In this document: positions 1 through 64,000 of the stretch, in pieces
Layout of the letters: every line of letters starts with the position of its first letter
Position numbering within the stretch: the first letter of the stretch is position 1
Source of the DNA: Gordonibacter sp. An230
Lineage (GTDB): Bacteria; Actinomycetota; Coriobacteriia; Coriobacteriales; Eggerthellaceae
Direction of reading: 5' to 3'
NCBI RefSeq assembly: GCF_002159915.1
Contig: NZ_NFJP01000025.1
Location: 1-64,000 of the forward strand
DNA length: 64,000 nucleotides
The notes under the pieces: model-generated
The model's input: only the letters and a program-made list of their open reading frames with translations
Database searches by the model: none
Told to the model about the DNA's origin: nothing
Made by a program: the position numbers and the translations under genes

Positions 1-365
1 CACCGCCCGCGGCCAAGGCGGTCGGCGAGCTTCCTGAACGACTCCTCCGACAGGCAGTGCTCCATGCGGCAGGCCTCCGCCGAGGCGGTCTCGGCGTCCA
101 CGCCGGACTCGGCGAGCAGCCGCTCGAAGAAGCGGTGCTTGGCGAGGGTGGCCTCGGCGAGGCGCCCGCCCTCATCGGTCAGCCGCACGTCGCGGCCGAC
201 CACCTCGGCGAGGCCCCTGCGCGCCAGGTTGCCGAGCGCCTTGGTCACGCTCGCCTTCGAGACGCCCAGCCGCTCGGCGATGTCCACGTTGCGGCACGAC
301 CCGCGCTCGGAACGGATACGCAGGATTGCCTCGAGGTAGTCCTCGGATGATTCGTTTCTGTTCAT
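1..365 (-). CDS. DtxR/MntR-family metal-dependent repressor, 3' end cut by window
   Basis: The first 121 codons of a metal-sensing transcriptional repressor are present; the gene runs off base 1. The N-terminal winged helix starts SSEDYLEAILRI and has the recognition stretch AERLGVSKASVTKAL at about residues 25-39. Near residue 105 is CRMEHC, the C-x-x-E-H metal-ligand signature of DtxR/MntR proteins. The family binds Fe2+ or Mn2+ and represses uptake genes. The ATG lies 8 bases after the stop of the upstream ABC gene, so it is probably cotranscribed with the two ABC transporters, which fits a metal-acquisition locus. Whether it senses iron or manganese cannot be told from this fragment. Confidence 0.88.
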   Translation of the reverse strand, partial: MNRNESSEDYLEAILRIRSERGSCRNVDIAERLGVSKASVTKALGNLARRGLAEVVGRDVRLTDEGGRLAEATLAKHRFFERLLAESGVDAETASAEACRMEHCLSEESFRKLADRLGRGR

Positions 366-373
366 GCGGTTGC

Positions 374-2116
374 CTAAGAACCTATGGACCAGCGGGAGCT
401 TGCGTTCTGAAGGTCGACCATGCGCCTGAAGAGCCCTCCAGCTTCCAGGAGGTCTTTCGGGCGGCCCTGCTCGAAAACCTTGCCGTCTTTGAGGACCACA
501 ACCTTGTCGGCGTTGAGGACCGTCCTCATCCTGTGCGCGATGACGAGCACCGTCTTTCCGGCCAAAAGTCTCGAAAGGGCCTCTTGCACCTGCGTTTCGT
601 TCTCCACGTCGAGTGACGCGGTTGCCTCGTCGAGCAGCACGATGGGCGCGTCCTTGAGAAGCGCGCGGGCGATGCTGACGCGCTGGCGCTCTCCGCCAGA
701 CAGGAGGCTGCCGTTCTCGCCGATCGTCGTTTCATAGCCGTTCGGCATGAGCCTCACGAACTCGTCGCAGTTGGCCGCGCGGGCGGCGGCGAGCACCTCT
801 TCGTCGCTTGCGTCCGACTTGCCGAGGCGGATGTTCTCCATCACCGTGTCGTCGAACAGGACCACGTCCTGGAACACCTGGGAATATTTGGAAAGAAGCA
901 CCTCTGGGTCGACGGTCGAGATGTCCACCCCACCGACCTCTATCGTGCCGCCGTCCGCATCCCACAGCCTCGCGGCGAGCTTCGCGCACGTTGATTTGCC
1001 GCCGCCCGACGGGCCGACGAGTGCTGTGACTTCACCCTCCGCAGCCACAAAGGAGACGTCGGAAAGAACAGGGGCCTCCTCGTCGCCGTAGGAGAACGAC
1101 ACGTTTTTGAAAGACACGTCGTAGCCCTTCGGGGAGAAGTCCTTCGAGCCCTGCTGGGCGGGCTCGTCCATGATCGCACGGATCCTTTCCAGCGACAGGC
1201 GGACACCGAGAAGCTCTGCAATCACCTCGAGCACGGCATTGATGGGGTCGTATATCCTCGTAACGACGAGAAGGAAGGCGAAGAACACCATGAAGTCGAT
1301 CTGGCCTGAGGCGATGAGCACAGAGCCGATGAGGACGGTCGTCGCTATGCCCATCCTCATAACGGTCTGAGCCGATGCGACGAGGGCACCCGTGGTGAGC
1401 TCCGCGCCGATCTGTGATCGCTCGAAATCGTCGATTTTGCCGTGGAGCTTCTCAAGGAACGCAGCGGACCGGTTCGACGAGCGGATCTCCCGCGCGCACT
1501 CGATGAACTCCTGAACCCCGTCGCCAAGTGCAAGGCGGCATGCTGTTTCCTTCTTAGAGCCGGCCTGCTGCCTCTTCGCCGACCCGAGGACGATGGCCAC
1601 CGCCACGGGCACTGCCCAAAGTGCGGCGAGCGCCAGCCTCCAGTCGAAAACGAGCAGGGCTGCTGCCACCAGCACGGTCGAGATTCCCGTCCCGAACAGC
1701 TGGGGCATGATGTGCTGGAACATGCGCTCCTGGTCGGAGCAGTCTTTCATGATCGAGGCAGTGAGGTCGGAGAGGTTCTTCCTCCCGAAAAACGAGAGCG
1801 GGAGCTCCCTGAGCCGTTCGGCGAGCGCGATTCGCTTGCGCGAGGACTCCTGGAACACGGTTCCGTAAGTCGCGCGGTATTCCGCCCATTGGGACAGATA
1901 CATCGCCGCCAGGACCGCGACAATGGCGGCCAGGTATGGGCCCACGGACGGCAGCGGAGCCGCCGGGTTTTCGAGATGCGTCACGAACTCCCCTGTCACG
2001 AGGTAGAACACGCCCACCGGCGCCATGAGGACGAGGTTGGCGAGGGCGCAGAAGAAGACGCCCCTGCGGAAGTCGCGCGCGCCTTCCTCGCTCAAACCAA
2101 GCTTCTGTTGCAGCAT
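374..2116 (-). CDS. ABC transporter, fused membrane and ATPase domains (YbtQ/IrtB-like)
   Basis: 580-residue half-transporter. The N-terminal about 310 residues hold roughly six membrane helices. The ATPase follows, with Walker A GPSGGGKST, signature LLSGGERQRVSIARALL, Walker B IVLLDEATASLD and H-loop IAHRMRT. Its ATG directly follows the TAA of the next upstream gene (TAAATG), so the two halves are translationally coupled and probably form a heterodimer. The sequence style and its paired partner resemble YbtPQ/IrtAB, exporter-fold ABC proteins that import metal-siderophore complexes. The DtxR gene immediately downstream supports a metal role. Drug or peptide export remains possible, because fold alone does not give direction. 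Confidence 0.85.
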   Translation of the reverse strand: MLQQKLGLSEEGARDFRRGVFFCALANLVLMAPVGVFYLVTGEFVTHLENPAAPLPSVGPYLAAIVAVLAAMYLSQWAEYRATYGTVFQESSRKRIALAERLRELPLSFFGRKNLSDLTASIMKDCSDQERMFQHIMPQLFGTGISTVLVAAALLVFDWRLALAALWAVPVAVAIVLGSAKRQQAGSKKETACRLALGDGVQEFIECAREIRSSNRSAAFLEKLHGKIDDFERSQIGAELTTGALVASAQTVMRMGIATTVLIGSVLIASGQIDFMVFFAFLLVVTRIYDPINAVLEVIAELLGVRLSLERIRAIMDEPAQQGSKDFSPKGYDVSFKNVSFSYGDEEAPVLSDVSFVAAEGEVTALVGPSGGGKSTCAKLAARLWDADGGTIEVGGVDISTVDPEVLLSKYSQVFQDVVLFDDTVMENIRLGKSDASDEEVLAAARAANCDEFVRLMPNGYETTIGENGSLLSGGERQRVSIARALLKDAPIVLLDEATASLDVENETQVQEALSRLLAGKTVLVIAHRMRTVLNADKVVVLKDGKVFEQGRPKDLLEAGGLFRRMVDLQNASSRWSIGS

Positions 2117-3916
2117 TTAGACATCGCCCCTTTCGATCTTCCAGGACGTGGATTTCTGGTAGTCGTCCCACATGCGGGAGTAAACGCCGCCCGCATGCAC
2201 CAGCTCTTCGTGGCGCCCGCGTTCGACGATACGGCCTCGGTCCACGACGCAGATTTCGTCCGCCCCGACAACGGTCGAAAGGCGGTGCGCGATCATGAGA
2301 ACGGTTTTCCCGCAAGTGAGCTTGGAGAGCGCTTCCTGGATGAGAGACTCGTTCTCCGGGTCGGCGAAGGCGGTCGCCTCGTCGAGAACCACGATGGGGG
2401 CGTCCTTGAGGATGGCGCGCGCGAGGGCTATCCTCTGCCGCTCTCCGCCCGAAAGGTACACGCCGTCCGCGCCGACCACGGTCGCAAGGCCGTTGGGCAT
2501 CTTCGCGACGATGTCCTCGCAGCGGGCGGCCCTGACCGCCTCCTCCACCTCTGCTCGGGTCGCATTCGGGCGGGAGGCCCTCACGTTGTCGAGGAGGCTT
2601 TCCTTGAACAGGTGCTCGTTCTGGAACACGAAGGCCACCAGGTCCATGACCGTCGATTGCTTCATGTCCCTCACGTCGATCCCGCCGATTGCCACGCTGC
2701 CTTCGTCGGCGTCCCAGAAGCGCGGCACCAGGCTGGCGATCGTCGTCTTGCCTCCCCCCGACGGCCCGACGAGTGCGACCGTCGACCCCTCGGGAACCGA
2801 AAGCGTCACGCGGTCGACCGCCCTCCTGTCGCTGTTGGGGTACGAGAACGACACGTCGCGCAGCTCGACGTCGAAGCGCTCGGGGCGCCCGTCGCCCGCC
2901 GAGCGCACTTCGGGCACGGAGAGGAGCTCCTCTATCCGCCTGATGGCGTCCGAGCCCATGGTGACCGCCTCGGACGCGTACATGACCTTGTTCATCATCG
3001 AGGTGGTCAGCGCCGAGAAGATCACGAAGAACAGGAAGTCCGTCAGGAACATCGGGAAATCGCCCGCAGAGGACGCCAGCAGAATTCCGGCGGGAACCAG
3101 CACGGCGAAGGTCGCGTTGATGGCGACGAGCTGGGCAAGACGAGGCTTCTCGCAGAGAAGGACGTATTTCGATGCGAACTCCGTGTAGCCGTCGATCGCC
3201 TGCTTGAACGCCCTGAACGAATTGACCGTCTGCTGGAACATCTTCACGACGGGAATGCCGCGCACGTACTCGGTGGCGGCCTTGTTCATCTTGGTCAGGG
3301 CATCCTGGTATTTCATCATGAACTGCATGTAGTCGGATTCCCCTCCGCGTCCGCCGCCCATGAGGAGCCACATGCAGATAAACGAGATCGCCACGGGGAT
3401 CAGGCAGACGGCTCCCAAGGCCCAGTCGACCGCGAACATGACCGCCAGCAGTGCTATCGGCGAGACCAATGAGCCGACGAAATCGGGGAGAGTGTGGGCG
3501 AGGACGCCCTCGGTCTGGGCTGCGCAGCCGTCGATCACCCTGCTGATCTCGCCCGACGCGTGCGTGTCGTAGTATCCGAGGGGGACCTTTGCGAGATGGT
3601 CCAAGGACCTCCTCCTCATGTTCGCCGCCGCCCTGAACGCAGCAAGATGCGTGCACACCAGCGCGCAGAAGTAGACGACCACGCCCGCCGCCGCGAAGGC
3701 GAAGGCGAGCCAGCCCCACTTCGCCACCCCGGAAGCGGCGCCCCAGTCGGGCGCGACCGAGACGAGATCGCGTAGGACGAACCAAATGCACACGAGCGGC
3801 GCGATCGCAAGGACCGCGTTCAGAGCCGAGAGCAGGCACCCTGCGACGGCAAGGGCTTTTCTTCTTCCCGCGTAATCGAGCATTCGCGCGACGGGGCCGC
3901 GCTGTCTTCTTGACAT
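2117..3916 (-). CDS. ABC transporter, fused membrane and ATPase domains (YbtP/IrtA-like)
   Basis: 599-residue half-transporter, first gene of the operon. About six N-terminal membrane helices are followed by an ATPase with Walker A GPSGGGKTT, signature YLSGGERQRIALARAIL and the Walker B/D-loop stretch VLDEATAFADPENE. The AFADPENE ending is typical of the YbtP/IrtA group, as I recall that family, rather than ordinary drug exporters. The ATG at 3916 has a GGAGGAAAGG ribosome-binding site. Upstream, between this gene and the divergent TetR gene, is a dyad at 3948-3970 matching one in front of the Opp-type operon. Likely role: one half of a heterodimeric metallophore transporter in the cytoplasmic membrane. 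Confidence 0.85.
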   Translation of the reverse strand: MSRRQRGPVARMLDYAGRRKALAVAGCLLSALNAVLAIAPLVCIWFVLRDLVSVAPDWGAASGVAKWGWLAFAFAAAGVVVYFCALVCTHLAAFRAAANMRRRSLDHLAKVPLGYYDTHASGEISRVIDGCAAQTEGVLAHTLPDFVGSLVSPIALLAVMFAVDWALGAVCLIPVAISFICMWLLMGGGRGGESDYMQFMMKYQDALTKMNKAATEYVRGIPVVKMFQQTVNSFRAFKQAIDGYTEFASKYVLLCEKPRLAQLVAINATFAVLVPAGILLASSAGDFPMFLTDFLFFVIFSALTTSMMNKVMYASEAVTMGSDAIRRIEELLSVPEVRSAGDGRPERFDVELRDVSFSYPNSDRRAVDRVTLSVPEGSTVALVGPSGGGKTTIASLVPRFWDADEGSVAIGGIDVRDMKQSTVMDLVAFVFQNEHLFKESLLDNVRASRPNATRAEVEEAVRAARCEDIVAKMPNGLATVVGADGVYLSGGERQRIALARAILKDAPIVVLDEATAFADPENESLIQEALSKLTCGKTVLMIAHRLSTVVGADEICVVDRGRIVERGRHEELVHAGGVYSRMWDDYQKSTSWKIERGDV

Positions 3917-3947
3917 CGATACCGCCTTTCCTCCGTTGTCCGAATTG

Positions 3948-3970
3948 TTTGTTAAACAGTGTATAACAAA
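3948..3970. promoter_or_regulatory. Dyad operator 1, candidate TetR site
   Basis: TTTGTTAAAC and GTATAACAAA are inverted arms (9 of 10 pairs) around a 3-base spacer, lying between the divergent ABC and TetR genes. The core matches the dyad at 9592-9608 in arm sequence and spacer length. The adjacent TetR protein is the obvious candidate ligand (inference). Confidence 0.65.
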
Positions 3971-4036
3971 TCAATCGATAATATGTTGGTGCAAGTGAAC
4001 TTTCTTGGAGAAGCTTCGGGCTGCTATAGTGGGGGC

Positions 4037-4741
4037 ATGCAGTCACAGAGTTCACAAAGCAACAAAGCGCGCCGCAGAAAAGAGGGGCTTCCCGCAATCA
4101 CGCCGGAAGCGATCTGCGACGCGGCCATCTCCCTTACGAAGGAGAAAGGGCTCGAAGGCTGGAGCATGCGCGACCTGGCAGCCGAGCTCGACGCGTACGT
4201 GCGCGTCATCTACTATCATGTCGGCGATCGCGACGCGGTGACCTCCCTCGTCATCGAGCGCGTCCTGTCCGAGGTCGCGATCCCCTCTGCTGCCTCTGGT
4301 TGGCGGGCATGGTTCGACGACCTGCTTCGTGGCCTGAGGGACGTGATGAGGAGATACCCGGGCGTCGCCAAGAGGTTCGCGCTGGTGGGTCCGGGCGGCC
4401 ATGCGGCAAGGGCAATCGCCGAGACGGGCATCTCGCTTCTTCGGGAGGCCGGCTTCGGAGAGCTTTCGGTTCCCGCTTTCAGCCTGCTCCTCGAGCAGAC
4501 GTGCCAGTTCGTGGCCCAGGAAGACGACCGCGACGCCCTTCCCAGTCTGAGAAAGAGCGCGGCGTCCGAGTATGCCGCTTGCGCCGGCGTCCCGGGAGGG
4601 ATGGGCGACCTGAGCAAATCGGTCGCCCATGCAACAACTTCGGAAAGCTCGTTGCGGCGGTACTACGACGATTCGTTCGATTTCTTCCTCAGAACCGTCC
4701 TCGACGGCCTCGAGGTCAGGCTTTCAAACATGCGGGGCTGA
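4037..4741 (+). CDS. TetR-family transcriptional regulator
   Basis: 234 residues from the ATG at 4037. The N-terminal helix-turn-helix is TetR-like, with ITPEAICDAAISLTKEKG followed by WSMRDLAAELDAYVRVIYYHV, the usual turn into helix 3 ending in YYHV. The C-terminal ligand domain is not assignable. A longer reading from GTG at 3959 would place coding sequence over the dyad operator and has no ribosome-binding site, so I reject it. The gene is divergent from the YbtPQ-like operon and its 3' end overlaps the convergent Opp ATPase gene by 26 bases. It probably represses both flanking transport operons through the paired dyads. Confidence 0.85.
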   Translation: MQSQSSQSNKARRRKEGLPAITPEAICDAAISLTKEKGLEGWSMRDLAAELDAYVRVIYYHVGDRDAVTSLVIERVLSEVAIPSAASGWRAWFDDLLRGLRDVMRRYPGVAKRFALVGPGGHAARAIAETGISLLREAGFGELSVPAFSLLLEQTCQFVAQEDDRDALPSLRKSAASEYAACAGVPGGMGDLSKSVAHATTSESSLRRYYDDSFDFFLRTVLDGLEVRLSNMRG

Positions 4742-6233
4742 CCGCCCGGGTCGCAGCCTGCCCCTGCCCGACGGGGATCACGCTGTCGCACAGCGACGAT
4801 GCCACGTCCGCCGAATGCGTGACGACGACGAGAGCGACCCCCTTCGACTCCCTGATTGTCGCGAGCAGGCGAAGGACCTCCTTCTGCGTCGCGACGTCCA
4901 AGGCCGAGGTCGATTCGTCGCATATGAGAACCGACGGCTCTTGGGCGAGGGCGCGCGCTATGGCGATCCGCTGCACCTGCCCGCCAGACAGCGAGGGGGT
5001 TTTCCTTTTCGCGAGGTCGGAGGAAAGGCCGACCGATTCGAGCAGTTCGGCGCACCGCTCCCTCCTCCGCTCCCTTTTCCACTCGGGATGGCGACGGGAG
5101 ATTGCCCGCGAGAGCTGGAATCCGACGGTCAGCGCGGGATTCATGCTCGTCGAGGGGTCTTGCGGCACCACTTGAACGGAGAGGAGCTCTTCCACGGAGC
5201 GCCTCTCGAACCTGCGGTCGAGAGGCGCCAGAACGCCTCCGGCGCGCAAGGAGATCGACCCGGCTTTCGCCGGGGCGGTTCCGCTGATGGCTTTCACGAG
5301 GGTCGACTTTCCCGAACCGGACGGGCCCACGACCGCAACGCTGCCGCCTACGGGGAGGTCGAAATCGAGGTCCCTGACGGCGGTCTTTCCGTCCGGGGTC
5401 TCGACGGTGAGTCCCCTCAGCGACAGCGCGGCCTCGGCGTCCTTCTCGGTCTGCGGGGCCATCGCTCCGAGGGCAAGCGCCCCGACGAGCCTTTTGGCGC
5501 ATTCCGATTTCGGGGAGGAAAGGACGTCGCCCATCGCTCCGCTTTCGACCACCGACCCAGCCTGCATGATATGCACGGACCTCGCGATCCTGCTAGCGAA
5601 CGCGATGTCGTGGGTGATGACGAGAATGCTGGCTCCCGAAAAGGCGGCTCCGTCCCGCACGACCCGCACCACGTCGTCGATCGCCTCGGCGTCGAGTCCG
5701 GCAGTCGGCTCGTCGAGGATGACGAGCTCGGGATCCGACGCCATGGCCCTCGCTATCGCCACGCGGCGGCGTTGCCCTCCCGACAGGGCCGAAGGCCTCC
5801 TTTCAAGCACCCCTCCGACGCCTTCAAGGCCGACCTCGGCAAGAAGGGACATCTTGCGTTCGTCGTCTCCGTCGAACGCTTCTCCGAGCAGCTCCCTGAC
5901 GGTCATATGCGGGGTCAGGGAGAGGGCCGGGTCCTGGGAGAGCCATGACACTTTGGAGCTTCTGTATTCGCGCAGCTCCCTTTCGGAGAGGGAGAACGGA
6001 TCCCTCCCGCACACCGACACCGAGCCGCCCTTTTTCACCAGTCCGTTCCTGACGTGCCCCAAAAGCGCAAGCGCAAGGGTCGTCTTCCCCGATCCGGACT
6101 CTCCCACGATGGCGAACGCCTCTCCCTTTTCCAGAGACAGGGAAACCGCTTGCAGAACCGTCGACCCCGCGCGGGTGCAGACGGTCAGATCCCGCACCTG
6201 AGCGATGGGCTCGCCCTCCTGTTGCCCGAGCAT
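4716..6233 (-). CDS. Opp/Nik-type ABC importer, double ATPase
   Basis: 505 residues containing two complete ABC ATPase domains, as when the D and F subunits of an oligopeptide/nickel importer are fused. Domain 1 has Walker A VGESGSGKTT, signature LSGGQRRRVAIARAM and Walker B LVILDEPTAGLD. Domain 2 has VGPSGSGKST, LSGGQVQRIAIARAL and LICDESTSALD. The ATG at 6233 overlaps the stop of the upstream permease by one base (TGATG), which fixes the start. The 3' end overlaps the TetR gene convergently. Substrate in this family ranges over peptides, nickel chelates and opine metallophores such as staphylopine; the metal-linked neighbours favour a chelated metal (inference). Confidence 0.88.
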   Translation of the reverse strand: MLGQQEGEPIAQVRDLTVCTRAGSTVLQAVSLSLEKGEAFAIVGESGSGKTTLALALLGHVRNGLVKKGGSVSVCGRDPFSLSERELREYRSSKVSWLSQDPALSLTPHMTVRELLGEAFDGDDERKMSLLAEVGLEGVGGVLERRPSALSGGQRRRVAIARAMASDPELVILDEPTAGLDAEAIDDVVRVVRDGAAFSGASILVITHDIAFASRIARSVHIMQAGSVVESGAMGDVLSSPKSECAKRLVGALALGAMAPQTEKDAEAALSLRGLTVETPDGKTAVRDLDFDLPVGGSVAVVGPSGSGKSTLVKAISGTAPAKAGSISLRAGGVLAPLDRRFERRSVEELLSVQVVPQDPSTSMNPALTVGFQLSRAISRRHPEWKRERRRERCAELLESVGLSSDLAKRKTPSLSGGQVQRIAIARALAQEPSVLICDESTSALDVATQKEVLRLLATIRESKGVALVVVTHSADVASSLCDSVIPVGQGQAATRAVSPACLKA

Positions 6234-7027
6234 CACGAACGCCCCTTTCCAATCCTGTCGATGAGCAGATTTCCTGACACGGTTATGCAAGCCAAAGCAA
6301 TGCACGGCGCGATTGCCGCCCACGGGTTCAGCGAGAGTCCGTCGAGGCCGGACTGGATCATCGTCCCCCAGTCGGATGCGCTGCCGAGCGGATCGAACCC
6401 CATGAACGCGGCGCTCGACACGAGATAGACCGCGCTGATGAAGCGAAGGCCCGCATCGGTCGCGATGGGCAGCGCCACGCACGGCAGCACGTCGAACATA
6501 ACGGTCTTCCAGAGCGGGTCGCCCGACAGCCGGGAGGACTCGACGAACCCCGACCTCAAAACAGGTCCCACCACCGAACGGGTGTAGCGCGCCGTGAAAG
6601 GGGCCGAGACGGCAATCGTGACGAGCACCATCGTGGCGACCCCGGACCCCAACCCGAAGACCAGGACCATCATGACGAGCACGGACGGCATCACCACGAA
6701 CAGGTCGGCCACTGCGGAAAGGGCCGTCTTCGGAATACCCTTTCCGGCGAGCGCTATGCCCCATGCGACGCCGACGACGGTGGACGCGATGGTCGACAGG
6801 ACCGAGACCCCGAGAAGCTGCGCCCCTCCGTGCAGGAGGCGCGCGAAGACGTCCCTGCCGAGGCTGTCGGTACCGAGAGGGTGGCCTGTCCCTGGCGGAG
6901 AGAAGCTCGCCCCGAACGTGGACGACCCGTCTGCCGGGATTAGACAGCCGACCAGTGCGAACAGAACCGAGCCCGCAAACAGCGCTGCCAGGAGGACGGT
7001 TCCCGCCCTCCCTCTTCCTCTAGGCAT
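6233..7027 (-). CDS. Opp/Nik-type ABC permease (DppC/NikC-like)
   Basis: 264-residue inner-membrane permease with about six helices and the family stretch HPLGTDSLGRDVFARLL near the first periplasmic loop, typical of DppC/NikC permeases. Two starts are possible, GTG at 7036 or ATG at 7027. The Shine-Dalgarno GGAGGG directly abuts the GTG but sits about 9 bases before the ATG, so I chose 7027. The gene overlaps the upstream permease by 8 bases and the downstream ATPase by one, indicating tight coupling in one operon with the binding protein. Confidence 0.87.
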   Translation of the reverse strand: MPRGRGRAGTVLLAALFAGSVLFALVGCLIPADGSSTFGASFSPPGTGHPLGTDSLGRDVFARLLHGGAQLLGVSVLSTIASTVVGVAWGIALAGKGIPKTALSAVADLFVVMPSVLVMMVLVFGLGSGVATMVLVTIAVSAPFTARYTRSVVGPVLRSGFVESSRLSGDPLWKTVMFDVLPCVALPIATDAGLRFISAVYLVSSAAFMGFDPLGSASDWGTMIQSGLDGLSLNPWAAIAPCIALACITVSGNLLIDRIGKGRS

Positions 7028-7985
7028 CGTTTTCACCCTCCTTCAGCAACGCGTCCGCCAGCCAGTACGCGACAAGCGAAACGGAAACCATGACGAGCGT
7101 GCACGCCATGAGGACGTTGGGCTCCCTGTTCTGGACGGCGCTCACCATAAGCGTCCCGATTCCGGGAAAGTTGAACACGCACTCCACGATCACGGCGCCC
7201 CCGATCAGGTACGGGACCACCGAGGCGAGCGCTTGGGCTATGGGCGCCGCGCACGACGGCAGAAGATGCCTGAGCACCACCCTTCGCTCGGGAACGCCTG
7301 CGAGGCGCGCCGCCTCGATATACGGCTCGGCGTTCTCCCTGGCGACAACCGCCCGCACGGGCCTGATCACGGAGCTCATGCCGACGAGCGCTATCGATGC
7401 CGTCGGCAGCACGAAGATTTCGGGAGCGGAGAACGCGCTGGCTCCGACGGGGGCGAGGGACACGGCCGGGAGAACCTTCAGGCACGTGGCGAATACAAGC
7501 ACCAAGACAAGCGCCACTACAAACTCGGGCATTGACCGCACGATCAGGGCCCCAGTGCTCACCGCGCGATCAGACGCCCTTCCGGAGCGCAGTCCCGCCA
7601 ACACGCCCAAGCCGGTTCCCGCGATCGCGACCGCCAGGAACGCGAGGCAGAACATCGCGGCCGTTCTCGAAAGCGGGCCGATGAGGGCATCCGCCACGGG
7701 GCGGCCCGTGGCGAACACCTCGCCGAGGTCCCCCGAAGCCGCTCCGGTAAGCCATGAGGCGAACCGTTCGATGAGGGGAAGATCGAGCCCCCACTCGTGC
7801 ATGAGAGCCTGTATCTGCTCGGTCGTGCCCGTGAACCCCAGCTGCTGTGTCGCGGCGTTTCCCGGAAGCAGGTCGAGGGCGCAAAACACCAGGAAGCACG
7901 CGGCCAGAAGATACACCGCGAATTTCAGGATCACCATCGCCGCCCGCGCGGCACGGGCGGCGATTCTTCCTCTTGGCCTCGGCAT
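7020..7985 (-). CDS. Opp/Nik-type ABC permease (DppB/NikB-like)
   Basis: 321-residue permease. The first helix starts VILKFAVYLLAACFLVF and is followed by DLLPGNAA, the conserved start of the DppB/NikB first loop. Further helices and the EAA-type loop near RHLLPSCAAPI support the assignment. A reading frame open further upstream overlaps the binding-protein gene; the ATG at 7985, two bases after that gene's TAG, is the sensible start. It pairs with the following permease to form the channel. Confidence 0.87.
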   Translation of the reverse strand: MPRPRGRIAARAARAAMVILKFAVYLLAACFLVFCALDLLPGNAATQQLGFTGTTEQIQALMHEWGLDLPLIERFASWLTGAASGDLGEVFATGRPVADALIGPLSRTAAMFCLAFLAVAIAGTGLGVLAGLRSGRASDRAVSTGALIVRSMPEFVVALVLVLVFATCLKVLPAVSLAPVGASAFSAPEIFVLPTASIALVGMSSVIRPVRAVVARENAEPYIEAARLAGVPERRVVLRHLLPSCAAPIAQALASVVPYLIGGAVIVECVFNFPGIGTLMVSAVQNREPNVLMACTLVMVSVSLVAYWLADALLKEGENDA

Positions 7986-7987
7986 CC

Positions 7988-9562
7988 CTACGCCATCGAG
8001 GCTTTTGCGAACAAGGGGACGGATTGGGTGATCCCAACCCCGGAGACGCCTTCGATATGCGCCGAGAGCTCGTAGGCGTAGCCCCACATGACCTCGGAGC
8101 CCCGCTCCCATAGAATCTGCTGTGCCTGGTCGTAGATCTCCGTGCGCTCAGCTTCGCCACCTGTCTGGGACGCCTGCGTGAGCAGGGCGTTGTACTCCTC
8201 GTCGGCCCACTGGCTGAAGTTGTAGGGGCTCGTGGCTCCCGTGTCCATGTAGGCGCGGGCGGCGTACGGGCGGTTGATGAGGTAGGTCGCGAAAACCTGC
8301 GTGTCGTAGATCGGCTGCATGTCGGTGAAGATGTTTGCGGGATCGACCTCCGTGACGTTGAGCGCGACGCCTGCTTTCTCCATCTGCTGGGCGAGCATGT
8401 CGACGGAGTCCTTGATGCCTGGAACGAGCTCGGATGTGAGGACGTCGAGGGAGGTGATGTCCTTGTCGCGGAACACCTGCGCCGCCGATTCGAAGTCGAG
8501 AGAGCGCTGCTCGATGGCGTCGTTGTACCCGGGAAGGCCCTTGCCGATGACATCGTTGCCGACTTCGCCCTCGCCCCGGAATATCGTCTCGACCATCGCC
8601 TCGCGGTCGACGATCGCCTTGAACGCGGTGCGAACCTCCTCGTCGTCGAAGGGGGCTTTGGTCGCGTTCAGACAGAACTTGTACACCGACGAATGAGCCA
8701 CGCCGCCGGACATCACGGCGAGGCCCTCGGCCCCTTCGATGGTCGCCACGTCGGTCGAAGAGATCTGGTGGGCGAAGTCGATCTGCCCGCCGGTGAGCGC
8801 GGTGACGCGCGACGAGGACTCCATCATCGGGAAGAGCTCGATTCGGTCGATCTCGGGCGCACCGCCCCAGTAGCCTTCGAACGCCTCTATCACGGTGCCG
8901 GAGTCAGGATCGAACGAGACGAGCTTGTAAGGGCCAGACCCCAGGTCCTCCACGTCGAACTGATCGGCGGTGGTGCCGTTCGGGAAAATGGTCGAGATCG
9001 GGGCGAGGGCCTCCTCGACGAACGTCGCCTGGGGCTGCGTCAGCCTGATCGTCACCGTGCGGTCGCCGTCGGAGACGGAGCTATCCCAGTCGACGTACAT
9101 GTACCCCATCATGCCGTTGGGAGAGGTCGACAGGTACTGGAGGCTGTAGAGGACGTCGTCCGCGGTGAGCGGGTCCCCGTTGTGGAACGTGACCCCCTCT
9201 TTGATGACGATGGTCCATTCGGTTCCGTCATCGTTGGTGGTTATCTCGTCGGCAAGCTGGTAGGTCATCTCCTCTCCCTCCATGAGCACAAGGGAATCAA
9301 AGATGTTGAGGTACACGGCAAAGGGAAGCATGGCGCCGTTCGCCATCGAGGGGTCGATGGTGTCCGTGGAGCCCCCGGCGATGCCGACGCGCAGAACCCT
9401 CTCACCGCCTCCTTGCTCTGTGCCGCCTTGCTCGGCTGTTTGCCCCGAGCATGCCGACAGCACGCCGCCCGCACCGAACGCCAGCGCAAGACCTCCCATC
9501 AGCTTGACGCAGTCGCGACGAGAAATCGCGACACCTGTTTGACTTCCGTTGGTTTCTGGCAT
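7988..9562 (-). CDS. Opp-type solute-binding lipoprotein (SBP_bac_5), Tat-type signal
   Basis: 524 residues. The N terminus has a twin-arginine motif SRRDCVKLMG at residues 14-23, a hydrophobic stretch and a lipobox LSAC with the lipidated Cys at residue 38. This suggests export by Tat and anchoring as a lipoprotein. The body is a family-5 binding protein, with WTIVIKEGVTFHNGDPLTADDV near residue 115, the family signature. It is the first gene of the importer operon, with ribosome-binding site GAGGAAAGGGG. The dyad at 9592-9608 is 30 bases upstream. It captures the unknown substrate, perhaps a metal chelate or peptide, and delivers it to the two permeases. Confidence 0.88.
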   Translation of the reverse strand: MPETNGSQTGVAISRRDCVKLMGGLALAFGAGGVLSACSGQTAEQGGTEQGGGERVLRVGIAGGSTDTIDPSMANGAMLPFAVYLNIFDSLVLMEGEEMTYQLADEITTNDDGTEWTIVIKEGVTFHNGDPLTADDVLYSLQYLSTSPNGMMGYMYVDWDSSVSDGDRTVTIRLTQPQATFVEEALAPISTIFPNGTTADQFDVEDLGSGPYKLVSFDPDSGTVIEAFEGYWGGAPEIDRIELFPMMESSSRVTALTGGQIDFAHQISSTDVATIEGAEGLAVMSGGVAHSSVYKFCLNATKAPFDDEEVRTAFKAIVDREAMVETIFRGEGEVGNDVIGKGLPGYNDAIEQRSLDFESAAQVFRDKDITSLDVLTSELVPGIKDSVDMLAQQMEKAGVALNVTEVDPANIFTDMQPIYDTQVFATYLINRPYAARAYMDTGATSPYNFSQWADEEYNALLTQASQTGGEAERTEIYDQAQQILWERGSEVMWGYAYELSAHIEGVSGVGITQSVPLFAKASMA

Positions 9563-9591
9563 TGTCGCCCCTTTCCTCTATCCAAAAAATT

Positions 9592-9608
9592 GTTATACAT
9601 CGTATAAC
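9592..9608. promoter_or_regulatory. Dyad operator 2, matching the site at 3948-3970
   Basis: GTTATAC and GTATAAC are perfect 7-base inverted arms around a 3-base spacer, upstream of the binding-protein start. The arms and spacer match the dyad between the YbtPQ-like and TetR genes, 5.6 kb away. This suggests one regulator controls both operons. Confidence 0.65.
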
Positions 9609-9720
9609 TAGCAATATGATAGCCGTATCTAACTTTTTTGGCAAGATTCAGTCTTACGGAGTCGGGACGTTCGGCTGCCTTGCATGTCACTATTCCCTCG
9701 CCGAGAGAGGGGGTGATTCT

Positions 9721-9870
9721 ATGCAGGACGTAAGGAACGCCGTCGGCAAGCTCGTCTGCCGTGCCGACGGGAAGTCGCATCGCGTCGAAATCGTGCGCAA
9801 GGGGCAGCTTACTGTTGTCTCGTTCGGACGCAACGGGTCCGTACGCGTGACCAACGCGTCGAAGCAGTAA
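9721..9870 (+). CDS. Small mobile-element protein (49 residues)
   Basis: 49 residues starting MQDVRNAVGKLVCRADG, preceded by GAGAGGGGGTGA as ribosome-binding site. Small proteins of this form (an N-terminal D-[VI]-RN-x-x-G-[KR]-LVCR stretch, then VEIVxKG and V-RF-like strands) accompany recombination modules of integrative elements in Firmicutes and Actinobacteria, as I recall them; their function is unknown. A terminator follows at 9911-9947, so it may be a short leader gene ahead of the sigma-like gene. The frame is open upstream, but only this ATG has a good ribosome-binding site. Confidence 0.6.
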   Translation: MQDVRNAVGKLVCRADGKSHRVEIVRKGQLTVVSFGRNGSVRVTNASKQ

Positions 9871-9910
9871 AAGAGACAGCCAATTAAAACCGAATACCCG
9901 CCGATCCGCC

Positions 9911-9947
9911 AGACGGACAGGAGCCAAGCGCCCTGCCCGTCTTTTTT
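9911..9947 (+). terminator. Rho-independent terminator
   Basis: AGACGGACAGG pairs imperfectly with CCCTGCCCGTCT and is followed by six T. It sits between the 49-residue gene and the sigma-like gene and may attenuate transcription into the module. Confidence 0.7.
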
Positions 9948-9997
9948 CGCACTTCGGTCGGCCGCCGCTCCTGCGGGCCGAACCCGAAGGAGCGAAC

Positions 9998-10450
9998 ATG
10001 ACACGGTTCTATGAGAGAGGAAATGTGGACGAGGCGCGGGGAGAGTACCGCATCGTGGTGGGGACGCCCGACGGCAAGCGGGTCGAGATTGACCTGCCGC
10101 GCCGCGTGTTCGAGGAGATTGAGGAGCTTCAGCGCGAGTTCTGGCGCACGGAGCGCCGCGAGGCCAGGCACTCCCTGAGTCTGGCCTCAATGGACGAAGC
10201 TGCCTTCTCCGAGAGCAATCCCGAGAAGGACCCGGAACGCGTCCTCGTCGAGCGCCTCGAGTCGGAGGCGCTGCTCCGGGCGTTCCAACAGATACCAGCC
10301 GTGCAGCGCAGGCGGTTCCTGCTGAGGCACCTGGTCGGAATGCCGACGGCGAGGATAGCCGAGATCGAAGGATGCTCTGACCGCGCGGTGCGCCGCAGCA
10401 TCGGGCTCGCGCGGGAGAACCTGAGGGAGATTCTCTCGTCCGACATTTAG
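9998..10450 (+). CDS. Sigma-70 region-4-like protein of an integrative element
   Basis: 150 residues, with an AAGGAG ribosome-binding site. The C-terminal part (about 85-148) resembles sigma region 4: LLRAFQQIPAVQRRRFLLRH, then LVGMPTARIAEIEGCSDRAV, a helix-turn-helix, then RRSIGLARENLREIL. The N-terminal part (EYRIVVGTPDGKRVEIDLPR) resembles the front end of sigma-like proteins found beside ICE recombinase genes. No region 2 is present, so it is probably an element-specific regulator rather than a full sigma factor. It lies between the small ORF and the PemK-like gene, all in the same direction. Confidence 0.75.
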   Translation: MTRFYERGNVDEARGEYRIVVGTPDGKRVEIDLPRRVFEEIEELQREFWRTERREARHSLSLASMDEAAFSESNPEKDPERVLVERLESEALLRAFQQIPAVQRRRFLLRHLVGMPTARIAEIEGCSDRAVRRSIGLARENLREILSSDI

Positions 10451-10625
10451 CCCTGTTTCCCCGGAGGGGGTTCCGAGCCGCGCGCCCGCCTGTCCGTCTT
10501 TATGAGGGCGGCACGCCCTTCGCGAACCTTGACATCTCCATACCCGCCCGCCCTGGAAAGGGCAAGAGCGCGCCACGCGATGAGGGTCCTCGCGGGCGGG
10601 CGGGAGCCGCGAAGGCGGCGTTTCA

Positions 10626-10659
10626 CGGCTGCGGGTCGGACGAACCCGGCCCGCAGCCG
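10626..10659 (+). other. 10-bp stem-loop ahead of the PemK-like gene
   Basis: CGGCTGCGGG and CCCGCAGCCG form a perfect 10-bp stem with a 14-base loop. No T-run follows, so it is not a standard terminator. It ends about 28 bases before the toxin-like gene start and could shape its leader RNA. Confidence 0.5.
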
Positions 10660-10687
10660 CTTACATAACCGACCCAGGAGGTGCCCT

Positions 10688-11200
10688 ATGAGCGAACATC
10701 CTCGCAGGGGCGATGTGTTCCTCGCGTTTCTCGACCCCGTGATCGGATGCGAGCAGGGAGGCACGCGCCCCGTCCTCATCGTCCAGAACGACGCCGGCAA
10801 TAAACGCAGCAGAACCGTTATAGTCGCCGCGATAACCAGCAAGCCGAAGCGCGCGCTGCCGACGCATGTCCCCGTTCCCGCAGTCGCCGGGCTGAGGGAG
10901 GAGTCCGTCGTGCTCCTCGAACAATTGAAGACCATCGACAAGGCGCGCCTGAGGGCGTATATCGGCCATATGGGGCAAAGCCAGATGGAAAAGGTGGACT
11001 CTGCGCTTGCAGTGAGCCTCGGAATCAAAGGGGCCGGGGACGGCTTCATGCTGCTGACGCTTTGCCGAAAGTGCCATCAAGCGTTCTGCGATTCCGGCGA
11101 CTACCTGGTGTACCGTTCCGACTTCCGGCAGGAAGAGCGCGAACCCTGCACCATCTGCAATACAAGAACGGGCTACGACTACAAGGTGGTAAAGAGGTGA
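10688..11200 (+). CDS. PemK/MazF-family protein with C-terminal Cys-rich extension
   Basis: 170 residues. The N-terminal about 115 residues match the MazF/PemK endoribonuclease fold: RRGDVFLAFLDPVIGCEQGG, RPVLIVQNDAGN, and later EESVVLLEQLKTIDKARL. The C-terminal extension has LCRKCHQAFC, and further on CTICNTRTGYDY, forming a likely zinc ribbon. Proteins with this arrangement recur beside ICE recombinases, usually without a recognisable antitoxin; none is obvious here either. The ATG at 10688 follows CCAGGAGGTGCC, a strong ribosome-binding site. It may act as a toxin or as an element regulator; I cannot tell which. Confidence 0.78.
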   Translation: MSEHPRRGDVFLAFLDPVIGCEQGGTRPVLIVQNDAGNKRSRTVIVAAITSKPKRALPTHVPVPAVAGLREESVVLLEQLKTIDKARLRAYIGHMGQSQMEKVDSALAVSLGIKGAGDGFMLLTLCRKCHQAFCDSGDYLVYRSDFRQEEREPCTICNTRTGYDYKVVKR

Positions 11201-11400
11201 CGGAGGATCGCGGCTTGAAATCGTTTGATGCGGAGGCACACGGATGTACGGTACATGTGCATTTTCGAGAGAAGCGAAAGAGCGAAACGTGCATCCCTCA
11301 AGTCACGGCATTTCTTCTCGACGCGATTGCTCAGCCATCGCAGGCCCGACAGCCGAAATCGCACAATTGCGAGAAGGAAGCACGTGATTTACGATCAGCC

Positions 11401-11425
11401 GCCGGATAGGGATTCCTTATCCGGC
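11401..11425. other. Hairpin upstream of recombinase
   Basis: GCCGGATA and TATCCGGC are inverted arms with GG/CC pairing inside. The hairpin lies 55 bases before the recombinase gene. Candidate operator or part of the recombinase leader; no T-run. The rest of 11201-11479 shows no gene. Confidence 0.45.
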
Positions 11426-11479
11426 GAAACTTGAAAACAGCAAAGTGGCGTAACGCTGTCCTGAAAGGATGGCTTTTGC

Positions 11480-13096
11480 ATGAAACGCGTATACTGCCTG
11501 TATCGGGTGTCCACGAAAGGACAAGTCGAGAAAGATGACATCCCGATGCAAAAGCAGGCGTGCCACGAATTCGTGGCCGAACAGTCGGACTGGCATATCG
11601 AAAAGGAGTTTTCCGAAAAAGGAGTGTCAGGCTTCAAAATTGCGGCAAAAGACCGTGATGCCATTCAAGATCTTCAGAAAGCTGCCGTCGAAAAAAAGTT
11701 CGACGTGCTGCTTGTTTTCATGTTCGACCGCATCGGTAGAAAAGAGGACGAGACCCCCTTCGTCGTGGAGTGGTTTGTCCGTCAAGGGGTCGAAGTGTGG
11801 AGCGTAAAAGAAGGCCAGCAGAGGTTTGACACCCATGTCGATAAGCTGCTCAACTACATTCGGTTTTGGCAGGCATCGGGCGAGAGCATCAAGACCTCCA
11901 TCAGAACAAGAACCCGGATGGAACAGCTTGTAAAGGAGGGACATTTCAAAGGGGGGACAGCGCCTTATGGCTATCGCCTCGTTCACAAGGGTCGCGTCAA
12001 CAAACGCGGGCACGAGGTATTTGATCTCGAGATCGACGAGTACGAGTCCACGGTCGTCCGTAGGATTTTCCATCTTCACACCGCCTACGGAATGGGCCCT
12101 CAAACCCTCTCTCGACGCCTTACGGAGGACGGCGTTCTCAACCGTGCAGGAAGGAACTTCGTCGCGCCCTCGATACGCAACATCCTAACGAATCCAATTT
12201 ATAAAGGCGTTCTTCGTTTTGGGGAAACACTTTCCGAGCCTTTCGAGCACCTGAAAATCATCGACGATGAAACGTTCCGCCTCTCGCAAGAGCTGATGGA
12301 GCAACGATCGCGAAACAGAGAAGAGCTGAGGCGTGTTCCGAGGCGCCTCGCGAAAAACTGCCTCTTGGTTGGAAACATCTTCTGTGGTCACTGCGGAGGA
12401 CGGCTTGTCACCTCGACGGCGGGAACAAGATACCAAAGAGCCAACGGAGAGGAAGTCTATCGGCGCTGGTGGCGATACCTGTGCTACAACCGAGTTCGTC
12501 ACAAGGGAGAATGCTGCGGACAGACTGGCTACTCCGCAGAACGAATCGACGAAGCCGTAAGGGAAAGCATACGAAAGCTGCTCGATGGGCTTAAAAAGAT
12601 TCCCATGCAGACCGTCGTGGAGAGGCGCTACGGATTGGCGGTGGACGATCTGGAAAAGCGACTCAACGAAGCACGGCGCATCGAGGCAAAAAGCGAACGG
12701 GGAATCAAAGCCTTGAAGGCCGAGCTTGCCCCCGCTCTTATGGGGGAAAGCAAATTCGACCCCGATCTCCTTGGGGATGCCATACAAGCCGCCCAAGTCG
12801 AACTAGACGAAGCAAGGCGGTTGGTCAACAACCTCGAAAACGAGCTTGCAGATACGGAGACGATAATCCGCACGCTCGAAAGGCAGCATAGTCGTTTGGT
12901 AAGCCTCTCTGAGCTATTCGACGGCTGCGATCTCGATGCCCAAAGAATGGTTATCAGCCAACTGGTCGATGGCGTATATGTCTCATCTGGATACCAGATT
13001 GAACTAAGGCTCAACGTCACGTTGGAGCAATACGTAGAATGCATGGACGAAGCAAGAGCAGGAGGTGAGAAAACGACAATGGTACTGACCGCATGA
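11480..13096 (+). CDS. Large serine recombinase (integrase of the element)
   Basis: 538 residues. The N-terminal resolvase domain starts RVYCLYRVSTKGQVE with catalytic Ser11, followed by VFMFDRIGRKEDE. A recombinase domain follows (about 170-270: GTAPYGYRL, then IRNILTNPIYKGVLRFGE). A zinc-ribbon region has CGHCGGRL and CYNRVRHKGECCG, and a coiled coil spans about 385-490. This is the TndX/TnpX-like architecture of ICE integrases, which cut and rejoin attachment sites without needing a tRNA target. Length is normal and no disruption is seen. It is the last gene of the module and points toward the tRNA-Ala gene 80 bases beyond, so an element end probably lies between them. Attachment sites cannot be identified from one copy. 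Confidence 0.93.
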   Translation: MKRVYCLYRVSTKGQVEKDDIPMQKQACHEFVAEQSDWHIEKEFSEKGVSGFKIAAKDRDAIQDLQKAAVEKKFDVLLVFMFDRIGRKEDETPFVVEWFVRQGVEVWSVKEGQQRFDTHVDKLLNYIRFWQASGESIKTSIRTRTRMEQLVKEGHFKGGTAPYGYRLVHKGRVNKRGHEVFDLEIDEYESTVVRRIFHLHTAYGMGPQTLSRRLTEDGVLNRAGRNFVAPSIRNILTNPIYKGVLRFGETLSEPFEHLKIIDDETFRLSQELMEQRSRNREELRRVPRRLAKNCLLVGNIFCGHCGGRLVTSTAGTRYQRANGEEVYRRWWRYLCYNRVRHKGECCGQTGYSAERIDEAVRESIRKLLDGLKKIPMQTVVERRYGLAVDDLEKRLNEARRIEAKSERGIKALKAELAPALMGESKFDPDLLGDAIQAAQVELDEARRLVNNLENELADTETIIRTLERQHSRLVSLSELFDGCDLDAQRMVISQLVDGVYVSSGYQIELRLNVTLEQYVECMDEARAGGEKTTMVLTA

Positions 13097-13129
13097 TTGC
13101 CGACAGGCACATTGATCATTCTTGATTCC

Positions 13130-13168
13130 GAAAATAAAAAACGGTCGTCAGTTATCGCCGACGACCGT
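13130..13168 (-). terminator. Terminator of tRNA-Ala
   Basis: On the minus strand the tRNA is followed by the 9-bp stem ACGGTCGTC/GACGACCGT and then TTTTTTATTTT, a clear rho-independent terminator. Confidence 0.85.
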
Positions 13169-13176
13169 ATTGAGTT

Positions 13177-13252
13177 TGGTGGAGCATAGGGGGATCGAAC
13201 CCCTGACCTCGGCATTGCGAACGCCGCGCTCTCCCAGCTGAGCTAATGCCCC
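13177..13252 (-). tRNA. tRNA-Ala (anticodon CGC)
   Basis: 76 bases including an encoded CCA. The acceptor arms GGGGCAT and ATGCTCC pair (one G-T), the D-arm is GCTCAGCTGGGAGAGC, the anticodon loop is TTCGCAA giving CGC, and the T-arm is GGGGTTCGATCCCC. It lies immediately beyond the serine recombinase and is intact, so if an element inserted here it did not disrupt the gene. Confidence 0.95.
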
Positions 13253-13332
13253 ATATTCAAATGTCAAACGCGCTCAGCAATTGTACATTTCCCTGCTTGG
13301 GATGGAAAGTGCTTATCGTATAACTACTATTA

Positions 13333-13357
13333 GCACTCCCAGCTGAGCTACATCCCC
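13333..13357 (-). pseudogene. 5' fragment of a second tRNA gene
   Basis: 25 bases on the minus strand read GGGGATGTAGCTCAGCTGGG followed by AGTGC, a perfect acceptor 5' strand plus D-arm. After this the sequence diverges, with no anticodon or T-arm that fits. It is 80 bases from the intact tRNA-Ala and differs from it in the acceptor stem, so it is a remnant of another tRNA, not a simple duplication. It probably marks a past insertion or recombination. Confidence 0.65.
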
Positions 13358-13463
13358 ACGGGTTATGTGCGCTCTCGCGCGGGGAACTATTTTGCCGGTA
13401 ATGGAAGCGTTTGTCAAATGGGGATTCGAAATGTTCATAGAACGTGCGGGTTGCTGGCAGATG

Positions 13464-13709
13464 CTAGACACCTCTGCCCCCTTCCGCAGGATCGAAGTCG
13501 TCATCATCGTCGATGTACTTCAAAATGTCGCCCGGCTCGCATTCGAGAACTTTGCAGATTGCATTGAGCGTTGAGAAGCGGATGGCCTTGATCTTGCCTG
13601 TCTTTATGCGCGACATGTTCACGTTGGTGATGCCAACTTTATCAGCGAGATCATTGAGCGACATGTTGCGGTCGGCCATGACGCGGTCCAGATGGAGAAT
13701 GATGGACAT
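13464..13709 (-). CDS. XRE-family helix-turn-helix regulator (YozG-like)
   Basis: 81 residues consisting almost only of one helix-turn-helix: NMSLNDLADKVGITNVNMSRIKTGKIKAIRF with the recognition helix near residues 27-36. The tail is acidic (DDDDDFDPAEGG). It starts 10 bases after the DUF2975 gene, the usual partner of this regulator type, and is probably cotranscribed with it. Function is unknown. The pair is noticeably AT-richer than its neighbours. Confidence 0.85.
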   Translation of the reverse strand: MSIILHLDRVMADRNMSLNDLADKVGITNVNMSRIKTGKIKAIRFSTLNAICKVLECEPGDILKYIDDDDDFDPAEGGRGV

Positions 13710-13718
13710 CGCCGACGC

Positions 13719-14264
13719 CTAAAGGGTTTCGTCCGAAAATTCTTGCAGAAGGACGCCATATTTGAATACGAAAGAGAAAGCGTAAACTACAGCTGCAGCT
13801 ATGAAAGGCGTGAAGTTAACAGTTACTATTGCACTGTTTGTAGAAATATAGCCTGAATTGATTATGTCAATTTGCATAACCGCCACGGCGTTGGTCGCAA
13901 CCATGTCTAGAATCGCATAAAGTAGAAGCAAAGCTGCTATTATCCTCAAACGCTTTACTTGCGACATGGCGAAAGGAGTCTCTCCTTTCGCCGTATTGGA
14001 AAAAATACTTATGAATACGACAAAAAGTGACGCGATGATAAAGCCGTAAGCAAGATAAAGCAGAATGCTGAAGAAACTAATTCTGCCATCCTGGGCAATA
14101 ACAAGACCGGGATTAAACATCGACAAAAGCATCGCACCTACAACAAGTATCCAATAAATACATATTAACCCGAAGACCACTTTTAAACCCACGCTTATGC
14201 AGTTGCAAATTTTCCTAGTTTTTTGAAGAGAGTTATTAGCTTCCTCAAGCTCAACATCAAGCAT
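13719..14264 (-). CDS. DUF2975 membrane protein
   Basis: 181 residues with four likely membrane helices at about 25-45, 65-90, 110-130 and 147-168. It ends in EFSDETL, and the stretch GETPFAMSQVKRLRIIA in the loop before helix 3 is characteristic of DUF2975 proteins. The ATG is preceded by AGGTGG. AT-rich codon use (many AAA, ATA, TTA) sets it apart from the host and suggests horizontal transfer. It is paired with the YozG-like regulator downstream. Function is unknown. Confidence 0.8.
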   Translation of the reverse strand: MLDVELEEANNSLQKTRKICNCISVGLKVVFGLICIYWILVVGAMLLSMFNPGLVIAQDGRISFFSILLYLAYGFIIASLFVVFISIFSNTAKGETPFAMSQVKRLRIIAALLLLYAILDMVATNAVAVMQIDIINSGYISTNSAIVTVNFTPFIAAAVVYAFSFVFKYGVLLQEFSDETL

Positions 14265-14318
14265 ACGTCCACCTAAAATAGTCCGTTTATCAACTACGAC
14301 AACTATATATCAGCATAA

Positions 14319-14346
14319 AAAGCCCCTCTCGTTTGAAAGGGGCTTT
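14319..14346 (-). terminator. Terminator after the peptide gene
   Basis: AAAGCCCCT/AGGGGCTTT form a 9-bp stem with a 10-base loop, reading into a run of T on the minus strand. It starts 19 bases after the stop of the 28-residue peptide gene and so closes the radical SAM cassette. Confidence 0.8.
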
Positions 14347-14365
14347 CGAAGAACCAAAAAAATGA

Positions 14366-14452
14366 CTAGAGGCCAGGAGCGAAGCATATCCCACCTGCAA
14401 TACCGATGTATGGGCAAACCCCTCGCGAATCGTCCTCACTGTAGAACAGCAT
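14366..14452 (-). CDS. Candidate RiPP precursor peptide (28 residues)
   Basis: A 28-residue peptide starting MLFYSEDDSRG with core VCPYIGIAGGICFAPGL. It has Cys13 and Cys23 separated by nine residues and a Gly-rich centre. The ATG lies 2 bases after the radical SAM stop codon, and a near-ideal Shine-Dalgarno AGGAGGTG sits inside the last codons of that gene, six bases before the ATG. A terminator follows within 20 bases. So it is the natural second gene of a two-gene operon. The short acidic leader and small Cys-containing core suit modification by the neighbouring SPASM enzyme, for example to a thioether-bridged (sactipeptide or ranthipeptide) product. The modification itself is inferred. 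No exporter or protease gene is adjacent. Confidence 0.75.
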   Translation of the reverse strand: MLFYSEDDSRGVCPYIGIAGGICFAPGL

Positions 14453-14453
14453 A

Positions 14454-15746
14454 TTACGCACCTCCTCTCTTGTTCTCTATTGCGGCTTTCATGGCCGCTC
14501 CTAAACGGTCGTAGAACTCTAGGGTCATCGCGCAGTAGGAGTCGGGCGACTCCAGACTGCCCGATGCGAACAGCGAGCGGGCTCGGCAGCCTCCCCCGCA
14601 GATTCGCTCGTAACGGCACGTGGCGCAGCCCTCGAAGTTGGCGGCATCCAGGGCGCGGCACCGTGCGGATACCTCGCTTTCCAGCGCCTCCGCAAGCGTG
14701 CCGGCGAAGACGTTGCCCATCGCCAGCTCGGGGCGGTGAAGCATATGGCACGGGTAGACGGTGCCGTCGGCGGCGATGCTCACGCCGCGATAGCCGGCGC
14801 CGCAGTTCCTCTTCACCGTGAGGTTCAGGCCCACGGGGGCATCCATGAGGGCGAGCGGCTTGCCGCCGTCCAGCGTGAGGATGCTCGCGCCCAGCTTCCG
14901 GAGAGCCTCCTCGTCGGGCAGCAGGGCGGCCAGCTCGTCGTCGGGCGCGCACGTGAGCAGGCTGAAGTTCAAAGTGGCGCCCAGGTCTTTCGACAGGCGG
15001 ACGTAATCGGCCAAATCGTCGATGTTGCGCTTGTGCACCGTGGGAATGATGTGCGCCTGGATGCCGGCGGCCTGAACGGCCTTGACCGCGGCCACCAGCT
15101 CGTCGAAGCGCTGCTCTTCCCGGATATAGGCGGGGGCTGATGCCGAGCTGCCGTCGAACGAGATGGATACGCAGTCGACATTCGGCGCGAGCGCGGCCAG
15201 AGCCTCATCGGCAAGGCAGGTGCCGTTCGAGAGCACGGTGACGGACTTGATGCCGCAGGTGCGCTTGGCGTAGGCCACGATGTCGGGCAGGTCGTCGCGC
15301 AGGAACGGCTCACCGCCCGAGATGATGAGCGTGGCAAGGCCGGCGGCGGCCAGCTCGTCGAGGGCACGCTCGATGGCTTCCAGCGGGGCATCTGGCAGGC
15401 AGTTGCGCTGGTCGTCATACGAGTAGCAGCCCACACAGTTCAAGTTGCAACGCTGCGTGACGTGCAGGTAGGCGGACACCACGGCGTCGGCGGGCTTCTC
15501 GTCGCTGAAGAAACCGCCGCGAACCAGATGCTCGAGCAGAGCCGCATCGACGGCGGCTACATCTTCTTCGGGCACGTCTTCCTCAAACAAGCGCGCGCAA
15601 ACAGCAGCCCCTTCCTGAGTGAGGCCAATCGCGTAACCTGTGTCAAGGGACCCCACCATGGGTATCCCTGCGAAATCGAACGACACCACCTTTTCGGCGA
15701 ACCTCAACGCAGACTCCTCACCGCGTCCCTCCCGTACAGAGTACAT
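14454..15746 (-). CDS. Radical SAM/SPASM peptide maturase
   Basis: 430 residues. The N-terminal about 85 residues (VVSFDFAGIPMVGSLDTGYA, ending LLEHLVRGGFF) look like a PqqD-type precursor-binding (RRE) domain. The radical SAM core follows with CNLNCVGC, the CX3CX2C ligand set for the SAM-binding cluster, and LIISGGEPFLR. The C terminus has SPASM ligands: NCGAGYRGVSIAADGTVYPC, CATCRYERICGGGC and a final Cys. Such enzymes install cross-links in ribosomal peptides. The start ATG at 15746 has GAAGGTG upstream; a TTG 42 bases further in (after GAGGAG) is an alternative. The candidate substrate gene follows directly. A LysR gene is divergent, 232 bases away. Confidence 0.9.
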   Translation of the reverse strand: MYSVREGRGEESALRFAEKVVSFDFAGIPMVGSLDTGYAIGLTQEGAAVCARLFEEDVPEEDVAAVDAALLEHLVRGGFFSDEKPADAVVSAYLHVTQRCNLNCVGCYSYDDQRNCLPDAPLEAIERALDELAAAGLATLIISGGEPFLRDDLPDIVAYAKRTCGIKSVTVLSNGTCLADEALAALAPNVDCVSISFDGSSASAPAYIREEQRFDELVAAVKAVQAAGIQAHIIPTVHKRNIDDLADYVRLSKDLGATLNFSLLTCAPDDELAALLPDEEALRKLGASILTLDGGKPLALMDAPVGLNLTVKRNCGAGYRGVSIAADGTVYPCHMLHRPELAMGNVFAGTLAEALESEVSARCRALDAANFEGCATCRYERICGGGCRARSLFASGSLESPDSYCAMTLEFYDRLGAAMKAAIENKRGGA

Positions 15747-15820
15747 ACTATACACCTTCAAACGGACAACCTGAACGCAAGAGGTAAGAAACAAGGAAAC
15801 AAGATTATCCCCTCCATTAG

Positions 15821-15838
15821 TGTAATCTTATGGTTACA
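15821..15838. promoter_or_regulatory. LysR-type dyad between rSAM and LysR genes
   Basis: TGTAA and TTACA flank 8 bases, an interrupted dyad containing T-N11-A-like spacing as in LysR-type operators. It lies in the gap between the divergent radical SAM and LysR genes. Candidate binding site of that LysR protein. Confidence 0.5.
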
Positions 15839-15978
15839 TTCGCAATTACCATTCTCCATCTGGGAAAACAATCTAATTTAAGTCGCCAAGAAAAAGACCT
15901 CAATTTAATGTTTTGCGATAAAATACGACAGGCAGGCAGAAGCCGACGAGCACCCTTTCGGCAGGAAAGCTGACCACA

Positions 15979-16893
15979 GTGAATATCAACCAGTTGGAGT
16001 ATTTTGTAGCAACCGTGCGGCATGGCAGTTTCTCGTCAGCCGCAAAAGAGCTCTTCGTCGCTCCGCAAACCGTCTCGAAAGCAGTCAACGACCTCGAGCG
16101 AGAGCTTCGCGTCAGCCTATATGAGCGAACGAAACGAAGCATCGAGCCAACCCCGTTCGGGCAGATGCTCTCGGCGCGTGCCTCGGAGATACTCTCGCGC
16201 TTGGCCGAACTCGAATCCCTCGCAAAGAACCAGGCATCCTCGCAGACCGAGGAAGGGTCGGCCACTTTCGCCATCGCTTGCTCTCCATGCCGGGGAAACG
16301 CATTGCTCCCGAGCGATTTCAAACCTTTCGACGAAGCGCATCCGCACATCAGGCTCGAACGAACCTTCCATCCGAGCGGAGTGTGCCTTGCCGCCCTCGA
16401 AGAGGGCGTGGTGGATGCGGCCATCGTCACAGGGCGCGTGACGAAGCCCGGAATCGAGTGCGTGCATTTGCTGTCGTCTTCCCTCAGCCTCGTGGTCTCG
16501 CAAAACCATCCTCTCGCCGATCGAAGCAGCGTCGCCCTCGACGAACTGCATGGCACACCGATCGCGGAACCCGAGGATTTGCGTTACTGCCGCAGCGTCA
16601 TCGCCATACGCCTGATGGCAAAGGGAGTCGATCCGGATTTCGTCATCTTGCCGCCTTACGTTGCAAGCCATCGAGCGTTCCTCGAAGACGAGATGGGCGC
16701 ATTCTTCGCCATGAACGACCCCACCCTCGCCGCACTTTACCCTAAAGCCGTCGTGCTCCCCGTCGCCCCCGAGGACCCCGTGTCCATTCCGCTGTGCCTG
16801 GCATACGCGCAAAACAGCGACAACCGCGTACTGGCTACTGTCGAAAGCTACCTGATCAACCTGGCCGCGCGCATGCGCAAGCGGGGCCGATGA
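15979..16893 (+). CDS. LysR-family transcriptional regulator
   Basis: 304 residues from a GTG start preceded by AGGAAAG. The N-terminal winged helix is classic LysR: MNINQLEYFVATVRHGSFSS, AAKELFVAPQTVSKAVNDLE and LFERTKR-like LYERTKRSIEPTPFG. Residues from about 95 form the periplasmic-binding-like effector domain. It is divergent from the radical SAM/peptide cassette with a dyad between them, so it may control that operon as well as itself. The ligand is unknown. Downstream genes run in the same direction but are unrelated. Confidence 0.9.
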   Translation: MNINQLEYFVATVRHGSFSSAAKELFVAPQTVSKAVNDLERELRVSLYERTKRSIEPTPFGQMLSARASEILSRLAELESLAKNQASSQTEEGSATFAIACSPCRGNALLPSDFKPFDEAHPHIRLERTFHPSGVCLAALEEGVVDAAIVTGRVTKPGIECVHLLSSSLSLVVSQNHPLADRSSVALDELHGTPIAEPEDLRYCRSVIAIRLMAKGVDPDFVILPPYVASHRAFLEDEMGAFFAMNDPTLAALYPKAVVLPVAPEDPVSIPLCLAYAQNSDNRVLATVESYLINLAARMRKRGR

Positions 16894-16954
16894 CCGCCCA
16901 AGCCCCGCTACCCCGACATCTCGCGCGCCGCGGACCGAGTAGAAAGGAAACCGT

Positions 16955-17137
16955 ATGGGCACCTTCCCCGATCACGAGCTGAACGCCCGCCTCGCCGAAC
17001 TGTCGAAGATCGCGAGCAACCTGTTCGAACATGCGAGCATCACCGGAACCGTGCGGATCGAGCGCGAGGAAGTGCTGCGCGTCATCGCCGAGCAGTCCGA
17101 ACACGCCCGCAAGCGAATCTCGCGACCGAGAAGGTAG
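16955..17137 (+). CDS. Small protein of unknown function (60 residues)
   Basis: 60 residues, predicted mostly helical, starting MGTFPDHELNARLAELSKIA, with a basic end (KRISRPRR). The ribosome-binding site AAAGGAAA lies 5 bases before the ATG. No signal peptide, membrane segment or known motif is visible. It stands 61 bases after the LysR gene and may be cotranscribed with it. I do not recognise a family. Confidence 0.55.
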   Translation: MGTFPDHELNARLAELSKIASNLFEHASITGTVRIEREEVLRVIAEQSEHARKRISRPRR

Positions 17138-17296
17138 CGGAGCGGACACCGGGATAGAAACCGCCAAAAATCGACTCAACGCATGCGTTCTGCGCCGTTC
17201 GCCGATGCAGGAGAGAGGACTGTGAGAAACGATCCTCGAGCCCGACGCGAGGAAGGCCCCTCCCACCGGCCACGGTAGGCGCGATGCCCCTCCTCC

Positions 17297-17322
17297 CTCG
17301 CGCGGCGAGCTCGCCGCGCGAG
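17297..17322. promoter_or_regulatory. 26-bp perfect palindrome upstream of ApbE
   Basis: The two 13-base halves (left half CTCGCGCGGCGAG) are exact reverse complements with no spacer. It overlaps where a -35 box would sit for the TATACT at 17339-17344. It could be an operator, or a terminator hairpin of the upstream gene, though no T-run follows. Confidence 0.55.
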
Positions 17323-17350
17323 TGGCGGATGCTTGCCTTATACTAGGAGC

Positions 17351-18361
17351 ATGAACGACCAGACGGCATACGACGACCCCATCCCTCTCGAGAGCTCGCA
17401 CGAGACCCGCGGACCCGACGACGCGGGCATGTCGACGCATCTGTTCTACGCGTTCAATACCGTTGTCACGCTGCAAGCCTATGGCGATCCCGCGCAGTGC
17501 TCTGCCGCCTTCGATGCCGCCCGTGCCGCATGCCGCACCTTCGAACGGCGGCTCTCGCGCACACTCCCGCACTCCGACATCGCGCGCCTCAACTCGGCTG
17601 CAGGAGAAGCCGTGACCGTGCATCCCGACACTGCGAAGCTGTTGCGGGAGGCGTTGCGCTACTGCGCCGACAGCGAGGGCCGCTTCGACATCACCATGGG
17701 CGCAGCTGTGCGGCTGTGGAACTTCCACGAGGGGACCATCCCCGATCGCAAGGACCTCAACGAGGCGCTTGCGCACGTGAACTGGCGCATGGTGGAGGTA
17801 TGGAACGAGGAAGGCCATGCGAACGCTTCGGCAAAACGGCCCGTTGGGCCTTGCTGGTTCGCACGCATCCGCGATCCGGAAGCCGCCGTCGACGTGGGCG
17901 GCATCGCGAAGGGATGGATCGCCGATCAGCTTTCCGCGCTCATGAGCGCGTACGGCCTGGCCTCTTTCGTCGTGAACCTGGGCGGCAACGTGATGGCGCA
18001 CGGCTCGAAGCCCGACGGCTCGCCGTGGCGCATCGGGCTTCAGGATCCGCGACGCAAAGACGGCATCGTAGGCGCAGTGGCGATCCGCGACGCCTCGGCC
18101 GTGACGAGCGGCGTGTACGAACGCTGTTTCGAACGCGACGGACGCTTCTACCACCACATCCTCGATCCGCATGACGGGTTCCCCGTGCGAACAGACGTCG
18201 CCGGGGCCACCGCGGTGGCCCGCCGCTCTATCGACGCTGAGGGCTACTCGACCACGCTCGTGGCGCTCGGCATGGAACGCGGTATCGCGTTCGCCCGCTC
18301 CCATCCCGCCATCCTGCGCGCCTTTTTCGTGGACGCCGACGGAAAAGTGCACGAAGCGTAA
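17351..18361 (+). CDS. apbE: FAD:protein FMN transferase (ApbE family)
   Basis: 336 residues. It moves FMN from FAD onto Thr/Ser of FMN-binding domains of exported redox proteins. Seen here are FDITMGAAVRLWNFH, AAVDVGGIAKGWIAD (the D-x-GG-x-AKG substrate site), VVNLGGNVMAHG and HHILDPHDGFPV with the metal-binding region. No N-terminal signal peptide is evident, so it may be cytoplasmic. The ATG at 17351 sits exactly 7 bases after a TATACT (-10 type), so the mRNA may be leaderless; GGAG is only one base upstream. TTG at 17333 is an alternative start. The nearby flavin oxidoreductase lacks an FMN-binding domain, so its flavinylation target lies elsewhere. Confidence 0.9.
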   Translation: MNDQTAYDDPIPLESSHETRGPDDAGMSTHLFYAFNTVVTLQAYGDPAQCSAAFDAARAACRTFERRLSRTLPHSDIARLNSAAGEAVTVHPDTAKLLREALRYCADSEGRFDITMGAAVRLWNFHEGTIPDRKDLNEALAHVNWRMVEVWNEEGHANASAKRPVGPCWFARIRDPEAAVDVGGIAKGWIADQLSALMSAYGLASFVVNLGGNVMAHGSKPDGSPWRIGLQDPRRKDGIVGAVAIRDASAVTSGVYERCFERDGRFYHHILDPHDGFPVRTDVAGATAVARRSIDAEGYSTTLVALGMERGIAFARSHPAILRAFFVDADGKVHEA

Positions 18362-18759
18362 CCCCCCCCCCTTTTTTTTTCCATACGGCACCCCGTCCTA
18401 GCGGCGCAACGCGGCGCCGAATCCGTTCGCTTCGCAAGCCGGCCCGAAGCTCGGACGCAGAGACATCCTGCCGCCAGCATGCGCCACCCCGCAGAACCGA
18501 TCCGATCATGCGGACGCGCTTGCCGCATGGCTCCCGCCCCATGCCGTGCGACATCGTTCGGACAGGCGGGCATCCCGGGTTATACCGCGGGTTACGAAAA
18601 TAACCGCGTTTCCCGCATCGGGCCGATGCGCGCTCTCCCCCCGCTGTCGCATGATGCAGGCCGCGTTGCCGCCGAAGATGCGCCGGCCGTCGCCCAGACG
18701 GCGCTCCGAGGCACCTTCGACGCAGCCAGAGCGACCACCGTTTCGAGGAAGGGGACATC
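18362..18759. other. Gap with no gene; homopolymer tract and dyad
   Basis: No convincing gene. Directly after the ApbE stop is a run of ten C and nine T. Near 18593-18608, GGTTA-CGAAAA-TAACC forms a short dyad that may belong to the promoter region of the flavin oxidoreductase downstream. Confidence 0.5.
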
Positions 18760-20391
18760 ATGTCAAGAACGAATGTAACACGCCGCGATCTGATCAAGCT
18801 CGGAGGGCTTGCCGCCGCAGGCGCGCTCGGCGCTACGGCACTTGCCAGCTGCGCACCGTCCACACCCGAGGAGGCCGCCAAAGCGGCAGACAAGACGGGA
18901 AGCCTAGAGGGTGTGCCCGCATTCTTGCAGGCACCCGAGCCCATCACGGAGTTCGCCGAAACAAAGGAGTACGATGTCGTGGTCGTGGGCGCAGGGGAGT
19001 CGGGCCTGTCGGCCGTCCATGCGGCGCTCGAGGCGGGCGCGAAAGTGGCGTGCATGCAGAACATCAGCACCGTGCAGACGGCGGGCAATATGGCCGCGGC
19101 GCTCGATCTGGACAAAACGAGCGAAGCCGGCCTGAAAGCATGCCTGTCCTTCGTCAATTACAAAAGCGACTGGCGCTCGAACCCCGACCTCGTTGAAGTG
19201 TGGGCCCGCAACTCGCAGGAAGCGCTCGCGTGGTGGGAAGCCGCAGCAGCCGAGGGCGGCGTCGAATCGAAGCCCTACGACTACAGCATCACCTACAACG
19301 GCTACGAGTTCTTCCTGCATGCGAACACGTACTTCCATGTGGACGGCGCGCACCAAACAGCGGCCAAGGTCATCGGCGAGGCGCTGATCGCAGAAGGAGC
19401 CGACTTCATCTTCAACACACCGTGCGTGCAGCTGCACAAGGAAGGCGATCGCGTAGCCGGCGCCATCGGCCGAAACGCCGACACCGACGAATACATACTC
19501 GCGAAAGCCTCGAAGGGCGTCATCTTGGCCACGGGAGATTACGTGGGCAACCGAGAGATGCTCGATTTCTGGGCACCCGACACCAAAGGGCTGCATCAGG
19601 CCGTCGAGTTCCGCGACGGCAGCGGCCTGTGCGCCGGCATGTGGGCGGGCGCGCAGATGACCGCCCCCTGCCACACGAAAATGGTCCACGGAGAGGCGGC
19701 CTCCGTGCGCTTCGAGATGCCGTTCCTGTTTCTCGACCGCCACGGCGAACGCTTCATGGACGAGGGATGCTGCCGCATGGGCTACCTCAACGAATTCAGC
19801 AAAAAGTACCTGGCGGAAGCGGCATTCGAAGACTCCACCGCAACGAAGTTCTTCAGCATCGTGCCCGCAAACTGGCAGGACTACTACGAGCAATGGGACG
19901 CGCTCGCACCCTACGACATCGCCACGAACAACGCCTACCGCACGGTCGACCCCGAAAGCTGGATCAAGGCCGACACGCTCGAAGAGCTTGCGCAAGCGAT
20001 GATCGACTACGCCGACGAGCAGCCATGGAGCCACGAGCTGACCGTAGATGCCATCGTCTCCTCAATCGAACGCTACAACGAGCTGGTGGCGAAAGGCGCC
20101 GACGACGACTTCGGCAAGCGGCCCGAGTACCTCGCGCCCATCGAGGCCCCGTGTTACGCAGTGCCACGCGGAGCGAACAACATCGACGCCATGCTCGACG
20201 GGCTGGAGGTCGACGGCAACTACCAGTGCCTCGACGCTAATCGCACGCCCATCGAGGGCCTTTTCGCCGTCGGCAACGCCTCCGGCCCCTTCTTCGGCGG
20301 CGCCAACTATCCCATGGATATCGAAGGCCTCTCCATCGGCCGCGCCATCACGACGGGATTTGCCACCGGACGCTACGTGGCCGGACTCTAA
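18760..20391 (+). CDS. Tat-exported FAD-dependent oxidoreductase (fumarate reductase/Cgr2-like flavoprotein)
   Basis: 543 residues. A Tat signal (TRRDLIKLGG, residues 7-16) leads to a lipobox LASC with Cys31, so it is probably a surface flavolipoprotein. FAD binding is shown by DVVVVGAGESG at 72-82 and a C-terminal GLFAVGNASGPFFGGANYP. It belongs to the flavocytochrome-c fumarate reductase group of FAD proteins, expanded in Eggerthellaceae, where members reduce fumarate-like acids, urocanate, cinnamates or drugs such as digoxin. It lacks FMN-binding and haem domains, so electrons must come from a separate partner. The substrate cannot be named. The LuxR membrane regulator that follows is the usual companion. 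Confidence 0.87.
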   Translation: MSRTNVTRRDLIKLGGLAAAGALGATALASCAPSTPEEAAKAADKTGSLEGVPAFLQAPEPITEFAETKEYDVVVVGAGESGLSAVHAALEAGAKVACMQNISTVQTAGNMAAALDLDKTSEAGLKACLSFVNYKSDWRSNPDLVEVWARNSQEALAWWEAAAAEGGVESKPYDYSITYNGYEFFLHANTYFHVDGAHQTAAKVIGEALIAEGADFIFNTPCVQLHKEGDRVAGAIGRNADTDEYILAKASKGVILATGDYVGNREMLDFWAPDTKGLHQAVEFRDGSGLCAGMWAGAQMTAPCHTKMVHGEAASVRFEMPFLFLDRHGERFMDEGCCRMGYLNEFSKKYLAEAAFEDSTATKFFSIVPANWQDYYEQWDALAPYDIATNNAYRTVDPESWIKADTLEELAQAMIDYADEQPWSHELTVDAIVSSIERYNELVAKGADDDFGKRPEYLAPIEAPCYAVPRGANNIDAMLDGLEVDGNYQCLDANRTPIEGLFAVGNASGPFFGGANYPMDIEGLSIGRAITTGFATGRYVAGL

Positions 20392-20427
20392 ATACCGGGC
20401 AAGCCCCGCCCTCCCCGAGCGCCATCG

Positions 20428-20464
20428 CGTGAAGGGCGCGCCCTCCCCGCGCGCCCTTCACGCA
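20428..20464 (+). terminator. 14-bp GC-rich hairpin, probable terminator
   Basis: GCGTGAAGGGCGCG and CGCGCCCTTCACGC form a perfect 14-bp stem with a 9-base loop, 36 bases after the oxidoreductase stop. There is no T-run, but the position and strength fit transcription termination before the LuxR gene. Confidence 0.6.
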
Positions 20465-20627
20465 TCCCGCACCTTGCCGCCGTGACGCCCATGCGCAGCA
20501 CGTCACGGCGAAGCGCCGCTTCGACCGACCGAAGCGTCCCTCCGACCCGCCTTCACGCGCGCCCTGCGCAAGTCGCAACGGGAACCGCGCAGAAGACGCT
20601 ATACTGTCGGTCGAAGAAGGAGGGCCC

Positions 20628-22031
20628 GTGAAACGAATCGACCATCTCGAGCAGATGATCCCCTACATGTTCGCGCATGGCTGCGCTCGCGCGTGGCTCA
20701 CCCTCCTGTTTGCCGAGCCCGCCGTCGCGACGCTTTCCCCCTTCGACCCGCACGTTCCATTCGATTACTCATTCGCGCTCGCAGGCGTGGGCGTCGCGCT
20801 CGCAGCCCGAAGGATCGTCCCATTGCAGGAAGGCCGATGGGCCAAGCCGCTCGCGTTCGCCCTGTGCGCAGGCGCGTCGGCCTGCATGCTGGCCGCTTCG
20901 CGCTCGCCCGAGCTAGCCACGCCCCTCGCCCTCGTGGGCGCGGTGGCAGGCGGAGCGGGCTTTCTGCTGATCGTCCTTCTGAACGCCGAGGCGCTCGTAC
21001 CGCTCAGCCTCATGCGCATCCTTTTGTATCAGGCGGCCTCGATGCTCGTGGCCGTGCCTCTGTCCTATCTCTGCCAAGGACTCGATCAACCACGGCTCGC
21101 ACTCGCCCTGTTCGCACTGCCCGCCATCGCGGTGCCGTGCGTGTCGTTCGCCTACCGAACGACACCGGAGGCCGAACGGCCGCGCAGCACTTGGCCGCGC
21201 TTCACGTTCCCCTGGAAGCCCATCGCGCTGTTCGCACTCTACTCGTTCGCCTACGGCCTGCGCGAACAGCAGCTGCTGTCGGTGAACGGCGCGGGTATGC
21301 ACTCGTCCCTGTCCACGGCGCTCGCATCGGGAGCAATCGTCGCGGTGCTCCTCCTTGCACGACGCCTGCCGCTTGGCGCGCTGTACCGTTCCCCGTTGCT
21401 TTTGATGGTGTGCGGGTTTCTGCTCGTCCCCCTGGAGGGACTCGTCGGAAAGGTCGCCTCGAGCTACCTCATCTCGATGGGATACACGCTCATGGGCCTT
21501 TTGCTGGGGCTTCTGCTGTACGACCTGGCAAAGCGCATGGGGATCGCCATCGTTGTGCTCATGGGCGCTGAAAAGGCAACGTACCTGCTCGTCATCTGGG
21601 GAGGCGACTGCGCCTCGCTTTTGCCCGCATCGCCGCTCTCAACCCAGACGCAGGAAATCGTGCTCATGGTCGCAGTCGTCATGCTCGTGTTGGCGGGAAC
21701 GCTCATCCTGCTTTCGGAGAGGGATCTCTCATCGCGGTGGGGCATTCGCCTCCTCGGAACGGACGACCTCGCCGAAGAGGGACGACGCGCCGAACTTGTG
21801 GCGGCGCGCTGCGACGAAATCGCTCGCCAGTGCCGTCTGTCGCCGCGCGAGGACGAGATACTCCGCCTTTTAGCCAGAGGCACCTCGAACCAAGCCATCG
21901 AACGCGAACTGTTCATCGCGAACGGCACGCTGAAGGCCCATATCCAGCATATCTACGCGAAAACGGGCGTGCACAGCCGCAAGGAATTGCTCGCGCTGTT
22001 CGAAGAACCGAAAGCGGCCGAAGAGCCGTAG
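20628..22031 (+). CDS. Membrane-bound LuxR-type regulator
   Basis: 467 residues from a GTG with AAGGAGG at optimal distance and a TATACT -10 at 20600-20605. About ten to twelve hydrophobic helices occupy residues 10-365. The C-terminal LuxR helix-turn-helix follows: CRLSPREDEILRLLARGTSN, ELFIANGTLKAHIQHIYAKT and GVHSRKELLAL. This layout, a transporter-like sensor fused to a GerE/LuxR domain, is abundant in Eggerthellaceae next to flavin or molybdenum reductases. Its likely role is to sense a small molecule and activate the adjacent oxidoreductase gene (inference). It is separated from that gene by a strong hairpin, so it has its own promoter. Confidence 0.87.
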   Translation: MKRIDHLEQMIPYMFAHGCARAWLTLLFAEPAVATLSPFDPHVPFDYSFALAGVGVALAARRIVPLQEGRWAKPLAFALCAGASACMLAASRSPELATPLALVGAVAGGAGFLLIVLLNAEALVPLSLMRILLYQAASMLVAVPLSYLCQGLDQPRLALALFALPAIAVPCVSFAYRTTPEAERPRSTWPRFTFPWKPIALFALYSFAYGLREQQLLSVNGAGMHSSLSTALASGAIVAVLLLARRLPLGALYRSPLLLMVCGFLLVPLEGLVGKVASSYLISMGYTLMGLLLGLLLYDLAKRMGIAIVVLMGAEKATYLLVIWGGDCASLLPASPLSTQTQEIVLMVAVVMLVLAGTLILLSERDLSSRWGIRLLGTDDLAEEGRRAELVAARCDEIARQCRLSPREDEILRLLARGTSNQAIERELFIANGTLKAHIQHIYAKTGVHSRKELLALFEEPKAAEEP

Positions 22032-22529
22032 GAGGCGACGGCGCATGATCGGAGCCGCCACGGAGCGGCTTGGCAACCGCGAGGCCCGCGACCAGGCTCG
22101 TCGAAGGCGGAAGGAAACGGCGGCATCCCGAAGGGTTCGCCATCCCGGCATCGCATTCGGCGAATGAAACCCATCTCGCCCGCAAAAGCCCGCTTCGGCT
22201 GCATGCCGCAGCCGCTGCCGTGGCAAAGAGCGGCGGCAAAAGGGCCCGGCAGAAAGCCCGCCCTCGCACGCTCGCGCGAATGCCATGCGCCCGCACGCCC
22301 CCAGAGCGTGTCGTCATGCGAAAAGCGCACTACAACCCCGGGACGCCCCGTCTTCGGCGCGCCCTGAGGCTGCCCCCCTTCGCTCGCAGAGCTCAGGGCG
22401 GGTTCAAAGGCAAAGCGGGCGAGCCTGGCAGACGGCTCGATGCAGAAAGGTCGCCGGCGCATCCCGCGTCGAGCGCGAAAAGCCCGGCGGAATGCGCGCG
22501 CAGAACGGGCAGCCGCCGTCAAGCCCTCC
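22032..22529. other. Gap with no gene
   Basis: No supported gene. It contains a short stem (AGCCGC/GCGGCT at 22053-22070) after the LuxR stop and a longer one with CCCTGAG/CTCAGGG arms near 22362-22400. Both strands lack a plausible start with ribosome-binding site. Confidence 0.5.
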
Positions 22530-22533
22530 GCAA

Positions 22534-22548
22534 AAGAACGGGGTTCTT
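22534..22548 (-). terminator. Terminator of veg
   Basis: AAGAAC-CCC-GTTCTT on the minus strand, running into TT and lying 25 bases after the veg stop. The stem is short (6 bp). Confidence 0.5.
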
Positions 22549-22572
22549 CTGGCGGACTTAGCCGCGCCGCAG

Positions 22573-22917
22573 CTAAGAGAGGACCTTCTCCTCCTCGTCG
22601 GAAGCGACCGAGCTTTCGTCTGCCAGCATGCCTTCGGCATCGGGGACGAAAGGCTCAAACAGCGGCTCGCCGTTCTGGGACAGCTCAACCATGCCAGTGA
22701 GCACATCGACGTACTGGTAGGACTGGCGCGCCGTGCGACCGCGCTTGCGGTCGACCTCCATAATGAACAGCTGGGGATGCACCTGCGTGAGCACGCCCTC
22801 GTTCTCGACGATCTTCGAACGTCCCATGTTGGCGCGCACTTTCAGGCGTTGACCGACGAAGTCGTGTAACGTATCATGGATGGAGTCGACGATTTTTGCC
22901 TGCTTCGCTAAATCCAT
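22573..22917 (-). CDS. veg: Veg family protein
   Basis: 114 residues from the ATG at 22917. The core matches Veg: VGQRLKVRANMGRSKIVENE, GVLTQVHPQLFIMEVD and QSYQYVDVLTGMVEL, as in the Bacillus protein, which influences biofilm gene expression. Coriobacterial copies carry an acidic tail, here FEPFVPDAEGMLADESSV and on. An earlier GTG at 22950 would add 11 residues but has no ribosome-binding site. The neighbourhood (KsgA, TatD, MetRS) is the same as around veg in Bacillus, supporting orthology. Confidence 0.85.
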   Translation of the reverse strand: MDLAKQAKIVDSIHDTLHDFVGQRLKVRANMGRSKIVENEGVLTQVHPQLFIMEVDRKRGRTARQSYQYVDVLTGMVELSQNGEPLFEPFVPDAEGMLADESSVASDEEEKVLS

Positions 22918-22963
22918 GCTCACTCTTTCTCGCGTATGCTGCGTACACAAATAACAGCGTGGA

Positions 22964-22969
22964 ATTATA
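22964..22969 (-). promoter_or_regulatory. veg promoter -10 box
   Basis: A perfect TATAAT on the minus strand 47 bases before the veg ATG. A TTGACC lies only 7 bases upstream of it, too close to be its -35, so the -35 element is weak or the promoter is extended -10 type. Confidence 0.5.
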
Positions 22970-23057
22970 CCACCTCGGTCAATACTCTACAGAATCCGCA
23001 CAGTCCGTTTCCGGAATCGTATCAATTCCCCATCGGCCACGATGCCGACCGCCCCAT

Positions 23058-23330
23058 ATGAGCCGGAGGCGACGACACCCCGCGCGGAAGGAGACGGATG
23101 GGCGCAAAAAGGATGCTCGCTCGAAAGCCGCGGGGAAACACGGCAGGCAGGAGGAAAGGGATCGCAAAGGCCGTGCCCGCGTGAAGAAGCGAAAAGGGAA
23201 GGAGAAGCGCCAGCACAGGAAGGCAGAAGCTGCGCCCACGTGCCCCTGCTGCTCGAAGGGCTGCCCCCTCTCGAAGCCGAAATGCGGCAAGGGAAAGGCG
23301 ATCCGCGCGAAGATGACGCGAAAGGCTTAG
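23058..23330 (+). CDS. Small basic protein with Cys cluster
   Basis: 90 residues, extremely basic over residues 2-56 (SRRRRHPARKETDGRKKDAR, VKKRKGKEKRQHRK). The tail is Cys-rich: CPCCSKGCPLSKPKCGKGKA. The C-x2-C-x3-CPL-x2-P-x-C pattern resembles a tail I associate with coriobacterial MarR-type regulators, where it probably binds zinc or an Fe-S cluster, but no DNA-binding domain is present here. Competing frames look non-coding. No clear Shine-Dalgarno precedes the ATG, so the start is uncertain. It could be a nucleic-acid-binding protein or a degenerate gene. Confidence 0.45.
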   Translation: MSRRRRHPARKETDGRKKDARSKAAGKHGRQEERDRKGRARVKKRKGKEKRQHRKAEAAPTCPCCSKGCPLSKPKCGKGKAIRAKMTRKA

Positions 23331-23406
23331 GCACGTCGAGGGACGATTCATCCTCCTTCGACGCGCATCCTCCCCTGCTACCGATCATGGACCGGCCGAC
23401 GGGCGC

Positions 23407-24300
23407 TCAGGCAAGGCTCCTATAGGCGGCCCCCAGGCGGACGAACTCGTCGAGGGAGAGCGTCTCGCCCCTTCGCGCAGGATCGACGTCCGCGCACTCG
23501 AACAGCCGCGGAAGCGCGGCGGCGATGCGCGCGCCTTCCCTCCCCCGCCCGGCGAAGTAGGTTCTGCAGGAGTTCGCGAGCGTCTTGCGCCGCGTGGCGA
23601 ACGCAGCATCGGCCATGACGCAGGCGGCCTTGAGGGCGGCTTCACCGAGCGGGTCGCCCGCGCCGTCGCTCAGAGGGCGGCGATCCAGGCGCACGACAGC
23701 GCTCTCAACGCGCGGCGGAGGGAAGAAGTTGCCGGGGCCGACGGAGAAGCGCCCGACCGGCTCGGCGTAGAGGCGCAGCTTCACCGTGTACGCCCCGTAG
23801 TTTTTGGAACCCGGATCGGCGGCCATGCGGTCGGCCACCTCCTTCTGCACCATCACCGTCGCGCTCTCCATGCCGGGGAACCGTTCGAAGCAGTCGAGCA
23901 CCACGGTGGCGGCCACGGCGTAAGGCAGGTTCGCCACGAGCTTGGTCGGCGAGAACGGCAGATCGGCGGCGGTCAGATCGAGCGCGTCCTTCTCCACGAG
24001 CGTGAAGCGGTCGGCCCATGGGGCCAGCGTCTCGGCAAGCACGGCGGGCAGATCCGCATCGCGCTCGACGGACGCGACGCGGCCCGCGCGCTTCAGCAGC
24101 GCGACGGTGAGCGTTCCGATGCCGGGGCCGACCTCCAGCACCTCGTCTTCGGGCGCAAGCTCGGCCAATGCGACGATCTTGCGCAAGATCGCATCGTTGA
24201 CGAGGAAGTTCTGGCCGAGCGAGTACTTCGTGGAAAGGCCGTGCGCCTCGAGGACCGCGCGCGTGGCCGAAGGGCTGGCCAACGGAGAGAGCCGATCCAT
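23407..24300 (-). CDS. ksgA: 16S rRNA dimethyladenosine transferase
   Basis: 297 residues. It dimethylates the two adjacent adenosines near the 3' end of 16S rRNA during small-subunit assembly. Motifs seen: KYSLGQNFLVND, the SAM loop EVGPGIGTLTVALL, catalytic NLPYAVAATVV and NFFPPPRVESAVVRL. The ATG overlaps the TGA of the upstream flavodoxin gene (TGATG) and is preceded by AAGGAGG, which fixes the start; the open frame upstream is not used. Third gene of the tatD-flavodoxin-ksgA run. Confidence 0.95.
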   Translation of the reverse strand: MDRLSPLASPSATRAVLEAHGLSTKYSLGQNFLVNDAILRKIVALAELAPEDEVLEVGPGIGTLTVALLKRAGRVASVERDADLPAVLAETLAPWADRFTLVEKDALDLTAADLPFSPTKLVANLPYAVAATVVLDCFERFPGMESATVMVQKEVADRMAADPGSKNYGAYTVKLRLYAEPVGRFSVGPGNFFPPPRVESAVVRLDRRPLSDGAGDPLGEAALKAACVMADAAFATRRKTLANSCRTYFAGRGREGARIAAALPRLFECADVDPARRGETLSLDEFVRLGAAYRSLA

Positions 24301-24935
24301 CACGCCTCCTTCGTCGACGAGCCAAGGCGGGGACGCACGCCGTCGGGACCTGCGCACGTGTACGCCGAGGCGGGGTGCACGCGCCCGCCGGACAGCGGGT
24401 CTGCTCCTGCAGGAAGCGCTCCATCAGCAGAAATGCGCCCCACCCAGTCGTGCACGTCTGCAAGCGCGAAGCCCGCCACCGAAAGCGCCGAGCGCACCTC
24501 GCCCACCAACGGGCCGAAGCCGTGCGGGTCGCCGCCCTCGCCCACCACATGCAAATGCGCTGGGCGCTTCGGCTTTGCGCGCCAGTTGGCGTGGAAGTAG
24601 GGCTGCAGACGGTCGAGGAACGATTTGAGCTGGGCCGGCGCACCGGCGAAGTACACAGGCGACACGAGCGCGAGCTCGTCGCACTCGTTCAGCAACCGCC
24701 GCACGCGCGCCATGTCGTCGGCGATGATGCAGTACAGCTCGTCGCGGCCGATGTTGGAGGCGCATGCGTCGCAACCCGTGCAGGGAGCGATGCGCACGTC
24801 GGACAACCGCACGACGTCCACGCGATCAGCGGGAAACGCGCGCTCGTACGAGAGGCGCACCGCCTCCGACAAACCTGCGCTGCGGCCACGGGCGCGAGGC
24901 GATCCGCAGATGACAAGACGGTTCGTCATGGGCAT
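24300..24935 (-). CDS. NADPH-dependent FMN reductase/flavodoxin-like protein
   Basis: 211 residues. The N terminus has RLVICGSPRARGRSAGLSEA, a flavodoxin-fold phosphate loop. CTGCDACA and the stretch ELALVSPVYFAGAPAQLKSF, typical of iron-sulfur flavoprotein/NAD(P)H-dependent FMN reductases, follow. The CTGCDAC pattern may hold a cluster or be redox active. The ATG overlaps the TatD stop (TGATG) and its own stop overlaps the KsgA start, so all three are translationally coupled. A flavoprotein between tatD and ksgA is unusual, because Bacillus has rnmV there. Its physiological role is unknown. Confidence 0.82.
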   Translation of the reverse strand: MPMTNRLVICGSPRARGRSAGLSEAVRLSYERAFPADRVDVVRLSDVRIAPCTGCDACASNIGRDELYCIIADDMARVRRLLNECDELALVSPVYFAGAPAQLKSFLDRLQPYFHANWRAKPKRPAHLHVVGEGGDPHGFGPLVGEVRSALSVAGFALADVHDWVGRISADGALPAGADPLSGGRVHPASAYTCAGPDGVRPRLGSSTKEA

Positions 24936-26032
24936 CACGCACCTTCCCCGAAAGCGGAGTCCGACGACGCAGCATCGGTTGCAGACGCGCGGGCCGACGC
25001 CTCACCAGAAAAGAGCCCGGACGCCCTCGCGGAAGCCGCCCGAGCGCGCTGCCACGGCGTGGACGGCCGATCGAGCAAGGCGCGCGCGTTTTCCATGAGC
25101 TGCAAAAGCAGTGTCCTGCGCTCGCCCCCCGGCGCGCATCCGCGCGCATCCGCCAAGCGGGCCGCCGTGAACACGACATGCTCGGGACCGCAGGTCATGC
25201 CGCGCATCGGCTCGGGCGTCATGTAAGGCGCGTCCGTCTCGGTGAGCAGGCGGTCGAGCGGCATGCGGGAGGCGGCATCGCGCACCTCGTCGGCGTTCTT
25301 GAACGTGAGCGGCCCGCCGAACGCCGCATGGCATCCTTCCGCGAGCCACGGCTCGAGGGTGGCCCAATCGAGGTTGAAGCAATGCAGAAGCGCGCCCGCT
25401 GCGGGAAAGCCCTCTTCGCGCATGAGGGCGAGCGCATCGTCATGCGCCTCGCGCACGTGCAGGACAAGCGGCAGCCCCGCCTCTTTCGCCAGGCGGATCT
25501 GCCGACGGAACGCATCGCGTTGCGCATCGCGCGGCGAGAAGTCGTAATGGTAGTCGAGCCCCACCTCGCCGAGCGCGCACACGCGCGGATCGGCCAGCCG
25601 CTCGCGCAGACGGGCCTCGAGCGCATCGTCGTAGTGCTTCGCATTGTGCGGATGGCAGCCTATCGCGATGCGGACGTGCGGCACCGCATGCCCCGCGGCC
25701 CCGAAGGCAACGCTTCCCGCGCCCTCCGGCGCGCCTTCGAGCGTCGCAGCGAGCGCCGCCGCCTCTTCGCGCCACGCGTCCAGCCGCTCGAACGTGGTCG
25801 CACCGTCTTCGAACGCGTCGACGATGGTGCAGACGAAACCCACCCCGTGAACAGCGCAGCGCGCGAGCGCGAGCGCCGGATCGGGCAGCAATTGCAAATG
25901 GGCGTGCGTGTCGGCCACCGGCGCCTCGAGCGCGGGCGGTTCGACCGCGCGGTACTTCCCGTGCTTGCGCTTTTGGCGGAACAGCGCATCGCGGAAAACG
26001 GGCTCGCGGCACTCCTGCCGTTCATCGGACAT
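24935..26032 (-). CDS. tatD: TatD-family metal-dependent DNase
   Basis: 365 residues. TatD proteins are TIM-barrel metallohydrolases with DNase activity. Ligands seen: DTHAHLQ, IAIGCHPHNAKHY, LGEVGLDYHYD (with the catalytic Glu), LVLHVREAHDD, LLHCFN and LLTETDAPYMTP. The C-terminal extension after about residue 325 (ARAASARASGLFSGEASARA) is low-complexity and not part of the fold. The N-terminal about 35 residues are also extra. Start ATG at 26032 with AAAGGA upstream. First gene of the coupled tatD-flavodoxin-ksgA run. Confidence 0.93.
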   Translation of the reverse strand: MSDERQECREPVFRDALFRQKRKHGKYRAVEPPALEAPVADTHAHLQLLPDPALALARCAVHGVGFVCTIVDAFEDGATTFERLDAWREEAAALAATLEGAPEGAGSVAFGAAGHAVPHVRIAIGCHPHNAKHYDDALEARLRERLADPRVCALGEVGLDYHYDFSPRDAQRDAFRRQIRLAKEAGLPLVLHVREAHDDALALMREEGFPAAGALLHCFNLDWATLEPWLAEGCHAAFGGPLTFKNADEVRDAASRMPLDRLLTETDAPYMTPEPMRGMTCGPEHVVFTAARLADARGCAPGGERRTLLLQLMENARALLDRPSTPWQRARAASARASGLFSGEASARASATDAASSDSAFGEGA

Positions 26033-26147
26033 GATCGCGTCCTTTCTGGCTCGAAGGGATGGGAGTCGGAGAGGGATGTCGAAGGCAAACGGTCGCCGTC
26101 GGCATCCCGCGAAGGCCGACCGCCCCGAATGCCCGCGCGCGACGCCT

Positions 26148-26181
26148 CTTCCGCGCGCAGCCGCAAGGCGGCACGCGGAAG
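26148..26181 (-). terminator. Hairpin after MetRS
   Basis: CTTCCGCG/CGCGGAAG arms with a nested GCCGC/GCGGC pairing, starting 7 bases after the metG stop. No T-run, so termination is only likely. Confidence 0.4.
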
Positions 26182-26187
26182 GAGGAG

Positions 26188-27777
26188 CTACTCCATGCTC
26201 AGGTCGATGGCGTCCGTGTCCAGGCGCGGGAACAGGGGGTCGCCGATCTCCACGGCGTTGCCGGCGGGCAGCTGGCCCCAAGCCGTGGCGGCCTCGATGT
26301 CGGTCACAGCCGTGATGTCGCCGAGCGACAGGCGGCGGAACACCTCGGCCGACGTGAACGGCATGAGCGGCGCCATGTACAGTGCGATGATGCGGATGGC
26401 CTCGAGCGCGTTGTAGATGACCTCGGCCAGATCAGCGGCGGTTTCCTCGCTCTTCGCGAGGTTCCACGGCGCGCTCTCCTCCACGTAGAGGTTCACGCGA
26501 CCGGCCAGCTTCTGCACCGCAGCGGCGGCACGCGTGAAATCGGCGGCGCCCAGCGCAGCGTCGTATTCGGCGTACAGCTCGTCGGAGATCGCGCGCAGCG
26601 GGTTCTCCTTTGCCAGCACCTCGGCGGGCACCTCCGGCACCTGACCTGCGAAGTACTTCTTCGTCATGTTGAACACACGGCTGCAGAGGTTGCCCCAGGT
26701 GTTCGCCAAGTCGGCGTTGTACACCTGCACCATGCGCTCCAGGGAGATGGAGCCGTCGGCGCCGAACTGCACGTCGCTCATGAAGTAGTAGCGGTACGCG
26801 TCCACGCCGAACACCTTGCACAGGTCGGCCGGTTTGAGGGCGTTGCCCTTCGACTTCGACATCTTCTCGCCCTTGGTGAGCAGAAAGCCGTGGCCGAACA
26901 CCGTGTGCGTGATGGGCATCCCGGCCGCCATGAGCATAGCCGGCCAGATGACGCAGTGGAAGCGCGTGATGTCCTTACCCACGAAGTGGTACTGCATGGG
27001 CCAGCGGGCATCGAACTCGCCGGCGCGCTCGCCCTCGTCGCCGTAGCCGATGCCGGTGAGGTACGCCAGCAGCGCGTCGGCCCACACGTAGGCCACATGT
27101 CCCTCGTCGAACGGCAGCGGCACGCCCCAGTTGAACGTGCTGCGCGAGATGGAGAGGTCCTTCAGGCCGCTCTTCACGAACGACACGATCTCGTTCTTGC
27201 GCGTCTCGGGGCGGATGAAGTCGGGGTTCTCCTCGTAGAACTCGAGCAGCTTGTCGCCGAACTCGGACAGCTTGAAGAACCAGTTCTCCTCGCCGCCCGC
27301 CTTCTGCACGGGGCGCTTGCAGTCGGGGCACACGAGCTGTCCCTCGTCGTTCTTCTCGAGGTCGCTCTCGGCGTAGTACGTCTCCTCGTGCACGCAGTAC
27401 CAACCCTCGTAGCTGCCCTTGTAGCACCAGCCCTTGTCGTAGAGCTCCTGCCAGAACTTCTGCACGCTCTTCGCGTGGCGCGGCTCGGTGGTGCGCACGA
27501 AGTCGGTGTAGGTGATGCCCAGCATGTCCCACGCGTCGCGGAACGCGGGCTCCATGGAGTCGCACCAGTCCTGCGGGGTCATGCCCTTGGCGGCGGCCGT
27601 GTCGGCCACCTTCTGGCCGTGCTCGTCCATGCCCGTGACGAACGCGACGTCGTAGCCGTTCATGCGCTGGTAGCGCGCCACGGTGTCGGCCGCGATGGTG
27701 GTGTACGCCGTGCCCAGGTGCGGGGCCGCGTTGACGTAGTAGATGGGCGTGGTGAACGAGTAGGTTCCCTTTGACAT
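26188..27777 (-). CDS. metG: Methionine-tRNA ligase
   Basis: 529 residues. Class I synthetase charging tRNA-Met. HIGH-type motif AAPHLGTAYTT at about 17-27 and KMSKS in GEKMSKSKGN at about 310. The connective region has WYCVHEETYYAESDLE and LVCPDCKRP, retaining a partial zinc knuckle. VGKDITRFHCVIWPAML is the conserved methionine pocket region. The C-terminal Arc1p-like tRNA-binding domain of some MetRS is absent. A -10-like TAAAAT precedes the gene near 27852-27857 on the minus strand. Its place beside tatD matches Bacillus order. Confidence 0.96.
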   Translation of the reverse strand: MSKGTYSFTTPIYYVNAAPHLGTAYTTIAADTVARYQRMNGYDVAFVTGMDEHGQKVADTAAAKGMTPQDWCDSMEPAFRDAWDMLGITYTDFVRTTEPRHAKSVQKFWQELYDKGWCYKGSYEGWYCVHEETYYAESDLEKNDEGQLVCPDCKRPVQKAGGEENWFFKLSEFGDKLLEFYEENPDFIRPETRKNEIVSFVKSGLKDLSISRSTFNWGVPLPFDEGHVAYVWADALLAYLTGIGYGDEGERAGEFDARWPMQYHFVGKDITRFHCVIWPAMLMAAGMPITHTVFGHGFLLTKGEKMSKSKGNALKPADLCKVFGVDAYRYYFMSDVQFGADGSISLERMVQVYNADLANTWGNLCSRVFNMTKKYFAGQVPEVPAEVLAKENPLRAISDELYAEYDAALGAADFTRAAAAVQKLAGRVNLYVEESAPWNLAKSEETAADLAEVIYNALEAIRIIALYMAPLMPFTSAEVFRRLSLGDITAVTDIEAATAWGQLPAGNAVEIGDPLFPRLDTDAIDLSME

Positions 27778-28018
27778 GCGAGTTTTCCTTTTCTCGAGGC
27801 CGCAGAGCGAATGATGCCCGGTCGGCCGGCGTGCGAAGCTTGCAACCTATCTATTTTAGCACGACCACGCACGCAGAGCACCCAGGCCACAAGCCGCGCG
27901 CAAAGCGAGCGCGAGGAGCGGGGAGGGGCGTTCGCGGAGCGCCCCCAGTCGGGCGGAGCGAGAACGCGCGGGCGAGAACAAGCAGCCGTGCCGCTCCCAG
28001 CTCGACAACAAGAAGGCC

Positions 28019-28172
28019 CCGAAGTGTCACAGATCGCATTTTATGCATAGGTCAAAGCCGCGAAATCACGAGCGCTCATTTCGCGACCTGCTTTTTGCTG
28101 GAAGAAGCGCAGCGGAAGGCGAATCCCGGGCCGAAAATCCATACACAAGACGCAATCCGTGCCACTTCGAAG
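28019..28172. repeat. Inverted-repeat element, copy A
   Basis: Left arm at 28019-28050 and right arm at 28139-28172 are imperfect inverted repeats sharing the core GTGGCACGGAT and CTTGTG with copies B and C. An inner perfect stem CGCGAAAT/ATTTCGCG lies at 28059-28085. It sits in the 570-base gap between metG and the XRE gene, which has no other gene. Confidence 0.7.
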
Positions 28173-28191
28173 CGTCCTCGGCACCGGCACG

Positions 28192-28284
28192 CCTTCGCGC
28201 TCCCGCAAAGCACCGCGTCCGCGGCATTGTCGTAGCCGGCGTCCACGACGCCGCACACCTTCGCGCGCACGCAAAGCACCGCGT
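28192..28284. repeat. Two 27-bp direct repeats, 66 bp apart
   Basis: Both units start CCTTCGCGC and end CGCAAAGCACCGCGT, with two mismatches, at 28192-28218 and 28258-28284. They lie beside inverted-repeat copy A and may be a decayed 66-bp tandem duplication. Confidence 0.55.
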
Positions 28285-28350
28285 TCGAGCGCTTCGACCC
28301 GATTGCGTTCGACGGCCCGGCGCACCCGCCGGGGGGTCAAGGCGATTCGG

Positions 28351-28602
28351 CTAGTCGAAGTAGAACAGGTCCTCAAACTTCTTGTCGAGTGCGATGCACA
28401 GGACGAGCGCCAGCTTCGCGGTGGGGTTGAACAGGCCTGTTTCGATGGCCGAGATGGTCTGGCGCGACACGCCCACGAGGCGCGCAAGGTCGATTTGCGA
28501 CAGGCCCGCTTCAGCGCGGGCAGCCTTCAGGCGGTTCTTGAGCTCGAGCTCGCCGTCGTTGCCGTGGATGTCGTCGATCCCGAGGGAAGGAAGCTTCATC
28601 AT
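28351..28602 (-). CDS. XRE-family helix-turn-helix regulator
   Basis: 83 residues from the ATG pair at 28602/28599. The DNA-binding domain is LKAARAEAGLSQIDLARLVG plus VSRQTISAIETGLFNPTAKL, like the short YgzD/YozG-type regulators, ending KFEDLFYFD. About 25 extra residues precede the domain. It is preceded by a gene for a small membrane protein 8 bases away, its usual partner. The likely operators are the tandem ACAAG-N4-CTTG dyads at 28992-29028 upstream of the pair. Confidence 0.85.
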   Translation of the reverse strand: MMKLPSLGIDDIHGNDGELELKNRLKAARAEAGLSQIDLARLVGVSRQTISAIETGLFNPTAKLALVLCIALDKKFEDLFYFD

Positions 28603-28610
28603 GGCCGGCC

Positions 28611-28925
28611 CTACATCGTTCCCAAGAGGTACTTGATCGCGAACGTCACGGCTCCGAACGCGGCCAAGAGGCCGCAGACGAAACTTAACTTCATTCTGAA
28701 CTGGTAAAACTGCCAGAAGCCCATAGCGGCAACGCCGGAGAGCATGATGGCGCCGCCCTGACTGGTGTCCAAACCGCGGAGCACGTCCCAAAGAAACAGA
28801 AGCAGCCACATGGCCAGCATGGCGCCGACCATGACCGCGCTTTGACGTTGGTTCAGGATGCGAAACCGCTCGTCGGCACCGCGGTTGTCCTCGCGGCTCT
28901 TCGCCAGGATCTCCTCTTTGTCCAT
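28611..28925 (-). CDS. Small two- to three-helix membrane protein
   Basis: 104 residues. A charged cytoplasmic N terminus (MDKEEILAKSREDNRGADER) precedes hydrophobic helices at about 30-48, 58-73 and 80-100. It resembles the DUF6442-type proteins that accompany small XRE regulators. The ATG has a strong GGGAGGT ribosome-binding site. First gene of the pair with the XRE regulator. Function is unknown; such pairs may sense membrane conditions (speculation). Confidence 0.7.
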   Translation of the reverse strand: MDKEEILAKSREDNRGADERFRILNQRQSAVMVGAMLAMWLLLFLWDVLRGLDTSQGGAIMLSGVAAMGFWQFYQFRMKLSFVCGLLAAFGAVTFAIKYLLGTM

Positions 28926-28957
28926 GCCGTACCTCCCGAGCCACCAGTCTGATCATC

Positions 28958-28981
28958 CGAATGTTTCACGTGAAACATTCG
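28958..28981. promoter_or_regulatory. parS chromosome-segregation site
   Basis: A 24-bp perfect palindrome whose central 16 bases (28962-28977) are TGTTTCACGTGAAACA, identical to the consensus parS bound by ParB/Spo0J. parS sites cluster near the replication origin, in agreement with the veg-ksgA-tatD-metG neighbourhood. It lies in the promoter region of the XRE/membrane pair. Confidence 0.9.
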
Positions 28982-28991
28982 TTCGTGTTAC

Positions 28992-29028
28992 TGACAAGTT
29001 TTCTTGTCAATGCGACAAGTATACTTGG
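28992..29028. promoter_or_regulatory. Two tandem ACAAG-N4-CTTG dyads
   Basis: TGACAAG-TTTT-CTTGTCA at 28992-29009 is a perfect dyad. ACAAG-TATA-CTTGG at 29015-29028 is a second, weaker one. Their centres are 21 bp apart, two helical turns, so bound dimers would sit on one face. They lie upstream of the minus-strand XRE operon, its likely target, and also 5' of the plus-strand hydrolase gene. Confidence 0.6.
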
Positions 29029-29126
29029 CGCATCTGAGAAACGCAAGGGGTGCGGTACGTCGACGGCATGGCATGGGGGCGAACCCGAAAAGGCACGCGC
29101 GGCGATAACCTGCTATCATCAAGGAC

Positions 29127-29993
29127 ATGGAACATCAAGGGAACGACCTCAAAGAGCCGAAGGCCGATACCGAGGCGAAAACCGGCAGCGACGTTTCGGC
29201 GGCCACGCCGCCGGGCACCGCCGCGGCCAGAGCCGCCGCGCCCCGTCGGCGCTGGCCGCGGCGGGTGGCTATCGTGCTCGTGGCGCTCGTCGTGGCGGCG
29301 GCGCTGGCGGTGGCGGCGTTCCTCGTGTACGCGAGCGACTACTACCGCGATGCGGACGCCGCCCACGAGAACCTCGTGTCCACCCCGCAGCTTCCCGTGA
29401 CCCAAGGCGCGCACTACCTGGCGTTCGGCGACCACGCGGCCGAGACGGGCCTAGTGTTCTACCCGGGCGCGAAGGTCGAGTACACCGCATACGCCCCGCT
29501 CATGCGCGATTTGGCCGCGCGCGGCTACCTGGCCGTGGTCGTGGAGATGCCCTTCAACTTCGCGTTCTTCGGCATCAATGCGGCCGACGAGGTGCGCGAG
29601 ACGTTCCCCCAGGTGAGAGAGTGGTGGATCGGCGGGCATTCGCTCGGCGGCTCCATGGCGGCACAGTACGCGGCCGACCACGCCGATGATGGCGCGCTCG
29701 CGGGCCTCGTGCTGCTGGGCGCGTACACCGCAAGCGACCTTTCCGCCAGCGATCTGGGCGCCCTTGTTGTGTACGGCTCGGAGGACCAGGTGCTCAACCG
29801 CGGGAAGCTCGCCGACAGCGCCGCCCTCATGCCCGAGGGCGCGCGGACGATCGAGATCGTCGGCGGCAACCACGCGGGCTTCGGCGCCTACGGCCCCCAG
29901 GAGGGCGACGGCACAGCCACGATATCGGCCGAAGAGCAACGCGAGCAAACGATCGATGCCGTAGACTCCTACATCGCATCGCGCGCAACCTGA
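29127..29993 (+). CDS. Membrane-anchored alpha/beta hydrolase
   Basis: 288 residues. A basic N-terminal region with Ala/Pro (to residue 45) precedes one membrane helix at about 46-68 (VAIVLVALVVAAALAVAAFL), so the catalytic part is outside. The hydrolase domain has LVFYPGAKVEYTAYAPLMRD, the nucleophile elbow GGHSLGGSMAA and a likely catalytic His in GGNHAGFGAYG, as in the PF12695 alpha/beta hydrolases. The Asp is probably within VVYGSEDQVLN. The substrate is unknown. Start ATG follows AAGGAC; a TATCAT -10 lies close upstream. Monocistronic. Confidence 0.85.
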   Translation: MEHQGNDLKEPKADTEAKTGSDVSAATPPGTAAARAAAPRRRWPRRVAIVLVALVVAAALAVAAFLVYASDYYRDADAAHENLVSTPQLPVTQGAHYLAFGDHAAETGLVFYPGAKVEYTAYAPLMRDLAARGYLAVVVEMPFNFAFFGINAADEVRETFPQVREWWIGGHSLGGSMAAQYAADHADDGALAGLVLLGAYTASDLSASDLGALVVYGSEDQVLNRGKLADSAALMPEGARTIEIVGGNHAGFGAYGPQEGDGTATISAEEQREQTIDAVDSYIASRAT

Positions 29994-30180
29994 CGCTCCC
30001 AACAGCGCACGGTAAAAAGCTGCGATGGTTTGCGAGCGAGGGAAGGCGAAACGACCCGGTTGCAATCGTCTCATCATTGCACGGTTGGTGTCGATTCGGT
30101 AACGACCGTCGATCATCGCGCCAACGTCTTTATACTGAGCGCATGCACACAGGATCGGACGTCCGTCAAAGGAGCACGGA

Positions 30181-31479
30181 GTGACGAAGCCAGTTCGCTC
30201 GATCGCAAAGGTCGCCGCCTCGCTTGTGGTCGTCATGATCGTGGGCCTGTTCGCCATCCAAATGCGCTACGTGGCCGCCTCAATGAACCTCGTGAGCATC
30301 CCACAGGCGTCGGCCGCCACCTCGCAGCCTGCGACCTATGCATGCGCAACCAGCACGAGCAGATCCGTGGACGTTGAATACTGCAGCGAAGCCGCGGCTA
30401 TGCGAGATCCCGACAACCCAGCAGGGCTCACCTCCACGCGCCTCGCACTCGACGATGCCTGGTTCTCCGAAGACGCCGGCTCCTACAACCATGGCATCGC
30501 CACAGCGTGCGCGGTGCTCAGCGCGGTGTGCAACTCCGAATCGCGCTTCTACAGCAGCGACGGAGCCGAAGCCCCTTACGCCGAACGCGCGCTGACCGCC
30601 TTAGGGTTTCAGCATGTGCGCACCGAATCCTACGCACTGCGCAGCACTGTGATTGATCAAGTCGCGGCCCTTATGAACGGGACAAACGACATGTCAGCCT
30701 ACACGTTCGCCGCGAAGAGCCTACCAAACGGAGACACGCTCGCATTCGTAGGCGTGCGGGGCTCATACGGCACGGAATGGCTCAGCAACTTCAGCATCTT
30801 CGAAGCGAGCGGCCTCCCCGATCACGAAGGATACCGCGCCGCCGAACGCGAGGTGGCGGATGCGCTGGCCGTCTATCTGCGCGAAATAGGAGCCGACCCC
30901 TCGCGCACCCGCGTGCTGACGACAGGCCACAGCCGCGGCGGCGCCATCGCGAACCTGCTGGCCGCCGAGCTCGCCGACCGTGCAAACGGGCCGAACGCCC
31001 TCGCTCGCGAGGACGGCGTGTACGCCTACACGTTCGCCGCACCGGGCGCGACCCGTTCGAAGGCCTGCGACGCCTCGGCCTACAGGGGTATCTTCAACAT
31101 CGTGAATCCTTCCGACATCGTACCGCAACTCCCGCTCTCGTCATGGGGATACGCCCGCTACGGCACCACAATCGAACTGCCGAGCGTCGGCGACCCCTGC
31201 TTCGAGACAGAGCTTCCCGCTATGCAGCAAGCTTACGAACGCAACACCGGCCAAACTAACCAGTGCAACCTCGATGCGCTTGGCTCGCTTGCCGCGTTCG
31301 ACTCGAAGATCGCCAATCTCTTGCCGACACCCGACAGCCTCTTGAGCCCGACGGGCGCGTTCTCGGCGCTGCAACAACTCGTCGCCGTCGATGCCAACTC
31401 GGCGTTTCTGTCGCATTGCCCCGACACCTACATCGCCTGGATGCAGGCCATCGACGAGGACGCGCTCTCTTTCGCGTGA
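30181..31479 (+). CDS. Secreted class-3-lipase-like hydrolase
   Basis: 432 residues from a GTG with AGGAG. An N-terminal helix (AASLVVVMIVGLFAIQM, about 12-28) acts as signal peptide or anchor. The serine-hydrolase elbow is TTGHSRGGAIANLLA at about residue 250, and later FNIVNPSDIVPQLPLSSWGY carries the acidic residue, as in class 3 (Mbeg1-like) lipases. Multiple Cys (ATYACAT, YCSEAA, CAVLSAVCNSE, SHCPD) suggest disulfides outside the cell. A TATACT -10 lies at 30131-30136. No operon partners. The substrate could be lipid or host ester. Confidence 0.82.
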   Translation: MTKPVRSIAKVAASLVVVMIVGLFAIQMRYVAASMNLVSIPQASAATSQPATYACATSTSRSVDVEYCSEAAAMRDPDNPAGLTSTRLALDDAWFSEDAGSYNHGIATACAVLSAVCNSESRFYSSDGAEAPYAERALTALGFQHVRTESYALRSTVIDQVAALMNGTNDMSAYTFAAKSLPNGDTLAFVGVRGSYGTEWLSNFSIFEASGLPDHEGYRAAEREVADALAVYLREIGADPSRTRVLTTGHSRGGAIANLLAAELADRANGPNALAREDGVYAYTFAAPGATRSKACDASAYRGIFNIVNPSDIVPQLPLSSWGYARYGTTIELPSVGDPCFETELPAMQQAYERNTGQTNQCNLDALGSLAAFDSKIANLLPTPDSLLSPTGAFSALQQLVAVDANSAFLSHCPDTYIAWMQAIDEDALSFA

Positions 31480-31591
31480 GCGGATGCCCCTCTGCTAAAC
31501 CGGGATTGACACGAACCCCGCGTTCGCCGAGCCTCGAGCCGAGCTTATCCTGATGGGGTTCGATATCGGGAGGGCGCAAACCGCGTCGATC

Positions 31592-31622
31592 CCGGTTCGG
31601 CACGGGCGTCGCGCCGAACCGG
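31592..31622. other. 10-bp hairpin between lipase and YedZ-like genes
   Basis: CCGGTTCGGC/GCCGAACCGG perfect stem with an 11-base loop, between convergent genes. Possible bidirectional terminator without T-run. Around it, GAACCCC (31518) and GGGGTTC (31555) also pair, so the whole gap may fold. Confidence 0.45.
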
Positions 31623-31691
31623 CGGGGGCCTCACTCGGCGGGCCGACTTGGCCTCTATCGACCTTGGTTAACAGAGACGTCGGTGCGAGCG

Positions 31692-32393
31692 TCAGAGACG
31701 CTTTCGACCGACCTCGTGCGGCAATCGTTTTCCATCGATCACCGCACGCGCCACACGCGCGACGGCGTACGCGCCGAACACCGCCGTGTACGCCGCCACA
31801 CCCTGCACGGCCACCACGCCACCGTCGATCGCGCTGGGAAGCAGCATCGCCGCACTGTGCGCATAGGTGAGCGCGAAGAACGCATAGGCCCACTTCTGCA
31901 CCCTCCTCCACCGCCGCTTCGACATGCGTGCCTTTACGCACGCAAGCGACGTCACGCCCAACACCGCCAGCAGCACGACAAGCGCCACGCCCACAGCCAA
32001 CCCTGCAGCAACGAACGGATCGAGCGCCCGCGCCCCCAGCACACGCGTCGCATACGACATCCCGTATGCGACGATATGGCCGCATATCAGGATGCACGCG
32101 ATGATGGACAGTTCCGCGCGAATGGGAGCGAGATGGCGCCGCACCCTCGATTCGCGGGAGAACACGCCGACGAACATCACCACAGCGAACAGGGCGACCG
32201 CCAGCATGCCCTTCTGCAAAAGAAGGAACACCGCACCCTTCACGACGGCGGGCAACAGCCCCTGCGTACCCGCCAAGTACAGCGCCACCAGGACGGCGGC
32301 CAGCGCGTACCACGCCGCCGGCGCTTTCGCGATGACCGGTTTCAAAGCAAGCACAGACGCCGCCGTGCATGCGAACACCGCAAGAAACATCAT
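31692..32393 (-). CDS. Ferric-reductase-like/YedZ-type haem membrane protein
   Basis: 233 residues with six hydrophobic helices. Conserved His in IICGHIVAYG-like ILICGHIVAYGMSY, and the later TYAHSAAML, are placed as haem ligands of the YedZ/MsrQ and ferric-reductase membrane families. The stretch SKRRWRRVQKWAYAFFALTY is the typical basic loop before the last helices. Start ATG at 32393 (or 32390) after GGGAGGG. It lies downstream of the TorD gene on the same strand and may pass electrons from quinols to a periplasmic partner. The partner is not identified. Confidence 0.7.
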   Translation of the reverse strand: MMFLAVFACTAASVLALKPVIAKAPAAWYALAAVLVALYLAGTQGLLPAVVKGAVFLLLQKGMLAVALFAVVMFVGVFSRESRVRRHLAPIRAELSIIACILICGHIVAYGMSYATRVLGARALDPFVAAGLAVGVALVVLLAVLGVTSLACVKARMSKRRWRRVQKWAYAFFALTYAHSAAMLLPSAIDGGVVAVQGVAAYTAVFGAYAVARVARAVIDGKRLPHEVGRKRL

Positions 32394-32523
32394 GCGCCCC
32401 TACCCTCCCATAATCTCATGTCTTACCGCATTCTTCCCGCCGCTTCTCACCTAGCAACCACGCCCTTTTCCTCCGAATGCGAATGCGGAACAGAGGGCGC
32501 GCGAAGGAGACGCCAGGCCTTCC

Positions 32524-33273
32524 CTAGCCCTTCCCCGCCTCGAACATGCACGCATCGGCCTCCAACTCGCCCAGATAACGCACCCCCAACGAGGCGAAAG
32601 CCTGGTACGCGCCCAGACGGTCACGCTCTCTCACCTCGTCCATGAACCGCGGAAGCCATGCAAGCGCATGCTCCCTGGAGAACAGCGCGATGCGCTGCGC
32701 CCAGAGGGCGGGACCGGCATCGTCGGGCGCACCGCCCTCGGCATTTGTCGAACCCTCTTCTCGTCGCAGCGCCTCGCCATGCCGCGCGTGCAGAAACGCC
32801 AAGAATTCGAATTCCAGAAACACGCTGTCCACCGGCTCGGTGCGAGCGGAGGCGGAGGCCACGCCCGCCTCCGCCATCTGCCGCTCCACATCGAGCGCGC
32901 AGCGCGTCCGAAATAAGCTAGGCGCGCCGGAAGCTACGGAGGCCCGATGCAGAAAGCAGCTCTCGTAGGGCCACACGGGAACGTCGACGCCCGGCGTGAG
33001 GAACAAGTAGCTGTACTCGCGCCGCAGCGCCTCGCGGTCGGCGCCCTCGAACAACTCCCGGCACCGCCCGATCAACCGCTCGTCCTCAACGGCTGCCGCA
33101 CCGCGCGCGTCGCCCAAGCTGGCCTCCCAGTCGGCTAGAAACGACCCGTCAACCAACGCGTCGGCCAACCTCCCGTCTTCGGGAAAGCGAAACGCCGCCG
33201 CCAGAAGTGCCGCCATATCCGACATGCCCACCGCCCGGCGAAGGGCCTCGCCAACGGGATCCCACACCTTCAT
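32524..33273 (-). CDS. TorD/DmsD-family molybdoenzyme chaperone
   Basis: About 249 residues, helical. YSYLFLTPGVDVPVWPYESC at about 95-114 matches the TorD-family signature region (Y-x3-F-x-G-P-x-P-x-P-YES). Such chaperones bind the Tat signal of a Mo enzyme and assist cofactor loading. Its position directly after the iron-sulfur subunit gene of a Tat-dependent Mo enzyme supports this. The start is uncertain: ATG at 33273, with GGGAGG only two bases upstream, or GTG at 33267, better spaced. Pro and Glu residues replace some family consensus, but length is normal. Confidence 0.8.
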   Translation of the reverse strand: MKVWDPVGEALRRAVGMSDMAALLAAAFRFPEDGRLADALVDGSFLADWEASLGDARGAAAVEDERLIGRCRELFEGADREALRREYSYLFLTPGVDVPVWPYESCFLHRASVASGAPSLFRTRCALDVERQMAEAGVASASARTEPVDSVFLEFEFLAFLHARHGEALRREEGSTNAEGGAPDDAGPALWAQRIALFSREHALAWLPRFMDEVRERDRLGAYQAFASLGVRYLGELEADACMFEAGKG

Positions 33274-33303
33274 CACCTCCCAACGCACCCGGTATGCAAG
33301 CCG

Positions 33304-33966
33304 TTATTGCAGGTAGAACACGTTCGGATTCGTACCCGCATCCTCGCGCAGCTTCACGTATTCGCGCCCTTCGATGGCCCTGCTCACCTCCGATTCAGGA
33401 TCGTCCAAATCGCCCCAGTAGCGCGCTCGGCCCGGACATAGCTGCATACAGGCGGGCACTTCGCCGCGCTCGATGAGATTGTGGCAGAACGTGCATTTCT
33501 CAACCGTGCCCGCCACATGTTTCGGAGCATCCGCCTCGCCCACCACCACGTCGAGGTAGTACTCCGGCTCGCTCTCGATCATCGTGCGAACGCCCTCGTA
33601 AGGACATGCCATGATGCACGAGCGGCACCCTATGCATCGCGAATCGTCCACCGTCACAATGCCATCTTCGCGTTTGTATGTGGCGCCCGTGGGACACACG
33701 CTCACGCATGAAGGATTCTCGCAGTGTTGGCATTGCACAGGAAGAAACCACAGCACAGGGTTTTCACGCGTGCCGCCTGCGCAGTCGTTGGAAATCGAAC
33801 CTTTGGCCACCGCCATCCCAAAGTCGTCGAATCCTTCATCTTGTTTCGTGTATACCACGTTGTAGTTCAAATCTTTCGGCAGATTGTTCGCCACCTTGCA
33901 CGCCGCAGCGCACGCTTGGCAGCCAAAGCAGCGGTTGAGGTCGATCGCCATACCGTAACGCGTCAT
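33304..33966 (-). CDS. Four-cluster ferredoxin subunit (DmsB/NrfC-like)
   Basis: 220 residues with sixteen cluster Cys in four groups: CFGCQACAAACK, CQHCENPSCVSVCP, CIGCRSCIMACP and CTFCHNLIERGEVPACMQLC. This is the standard electron-transfer subunit of DMSO-reductase-type complexes, linking the quinol-oxidising anchor to the Mo catalytic subunit. It has no signal peptide and would be co-exported with the Tat-targeted catalytic partner encoded 13 bases upstream. The operon order is anchor, catalytic, Fe-S, chaperone. Confidence 0.93.
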   Translation of the reverse strand: MTRYGMAIDLNRCFGCQACAAACKVANNLPKDLNYNVVYTKQDEGFDDFGMAVAKGSISNDCAGGTRENPVLWFLPVQCQHCENPSCVSVCPTGATYKREDGIVTVDDSRCIGCRSCIMACPYEGVRTMIESEPEYYLDVVVGEADAPKHVAGTVEKCTFCHNLIERGEVPACMQLCPGRARYWGDLDDPESEVSRAIEGREYVKLREDAGTNPNVFYLQ

Positions 33967-33979
33967 GCAACATCACCCC

Positions 33980-36469
33980 CTATATCTTCTCGATCATAAC
34001 CGCAACGTCGTTGAAAGCCTGATTCGCGATCATAGGGCTGTAGTCCTTCGAAGAAAGGCTGGCAAAGTGTCCCTCAATGAAGTCGTCCTTTTGCCAGCTG
34101 CGTCCCGAAGAGACCATTTTGCGCGGCAGACCAGCGCTGATGGCCACCTTCATAACCACGTAGCCAAAGTCGTTAGACAGCTTCACGGCATCGCCCTCGG
34201 AAACTCCCAATTCAGCGGCATCGTCAGGATTGATGCGAACGACAGGCTCGCGCTCAAACTCTCGCACATAACCGCACTCCCACCACTGAGTGTGCGTATG
34301 GGTACGCATATGCTCGGAAAGCACGCTGTAAGGATACTTCTGGCGATACTCGCGATCCTCCCCTATGAAGACGGGGGTTTCCCAATACAGTCCGCGCTCC
34401 AACATGATGTCGAAATCAGTCGTAGCTACGTTGTTGGGAGCCACGGACTCTTGATACAGTTGGATTCGACCGGTTTCGGTCGGAAGCATTTGGCCACCAA
34501 TTTTGTCACCTTCGGGATAAATACGCACTGCTCCGTTTTCTTCGATGCTCTCTCGCGAAACGCCTAGCGCCTTCCAATAGTCGGAATCCAAGACGATGTC
34601 GGTGTACTCGTCACCCGTACACCAGAACTCACCCAAGCCTAACCTGTCGAGAATGGCGCCGAATATCTCGAAATCAGGCTTCGCCTCGCCAAGCGGCTCA
34701 ATGCATTTATCCTGCCGCAGCAGATAAGGATGGCTTGAGAACAGAAAGCCTATATCCTTCTGTTCGAACCAATGCGCGGCAGGTAGCACAATGTCCGCGT
34801 ATTTGCACGTCTCGGTCATGCACATATCGGCCACTACAACAAATTCAAGCGCATTGATCCAACTTTCCGTGTAATCGCGGTTGCACATGGTGACCATCGG
34901 ATTCGTGCAATGTATATAAGCGCTTTTCACCACATAATCTTCGCCTTTGAACGTGCCCGTGGAGAACACATCGTAGAACACCGTGGTGTCTAGATGCCCC
35001 GCCACGCCCGGCGCCACGTTGCCGACAGAATCGGTTGGAAAACATGCCTTGGCAATGTTTGAATACAGCATTTGAGGGAGATACTCTTCACTTTGGCCGA
35101 TAGCCGCCCCGGGCTTGCCGTAATTGTCGGTGAGAAGAGCAACCAGATACACCGGCCATCCAGTGTAATGGGCGTTGCGGTAATGGTTGAGACCCTGCAT
35201 AATCTCAGTCGTCACCGGTCCGTCTTCATGATAAATACGCGCCAGTTCGCGAATATCTTCTGCCGACACACCGCATACCTCGGCAGCAGATTCCGGAGCC
35301 CATTGGGAGATGTAACTTATGGCGTTCTCGTACACAGTCTGAACCTTGAAGCCGTCAACATTTCCTACGCCCTCAAGCACCGGAGCAGAAGCCTCATTGA
35401 AGGGCACGGCCTTGCCCGCCGCCTCATCCCAAACCGCCGGTAGGTCGACTACCTTAGGTTTGCCCGTCACGGGATCAACACCCCCCTCCACCGGCTCAAC
35501 GCCCAAGTCGCTCATACGCAAGAACATGCCATCTTCCTTTATAAGAAGGCCGCAGTTCGTCTTGCCGCGCAACGTACCGTCATCAATCCAACCGTTCTCA
35601 AACAGCACGTTCAAAACGCCAAGTGCCAACGCGCCGTCTGTTCCAGGCTTCACGGGAACCCACCAATCGGCCTTTGCGGCGTTGGCGTTGAAAACCGGGT
35701 CGATAACGACCAAACGCGTGCCGCTTTCCTTGGCTTCCATCATGAAATGGAGCGTATGCGGCAGCGAGATGGCCGGATTATTCCCCCATAGAACCTGGGT
35801 TTTCGCATTTTTTCGATCAGTGAGTTCATTGGCTAGATCGGCACCTCCATGAGCGCGAGTGGCACCGTAACCGGTCCCCACATCGACGTCGAGGCTACCA
35901 TCGGTACAACCGAGGATGTTCTCGAACCTCACAAACGCGCCAACCGCATTGCAACTGCCGCTCAAAAGAGAGTAATTGCCCGACCCATAGAAAAACATAA
36001 TAGACTGATTGCCGTATTGCTCGCGATAGCCCTTCCATTTCTCCGCGATGGTATCTAGGGCTTCATCCCAAGTGATGCGCTCAAACTCCCCCGATCCGCG
36101 CTCTCCTACGCGCTTCATTGGATACAGCACGCGATCAGCACTGTAGATGCGCCCCACATGCGTAAGACCACGAGGACAGATACGATTGTATTCTGCGTTC
36201 GGAAGGTCGCGCGCCGACGTGCGAACGACTTGGCCATCGCGCACATGCACGTTCAGGAAACATCCTCCCCCGCAGTTGCCGCGACACACGCCAGCGAACA
36301 GTTCCTCCGCTCCGGCTTTTGGAGGTTCGGACGAACTCTCCACCAGCGCATCCGTCTGTGCCGAGCATCCCGTCAACGCCCCTGCCGCCGTCAGCGCCGC
36401 AGCCCCTTTGATGAACGAGCGGCGCGTGAAACCCGAGCTGCGAGAGCCGGTCGATTGAGCAGTAGTCAT
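33980..36469 (-). CDS. Tat-exported molybdopterin oxidoreductase, catalytic subunit (DMSO reductase family)
   Basis: 829 residues from the ATG at 36469. A Tat motif TRRSFIKGAA (15-24) is followed by LTGC with Cys35, a possible lipobox. A 4Fe-4S site (CRGNCGGGCFLN plus a distal Cys in YNRICPRGL) and bis-MGD binding segments (LWGNNPAISLPHTL, RLVVIDPVFNANAAKADWWV, MLERGLYWETPVF) show the family. The C-terminal dinucleotide domain has HTHTQWWECGYV and PVVRINPDDAAELGVSEGDA. Eggerthellaceae carry many such enzymes, acting on sulfoxides, N-oxides, catechols and other substrates. The substrate here cannot be named. Codon use is less GC-rich than the flanking genes. A longer upstream reading overlaps the anchor gene and is rejected. 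Confidence 0.93.
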   Translation of the reverse strand: MTTAQSTGSRSSGFTRRSFIKGAAALTAAGALTGCSAQTDALVESSSEPPKAGAEELFAGVCRGNCGGGCFLNVHVRDGQVVRTSARDLPNAEYNRICPRGLTHVGRIYSADRVLYPMKRVGERGSGEFERITWDEALDTIAEKWKGYREQYGNQSIMFFYGSGNYSLLSGSCNAVGAFVRFENILGCTDGSLDVDVGTGYGATRAHGGADLANELTDRKNAKTQVLWGNNPAISLPHTLHFMMEAKESGTRLVVIDPVFNANAAKADWWVPVKPGTDGALALGVLNVLFENGWIDDGTLRGKTNCGLLIKEDGMFLRMSDLGVEPVEGGVDPVTGKPKVVDLPAVWDEAAGKAVPFNEASAPVLEGVGNVDGFKVQTVYENAISYISQWAPESAAEVCGVSAEDIRELARIYHEDGPVTTEIMQGLNHYRNAHYTGWPVYLVALLTDNYGKPGAAIGQSEEYLPQMLYSNIAKACFPTDSVGNVAPGVAGHLDTTVFYDVFSTGTFKGEDYVVKSAYIHCTNPMVTMCNRDYTESWINALEFVVVADMCMTETCKYADIVLPAAHWFEQKDIGFLFSSHPYLLRQDKCIEPLGEAKPDFEIFGAILDRLGLGEFWCTGDEYTDIVLDSDYWKALGVSRESIEENGAVRIYPEGDKIGGQMLPTETGRIQLYQESVAPNNVATTDFDIMLERGLYWETPVFIGEDREYRQKYPYSVLSEHMRTHTHTQWWECGYVREFEREPVVRINPDDAAELGVSEGDAVKLSNDFGYVVMKVAISAGLPRKMVSSGRSWQKDDFIEGHFASLSSKDYSPMIANQAFNDVAVMIEKI

Positions 36470-36489
36470 ACTCTCCCCCTTCCTTCGCC

Positions 36490-37344
36490 TTACAGCACGC
36501 ATGCTGCGTAGAAGCAGTAACGGGCGCAGGCTACGGCGGCCAGCAGGCACGCGAACGTCGCCCACGCGCCAGCACGCAAAACCAGCTTGCCCTGCTTCGT
36601 CAGATACACCAACACGATGGCAACCGCAGCAAGCGCGGCGGCGATCACGAACAGCGCCATGTCGGCACCCACTCCGGCGAAATGCACGGCCTCCAGCGCA
36701 AACGCCACAAGGGCGAGCGCGGCCAGCGCCACGAGCGCCACGAAGAAGCCGCCTTTCCCCATCAAGCCGTTCTCGAACACGGCCACAAGCGCCGCGCCCA
36801 TCGCCAGGTTGCCGAAGAAGTACAGCGGAAACGTCTGCCACGACGCCCATGCGGGAATGCCCGCGGACACGAAGTAGGCGTTCGCCATCACGAACATGAG
36901 CCCCAGCGCAGCCACGGCCCCCACGATGCGCAGCGCGCACGGCGCGGGGCCCTTCGCCTTCGCCAAAACGAGGTCGACAAGCAGCACGACGCCCAACGCC
37001 GCCGACCAGTACGCCTCCTGCGCGATCATGGCTCCGGGTTGCGTGAGCGCGATGAGCATGCGCTCGGGATGCCCCAGATGGAGCGGCAAAAACACAAGCC
37101 CCACCGCCAGCAGCGCCAAGCACGTCAGCGGAAGCAGCCACGGACGCACGGCAGACGCGCCGCCTTCGCCCGTCCTCGCGGCCTCGGCAGCCCCATCGGA
37201 CCCGCCAAAGCCGCCCGCTTCGCCGGCAGACGCGCCGTGCATGCCCCCGCACCCGCTCACGGAAAACGCCGCGTTTGCAACGTAGGCTCCGGCAGACAGG
37301 CCGGCGAGCGTCGTGAAAACGAACAACGGAAACTCCGAAATCAC
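36490..37344 (-). CDS. Membrane anchor subunit (DmsC-like)
   Basis: 284 residues from a GTG start at 37344 preceded by AAAGGGGGAG. About eight helices; LSAGAYVANAAF at the first, PLHLGHPERMLIALTQPGAM after the third, and EAYWSAALGVVLLVDLV, the pattern of DmsC quinol-oxidising anchors. A Gly/Ala/Glu-rich loop (SGCGGMHGASAGEAGGFGGS and on) between the first helices is unusual. It starts the operon anchor-catalytic-FeS-TorD. The promoter region upstream holds a 14-bp palindrome. Confidence 0.82.
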   Translation of the reverse strand: MISEFPLFVFTTLAGLSAGAYVANAAFSVSGCGGMHGASAGEAGGFGGSDGAAEAARTGEGGASAVRPWLLPLTCLALLAVGLVFLPLHLGHPERMLIALTQPGAMIAQEAYWSAALGVVLLVDLVLAKAKGPAPCALRIVGAVAALGLMFVMANAYFVSAGIPAWASWQTFPLYFFGNLAMGAALVAVFENGLMGKGGFFVALVALAALALVAFALEAVHFAGVGADMALFVIAAALAAVAIVLVYLTKQGKLVLRAGAWATFACLLAAVACARYCFYAACVL

Positions 37345-37442
37345 GTTCTCCCCCTTTCTCTGCGTATCTCGTCCCTGAATGGGAAGCGGTGCGGGCGGTT
37401 GCCTAGGATACGCCGAGCGAGTCCCCTTCTCATTCGTTAGTG

Positions 37443-37456
37443 TCATACTAGTATGA
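37443..37456. promoter_or_regulatory. 14-bp palindrome between divergent anchor genes
   Basis: TCATACTAGTATGA is a perfect palindrome, with a further ACTAGT ten bases downstream. It lies in the shared promoter gap of the Mo operon and the NrfD-like gene. Candidate operator for the nearby YtrA-type GntR protein (inference). Confidence 0.6.
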
Positions 37457-37506
37457 TTCACTAGTTCAGTCAAGGGGTATTCCACCTTGCCCGGTTTTGT
37501 AGGATA

Positions 37507-38625
37507 ATGAAGCTGAGGAAAACGACGGGTGAAACGAACGAGCCGAACGAAGCGGGAGAGACGGACGAGCCGGGTGAGCCGAACGAACCAGGCGAAGCGA
37601 ACGAGCCGGACAAGCCAGGCGAGCCGGACGAGCCGGGAGATGCAGGAGAAGCGGACGGAAGAGAGCGCGTGTACGGACCTTTGGTCATAGCCTATTTGTT
37701 CCTAGGAGGCATCGCAGCCGGCGGCTTTTTCGCAATGGCTGCATGGAGCCTTGCGTTCGAGCGCTCAACATCCGCGATCGGACGGGCGCCCTCGGATGCG
37801 GACGGCTACCGCAGACGAACGGGCAACGCCATCGCCGCCCCTGCCCGCAACGCCAGCAGCATCTCCCTTCGCTGCACGCAAGCGTTCGCCTCGCTGCAGG
37901 CGCGCATGTACACGCTCTGCCTCTTGCTGCTCGCCTTGGCCGTCGCGCTGCTGCTATGGGACCTCGGCCGCCCCGAGCGCGCGCTGCTCGTGCTTTTGCA
38001 CCCGCACGCCACCGTCATCACGTTCGGCGCATTTTGCCTCGTCGTCGAGACGGCGCTTGGTTTCCTGCTCGTGCTGGGCAGCCTTTTTCGCCTCACCTTC
38101 GCACAGGGTCGCCTGAAACGCGCAGCCGAGATTCTCTGCTGCGCCTTCTCCCTCGCCACGATGGCCTATACAGGCGTGTTCCTCGTGGGGAACCTCGCAG
38201 TGCCGTTTTGGAACACCTGGACCATCGCGGCTGTGTTCACCTGCTCATCGCTATCGGGTGGCATTTCGCTGTTGCTGCTCGCAGACTACTTCATCAAGGA
38301 CCAAACACTGCTTTTGCGCGCTGTGCGCCCACTGCAGAAATGCCACCTCGCCTGCCTTGCCACCGAAGCCGCATCGATCACCCTTTTCATGAGCGTCGCC
38401 TTCGGAAATCCCAACGCGCAAGGCTCGCTCGACGTCCTGTTCTCCCCCGGCATGCTGGCCACCGCGACGGTGGGCGTGCTCGGCTGCGGGCTTGTCGCGC
38501 CCGCCCTTCTGGAAACCTATTCGCTCGCGCGCAAGGAATGCCGGGCCGTCCCCGTGTCCGACGTCCTGTGCCTTTTCGGCGGGCTGTGCTTGCGCTACTG
38601 CGTGATCGCATGCGGGGGAATCTGA
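37507..38625 (+). CDS. DmsC/NrfD-like membrane protein with acidic repeat N terminus
   Basis: 372 residues. Residues 8-52 are a low-complexity stretch of Glu, Pro, Asn and Gly in repeats such as NEPGEANEPDKPGEPDEPGD. Then come eight helices starting GPLVIAYLFLGGIAAGGFFA, with WDLGRPERALLVLLHPHATV, the conserved DmsC/NrfD loop. It is divergent from the Mo operon, so the locus encodes two anchor-like proteins. It may be an alternative quinol oxidase subunit or a helper. The repeat is coded by near-identical GAGCCGGACGAG-type units, so it could vary in length. Confidence 0.75.
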   Translation: MKLRKTTGETNEPNEAGETDEPGEPNEPGEANEPDKPGEPDEPGDAGEADGRERVYGPLVIAYLFLGGIAAGGFFAMAAWSLAFERSTSAIGRAPSDADGYRRRTGNAIAAPARNASSISLRCTQAFASLQARMYTLCLLLLALAVALLLWDLGRPERALLVLLHPHATVITFGAFCLVVETALGFLLVLGSLFRLTFAQGRLKRAAEILCCAFSLATMAYTGVFLVGNLAVPFWNTWTIAAVFTCSSLSGGISLLLLADYFIKDQTLLLRAVRPLQKCHLACLATEAASITLFMSVAFGNPNAQGSLDVLFSPGMLATATVGVLGCGLVAPALLETYSLARKECRAVPVSDVLCLFGGLCLRYCVIACGGI

Positions 38626-38644
38626 CGACAACAGGAAAGGTGAC

Positions 38645-39097
38645 ATGCAAAGACTCGACAACGACAGCAACGACGCCATCGTATTCCGCGTGGACGAGAC
38701 GTCCGACCTGCCCATCTGGGCGCAGCTGCGCAACCGTATCGCGTACCTCATCCGCACAGGGCGCTTCAAAGCGGGCGATCAGCTGCCCAGCGTGCGCAGC
38801 TTGGCAGCCGAGGCGAAAATCAACTACAACACCGTCGCGAAGGCGTATCGCGACCTGGAGCTCTCCGGATTCATCGTGTCGGTGCGCGGCCGCGGTATGT
38901 TCGTACAGAAAAGCGTGGCGGCAAGCAGCACCGAGGAGGACGCCATCGACGCGCTCGTGGAGAGCTGCATCGAACAGTACCGGGCCAAGGGCATGGCCTA
39001 CCGCGAGGTGCGCGAGCGGATGACCGAGATCGTGGACAGCCTCGAACGCAGAGCCCGCGAGGCCGAGGAGGAGAAGAGGGACTATGCGACCGTTTAG
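38645..39097 (+). CDS. GntR-family regulator, YtrA-like
   Basis: 150 residues. The winged helix is LPIWAQLRNRIAYLIRTGRF, KAGDQLPSVRSLAAEAKINY and NTVAKAYRDLELSGFIVSVR, with a short helical C terminus (no effector domain of the large GntR types). This is the YtrA subfamily, which usually represses neighbouring membrane-protein operons. It lies 19 bases after the NrfD-like gene and overlaps the slipin gene by 14 bases. The palindrome at 37443-37456 is a possible target. Confidence 0.88.
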   Translation: MQRLDNDSNDAIVFRVDETSDLPIWAQLRNRIAYLIRTGRFKAGDQLPSVRSLAAEAKINYNTVAKAYRDLELSGFIVSVRGRGMFVQKSVAASSTEEDAIDALVESCIEQYRAKGMAYREVRERMTEIVDSLERRAREAEEEKRDYATV

Positions 39098-40064
39098 CGG
39101 AAAGAACGGAGGACGCGACGTCATGGCAAGTGGAGAGGTGATGGGCAACGCAGGGGCGAATGGCTCTTCTGCGCGCAGCCCGGAGATCGAGGTGCTCAAC
39201 TCGCCGCGCACTAGGCACGTGGACGACAACGCCCCCAACGTGTTCTCGGCATTCGTGTTCGTGCTGACATTTTTCGTCGTCACGACGCTGGGATTCCTCA
39301 TCGTCGGCGATATGAACATCTGGGTGCTGTGCATCGGGTTCGCCGTCGCGGTCCTTGCTATCTTCACCGTGCGCATTGCCGCGCAATGGGAGCGCATCAT
39401 CATCCTGCGCTTCGGATCGTTCCACCGCGTGGCAGGGCCGGGCCTGTATTTCACGATACCGTTCGTCGAGCACATCGCCCTGCGCGCCGACCAACGCGTC
39501 ATGCTCACCGGCTTCAGCGCCGAGGAGACGCTCACGAGCGACCTCGTGCCCGTGAACGTGGACGCCGCCGTATTCTGGATGGTGTGGGATGCCGAGAAGG
39601 CGTGCATGGAGGTGGAGAACTACTACGACGCCGTGAGCATGGCGGCCCAAACCGCCCTGCGAGACGCCATCGGCCGCAAGAGCATCTCGGATGTGACCGT
39701 GCACCGCGATAAGCTGGATCAAGAGTTGCGCGACAAAATCGAGGAGAAGGCCAGCACCTGGGGCGTATCGGTGATATCGGTGGAGATTCGCGACATCGTG
39801 ATCCCCAAGGAGCTGCAACGCGACATGGCCGCCGCCGCGAAAGCCGAGCGCGAGAAAGACGCGCGCATCGTTCTGGCCGAAGTGGAGAAGGACGTGGCCG
39901 CCATGCTGCTGGAGGCCACCGAGGTGTACCGCAAGGACGAGATGGCCTTCGAGCTGCGCTCGATGCACCTTCTGAGCGAAGGCGTGAAGGAGTCGAGCGG
40001 CACGCTCGTGATACCCAGCGCCTATTCCGAGGGCTTCAAGCGCGAAAAGCCGGCCAAGGAGTAG
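39084..40064 (+). CDS. SPFH/Band 7 protein (slipin-like)
   Basis: 326 residues. Two adjacent helices (about 45-92) precede the Band 7 domain: AAQWERIIILRFGSFHRVAG, PGLYFTIPFVEHIALRADQR, and later VSVISVEIRDIVIPKELQRD, the stomatin/slipin signature. A coiled coil of Ala/Lys/Glu follows (AAAAKAEREKDARIVLAE). Slipins form membrane-scaffolding rings. The ATG at 39084 overlaps the GntR gene; ATG at 39123, with GGAGG upstream, is an equally good start. Together with the GntR gene it resembles YtrA-slipin type pairs. Function unknown. Confidence 0.85.
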   Translation: MRPFSGKNGGRDVMASGEVMGNAGANGSSARSPEIEVLNSPRTRHVDDNAPNVFSAFVFVLTFFVVTTLGFLIVGDMNIWVLCIGFAVAVLAIFTVRIAAQWERIIILRFGSFHRVAGPGLYFTIPFVEHIALRADQRVMLTGFSAEETLTSDLVPVNVDAAVFWMVWDAEKACMEVENYYDAVSMAAQTALRDAIGRKSISDVTVHRDKLDQELRDKIEEKASTWGVSVISVEIRDIVIPKELQRDMAAAAKAEREKDARIVLAEVEKDVAAMLLEATEVYRKDEMAFELRSMHLLSEGVKESSGTLVIPSAYSEGFKREKPAKE

Positions 40065-40241
40065 CGGAAAGGCGGCGGAGCCTCGGATGGCAGATGAGCC
40101 GCGGCCAGGACGGGCGCGGGCGAGAACCACGCGCAGGCATGGTGGTGCGTTCGCGGGGGAGCGAATGCGCGGACGCCAGACGCGAAAAGAGGGCACGAAG
40201 AGCGGCCATGACGACGAGCCACATGGCGAAAAGCGCCGCCC

Positions 40242-41666
40242 TCACCCCTTCGCCGTACGCGGAAGCAGCGCCATGCCGACGACGAAGCCGACCACGATAA
40301 GAGCAGCTTGAACCGCGAAGCTCACGCCAAAGCCGAACGCGTCGATGCCAAGAGGGTTGCCGGAGGCGCTCGCCATGACAGCGATGAGGGCCGATGAGGC
40401 AATGGAGCCGAATATCTGGCGAAACGATGTGATGATGGCTGTGCCCTGAGCGATATCGGCGGTGGGAAGCGCAGCGCAGGCATGGGCGGTCAGCGGCATC
40501 ATGAGACACGCCACCCCCACCGTGCGCACGCCGTAGAGAACCGTCACCACCCACTCGGGCGTATTCGCGTCGAGCAGGCAGAACGCAAGCGTCCCCGCCA
40601 CCAACACCGCGCAACCGACCACGATGAGCGGACGCGGCCCGCGGCGATCGAGCATCCTTCCCGTGACGGGATTGAGCATTCCGAGCAGCACGGCGCCCGG
40701 CAAGATGGTCAGCCCCGACACGGCGGCGCTGTCGCCTTGGACATCCTGCACGAATAGCGGCACCATGATGGAGCCGGCCATGAACGCCACCTGGGCCGCC
40801 AGCACCAGCACCGTTGAGACCGTGAACGTACGGCTGCGAAAGCACGCCAACTTAAGCAATGGATTCTCGATGCGGAGCTGGCGGCGTGCGAACACTGCAA
40901 GCGCCGTTGCGCCGGCAACGAATGCCGCCGCAGCCGCGAGCGCGAAGCCCTCTCCCGCCTCGGCCAGCGTCACGCCCGCCATGACGGCGCAAAATCCCAA
41001 CGTGTACAGCAAGCCGGAGGGAACATCGAAGCGCTCGGGTTCGTCTGGACGCTTCACCACATCGGTAAGCAGGGGCAACGCAAGCGCGATCACCACCATG
41101 GTGATGATGCCCAGCACCACGAACACCGAACGCCACCCCCAGAAATCGATGAGAAAGCCGGATACGGTGGGCCCGATGGCCGGCGCGAAGCCAATGATGA
41201 GCCCCACGAGGCCCATCGCGCGCCCGTACTCGCTTTTGGGGTACACCGACAAGGCCACCACTTGGATGAGCGGCAACGCGATGCCCGCGCCACCAGCCTG
41301 CAACAAACGCGACGCAAGCAAAAGCGGATAGTTCGGTGCGAAAAGCGCCGCCGCGCATCCCGTCACAAAGCACAGCATCGATGCGATGAACAGGGTTTTC
41401 GAGTTCACACGGTGAACGAGAAACGCCGTCATCGCCGATATGAGACCGAGCGTGAAGATATAGGACGTAGTGAGCAGCTGGCCGAGCGAGGCGTTCACGC
41501 CGTACTCGTGCATGATGGTGGGCAACGCCGAGATCATCATGCTCTGCGAGATGCATGCGGCGGTGGTGCCGGACATCATGACGGCGAGCACGACGAAGCG
41601 CTGCCGCCTCGGCAGACCGTCGGGCCTTTGGTCGGTGTCTTCGATCATACGTTGCATGGCTCCCAT
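40242..41666 (-). CDS. MFS multidrug transporter, 14-helix DHA2 type
   Basis: 474 residues with about fourteen helices. The first has VVLAVMMSGTTAACISQSMM, then LPTIMHEYGVNASLGQLLTT, LLASRLLQAGGAGIALPLIQ and IIGFAPAIGPTVSGFLIDFW, the motif C region of EmrB/QacA-type drug:H+ antiporters. No EmrA partner is present. The start is uncertain: ATG at 41666, 41657 or 41648, all near GGGAG. It stands alone, convergent with the slipin gene. Confidence 0.87.
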   Translation of the reverse strand: MGAMQRMIEDTDQRPDGLPRRQRFVVLAVMMSGTTAACISQSMMISALPTIMHEYGVNASLGQLLTTSYIFTLGLISAMTAFLVHRVNSKTLFIASMLCFVTGCAAALFAPNYPLLLASRLLQAGGAGIALPLIQVVALSVYPKSEYGRAMGLVGLIIGFAPAIGPTVSGFLIDFWGWRSVFVVLGIITMVVIALALPLLTDVVKRPDEPERFDVPSGLLYTLGFCAVMAGVTLAEAGEGFALAAAAAFVAGATALAVFARRQLRIENPLLKLACFRSRTFTVSTVLVLAAQVAFMAGSIMVPLFVQDVQGDSAAVSGLTILPGAVLLGMLNPVTGRMLDRRGPRPLIVVGCAVLVAGTLAFCLLDANTPEWVVTVLYGVRTVGVACLMMPLTAHACAALPTADIAQGTAIITSFRQIFGSIASSALIAVMASASGNPLGIDAFGFGVSFAVQAALIVVGFVVGMALLPRTAKG

Positions 41667-42224
41667 AGTAACACCATGATGGACCCGTGCGCTGTTTTGC
41701 GGCAAACGGGCACGTTGGAACTGGCGAACGTGCAACCGAAGCCAACCATGCCGCTCAAATCCACCTGCCTACGCTCCTTTTTGTCCGAACGGGCACAGCG
41801 CTCGGGCTTTTCAACTTCGCAACGCACCAGCCGCATGATCGCCCTCTCCGAACCGCGACGTTCCGCGCATCCCTGCTCCCACGCACCACCGCGCCCTCCT
41901 CTTCCAGCCCTCGGCATTCGCACGCCGCCTCCTGGCCTCGAGGCGACCCGCGCAAAACCGCCAACGGCCCATTCTCTTCTTCCGCTCAACGCAATCTACG
42001 CCGAAGGCTCGGTTTACCCACGTCGAAGCCTTGATGCGGGACGACGCCCTCCGCCGTTAATCCAAAACCTGCAAGAACGGGCACTCTTCGAATTCCAGAT
42101 CGAACCCCTTGCCACCAAGCGAGACAAAGGTCCGTTCCGCTGGATTCAAAAGCCCCAAAACCCGGCGGACTGGCGCGGCGGACTGGCACGACCCCTACCA
42201 ATCTTGGTTTGGCAGCGGAAACCG

Positions 42225-42380
42225 CTCGAACTGGCACGGATCGCGCCTTGTGCATAGATTTTCACCCAGAAAGGCGTCATCATGACAGTTTGAAAAAGTT
42301 GCCATCTGGGAAAACCCTGAGAAAAGCGAGCGAAAGCGCGCCGGAACCTATGCACAAGGCGCGATCCGTGCCAGTTCGAG
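42225..42380. repeat. Inverted-repeat element, copy B (perfect arms)
   Basis: Arms 42225-42257 and 42348-42380 are exact 33-bp inverted repeats (left arm begins CTCGAACTGGCACGGATCGC) around a 90-base centre. This is the least decayed of three copies. Perfect arms this long suggest recent movement or selection for an RNA hairpin. No open frame spans it. Confidence 0.85.
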
Positions 42381-42736
42381 AGGGGTGCGACGTAAAACAA
42401 CCTTTGACGCACGTCCTCGCCTCTCGTCTATCGTTTACCAATCAGCACGGTTCATGAAGGACGGCGCTCTAAATGCAGCAAAAAGAGAGACACCTGGAGA
42501 ATATCTCCGAGAATCAAGCCCCGGACGGTCGAATAAGGGAATTCAGAAACGAAGAGCCGATCATCAAACCCAGATTGTCGCAACGACGGGAAAGGGCTCA
42601 TGCGCACCCCCCCCCCCGTCAAGCGCGCGGGCGGCGGCGAAACGCGCTGCAAGACGATCCGAAAGGGCTTCTCGCGTATCCTGATGCCAAGCGCGCTTCG
42701 AGGCACGACCAATCCGCGTCCGTCCCATTACAGTTT

Positions 42737-42762
42737 GAGCCGACCTCCGGGTCGGCTCTTTT
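42737..42762 (+). terminator. Orphan rho-independent terminator
   Basis: GAGCCGACC/GGTCGGCTC, 9-bp stem with a 4-base loop followed by TTTT. No protein gene ends upstream on this strand for 2.7 kb, so it may close a small RNA. Confidence 0.7.
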
Positions 42763-43210
42763 GCATCCATCCGCGCCTTGGGAATATGGTCGGAGCCGAC
42801 CCCGAGGGGTCGCTGGCCGACCGCCCCGGACGGCCCTTCCGCCCTGCCTCTCGCGAAGCCCCCCGGGGGTGTTGCTGCCGGAGACGGGTCGCCGCGGATG
42901 ACGACCGATAGAGACACGCCGGGAGGGACGCCCCCTGTCGGCGGCACCGCCCGGGGCGACCATCGTTCGCACGCCCTGATCGCTCCCGCCCCGTCTCGCC
43001 CGCCGAACCGCTTGCGATGGAGCGCTTTCACCGCGTTCCCTCATACGCACGAAGCGGCTGCGGCACGCAACCTGCCGAATCGGCACCCCGCCCCCCCAAT
43101 CGCGCCGCTTGAAAGACGCGAGGTACGGAGCCTCGGCGGAAGCGAAGGAAAGAAAACGACTTGAGCGCGAGGAGGTGTCGCCCCCAAGGCGAGAAACGAC
43201 GGGGCGACGG

Positions 43211-43912
43211 TCAGCGCAGCTTCGCGCGACGCTCGCGCCAATCGGGCATGAAGGCATCCATGAGGCTCTGGAAGCGGGGACCGTGGCCGCGCTCGAGCAA
43301 ATGGCACAGCTCGTGCACCACAACGTATTCCAAGCACTCCGGCGGATAGAGCGCAAGGCGCACGTTGATGCAGATGCGCCCCGTTGCCGGTTGGCAGCTG
43401 CCCCACCGGCTCGTCATGTTGCGGTAGACGATCTTGCGGGCTTGCACGCCCATGATAGGCTCCCACGCCTCAACGAGCGCGGGAACGCACGCTTCGACGA
43501 GCAAGCGCCACTCGGCCACCTCGTCGGGCGCGGCGGTCGCAGCCCTGTCGCGAGGGGAGGCCGCCAGCGTGCGTCGGGCGTGATCGATCCATGCGCGGCG
43601 GTCGCGCACAAACGCCGCGACGGCCTCGCGGCTCGCATGCGGCGGCGCAGAGATGGCCACACGGCCGCTTGCGTCCTTCACCCGCAAGTTGATGTTCTTC
43701 ACGCGCTTGCGCGTAAGCGTGACAGAGATGCCGTCAACCTCGAACTCCTCGGGCGGGGCCACCGCCGCGCCGCGTCCGCGCCCGACACGAGCGCTCACCG
43801 ACACGAGCCCGTCGCGATCGCCTTTTCTCGCAGCGGAGCGCGCCCGCCCGCAAGCGAGCGCAACCGCCACGCCCCTGCGCCCGCCCGCGCGAACCTCCTC
43901 CGCGTCTCTCAT
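43211..43912 (-). CDS. YgjP/SprT-like metallopeptidase (M48-type, DUF45)
   Basis: 233 residues. The zinc site is HELCHLLERGHGPRF near the C terminus (HExxH plus a downstream His), preceded by NMTSRWGSCQPATGRICINV, the family signature of YgjP/WLM-like proteins. The N-terminal part has VTLTRKRVKNINLRVKDASG. Cytoplasmic, unknown substrate. The ATG at 43912 with GGAGG is chosen; the frame stays open upstream but the extra sequence looks non-coding and very Arg-rich. Confidence 0.85.
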   Translation of the reverse strand: MRDAEEVRAGGRRGVAVALACGRARSAARKGDRDGLVSVSARVGRGRGAAVAPPEEFEVDGISVTLTRKRVKNINLRVKDASGRVAISAPPHASREAVAAFVRDRRAWIDHARRTLAASPRDRAATAAPDEVAEWRLLVEACVPALVEAWEPIMGVQARKIVYRNMTSRWGSCQPATGRICINVRLALYPPECLEYVVVHELCHLLERGHGPRFQSLMDAFMPDWRERRAKLR

Positions 43913-44166
43913 GTCCTCCACCGCTCCTCCGCATGATCGGCCATCGAGCGTGGAACCGCACGCTCCCGCCCGATCGCAGCCACGAACGGAGGTGCAACCG
44001 TCCCTCCACGCGAGGCTCTCGCATTCGCATGCGAACGCGACCGTTGCGCAGTCATTCGATCGAGCGGTCCTCCCCTCTTGCACGGCGATAGGACGGCCGC
44101 ACCGCGCGGAACCGCCCGCCAGCATGCCAGCAACTCCATCATCGTGCGACACGGGAAGAAGAGCCC

Positions 44167-45021
44167 TCACGACCTTCTCCCCATCGCCAGATCGTACGCC
44201 TCGTTGCGAGCGATGCCGAACTCGTCCATCAGCCGACGCGCCGCCTCTTTCGTGCGCAGCCCCGCCGCGCGCAGCTCGTCAGCCCGCGCGGCGGCCCCAT
44301 CGACGGCCGCGGAGCGCGCGGCCGCGCCCTCCGCCTCGCTCGGCCCGTCGATCACCAGCACGATCTCGCCCTTCACGCCGCCCGCAGCCTCGCGCTCGGC
44401 CAGCTCGTCCCGCAACGCAGGCGCGGGCGCGCGCAGCACCTCTTCATGCAACTTCGTCAGTTCGCGGCATACGGCCGCTTCTCGCAGCGGGAACGCCTCG
44501 GCGATGCACGCGAGCGCTCCCGCCACGCGATTCGGGCTCTCGTAGAACACGAGCGCGGCGTCGAGCGCCCGCAAGGCGTCCAGAAGCGCGCGGCGCTCGG
44601 CATCCTTGCGCGGGAAGAAGCCGCCGAAATAAAAGCGCGGGTTGCAGCAACCGCTTGCCACGTAGGCCGTCGCAGCAGCCGTCGGCCCCGGCAGCACCTC
44701 CACGGGCACGCCCGCGTCGCGGCACGCGCGCACAAGGCGCAACCCCGGATCGGATACGCCCGGCATGCCCGCATCGGAGCAGTAGGCGATCACCTCACCA
44801 GCCCTCACGCGAGCGACGATGGCCTTCACGCGCTCGCCTATAAGCCCCTCGTCGAGTCGTTCCAACCGCTTCTCTATCCCGCACGCCGCCAGAAGCTTAC
44901 CCGTCACGCGCGTGTCCTCGGCGCATACGACGTCCGCCGCACGCAGAGACTCAGCAGAGCGCGCGGTCATGTCGCCGAGATTCCCAATCGGCGTGGGGCA
45001 TACGACGAGCTTGCCAACCAT
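44167..45021 (-). CDS. rsmI: 16S rRNA (cytidine-2'-O)-methyltransferase
   Basis: 284 residues. It methylates the ribose of C1402 in 16S rRNA. Motifs: CPTPIGNLGDMTARSAESLR, VCAEDTRVTGKLL, AYCSDAGMPGVSDPGLRLVR and VLPGPTAAATAYVASG, the tetrapyrrole-methylase fold with all RsmI hallmarks. The C-terminal helical part is present. The ATG at 45021 has AAGGGAG; an upstream extension of the frame has no support. Confidence 0.95.
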   Translation of the reverse strand: MVGKLVVCPTPIGNLGDMTARSAESLRAADVVCAEDTRVTGKLLAACGIEKRLERLDEGLIGERVKAIVARVRAGEVIAYCSDAGMPGVSDPGLRLVRACRDAGVPVEVLPGPTAAATAYVASGCCNPRFYFGGFFPRKDAERRALLDALRALDAALVFYESPNRVAGALACIAEAFPLREAAVCRELTKLHEEVLRAPAPALRDELAEREAAGGVKGEIVLVIDGPSEAEGAAARSAAVDGAAARADELRAAGLRTKEAARRLMDEFGIARNEAYDLAMGRRS

Positions 45022-45246
45022 GATGCTCCCTTCGAGGCTTTTTCGCACCGCCTCATTTTCGGCCAAAGAAAGCACCTTGGCAAATGCCCTTTGGGATTTT
45101 GCCGACCATGACAAAAGAAAGCCGACGCGCCCGAGAACGATCATGCTTTACCGCAAGCTTTCTCGCGCCAAGCTCCGGCCAAAACAACTCGCCCGGCACG
45201 CGAGGGGCGGCCCCGCTCGATGAGCGGTCTTCCGTCGCCCTTTCGG

Positions 45247-45693
45247 CTACTCGCGTTTGAGCAGCTTGGTGTTGGCCAGATACAAGGCCAGCAGAAGCAC
45301 GAGGATCGAGACTGAGAAGATGAGCGTGTGGACGGGATCGTCGTGATAGAGAATTATGAGCCTGATGATGGCCGTGATGCCGATGTAGATGAAGTAGCGC
45401 AAAGGGAAATGGAGTCCCGACTGGTAGTACTTCGCGATAAGCGCCAAAAACTCGAAATACAGGAACCACGTCACGATGGAGCCGAGAATCTCGTTGCCGC
45501 TCGTCTGATGCGTCTCGACGATAAGGAGTATGAGCGACCATGTGTTCATCAGCAGGAGCGTGGAGAGAATGCCGCCGAGGACGAACAGCACGCCCGAAAG
45601 AAACATCTGCATGAACTTGGATATGGTCTTAGGATCGGCGACGAACCTGAGCGGATCGCCGGTTTTTTCGGTTTCGTTCGAGACATCGGTCAT
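45247..45693 (-). CDS. PsiE-family membrane protein
   Basis: 148 residues with four helices (about 27-53, 70-88, 98-113 and 120-142). It has the PsiE pattern of [20 protein letters not shown] and [10 protein letters not shown] at the third helix. The name comes from phosphate-starvation induction in E. coli; the function is unknown. Start ATG at 45693 preceded by AAGGAAG. Its own transcription unit. Confidence 0.85.
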
Positions 45694-45940
45694 GACGGTT
45701 TTCTCTTCCTTCGCAAAATAAAGGGCGGGAGCGGCACGGGCCTTCAAAACCCGGATCCGGAACCCGCCCGGCATGGACAGACGGGAGGCGTGGGCGGAGC
45801 CAAGGCATCAGCCCTTCCTCTTTAAATGATACTATATCACAATCAAATAGGAATCGGAGACCAAGGCCTCCGGCATCTTCGCAAGAAGCCCTCGCCACGA
45901 ACGGTTCGCCATTGCCGCCGCAAGAGGAAAGACAAGAGAA

Positions 45941-45980
45941 CCGGTCGGTTCGCAGCGAGTTGCCGCCACGAACCGACCGG
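45941..45980. other. 12-bp perfect stem in the gap before PsiE
   Basis: CCGGTCGGTTCG/CGAACCGACCGG around 16 bases, between the LAGTGD gene (46186) and PsiE (45693). Probably a terminator hairpin of the small surface-protein gene, though there is no T-run. The rest of 45694-46185 shows nothing coding. Confidence 0.5.
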
Positions 45981-46185
45981 CACGAGCATCATGGAACAAA
46001 TTCCCGGAGTCGGCGCGAGAATCGCGACCGGATGGATCGATGCGCGCCGAGCCGGCAGATCGCAGAGGGCAGGCACGAAATCCGCGACCCGCGCCCGAGC
46101 GGCACGCCATGCCTGCCGAACCGAAACGAACGGGCGGCTGGCAAAACGGCACGGAAACCGCCAAAGAGAGGTCTTCTGAGACCCC

Positions 46186-46311
46186 CTATTTACGACGCAT
46201 CAGCACGAACGCCGCCACCAGCACGATGAGCGCCACAACAACAACGCCGCCCACGATGAACGGCAGAGGATTGTCCCCCGTGCCCGCCAACGCACCTTGC
46301 GCAAGCCCCAT
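46186..46311 (-). CDS. Orphan cell-wall-sorting-signal protein (41 residues)
   Basis: 41 residues: a short head MGLAQGA, then LAGTGDNPLPFIVGG, a hydrophobic helix (VVVVALIVLVAAFVLM) and RRK. This is a complete sortase signal with an LAxTGD motif like that ending the large subtilase here (LASTGD), but with no exported domain and no signal peptide of its own. The ribosome-binding site AAGGAGG is 8 bases before the ATG, which supports it as a real gene and not the tail of a longer one. The frame is open upstream, yet that sequence is not protein-like. It may be a tiny membrane protein or a remnant. Confidence 0.65.
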   Translation of the reverse strand: MGLAQGALAGTGDNPLPFIVGGVVVVALIVLVAAFVLMRRK

Positions 46312-47132
46312 ACCGGTCGCCTCCTTCGGTTTCGTCGTTTCTCGTTGCGACCATTGTCCGTCATGTACGCCGAATTGGCAAACGCGCAGCCTTTCGACGC
46401 TTGCCACCGCATCGGCCTTCGACCCTTCGGCATCGGGCAGACGTCGATGCGCAGAACGTCGGCAAAGGACGAGCCGCACGCCGCAGTCGCCCTGAAGCGC
46501 AACGCCCTCATCCACAAACGAGAACGGAACGCCAAAACGCATTCCCGGTTCGTTCCCGAAAATAAAGCGAGGATCGAAGGGCCGCTTTTCCCGAACCTTC
46601 TCGCGCCGCCCGAAAGCGCGCCCTCGAAGCCGGTTCGCGTTTCGAGAACGACGATACGAGCCGAAACCCGAGGTCGCAGACAAATCACCGCGTACCGTGG
46701 AAGGACCCACTACCGAAGCCCTCGGATTGGCGCGGCCCCAAGCGACCCCTCCTCGCAGATCTGAAGCTCGAGAACCGGCGCTGCCGAGGACGCAAAGAGG
46801 CGCGGCGGGGCGCTTTGCCCCGATGGACTCCCGGGCACGAAAAGCTCGAGAGCTTTGCGTCGCAGGCCCGCGCGCAACGGGTTCCCCGAGAGCTCGACCA
46901 GCGCGCTGCAACATGCACGGGAACACGCCCAGGCCGCTTGCCCCTCTTTAAAGAAAGCACTTTATCGGAAGCCCTCCGAAACCGAGCACCGGGAAGAAGC
47001 GGCCCCTTTCCATGCAGCCACAAAGCGGCTCCCGAAACGCAACCGTTCGTTGACGGAGCACTCGCTTTCGAAGCGCCTCCGACGCGCAACTCTATACTGG
47101 GCGCCCAAGCCGACTGAACAGGAGGAACGCCC
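46312..47132. other. 820-bp gap, no supported gene
   Basis: No convincing gene on either strand. Short stems occur near 46811-46825 (GGGGC/GCCCC) and 46841-46856 (AAAGCTC/GAGCTTT). A TATACT -10 for the dehydrogenase gene sits at 47093-47098. No RNA family was recognised. Confidence 0.5.
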
Positions 47133-48656
47133 ATGAGCACCACCCCCGCACCCACGCGCACCCCTGATGCGCATGAAGCCACCACCCCGCCTCCGACACC
47201 ATACACGGGCCTCGACAAGCTCTTCATCGCCGGTGCTTGGCGCGACGGCGGCAGCGGCGAGCGCGCCCGCGACGTGAACCCCTACGACGGCAGCACCCTC
47301 GCCGTCCACACGCTAGCCGACAAGAACGACGTGCAACAAGCTTTCGAGATCGCCGAGCAAGCACAGGCCGCCTGGGAACAGACGCCGCCTTCCGAGCGGG
47401 CCGCAGTTATGAACGCAGCCGTGCGCATCTTCGACGCACGACGCGAGGAGCTGATAGCGTGGGTGCAGCGCGAGACGGGAGGCATTCGAGCAAAAGCCGA
47501 GTTCGAGGTGACCGCCGCCCGCGATGCGGCCGAAGAAGCCGCGTCGTTTCCCTACCGCATGGATGGCGACATTCTGCCCTCGGACATCCCCGGCAAGGAG
47601 AACCGCGTGTACCGCCGCGCGCTCGGCACGATAGCGGTGATCAGCCCTTGGAACTTTCCGATGAACCTATCGAACCGTTCGGTTGCTCCGGCCCTCGCCG
47701 TGGGCAACGCCGTAGTGCTCAAACCCGCGTCCGACACGCCCATCGCGGGCGGACTTTTGCTCGCGAAGATATACGAGGAGGCCGGCCTGCCCGCCGGCGT
47801 GCTCTCGGTGGTGGTAGGGCGCGGCGGCGAAATAGGCGACGCGATGGTGGAAAGCTCCGTACCGCGCCTCGTCAGCTTCACCGGGTCTACCGCCGTGGGA
47901 AAAAGCATCGCCGCAAAGGCCCTCGGTGGATCGCGCATGAAGCGCCTCGCCTTGGAGCTGGGCGGAAACGCGCCGCTCGTCGTCCTCGACGATGCCGATG
48001 CGGAACGTGCTGCAAACATCGCCATCGCCGGACGCTTCCTCCACCAAGGGCAGATATGCATGAGCACGAACCGCATCATCGTGGATGCGAAACTGGCCGA
48101 TGAGTTCACCGAGCGCTTCGTCGCGCACGCCGCGAAGCTCGCATGCGGCAACCAGATGGATCCGGCCACCGACATCGGCCCCATCATCAACGAAGCGCAG
48201 CTCTCCGACCTTCTTCAGAAGATCGCACGTGCCCGCGACCAAGGCGCAACGCTCGCGCTCGGCGGCGAGCCGGACGGCCTCGTGATGCCTCCCGTCGTGT
48301 TCACGGACGTCGATCCCGCTTTCGACATTGCCGAACAGGAGAGCTTCGGCCCCTTGGCGCCCATTATCGTCGCGCATGGCGAGGACGAGGCTCTGCGATT
48401 TGCAAACCGCACGAACTACGGGCTGTCGTCGGCTGTAGTGGGCGGCGACGTGGAGCGCGCGGTTGCGTTCGCCCGCAAGATCGACGCGGGCATGACGCAT
48501 GTGAACGACATGACCGTGGCGGATGAGCGGCACGTGCCGTTCGGCGGCGAGAAGAACTCCGGGCTCGGGCGCTTCAACGGACGCTGGATCCTCGAGGAGA
48601 TGACGCGCACTCATTGGACAAGCGTCCAGCACGCGCCTCGCGCCTATCCGTTCTGA
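47133..48656 (+). CDS. NAD(P)-dependent aldehyde dehydrogenase
   Basis: 507 residues. NAD(P) fold and active site are plain: VISPWNFPMNLSNRSVAPAL, AVVLKPASDTPIAGG, VSFTGSTAVGKSIAAKAL, the general base in ALELGGNAPLVV and the catalytic Cys in GRFLHQGQICMSTNRIIV. The end has VPFGGEKNSGLGRFNGRW. It resembles benzaldehyde/vanillin dehydrogenases of the family, though substrate cannot be fixed. The N-terminal about 25 residues are Thr/Pro-rich. The ATG follows CAGGAGGAACGCCC. Monocistronic, with a hairpin terminator at 48699-48727. Confidence 0.93.
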   Translation: MSTTPAPTRTPDAHEATTPPPTPYTGLDKLFIAGAWRDGGSGERARDVNPYDGSTLAVHTLADKNDVQQAFEIAEQAQAAWEQTPPSERAAVMNAAVRIFDARREELIAWVQRETGGIRAKAEFEVTAARDAAEEAASFPYRMDGDILPSDIPGKENRVYRRALGTIAVISPWNFPMNLSNRSVAPALAVGNAVVLKPASDTPIAGGLLLAKIYEEAGLPAGVLSVVVGRGGEIGDAMVESSVPRLVSFTGSTAVGKSIAAKALGGSRMKRLALELGGNAPLVVLDDADAERAANIAIAGRFLHQGQICMSTNRIIVDAKLADEFTERFVAHAAKLACGNQMDPATDIGPIINEAQLSDLLQKIARARDQGATLALGGEPDGLVMPPVVFTDVDPAFDIAEQESFGPLAPIIVAHGEDEALRFANRTNYGLSSAVVGGDVERAVAFARKIDAGMTHVNDMTVADERHVPFGGEKNSGLGRFNGRWILEEMTRTHWTSVQHAPRAYPF

Positions 48657-48698
48657 TCGGACATGGTGCAGGGCAGCGTCGTTCGCAGCGCGCACATG

Positions 48699-48727
48699 AT
48701 CGGGCCGTCTGGGCAGAACGGCCCGAT
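48699..48727 (+). terminator. Hairpin after aldehyde dehydrogenase
   Basis: ATCGGGCCGT/ACGGCCCGAT, 10-bp stem with a 9-base loop, 43 bases after the gene. Weak T-tail. Confidence 0.6.
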
Positions 48728-49574
48728 CTTCGAAAGCATGGCCGGTCGACGGATGAGAGGCGGCGCCCCAGCCCTTCGATGGAGCATCGACGAACGCAGG
48801 TTCCCTGTTCGCCTCTCCACCCGTGCGCGAAGTTCGGCCTGCCTCGCCATGCGACGCGGAGCTCTGCTGCAATTTGACGAAGCCGCTCCGACGGCACGGA
48901 GCGACAAAAGGACGGATGGCGCTTATCGATCATTGCCCCAATCAGACGAGATGCGCTTTTTTGCGCGTATGAGAGCCTACGACGGCAATGCACGTCGACG
49001 CCTTTTCACGCTTTACCGCGCACAGCGAAAACCGAGCCCGGACGACAGGGAAAGACGACCTAGCGGAACCGCATCATGCGAAATGCCCGAGCACGCAACG
49101 CAAGGCGTCGAACGACAAGGCGATCGCGACGAGACGACGCCGAACGCTGCCGCGAGGCGCAGGGGCACCGCACCCGCGAGCGCGAGCCTAGGCGCAAGGC
49201 GTGGTCGCGAACGCGGCGCTGCCATAAGGTGCGAATGCCGACCGCCGCGCACCTCCCCGGCCACTGCAAAGCCCTTCGGCCCTTTGCCCGAGCGCCACAC
49301 GCGCAGCGCCGCTCGCATCACGCAATGCGGATCGTTTCCGCAACCGACGGCCCTGGCTTGGGCGCCGGCCCGAATTCCCCAATCCCGCCCCAAGCGGCCT
49401 GCGCATCGTCCGGTTCAAAACCCTGCGAGCCCTCATCCTTCGCATCGGCCGTTTCTTCCGTATGGTCCGCGCTTTGCACGTCCAGCGCGAGCTCGGCAGC
49501 CGCTCGTTCGCGTCACATCGCCCGCCCGCACCGCTTTCTCATGACGACTTGCCCCTTCATCGCCGACAACCCCT
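48728..49574. other. 850-bp gap, no supported gene
   Basis: The open frames here are Arg/Pro/Ala-rich without ribosome-binding sites or recognisable motifs; none is supported. No strong RNA structure was seen. Confidence 0.5.
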
Positions 49575-49871
49575 TCACCGATACAAAACCGTCACCAACT
49601 GGCTCATAATGGTGTCGCCTGAGCCGCACGGGCTCACCTTCACATCGACGATCTCGCGTCCGTTCGTCTGCAGGAAGCCAAGCACTCCCTCCATCGTCAT
49701 CGACAAGTTCTTGTACGAACTCAACCCCAACGCGCCTTGGAAGCACCCCACATGAACCGACCCGTCCTTCTCGGCAGCCGACTCCACGGTGATACCCATC
49801 TCGTCGAGAGCCTTCGCAACGCGCTCCTGAAGCTTCTCCTCGTCGGATTTTCCCGAACCGAACAAACCCAT
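49575..49871 (-). CDS. Small conserved protein of unknown function (98 residues)
   Basis: 98 residues from the ATG at 49871: MGLFGSGKSDEEKLQERVAK starts it, then VHVGCFQGALGLSSYKNLSM and VDVKVSPCGSGDTIMSQLVT. An AGGAAGG ribosome-binding site lies 3 bases from the start. The head looks like a P-loop (GSGKS) by chance only; the rest fits a small alpha/beta protein. It lies downstream of the subtilase gene on the same strand. I do not recognise a family. Confidence 0.65.
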   Translation of the reverse strand: MGLFGSGKSDEEKLQERVAKALDEMGITVESAAEKDGSVHVGCFQGALGLSSYKNLSMTMEGVLGFLQTNGREIVDVKVSPCGSGDTIMSQLVTVLYR

Positions 49872-49988
49872 CGGCCTTCCTCTCTTTCCGCAACCCGCCC
49901 AGCAGTCGGGCGCATCCATCATGCGACCGGGGCTGTGCAGCCCCGGTCGCCTATGATCTCATATAAGTCGCCTGAAGCGCAGCACGCG

Positions 49989-52900
49989 TCACTTCTCGCT
50001 CGAGGATCGACGGCGAAGCGTCGTCACGACAAGCGTCGCCCCCGCCGCCGAAACGAGCGAGCCGAGCGCAAGCGGAGCCCACGCAAGCGCATCGCCCGTG
50101 CTGGCCAGTTTCTGCAACGCCGAGCCGTCGCCCTTCGCATCGGAGCCGGCACCGGGCTTCTCCTCGGAGCCGCCGCCCGCCTTCAAGCCGTCGGCCTTCG
50201 CGGCATCGAAGGCCTCTCGCGCGGCGGCAAGGTCCGCGGCGGCGCGCTCGATGTCGCTCGCAAGCGGACGCTCCACGCCCACGGCCGCCTCGGCAGCGGC
50301 GATGGCCGCCTCGAATGCGTCGTAGGCGGCACGGGTCACCCACGGCGTGCCCTTCGCCACATCGGCTCCATCCGCGCTCACGACGGTCTGCGTCAGATCG
50401 TTGCGCGCGTCTTTGATGGCGTCCTCAAGCTGCTTCACGGCCTCGGCGCTCGCGTACTCGGGGTCGGGCACCGCCGGTACGTCGCCCGGCTGCTCGACCG
50501 TCTCCATCGCCGTGGCGCTGAACACGCGGTACGGCTCGTTCTGCGCAGATGCCAACACGTACAGCTGCCCGCGATACGCCGTGGCCGCCGGAGCGAGCAG
50601 TTTCTGCCACGAAGCGCGCTTCTCGTACGCCGTTGGCGCAAAGGCCCCCTCGACGTCCAGCAGGTACGTGTCGGACGCGCCGTCGTCGCTTTCGGGGCCC
50701 ACGAGCGCGAAGCCGTCCGCGAGCGCACCCGACGCCCAGGCCATCTGCCCTGTCTCGGTCACGAGCGCCGTCGTGTCCACCGGTCCTCCCGCAAGCCAAC
50801 CGGTGGGAAGCTCCTCGCCCGTGTCCCAATCGTAGCCGCCCTCCGAGGGCGTCACCATCTCGACGCCCGCAACGCCGCCCAGTTGGTAGGACAGCGATAC
50901 GCCTCCCGACACCGCGAACGCCCCGTTGCCGTACGCGACCTGGGGACGGATGCGGCCGGTCGACAGTTCGCCGCACTTCTCGGGCGCGGCATCCGGCGCA
51001 GCCTCGAGATCGATGCGGTACACGGCGGAGCTGTCGACAGCCGCGCCGTTGGCGAGAACCGCGCCGCCGAACAGATACAGCTCCTCGCCATCGCTTGCCA
51101 ACGTGCCGAAAAGCGGCTTGTCCGGCCCGTTGAGCGCATAGCCGTAGCCCATCGCCTCCCAAGCCCCGTCGGCGGTGTAGCGAACGAAACGGACGGCGCC
51201 CGAAGCATAGCCCAGCTGCAGCACCAGCGCGCCATCAAGCGTCGCGCCCGACACATCGACGAGATTCTGGGGGCTGGCAGCGCCGACAGCATCGGTCGGC
51301 AAAGGCACCTGCTCCCACTCCTGCGCATCGGGACGGTAGCGCAGCAGATGATCGAACGGATCGGGTTCCGCGCCAAGCGTGCTCGTACGCGGCAAGCAGT
51401 AGATATCGCCGTCGAAACCCACGAGCTGCCACGAGCCCCATTGCGTCAGCTCCTCGGGAACGGGCAGGTTCGTCTGGTCGTAATAGGTCGCGTCCGCACG
51501 CGCGCCCAAATCGGCTCGGTGGCTGGTCAGTTTTCCGTTCGCCTCCACGCGCACGACCGTCTGGCCGCCCGAAAAGCCCTCGGGCTTCCGCACCGTCAGG
51601 CGCGCCTTGTCGCCGCCGAGGTCTTCGCGACCGACCACGGCGGCTTCCGCGTCGCCCAAACGCACCGTCGCGCCCTCGGGCATGAAGTAGCCCTCCACCT
51701 CCACAGCGTCGTTCGCGTCGCGCACCGCCATGATGGCCGGGCCGGGATTCTGCGCGCCATCCACCGTGGCGTATCCGCCCGTGGAGCACAGGCTGCCGTA
51801 GCGCGCATCCGGCTCGGCCGCGCCCTTCGCGAGCGCCGCCAGCTTCTCGGCCGACTTCGCCTCGTCGTCCGCCACGTCGGCCAGCCCCTGCCCAGCGATC
51901 ACCGTCGCCGCGCCGGCCACGGCGGGGCACGCCATCGAGGTGCCCTGCATGTAGGCGTAAGGCACCAGATCGCTGCCCAAGCCAATGCTGTCGATCACCA
52001 AGGTGCCCGCCGCCGGGCCGCCCACCGCCTGGACCCCGCCCGTCATGGAGAACTCAAGCAGCGCGTAGAATATCTTTATCCGGAAATGGCTCCAATCCGT
52101 GTCCTCGGGAAGCTCGACGCTCAAGCCGTTCCACGAATCGCCGCCCAAGCCGAACGACGACCCCGCCTGCGCGGTCAACGGCGCCCATGCGGAGCCGCCG
52201 CCCTCGTCGATGACGGGCACAGCCGCCACAGCCTGCGCAATGCCCGAAACGCCTCCCTCGAAATCGGCGGTGTAGCGAATGCTCGCATGCGTCGGCTTCT
52301 CGGCCACCCCCGACAGATCAACCTCGCTGCTGACAACGGACATCAGCGGATTCTCCGAAGCGGGAGGGACATAGGGCAGCTCGTAGGCCGCCTCGCCGTC
52401 GAAGCGCTTGCCGCCCGTCACCACCTCGCCGACAGGCTCCCCCGCCTGCCCCTCTCCTTCAGAGAGAAACGACAGCACCGGCTCACCCGAAGCCGAAGCC
52501 ACGCCTTCGTCCATGCGCGTCTTCGCATCGAAGCTCTCGTACAGCACCGCATCCGCATCCTCTTCTCCAAGGTAGATCGGTCCGTCGGTCACACGCGCGG
52601 CGTTCGCCTCGCCCGTCGCGTACGTGGACAGCGCGGTGGATCCGGGAGCCATCACGTCGGTGGCCGTCTCGCCGTACTGGGTGAACGCAGTCGCCTCTCC
52701 CGTGGGATCGAGCGCGTTCACCACGATGGCGTAGGGGTTGTCGGCCAGCGTGGTGGCCGTGCTGGCCGCCGCATCGTTGTCGAAAGCGGAGTTGCCCGAC
52801 GCGAACACGCTCACGACGCCCTGCCGCCCCACTTGCGTGACCGCGACATCGATGGAGCGCCACATGCCCTGCCCGAAGCCCCACGAGTTGTTGGTCACCC

Positions 52901-54215
52901 GCACGTCCACGCCCGCGTCGCGCGCGCGGCTCACGTAGTCGAAGCACTCCAACATGCCGGCAAGCGTGTCGTTGTGACGCACCGCCATGATGCGCGCGTT
53001 CGGCGCGAGGCCCGAGACACCCTCGCCGTCCCACGCCGCGCCGATGGTGCCCGCCACGTGCGTGCCGTGGTAGCTGGATATGCCGGTGGTGGACGTGACA
53101 CCCGCCGTCGCGTCGGCAGCTGCCGCGAAGCCGTGTTCGTCCTCCTTGCCAGTGGGCGCGATGCCGGAGGTCAGGCCCTCGTTCCACATGACCGGCGCGA
53201 GGTCGGGGTTCGAGGCGTCCACGCCCGAATCGATGACGGCGACGACCACCTCGTCGAGGCCGCCCGCTGCGGATGCGTCAGGCCACGCCGCATATCCCAT
53301 GTCAACGGCCTCGTCGGCGGAAATGCCGCCCATGCGGCCATCGTTGCGAAAGCCCCACACGAAATCGTCGAGGTCGGCAGCGGGGCCGTCGTCGTCTTCG
53401 CCGAACACGACGTCGGTTGCGTCGTCGCCGTCGCCGTCCGCGCCGTCGGCGTCGCCTTCCGCATCTTCGCCGTCCGCGCCCTCGCTCGTGCCGTCGACCG
53501 CACCTTCGACGTCGCCGGCGCTTCCTTCGCCGCTGGCGCTGCCGGCGCCATGCGCGTCGTCGTCCCCGGCAGCCGCACCGCCCCCTTCTCCGCCATTCGC
53601 AGATTCGAGGCCGCCCGCGCCATCCACCCCGGCAGTCGGCGCGCCGCTTTCCTCCTGCAAGCCTTCGATCGCCTCTTCGGCGAGCTGGGCTATCGCCGCG
53701 TCCTGCGCCGCCTGCGCCCCGCTGTCGGCGTCCCCCGTCTCCACCACGGCGTTCGGCTCGGCGAACACCACGCGCGGATCGGCCTCGAGCTCGGCGATGA
53801 GCTGCTCTGTGGTCTTGGCTTCGTCGCGCACGAGCACCAGACGGCCAGCCGTCGCCCCACCCCCGTCGGACGCGGCAAGCGAACGCGCCGTTGCCGATGC
53901 CTGGGGTTCCTTCGCATCCGCGGCCCCGTCAAACGCCTCGGCCGCCGCATCCGCATCGACGTCCATCAGGGGTTGGGCACCGTCCAGCACGCCTCCGTCC
54001 GCCGAAAGCGGCAGCGCGCCGCCGTCCATCACATACGCGACGGCCTCATGCTCGACGTACGTGCCCGGCTCAAGCGCCGGTAGCGCTGCGGTAGCCTCGC
54101 CCGCAGCACCCGAGCCGTCGCCCGCAGTCGGCTCGTCGGCCCACGCCGCACCCGCAGGCACCGGCACGAGCGAGCACGCCAGCAGCGCTCCGAGCGCGAT
54201 CCTCATTCCCTTCAT
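49989..54215 (-). CDS. Giant cell-wall-anchored subtilisin-like protease
   Basis: 1408 residues. A signal peptide (MKGMRIALGALLACSLVPVP, then AGAAWA) leads to a propeptide (EQLIAELEADPRVVFAEPNA) and an acidic Gly/Asp/Glu linker (about 200-290). The S8 protease follows: Asp in VAVIDSGVDASNPDL (near 328), His in HGTHVAGTIG (near 383) and Ser in GTSMACPAVAGAA (near 760). The long His-Ser gap holds an inserted domain. Then come a kelch-like region, a FIVAR-like helical segment (AVKQLEDAIKDARNDL) and a sorting signal LASTGDALAWAPLALG with a basic tail. So it is exported and sortase-anchored. The ATG has AAGGAGAG. It may digest host or bacterial surface proteins. Confidence 0.92.
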   Translation of the reverse strand: MKGMRIALGALLACSLVPVPAGAAWADEPTAGDGSGAAGEATAALPALEPGTYVEHEAVAYVMDGGALPLSADGGVLDGAQPLMDVDADAAAEAFDGAADAKEPQASATARSLAASDGGGATAGRLVLVRDEAKTTEQLIAELEADPRVVFAEPNAVVETGDADSGAQAAQDAAIAQLAEEAIEGLQEESGAPTAGVDGAGGLESANGGEGGGAAAGDDDAHGAGSASGEGSAGDVEGAVDGTSEGADGEDAEGDADGADGDGDDATDVVFGEDDDGPAADLDDFVWGFRNDGRMGGISADEAVDMGYAAWPDASAAGGLDEVVVAVIDSGVDASNPDLAPVMWNEGLTSGIAPTGKEDEHGFAAAADATAGVTSTTGISSYHGTHVAGTIGAAWDGEGVSGLAPNARIMAVRHNDTLAGMLECFDYVSRARDAGVDVRVTNNSWGFGQGMWRSIDVAVTQVGRQGVVSVFASGNSAFDNDAAASTATTLADNPYAIVVNALDPTGEATAFTQYGETATDVMAPGSTALSTYATGEANAARVTDGPIYLGEEDADAVLYESFDAKTRMDEGVASASGEPVLSFLSEGEGQAGEPVGEVVTGGKRFDGEAAYELPYVPPASENPLMSVVSSEVDLSGVAEKPTHASIRYTADFEGGVSGIAQAVAAVPVIDEGGGSAWAPLTAQAGSSFGLGGDSWNGLSVELPEDTDWSHFRIKIFYALLEFSMTGGVQAVGGPAAGTLVIDSIGLGSDLVPYAYMQGTSMACPAVAGAATVIAGQGLADVADDEAKSAEKLAALAKGAAEPDARYGSLCSTGGYATVDGAQNPGPAIMAVRDANDAVEVEGYFMPEGATVRLGDAEAAVVGREDLGGDKARLTVRKPEGFSGGQTVVRVEANGKLTSHRADLGARADATYYDQTNLPVPEELTQWGSWQLVGFDGDIYCLPRTSTLGAEPDPFDHLLRYRPDAQEWEQVPLPTDAVGAASPQNLVDVSGATLDGALVLQLGYASGAVRFVRYTADGAWEAMGYGYALNGPDKPLFGTLASDGEELYLFGGAVLANGAAVDSSAVYRIDLEAAPDAAPEKCGELSTGRIRPQVAYGNGAFAVSGGVSLSYQLGGVAGVEMVTPSEGGYDWDTGEELPTGWLAGGPVDTTALVTETGQMAWASGALADGFALVGPESDDGASDTYLLDVEGAFAPTAYEKRASWQKLLAPAATAYRGQLYVLASAQNEPYRVFSATAMETVEQPGDVPAVPDPEYASAEAVKQLEDAIKDARNDLTQTVVSADGADVAKGTPWVTRAAYDAFEAAIAAAEAAVGVERPLASDIERAAADLAAAREAFDAAKADGLKAGGGSEEKPGAGSDAKGDGSALQKLASTGDALAWAPLALGSLVSAAGATLVVTTLRRRSSSEK

Positions 54216-54653
54216 CGTCTCTCCTTCGCTTCGCATGCGAACAATAGGCTCGTTCGATAGCTGGTTCTCTTCATAGTTCCCTACATAATAGAGGGTCATG
54301 AGCAACAAAACAGCAACAAACGCACCACTTACCCTACGATCTGCGTCTTTGGCCACCCAAGCCGCACTTCGCCCCAACTCGATCAGCCGATACGCACCTC
54401 CTTGCCCCCTCGCCGCAAGGCCGGCGTCGAGGGCGAGACAACTCGTGCGCGAAGCTTTCGCCCATTGTCGCCATCACCGCTATCGCCCAATTCCCAAACA
54501 TGCCATGCCTTCCCCAAAAACATCGGAAAAGTGCAAACCGATGAAAATTTCCGGCAAACAATCGCCAGCGTTAGCAATTCGGAAAACGTCGGGTCGATCA
54601 TTCGGAAAACGCCGATTCCTCTCTCATGCGAGCGAAGAAGGTGAAAAGCCCCC
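54216..54653. other. Gap holding the subtilase promoter
   Basis: No gene seen. The minus-strand promoter of the subtilase probably lies near 54285-54295 (TATTAT). The remainder is featureless. Confidence 0.45.
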
Positions 54654-55966
54654 ATGACAGACCTTGCACGCCTCAGAGAATCCCATCTTCCACGCATAGT
54701 CGACGATCAAGCAAAACGCCACCTTCCCTGTTCGGAGCGGTTGAAATATCCGGCACCAAATGGTGCGGGAAAACATGGACGGCGCGCGTGCATGGCAAAA
54801 GCGTCAGCTTCGCGGACGACGATTGCTCCGCAGCCCTTGCCGATCCCGGCCTTATGACGTTGGAAGAACAGCCGCACGTTATAGACGAATGGCAGCTGGC
54901 TCCTCGCGTATGGGATAACGTGTGCCGCAAGGTCGATGGACAGCGCTCTCTTCGCGGCGGTTGGATGCTGACGGGCTCTCCGACACCGCCATCCCCAGGG
55001 ATGGCGAGAGGCCTCGGCACAGCGGCGCAGGCAATATAGGGAGGATACGCATGCACCCCTCTCCCCCGCAGAATCGGAAGATTCCGTCGGCACCGCTTCC
55101 CTCAAGGGGCTTTTCGAGGGAATCTTCGCCCGCGGCATGATGACGCCCGATAGCAAGGACGCCCTCCCTTTGGTGGATATCGCATGCAAAGGAGGGTGGC
55201 CGAGGCCATCGACATGGATGCCGCAGACGCGTAGACGGTGGCGCGCGAATACCTGCGGCTCCTCTACGCACAAAGCGTTCCCCGACGCAGGAAGAAGCCC
55301 GATATCGCCAGCAGGCTGGTGGCCTCGGTGGCGCTGACCCTCGGACAAGCGGCCACGCGCAAGACACTTCTCGCAGACATGCTCGAAGAAAGCGAGCCCT
55401 TCGGAAAAACCTCCTTGTCGCACGAAACGCTGGCTTCCTACCTCGCCCTTCTGAAGCCTCTGCATTTGCTGGTGAAGGTACCGGGCCGGATCCCCGAGGC
55501 AAGGTTGCCCAAACGCCTTTACGTAAAGCCGAAGGGCTACCTCGCCGACCCGTCCCTTGCCGCAGCCCAACCGGGAATGGGGTCTACGGCGCTCGTGCAT
55601 AACTGGCAGACCTCCGGAACGATTTTCGAGAGCCCATGTATTCGCGACCTCCTCGTGCACGCTCAAGCCGTACCCGACATCGGGTTCGAGCCGGTCAGAT
55701 GCTATCGCGACGATTCCGGCTTGAAAGCCGACGCGATCATCGAACTGGCAGATGGAAGGTGGACCGCCTTCGAGATCAAGGTCGGCGAAGAAGGGGTGCC
55801 TGCCAAAGTGTCAAGCCTCAAGCGGTTGCACGCAAAGCCCTGCGGCAATCCCAAGGCGCACGTGGGGGGATCCGAGTTCATAGCCGTCATCACCGGATTT
55901 TCCCTCTATGCCCGCAAAGCGGATGAGGGCATTTACGTCATCTCCATCCGCGCCCTCGCGCCTTGA
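54654..55966 (+). pseudogene. Decayed ATPase with DUF4143 domain (AAA_14)
   Basis: The pieces of one protein are spread over three frames. MTDLARLRESHLPRIVDDQA starts it. Then EISGTKWCGKTWTA (Walker A) and HVIDEWQLAPRVWDNV (Walker B region), next RPRHSGAGNIGRIRMHP, next LKGLFEGIFARGMMTPDSKD and last AREYLRLLYAQSVPRRRKKP through to EFIAVITGFSLYARKADEGI. Frame changes fall near 54715, 55005, 55060 and 55195, each equivalent to loss of one base, plus a TAG at 55231. The C-terminal 242-residue part (55238-55966) is still open. Intact relatives are common, poorly understood ATPases of gut bacteria. Confidence 0.85.
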
Positions 55967-56040
55967 GGGTCGGTCGCACGCGAAACCCGACGCGAACCCC
56001 TGAACCTGCCCATCAACCAAGATTGGCGGAAAGAACCACA

Positions 56041-56213
56041 CGAAATGGCACAGATCGCATCTTGTGCACAGATTTCGCGCTCGCATTGGCGCTGCGGCCT
56101 TCCCTCTTTCGGCTTGCTTCCGGAAAAGCCCTGATCGGGCTTTTCCGGACCTCGCCATTGCCTCGATGGGGAACTACCAACCTATGCACGAAGCGCGATC
56201 TGCGCCACGTTCG
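56041..56213. repeat. Inverted-repeat element, copy C
   Basis: Left arm 56041-56071 and right arm 56181-56213 are imperfect inverted repeats matching copies A and B (shared core TGGCACAGATCGC and TTGTGCA). The centre holds a perfect 12-bp hairpin, CCGGAAAAGCCC/GGGCTTTTCCGG at 56120-56148. It lies between the pseudogene and the flavin oxidoreductase. Confidence 0.75.
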
Positions 56214-56590
56214 CCCGCTCGCTCGCAAAACCGTCATCGATGCAGACCGGATCGCCACGCAAAGCTCGACAGCGCCTAAGAAGGCCCACGCAACGAGGAC
56301 CTCGCAACGCCCGGTCGCAAGGGTTCTGCCCAAGATCTAGCGAATGCGGACTCGCGTCGGCCTTGGTTTAGCGGAGGAAGCTCGCCGCTCAGCCTTAGCG
56401 CACCCGCTACGAAGCACGCTTCCACACGCAGACGCATTCCGCAACGTGCCGCCTCGCTCGCTCGAGAGCGACATATCCGAGCTCCCAAAACGATAGCCGA
56501 CGAATTCATCCGCATGACGAATGGGCGCTGCTCGACATCGCCGAGCAGCGCCCGCTTCGAAAGCTCGCTCGATCATGACCAAAGTCAAGG
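56214..56590. other. Gap with no gene
   Basis: Nothing coding is supported. The right flank of repeat copy C and the downstream region of the flavin oxidoreductase occupy it. Confidence 0.5.
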
Positions 56591-58273
56591 CTATTCGTTG
56601 ATGAGCGTATCGTTCGCCAGCGCGTTGCCGACCAAGTGCCCGAACGTCAGGGCACGACCGTGGCTGATGCCCGGACATGTGACCGGATACGACATGCCGA
56701 AAAAGTCTCCCTGCACATTGCCGACGGCGAACAGGCCCGCAATGGGCTCATCCCGATCGGTGCACACCTGGGAGTTCCGATCCACATGCAAGCCGAATGG
56801 AACGGTCAGCGTGACGGCCGGAACAGGTTGCGCGTAGAACGGCGGCGTGTCGACGAGCGCGAGAAAACGTTCCGGCACACCGAAGTCGACGTCGGTGCCG
56901 CTCGCGCACAGCTCGTTGTACCGCTCCACCGTCGCCTTAAAGGCGTCTGCCGGAATGCCCAGTTGCGCCGCCAGCTCGTCGAGCGTATCCGCTTGCCACA
57001 TCTCTCCGCTCTCAACGCCCTCGGCTATGCGCTCGGCCGCCCCAGCCAGCATCTTGTCGGCGGTATCGGGCTCTTGGGCCCGCACTTTCTGTTCGTAGGC
57101 CCCATCGAAGATGCTGTAGCCCACGTTTCCCGGCTGATTCATGCGCGCATTGGTGATGTAAGGCTCGTACGGAACCTCGCAGCAATACCGTTTCCCTTGG
57201 TTGTTCACTGCCAACCATGACATCGACAGCGCTGAAAGGGGGAGCGTCGACGCTATGGGATGCACCATGGGTGCCGCGGGCGATTTCGAGACGGCCGCGC
57301 CGGCCCACACGCCCATGAGAATGCCTTCGCCCTTGTTGCCACCTTCCGGAAAATATTGGCACACATCCGCGCGCAGCGCGATGGGCGCCCAGCATGCGAG
57401 CATTTCCTCATTGCCGGAAATATCCCCCGTTGCCAGAATCACGCCTTTCGAAGCATTGAACTGAACATGGTTTCCGTCCTCCGTCGTAACCACGACCCCT
57501 GTGATGCCGCTCTGCGCATCCCCGACCAACTGCTCCGCATGGGTGTTGAAGAACGCTTCGGCACCTTTGGATGTCGCCTCGTCAAGCAGTGTTTCAACGA
57601 TGTGCGATTCGACAAACGTGAAGCTCTCGGCGTCAATGACGACGCCTTCTTCTTCGCTCCCGAACGTCACGCCCGTGCGAAACTCGCGGAACTGATCGGG
57701 CAGAGCATCCCAGTCGGTTTTGGAAGTGTCCGATATAGCCAGAATGGCGGGGATATCGCGCGCCGCGCAGAGCTCGATGAAATGATCGAACACTTCGCCC
57801 GAGCGCGATGCCCAGGTATAGACGAGATCGCGGTTCACCGTGCCTTGCGAGAAGTTGAAGAGGATGCGCGTCGCTTCGCTCGGATCGATGTCGATGCCCG
57901 CATCGCGGTGCACCTTCGAGTTGATCGCTCCGTTGTCGGCACCATGCGCGGTGTAGCCGGCAGCCTGCTCGATAACGGCCACCGTCGCTCCCGCCGATGC
58001 GGCGGCTTCGGCGGCGGCGCAGCCGGATGGACCTGCTCCGACGATCACGATATCGTAGTCTTTGACGTCCGCGATGTCATCGATTGCGCGAGGCGCAACA
58101 TCCCAACTGTGCGCACCGGTCGCCCCTGTCCGCCCTTCTTCCTGCAACGCACGCTGCTTCCCTTCGGCATTCGAGCCGCTTACGGCTGGCGAGCATCCCG
58201 TCATCCCAATGGCTCCGGCAGCTACCGCACTCGCAGCAAAGCCTTTCAAGAAATCTCTTCGATTTAGCTCCAT
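56591..58273 (-). CDS. Tat-exported FAD-dependent oxidoreductase, second copy type
   Basis: 560 residues from the ATG at 58273, preceded by AAGGAGGGAG. Tat motif NRRDFLKGFA (4-13) and lipobox MTGC with Cys27. FAD-binding DIVIVGAGPSG at 74-84 and GLFAVGNVQGDFFGMSYP near the end. Same fumarate-reductase-like group as the gene at 18760, but clearly divergent from it in sequence. No FMN-binding or haem domain, so a separate electron donor is needed. It is followed upstream by its LuxR membrane regulator on the same strand, and a 30-bp palindrome sits in the gap. The substrate is unknown. Confidence 0.87.
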   Translation of the reverse strand: MELNRRDFLKGFAASAVAAGAIGMTGCSPAVSGSNAEGKQRALQEEGRTGATGAHSWDVAPRAIDDIADVKDYDIVIVGAGPSGCAAAEAAASAGATVAVIEQAAGYTAHGADNGAINSKVHRDAGIDIDPSEATRILFNFSQGTVNRDLVYTWASRSGEVFDHFIELCAARDIPAILAISDTSKTDWDALPDQFREFRTGVTFGSEEEGVVIDAESFTFVESHIVETLLDEATSKGAEAFFNTHAEQLVGDAQSGITGVVVTTEDGNHVQFNASKGVILATGDISGNEEMLACWAPIALRADVCQYFPEGGNKGEGILMGVWAGAAVSKSPAAPMVHPIASTLPLSALSMSWLAVNNQGKRYCCEVPYEPYITNARMNQPGNVGYSIFDGAYEQKVRAQEPDTADKMLAGAAERIAEGVESGEMWQADTLDELAAQLGIPADAFKATVERYNELCASGTDVDFGVPERFLALVDTPPFYAQPVPAVTLTVPFGLHVDRNSQVCTDRDEPIAGLFAVGNVQGDFFGMSYPVTCPGISHGRALTFGHLVGNALANDTLINE

Positions 58274-58383
58274 TGCTCCCTCCTTCATCCGATCTGCCTG
58301 AATCGACCGTCGGCCGACCGCAATGAATGTACCGGCGGGAGACAACCGGACGCCAGCCCCATAGCGGGGGAAATCTTCTGCCC

Positions 58384-58413
58384 ACGTCGCTCCCCCTTAA
58401 GGGGGAGCGACGT
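58384..58413. promoter_or_regulatory. 30-bp perfect palindrome
   Basis: Both halves match exactly (left half ACGTCGCTCCCCCTT, centre TTAA). It lies between the LuxR stop (58439) and the oxidoreductase start (58273). It could terminate the LuxR transcript or be the operator of the oxidoreductase; no T-run follows on the minus strand, so I favour the operator. Confidence 0.6.
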
Positions 58414-58438
58414 TGAACTGCGATTATCGCCGAACCAG

Positions 58439-59875
58439 CTACAGCATCTGATCCTCCGCTTCATTCCGAACTAGGCGAACAAGAGCATCGCGCGAATGCA
58501 CGCCGAGTTTTTGATAGAGATGCTTCGTATGGCTTTTCACGGTTTCCTGAGAAACGCACAATACCTCCGAAATGGCGCTGCGGCTGTCTCCCCGCATGAC
58601 CAGCCCGGCAATTTCACGTTCTCGCGGAGTGAGACAGCACCGCTTCGAAATCGCATCCAACGCCTTGTCCATAAGCGGATCGGGGGCGTCCGAAATCGAT
58701 TTCCGATGTCGATTGGCCGCCGAAAAATACACGAGCGCCGCAACGAACAGCAGGTACACCATGCCGAACGAAACATACAAAAGCGCCGAGTCGATGGATC
58801 CGAACAAAGCCACGAGTGCGACGCACAGGAAGCTGCCCGCAGCCTGACCAGCCTGGTTTGCGAACAGCCCGACCGAGAACGCCCATGCACCACGACCGCT
58901 TGACCAAGCGTAATACGAACAGAAGAACCAGACCAGCAGCACAAAGCAGAGGAAGCCCACAGTATGCAAGGCAAAAGCGACCTTCGGCTGATGCGCCACA
59001 AGAGCAAGCGCCACGAAAGCTCCAGCTATCACGATAACCACGATCTGGAAGAGCAGCGTGGGCTTCGCGTTGTCGGATATCTGGGAGAACAGGACGAGAA
59101 CGCACCCGGTGACAAGAACCGTTCCGACGAACAGAGGGCCCTCGGCAAACGTAAGTTCATCGCCCAAACCAACGCCACGCATCAACCCGGCCGAAAGGCC
59201 GATGACTACGACCAGACTCGTCAGACTCCCCAAAACGAACGAAGGTCGCTCGGCAGGCTGCGACGGCGTTTCCTCGATCTGCGGCTTTTCGGCAGATTGA
59301 CGCACCAACTCGCGGCGATACACCCAGCAAAACGCAAAAGGCAAGGCAACCATAGCCATGCGCGCAGCCAATGGGACAAGCGCCGCAGTAACGACAAGAT
59401 CGAGCAACGCCCCGCCCGCAAACGAGGCCGCCATGCACATGTAGGTGGTTTTAGGCGTCACTCCGCTGACGACCTTGGATAGGCACGCCATGAGCAATCC
59501 GGTTCCAAAGCCCAGCATCATCGTGCCTGCAAAATAGGCCGCCTCCCCCATGCCCCGCGAGCACGCAAGTCCGCACGAAAGCAGCGCGGTGCCCACCGCA
59601 GTCAACCATGCAGCCGCCCGCGAAAGGCGCATGAAATCAACACGCGACGCCCGACCGGCGCCGAGGCAGAAGGCCCCGAGAGCAAGCGCGTTGCAGGTGA
59701 CCGCCACGATCCAAAGCGCATCACCGCCAATTCCCCAAAAGCTATACGAGGGGAGAGGGGCGAACGCTTCACTCCAGAACACCACGTAATGAAATCCCCA
59801 GAACGCAACAAGCGCCCCAAGGAGAAGACGATGCTTTTCGAACTCGAGCAGTATGGCTTTCAGTGCTTTTCCCAT
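58439..59875 (-). CDS. Membrane-bound LuxR-type regulator
   Basis: 478 residues with about twelve helices (15-395) and a C-terminal LuxR domain: CCLTPREREIAGLVMRGDSR, ISEVLCVSQETVKSHTKHLY and QKLGVHSRDALVRLV. Same layout as the protein at 20628. It precedes the flavin oxidoreductase on the same strand, separated by 165 bases with a palindrome. Likely role: sense the substrate or a related compound at the membrane and control that gene (inference). Confidence 0.88.
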   Translation of the reverse strand: MGKALKAILLEFEKHRLLLGALVAFWGFHYVVFWSEAFAPLPSYSFWGIGGDALWIVAVTCNALALGAFCLGAGRASRVDFMRLSRAAAWLTAVGTALLSCGLACSRGMGEAAYFAGTMMLGFGTGLLMACLSKVVSGVTPKTTYMCMAASFAGGALLDLVVTAALVPLAARMAMVALPFAFCWVYRRELVRQSAEKPQIEETPSQPAERPSFVLGSLTSLVVVIGLSAGLMRGVGLGDELTFAEGPLFVGTVLVTGCVLVLFSQISDNAKPTLLFQIVVIVIAGAFVALALVAHQPKVAFALHTVGFLCFVLLVWFFCSYYAWSSGRGAWAFSVGLFANQAGQAAGSFLCVALVALFGSIDSALLYVSFGMVYLLFVAALVYFSAANRHRKSISDAPDPLMDKALDAISKRCCLTPREREIAGLVMRGDSRSAISEVLCVSQETVKSHTKHLYQKLGVHSRDALVRLVRNEAEDQML

Positions 59876-60006
59876 GTTTCCCCGATCGACGAGAAACCCA
59901 TTCGGGGCGATCCCAAAAGCGAGCTGAAGTGAAAAAGCGTCGGGCCGCCGCTATCCGCAGCGTCCAGGCGAAACGAGGGGTCCCGATGCGCGGCGGCCCC
60001 TCGGCG

Positions 60007-63000
60007 CTACGCTTTCTCGGTCTCGATCTCCAGCTCGCCGGCGTCCTCTTGGGTTGCCTGCGGGCGGGCTGCGCCCACGAACCGATCACGTGCCTGCTTG
60101 GCCTCGGCCTCCTTGTCGGCGAGGTTCGCCTTCGCCACGCTGATCATGAGCTTGATGCGGTTGAGCTGGTTCACCTCCGACGCGCCCGGATCGTAGTCCA
60201 CGGCCACGATGTTACTCTCGGGGTAGCGGCGGCGCAACTCCTTGATGACGGCCTTGCCCACCACGTGGTTCGGCAGGCACGCGAAGGGCTGCGTGCACAC
60301 CACGTTCGGCGCGCCCGTCTTGATGAGCTCCACCATCTCGGCCGTGAGCAGCCACCCCTCGCCCATGCTGTTGCACAGCGATAGGATCTCGCTCGCGTAC
60401 TCGGCCAGCTCGTAGATGTTCGCCGGCGGCTCGAAGCGGCTCGATTCGCGCAGCGCACGGGTCACCGGCGCACGGAACCTGTCGATGACCGCAAGCGCGA
60501 TGCGGCTGCCCACCTCGCTCTTCTTCGTCTTGCCCAGCTGGCGTTGGAAGATGCCGCCCGCGATGCCGAACAGGAAGAACTCGATGAGCCCCGGCACCAC
60601 GGCCTCGCAGCCCTCGCGCTCGATCACCTCCACGATCTGGTTGTTCGCCGTGGGATGGAACTTCACGAGGATCTCGCCCACCACGCCCACACGCGGCTTG
60701 GCACCCTCGCCGACAAGCGGCAGCGTGTCGAAGTCCTCCACGATGGCGCGCACCGTGCGCTTGAACTCGCGCCGGCCCATACCGCGGCGCAGCTGCTCCT
60801 TGCACACGCCCATCCAGTGGTCGAACAGCGCATTCGCGCTGCCGGACTCAACCTCGTAGGGGCGTGTGCGGTACAGGCACATCATGAGCAGATCGCCGTA
60901 GGCAAGCGCGTACACGGCCTGCAAGAGCATCTTCGGCGTGATCTTGAAGCCGGGATTGTCCTCGCCCAGATCCTTGAACGACAGCGCGATCACCGGCACA
61001 TGCGACAGGCCCACGCTCGCCAGCGCCTTGCGGATGAGCGAGATGTAGTTCGTGGCGCGGCAGCCGCCGCCCGTCTGCGTGATGATGACGGCCAGCTTGT
61101 CGGTGTCGTAGCGGCCGCTCATCACGGCCTCCATGATCTGACCGGTGACCAGGATGGACGGATAGCAGATGTCGTTGTTCACGTACTTCAGGCCCGCGTC
61201 AACCGCGCCATGGTCCACGCTGGGCAGAAGCTCCAGGTTGTAGCCGAAGCGATGGAATATCTCTACGAGCAGGTCGAAGTGGATGGGGGCCATCTGCGGG
61301 CAGAGGATGGTGTAGCCGGCCTCCTTCATCTCCTTCGTGAACACCGCGCGAGGAAACTCCGTGTCGGCGCCTTCGCGCTGACGGAAGCGCTCGCGAACGG
61401 CGGGCTCGGCCTTCTCTGCGAACGTGGCAGGAGTCCCGTCGGCAGCCAAGGAGCCGGAAGCCACGTCGCCATCCGCATGAGCGACCGCGCCGCCTGAGAG
61501 CGCAGTCGCTTTCGCCGTCGAGGCGGCACCTCCCGCACCCGACGCATCCGCGCTCGCCGCAGCCAGCTCCGCGGCAATTCGCCCCTCCACGACCCCCGTC
61601 TTGGCGTCGATGCGCGCGTTCGCATCGGCCACGAGCGCGTCTACGTCGATCGACATGGCCGGGCAGCCGCGCGGTGCGCTCGCGCCATCGGCCTCCTCGT
61701 CGGCCTGGTCCTTCAGCGCGGCGAGAAGCGAGCGCACGCGGATGCGCGCCGCGCCCAGGTTCGACACCTCGTCGATCTTGAGCACGGTGTACACCTTGCC
61801 CGCCGACTCCAGTATCTCCTGCACCTGGTCGGTGGTGAGCGCGTCGAGGCCGCAGCCGAACGAATTCAGCTGGATGAGATCGAGGTCGCGCCGCTCGGTG
61901 GCCACCTTCGCCGCCGCGTACAGGCGCGTGTGGTACATCCACTGGTCCACGAGGCGGATGGGACGCTCGAGCGTGCCGAGGTGCGCGACGGAGTCTTCGG
62001 TGAGCACCGCCAGGCCGAAGCTGGTCAGAAGCTCGGGGATGGCGTGGTTGATCTCGGGATCGTTATGGTAGGGACGGCCGGCCAGCACGATGCCGTGCGT
62101 GCCGGTGCGCTCCATCCACGCGAGCGTCTCGGCGCCCTTGGCGCGGATGTCGCGCTTGAACGCCTCGTCCTCGGCCCACGCGGCCTCCACGGCGGCATCA
62201 ACCTCGGCGCGCGTTGGCGCGGGCACGCCTTCGCCCATCAACTCCGGATGCGCCTCCACCAACTCGACGAACAGGCGCTCCTTAAGGTTCTCTTTGCGGT
62301 CGTAGGGCAACCAAGGGTTCAAGAACTGCGTGCTCGACCCGCGCAGCTCGTCGATGTTGAGGCGAAGCGCCTCGGCGTAGCTGGCCACGATGGGGCAGTT
62401 GAAGTGGTTGCCCGCGCCCTCGTCCTCCTGACGCTCCCATTTGCTGCACGGGAACCAAATGAAATCGGGGTGCTTGTCCAGCAGGTTCATGATGTGGCCG
62501 TGCGAGAGCTTCGCCGGGTAGCACACGCTCTCGGACGGCATGGACTCGATGCCCGCTTCGTAGGTCTTTTTCGTGGACGGATCGGACAGCACCACGCGAA
62601 AGCCCAGCTTCGTGAAGAACGTGAACCAGAACGGGTAGTTCTCGTACATGTTGAGCGCGCGCGGGATGCCCACGTTGCCGCGCGTGGCGGCCTCGGGGGA
62701 AAGCGGCTCGTAGCAGTCGAAGAGGCGATGGCTCTTGTACTCATAGAGGTTCGGCACATCTTTCGCATGCTCGTCCACCACGCCCGCGCCCTTCTCGCAG
62801 CGGTTGCCCGTGATGAAGCGCCGACGCTTGCCCGTGGCCTCGTCAATGCCGAAGTCGTTCACTGTGAGCAGGCAATGGTTGCTGCACGCCTTGCAGCGCA
62901 CGGTCTTGTGCGTAGGGGAAAGCGCCTCGATCTGCTCCAAGGTGAGCAAGGTAGAGCGCACCGGGGCAGCGGAGGGGGCGGCGGCATCCAGTTCGTCGGT

Positions 63001-64000
63001 GGTCCACGCTGCGGCAGCCTCGGTCGCGCGAGCGGCGCGAGCCGTCGCTTCGCGGTAACGATCTCGCGCCAAAAGCGCCGCGCCGTAGGCACCCATGTTG
63101 CCCGCGATATCGGGACGCACGGCGTTGACGCCGGACAGCTGCTCGAACGCGCGCAGCACGGCGTCATTCAAAAACGTGCCGCCCTGCACGATGACCTTCG
63201 TGCCCACATCGTGAGGGTCGCGGATCTTGATAACCTTGAACAGCGCGTTCTTGATGACGGAAATGGCCAGACCCGCGGCGATGTCGCCCACGGTGGCGCC
63301 TTCCTTCTGCGCCTGCTTCACGCGGCTGTTCATGAACACGGTGCAGCGGCTGCCCAAGTCGACCGGCGCTTTGGCACGGATGGCGGTCTGGGCGAACTCG
63401 GAAACGTCGAGGTTCAGGCCGCTCGCGAAGCTCTCGATGAAGCTGCCGCAGCCAGAAGAGCACGCCTCGTTGAGCATGATGTGGTCGATGACGCCATCCT
63501 TCACGCGCAGGCACTTCATGTCCTGGCCGCCGATGTCGAGGATGAACTCCACGCCGGGCAGCATCTCCTGCGCGCCGCGCAGGTGGGCGACCGTCTCGAT
63601 CTCGCCAGAATCCACGCGCAGCGCCTCGAGCAGCAGATGCTCGCCGTAACCTGTCACCGTAGCGTGGCCGATGGTCACGAGCGGCTCGCCCGTGTCGGCA
63701 TCCACCGGCATGTCGTTGTACAGGTTGGACAGCGCGGCGCGGGCGCAGCCCAGAACGTCGCCCTTGTTGCTGGCATAGTGGCTCCACAGAAGCGCGCCGT
63801 CCTCGCCGATGAGCGCGGCCTTGAACGTGGTGGAGCCGGCGTCTATGCCCAGGTAGGCCGTGCCCTCGTAGTCCATGAGGCTGCTGCGGCGCACGCGCTC
63901 GCCGTCATGGCGGCGCTTGAACTCGTCGTAGGACTCCTCGCTTGCAAACAGTGGATCAAGGCGCACCACCTCCGTCCCTTGGACGTCCCCAAGGCCTCTG
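60007..64000 (-). CDS. Acyl-CoA dehydratase activase with DUF2229 domains, 5' end outside window
   Basis: At least 1330 residues; the frame is still open at base 64000, so the start is probably beyond it. An activase domain begins [20 protein letters not shown] at about residue 40, with the cluster-binding [15 protein letters not shown] and a C-terminal [10 protein letters not shown]-like segment. After it come [16 protein letters not shown], the DUF2229 region ([20 protein letters not shown] and [20 protein letters not shown]) and a second dehydratase-like half ([37 protein letters not shown]). Such giants usually carry two activase domains in tandem, and the one seen here matches the second. 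They supply electrons to radical dehydratases of the HgdB type or act independently. Confidence 0.85.

Follow-up and report, generated by a model that had tools for sequence, protein, structure and literature searches.

A conserved set of radical SAM/SPASM enzyme, short peptide, DUF2975 membrane protein and HTH_26 regulator in Coriobacteriia, in which peptide and DUF2975 diversify together

What does a radical SAM/SPASM enzyme do beside a peptide gene of only 87 bases, and do these two genes make up a complete system? The question is raised by the window, by which we mean the whole 64,000-nucleotide stretch of Gordonibacter sp. DNA that was analysed, where an initial annotation had described such an enzyme with a 28-residue peptide directly after it. 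Both genes are present as described, and all lie on the minus strand. The features considered below are as follows:

13464..13709, minus strand: HTH_26 (Cro/C1-type) regulator, assigned by profile and as a member of the conserved set
13719..14264, minus strand: DUF2975-type four-helix membrane protein of ~180 residues, the proposed receptor or immunity protein
14323..14341, minus strand: terminator-like hairpin and T tract between the peptide and DUF2975 genes (-18.9 kcal/mol)
14366..14452, minus strand: precursor peptide MLFYSEDDSRGVCPYIGIAGGICFAPGL, 28 aa, assigned by pattern search and conservation
14454..15707, minus strand: radical SAM/SPASM maturase with a predicted N-terminal RRE-like domain, assigned by profiles, alignment and structure prediction
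14459..14466, minus strand: predicted ribosome-binding site AGGAGGTG of the peptide, within the last codons of the enzyme
15821..15838, no strand: palindrome TGTAACCATAAGATTACA, with like sites in close loci
15904..15921, minus strand: site matching, with 3 mismatches, the 18-bp element TWATCATWAAACRWTAAA that is conserved upstream of the enzyme

The enzyme likely starts at TTG 15707 rather than at ATG 15746, since GAGGAG lies upstream of the former and the alignment places it at the Met-Arg/Lys-Phe start of relatives; its stop codon is the TAA at 14456-14454 of the minus strand. It scores 85.9 bits against the Pfam Radical_SAM profile (cut-off 29.5) and 37.2 bits against SPASM (cut-off 21.5), its CX3CX2C motif reads CNLNCVGC, and its radical SAM and SPASM cysteines are invariant in 36 aligned sequences. 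Residues 7-63 are predicted to form three strands and then three helices (pLDDT about 94-97), which we take to be the order known from PqqD/RRE domains, and structure comparison aligned CteB over 5-408 and TigE over 1-411; profile searches with the whole enzyme gave no match to an RRE/PqqD-like domain. The closest solved folds are CteB (5why; Z 29.4, 379 aligned, rmsd 7.0) and SkfB (Z 23.4). CteB also ranks first in the profile search (E 1.3e-30), relatives by profile or structure include PqqE and the mycofactocin maturase, and the best NCBIfam profile, the sactipeptide maturase StsB (NF045574), reaches 130.6 bits, below its 625-bit cut-off. A defence system was rejected, as the PADLOC viperin matches span the radical SAM core only. 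In the window a flavoprotein gene adjoins the cassette.

The ATG of the peptide (14452) is the second base past the enzyme stop, with one base (14453) in between, and its ribosome-binding site was found where it had been placed, embedded in the end of the enzyme gene (14466-14459); a loosely defined site of this kind lies upstream of 86/86 distinct peptides. As had been noted, Cys13 and Cys23 enclose nine residues and there is no Gly-Gly site. Of 83 distinct enzyme loci, 73 have a peptide of the form MLF...C...G close by and in the same orientation, in Coriobacteriia (genera include Gordonibacter, Rubneribacter, Enteroscipio, Raoultibacter, Olsenella and Collinsella) and a few Firmicutes; a search for the pair in other Coriobacteriia had been proposed as a check. 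The peptide pattern matched 63 times on the enzyme strand within the 204 kb surrounding enzymes and twice in the other 1.49 Mb of strand-bases, these two matches being members of the same system. Close comparisons gave 39/23/153 differences at codon positions 1/2/3 in 15 peptide pairs that overlap, so that the P value of this bias is nominal. The enzyme and its 28-residue partner are real, and conservation of the peptide greatly exceeds what chance would give; its frame is kept beside enzyme orthologues, where the initial annotation had named its loss as a finding that would overturn the proposal. Annotation likely misses the gene because it has 87 bases only and no NCBIfam or Pfam model, no credible match having been returned for the 61 peptides scanned.

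The peptides are short and hydrophobic, mostly of 21-30 residues. The search demanded MLF, a Cys near position 13 and the C...G spacing, so these are constant by construction; the final Gly, the second Cys, a second C-x3-G, the gene position and the ribosome-binding site were outside its criteria. Conservation of both cysteines had been put forward as a check, and the second proved not to be general, as 24 of the 86 distinct peptides have a single Cys after residue 8. Among two-Cys peptides, 60/62 fit C-x3-G-x(2-7)-C-x3-G, of which only the first C...G had been required. Ten of the 83 enzyme loci lack the peptide: two have a peptide-DUF2975 pair elsewhere in the genome (L042, L084), two are close to contig ends (L059, L088), three show no accounting feature (L069, L214, L215) and three have enzymes below 30% identity that probably represent another enzyme family (L072, L073, L075). 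The duplicate loci L093, L096 and L098 were set aside, and one further Clostridia match (L234) stands outside the examined set.

The claim that did not survive is that of two genes only. Enzyme, peptide, DUF2975 and HTH_26 are all present in 64 of the 83 distinct enzyme loci, and a two-gene minimal system was rejected with DUF2975 and HTH_26 being part of the conserved set. In the window the two additional genes, which most relatives also have, sit just past the terminator; hairpins similar to it occur in five of 17 loci looked at (L034, L036, L037, L038, L076), and terminator-like sites across the region as a whole show no excess over shuffles. The window HTH_26 scores 83.7 bits against PF13443, above the gathering score of 22 bits. 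The DUF2975 protein scores 19.4 bits against PF11188 (E 0.0011; gathering score 27 bits), a threshold passed by cassette members of five relatives (G053, G088, G009, G010, G040), and a PDB comparison of its fold gave no match at E <=0.001. Lys+Arg counts place both termini inside in 52/52 DUF2975 proteins. A DNA-binding partner accompanies DUF2975 in nearly every complete locus, peptide-less ones included; the type II toxin-antitoxin reading that this Xre partner prompted is not favoured. The proposed lack of a dedicated exporter or protease holds for the part of the window inspected (about 11.4-20.4 kb), where no neighbouring gene was recognised as either, nor was an SKF-like combination of radical SAM enzyme, protease and ABC transporter recognised in the window cassette.

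Control by LysR, which had also been suggested, fared poorly. A LysR relative is divergently placed beside the enzyme in 14/68 loci, a lower bound given that some flanks are short or masked, and the 18-bp element is kept with or without it (L037, L040, L080 and L084, for example, carry the element with no LysR found). The loci in which this element was counted also served to derive its motif: 17/18 close loci carry it upstream of the enzyme gene, the one without it being L036 (284 nt upstream covered). A genome scan placed it at the enzyme in 13/14 genomes and at four other sites in all, and the reversed pattern matched nowhere. At up to 1 mismatch the element is missing from the window genome. 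In G052 and G053 the extra copy is flanked by an ORF of ~220 aa (no Pfam match in G053) and by the HTH_26 gene of a module that has no enzyme; the others are in G062 and G086, the latter preceding an Xre-type gene. Sites like TGTAACCATAAGATTACA occur in 10/18 close loci, 8 of the 10 having a LysR neighbour, and so the palindrome is perhaps a LysR site. The element GCTATAACCAAT, seen by eye in enzyme-less Olsenella-type modules, is absent at up to 2 mismatches upstream of 21/21 related cassette loci (three being second copies and one having 200 nt upstream only), and for this reason no operator is assigned to HTH_26. The upstream regions of enzyme-free peptide modules gave no clear common site.

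The cassette diverges unevenly. Between close relatives the enzyme and HTH_26 can remain 97/98% identical while the peptide and DUF2975 drop to 67/58%, and DUF2975 is less conserved than both enzyme and HTH_26 in 136/136 pairs. In four close pairs DNA identity is about 88-99% as far as the stop codon of the enzyme, falls to about 40-80% in the peptide gene and the greater part of the DUF2975 gene, and is about 71-98% from the end of DUF2975 through HTH_26. Peptide and DUF2975 similarity are correlated beyond enzyme similarity, the only variable controlled for, both among 17 loci (partial Mantel r 0.66, p 0.001) and in a larger set of 50 (r 0.41, p 0.001); for peptide and HTH_26 the close set gave r -0.16 (p 0.87) and the large set a weak r 0.22 (p 0.004). 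The peptide and DUF2975 thus change in concert while the genes around them are conserved. In 15 close DUF2975 sequences mean identity is lowest in the predicted outer loops (0.13 and 0.24) and higher in the inner loop (0.68) and at the C-terminus (0.82); this analysis, like the Lys+Arg counts, leaves out the partial proteins L088 and L089.

Peptide-DUF2975 modules also exist away from the enzyme, one of them (L177) in the window's own genome. DUF2975 loci apart from the enzyme carry a peptide in 10/27 cases in enzyme genomes versus 0/24 in genomes without a detected enzyme (Fisher p 8e-4), a comparison that drops L182 (only 137 nt of contig precede the gene), counts L185 with two DUF2975 genes once, leaves uncounted a stray 74-aa MLF frame about 700 nt off in L261, includes some incomplete enzyme-less genomes (e.g. 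G132, 77%), and keeps outside it the weaker or partial DUF2975 matches in G013 and G004:C49 and the PF11188 matches of other subfamilies. Eight of the 10 have HTH_26; the other two, L174 and L187, are in genomes whose enzyme locus (L084/G086 and L042/G049) keeps HTH_26 without peptide and DUF2975. On the level of gene content, one enzyme can serve several peptide-DUF2975 modules per genome. At a HAD-hydrolase-flanked site, four enzyme-less DUF2975-HTH_26 loci without a peptide compare with seven full cassettes, and such loci suit receivers and equally orphan immunity genes.

We favour signalling over antibiosis, as the initial annotation had suggested, and consider it slightly better than an even call that the cassette makes a radical-SAM-modified peptide pheromone read by DUF2975, which in turn would act on HTH_26. 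The enzyme with its RRE-like domain would bind the peptide by its short N-terminal stretch (MLF...) and install a cross-link, most likely a Cys thioether given the enzyme class and the conservation, at the C-x3-G motif(s). The peptide would leave the cell by a route encoded elsewhere and might be trimmed. Outer loops of the cognate DUF2975 would recognise it from outside, as co-diversification and outer-loop variability suggest; DUF2975 may then alter HTH_26 activity through its conserved inner loop and C-terminus, and HTH_26 may control the enzyme promoter and perhaps others. More tentatively, and at somewhat under even confidence, this could be an undescribed signalling class with a cross-linked micro-peptide as pheromone, DUF2975 as specificity receptor, HTH_26 as response regulator, several channels per maturase and receiver-only strains in the same genera.

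Several observations count against signalling. The genes next to the cassette include no recognised exporter or protease, and a peptide is missing from 17/27 of the enzyme-distant DUF2975 loci in enzyme genomes. In membrane proteins generally it is often the outer loops that vary most, DUF2975 is variable also in its N-terminal segment on the cytoplasmic side (0.36) and in helices 1-3 (about 0.33), and the L033-L076 pair differs little in outer loop 3 (0.74). The enzyme-less loci L256/L262 have HTH_26 at 99% and DUF2975 at 45%, so a divergent DUF2975 next to an HTH_26 that hardly changes occurs outside peptide-bearing modules too; in the enzyme-less Collinsella-type set (L263, L265-L271) both genes are conserved (DUF2975 89-100%).

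The main rival is a bacteriocin, with the modified peptide inhibiting or killing close relatives, DUF2975 as cognate immunity protein and HTH_26 tuning expression. Toxins and immunity proteins likewise co-diversify, so that bacteriocin-immunity pairs would equally produce the pattern described above, and the DUF2975-HTH_26 genes kept at enzyme-less loci resemble orphan immunity genes. Firmicutes relatives have bacteriocin-like neighbours, which weigh against signalling: L045, L065, L068, L070 and L091 have a peptide, no DUF2975 and ABC-transporter-like genes behind the peptides (assigned in all five by reading and in L070 also by Pfam), with a CAAX-type (Rce1-like) protease confirmed in 3/3 tested (L045, L068, L070). 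Neighbourhoods of the latter type are comparable to the skf cluster as presented in PMC8172795, where streptosactin is also said to inhibit its own producers. However, a DNA-binding partner stays with DUF2975 even where the peptide is missing, the conserved parts are HTH_26 and the inner loop and C-terminus of DUF2975, and no exporter was recognised alongside the four-gene cassettes looked at; we regard a bacteriocin as unlikely, if a serious contender. Short hydrophobic peptides, a peptide gene adjoining that of DUF2975, and a cassette lacking exporter, protease and classic leader cut site would also suit a cell-autonomous micro-peptide that stays in the membrane or cytoplasm, is modified according to internal state (redox, iron) and acts directly on DUF2975/HTH_26. 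Yet a ligand that comes from outside would better account for alleles that diverge so strongly and whose outer loops change along with them, and an internal state has no obvious need of several distinct modules per enzyme and genome, making this quite improbable. Least probable by far is a cofactor scaffold like that of PQQ or mycofactocin, with DUF2975/HTH_26 merely regulating supply of a redox cofactor: PqqE and the mycofactocin maturase are relatives and the flavoprotein gene is adjacent in the window, but a scaffold should be constant whereas this peptide is hypervariable and co-diversifies with a membrane protein, and the flavoprotein/ApbE/LysR neighbourhood is not general.

Should the pheromone reading be correct, it would give a role to the widespread pair of DUF2975 and HTH_26, a candidate cell-to-cell signal to gut Coriobacteriia, and a plain example of joint evolution between the substrate peptide of a radical SAM enzyme and a membrane partner. 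The hypervariable peptide-DUF2975 block makes possible a sharp test of specificity between alleles of close relatives.

By title, the open-licence papers matching DUF2975 were unrelated; in further searches of this literature none of the matches listed had a Gordonibacter or Eggerthella lenta occurrence; a listing in the RiPP literature includes an Eggerthella precursor of another type. CteB, the maturase of SCIFF ranthipeptides, and the sactisynthase SkfB have the nearest folds, yet at about 20% identity. SCIFF peptides have six Cys, whereas the peptides here mostly have one or two core Cys and the locus differs. The same pairing of DUF2975 and HTH_26 genes is found in pairs of YoaS-like membrane proteins with Xre regulators, where we take YoaS to be DUF2975 and YozG to be HTH_26. 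This association appears in Table 2 of PMC2701414, whose authors excluded it from their toxin-antitoxin predictions in a passage naming neither a peptide nor a radical SAM partner. The agr system offers a likeness in its hypervariable signal peptide and part of the membrane partner, flanked by conserved genes. Unlike agr (AgrB, AgrD, AgrC, AgrA), the window cassette has no histidine kinase, response regulator or AgrB, and pairs its peptide with a radical SAM enzyme; a Clostridium relative (L068) has AgrB and a GHKL kinase nearby, and kinase and response-regulator genes, judged by reading only, lie beside L069. The streptococcal RaS-RiPP loci (streptosactin, streptide; Rgg/SHP) likewise link a small radical SAM/SPASM-modified peptide to regulation, and there Rgg binds SHP inside the cell. 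In the account given in PMC13361665 a separate SHP peptide acts on the Rgg regulator, unlike the loci described here, where it is the putative substrate that diversifies jointly with the membrane protein, the partner of HTH_26.

The enzyme (a radical SAM/SPASM maturase) and its 28-residue putative precursor peptide with an MLF start belong to a cassette that is a four-gene unit: peptide, DUF2975 membrane protein and HTH_26 regulator (the families of YoaS and YozG, respectively) occur together at 64 of the 83 distinct enzyme loci left once duplicates were removed, the peptide following the enzyme in 57 and preceding it in 7. Numbers with L denote loci of relatives and those with G genomes.

Features in the window (enzyme and peptide by reading of the sequence)
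14454-15707 (or to 15746), minus strand: enzyme
14366-14452, minus strand: peptide
13719-14264: DUF2975 membrane protein gene
13464-13709: HTH_26 regulator gene
13177-13252, minus strand: tRNA-Ala gene

Enzyme and peptide were both found as the initial annotation had described them, with AGGAGGTG embedded in the last codons of the enzyme and a terminator-like hairpin 3' of the peptide; the gap between enzyme stop and peptide ATG is 1 base and not 2. TTG 15707 is the probable enzyme start, because the Met-Arg/Lys-Phe start of relatives corresponds to it and GAGGAG lies upstream. At 19.4 bits the window DUF2975 protein falls below the Pfam cut-off of 27, which five cassette members from relatives pass; the family is divergent.

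The peptide gene is real. A short frame on the enzyme's strand with an MLF start and C...G motif, lying no more than 1.5 kb ahead of the enzyme or 0.6 kb beyond it, is present at 73 of the 83 loci. In a control on the first locus set the 204 kb around enzymes contained 63 instances of the pattern, against two in the other 1.49 Mb of strand-bases, both outside matches being members of the system (a split-enzyme locus and a peptide-DUF2975 module away from the enzyme), and substitutions between close peptides fall chiefly at third codon positions (39/23/153 at positions 1/2/3). At least two Cys follow residue 8 in 62 of 86 distinct peptides, 60 of which fit C-x3-G-x(2-7)-C-x3-G; the other 24 have one Cys and 21-25 residues. 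An NCBIfam and Pfam scan of 61 peptides gave no credible family match, only one chance match each (E 0.049 and 0.028). L214 and L215 have the order enzyme-DUF2975-HTH_26, with only ~34 nt from enzyme to DUF2975 and no peptide found.

Peptides without DUF2975 and HTH_26 occur at 7 of the 83 loci, two of them (L044, L102) cut by contig ends. Behind the peptides of the other five (L045, L065, L068 and L070 in Firmicutes, L091 in Eggerthellaceae) lie ABC-transporter-like genes, assigned by reading and for L070 by Pfam, and a Rce1-like protease was confirmed in all three tested (L045, L068, L070). L045, from a MAG labelled Lachnospiraceae, has one enzyme and then four tandem MLF peptide genes (7290-7757), followed by the transporter-like and protease genes. 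Two loci have agr-like genes. In L068 (Clostridium lacusfryxellense) AgrB and a GHKL kinase lie nearby, upstream of the enzyme; L069 (Anaerocolumna) has, by reading, kinase and response-regulator genes upstream, and an MLF peptide sought near its enzyme was not found.

Searching with the enzyme at a threshold of E 1e-40 found relatives in 37 of the family's 138 genomes and in 52 of 296 from the class; 43 named loci, 3 of them distant, were also found. An enzyme profile matched 10 of 296 genomes in a phylum sample at 1e-60, every one in the three families already seen. At 1e-80, in the class to which the Clostridium relative belongs, it matched 2 of 391 genomes, and one of these was the central genome of that set. 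The enzyme model is confident (pLDDT 93.2); among solved folds CteB comes nearest (5why, Z 29.4, 379 aligned, rmsd 7.0) and also ranks first by profile comparison, while by structure ChlB, anSME, SuiB and SkfB come next. These neighbours differ among themselves in chemistry, and the fold therefore does not settle which link the enzyme would form; the top NCBIfam model, StsB, scores far below its cut-off.

Peptide and DUF2975 form a hypervariable block: between close loci they differ strongly, while enzyme and HTH_26 are nearly identical.

Identity (%) of enzyme/peptide/DUF2975/HTH_26 between loci
L078-L079: 97/67/58/98
L034-L035: 96/63/44/97
L033-L076: 96/89/59/94
window-L033: 94/71/49/84
L082-L083 (same allele): 95/96/94/95
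L078-L080: 93/93/77/92

In the first four pairs DNA identity is ~88-99% up to the enzyme stop, drops to ~40-80% across the peptide and the greater part of DUF2975, and is ~71-98% over the end of DUF2975 and HTH_26. With enzyme similarity allowed for, peptide similarity in 17 close loci tracks that of DUF2975 (r 0.66, p 0.001) and not that of HTH_26 (r -0.16, p 0.87); in the larger set of 50 loci r is 0.41 (p 0.001) for DUF2975 and 0.22 (p 0.004) for HTH_26. DUF2975 is predicted to fold into four long helices (pLDDT 85), with an N-in/C-in topology predicted from Lys+Arg counts in 52 of 52 sequences. By mean pairwise identity among 15 close sequences its two outer loops are the least conserved parts (0.13, 0.24), the N-terminal segment and the first three helices are intermediate (~0.33-0.36), and the inner loop (0.68), last helix (0.70) and C-terminus (0.82) are the most conserved.

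A profile (A2) built from cassette DUF2975 proteins found further DUF2975 genes away from the enzyme, nearly all accompanied by HTH_26. An MLF peptide lies directly upstream at 10 of 27 such loci in genomes with the enzyme (the window's own genome has one such module, L177) versus 0 of 24 DUF2975 loci in genomes with no enzyme detected, a difference whose Fisher p of 8e-4 is only indicative because the genomes share ancestry and not all of them are complete. The enzyme loci L084 and L042 keep HTH_26 without peptide or DUF2975, the pair lying elsewhere in each genome (L174 and L187, respectively), and a HAD-hydrolase-flanked site holds the full cassette at 7 loci and only DUF2975 and HTH_26 at 4 enzyme-less loci. 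Across genomes, then, the presence of the peptide follows that of the enzyme, whereas within a locus its neighbour is DUF2975.

Of 18 loci with an enzyme identity of at least 58%, 17 have the 18-bp element TWATCATWAAACRWTAAA ahead of the enzyme (at most 3 mismatches), with or without a LysR neighbour, versus 7 three-mismatch matches elsewhere in 1.59 Mb. With no more than 1 mismatch allowed, 13 of the 14 genomes searched have it at the enzyme, the window's own being the exception; four further sites were found in total, and the reversed pattern gave no match. Two of the four, in G052 and G053, are directly behind enzyme-free peptide modules and start 48 nt ahead of a ~220-aa ORF (L171 892-1551, minus, without a Pfam match; a matching ORF in L172). 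A site in Olsenella-type modules could not be tied to HTH_26.

At 11480-13252 a large serine recombinase (Resolvase, Recombinase and zinc-ribbon domains) and, directly beside it, the tRNA-Ala gene adjoin the cassette, and apparently lie outside it. On the other side a divergent LysR gene, ApbE and a FAD-binding flavoprotein gene (15979-20391), similar to genes adjoining the enzyme in several relatives, are probably a separate reductase locus. From ~200 nt inward the window enzyme is 91-100% identical to that of Gordonibacter pamelaeae (L033), and its upstream side aligns not with L033 but with Rubneribacter L038; the window genome is of the same genus as Rubneribacter genomes, G088 and G089 apparently being those of L039 and L038. 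This pattern (14454-15707 and upstream) could reflect recombination, transfer or mixed assembly.

Observed gene content, conservation and co-diversification, together with the predicted topology and folds, lead us to regard it as roughly an even call that the cassette encodes a pheromone system, in which the peptide would be modified by the enzyme, exported, and recognised from outside by DUF2975, which would pass the signal on to HTH_26. That the peptide is instead a bacteriocin and DUF2975 its immunity protein we consider rather unlikely, though a serious contender. The enzyme-less pair L256-L262, with 45% identity in DUF2975 and 99% in HTH_26, counts against a simple reading, and in another enzyme-less set both proteins are conserved; divergent DUF2975 proteins of the former type may receive the peptides of neighbours or give immunity to them.

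Searches of open-licence papers for this system or its parts turned up no substrate peptide of a radical-SAM enzyme that co-diversifies with DUF2975 and HTH_26 as a pair. The general idea of joining radical-SAM RiPPs to quorum sensing is not new, since PMC8326336 and PMC13361665 tie such RiPPs to it in streptococci, and a table and reference in PMC8326336 list SCIFF-derived ranthipeptides of clostridia with that role. As described in PMC3673130, agr has a comparable variable block: there it comprises the signal and part of its membrane partner, here the peptide and most of DUF2975.
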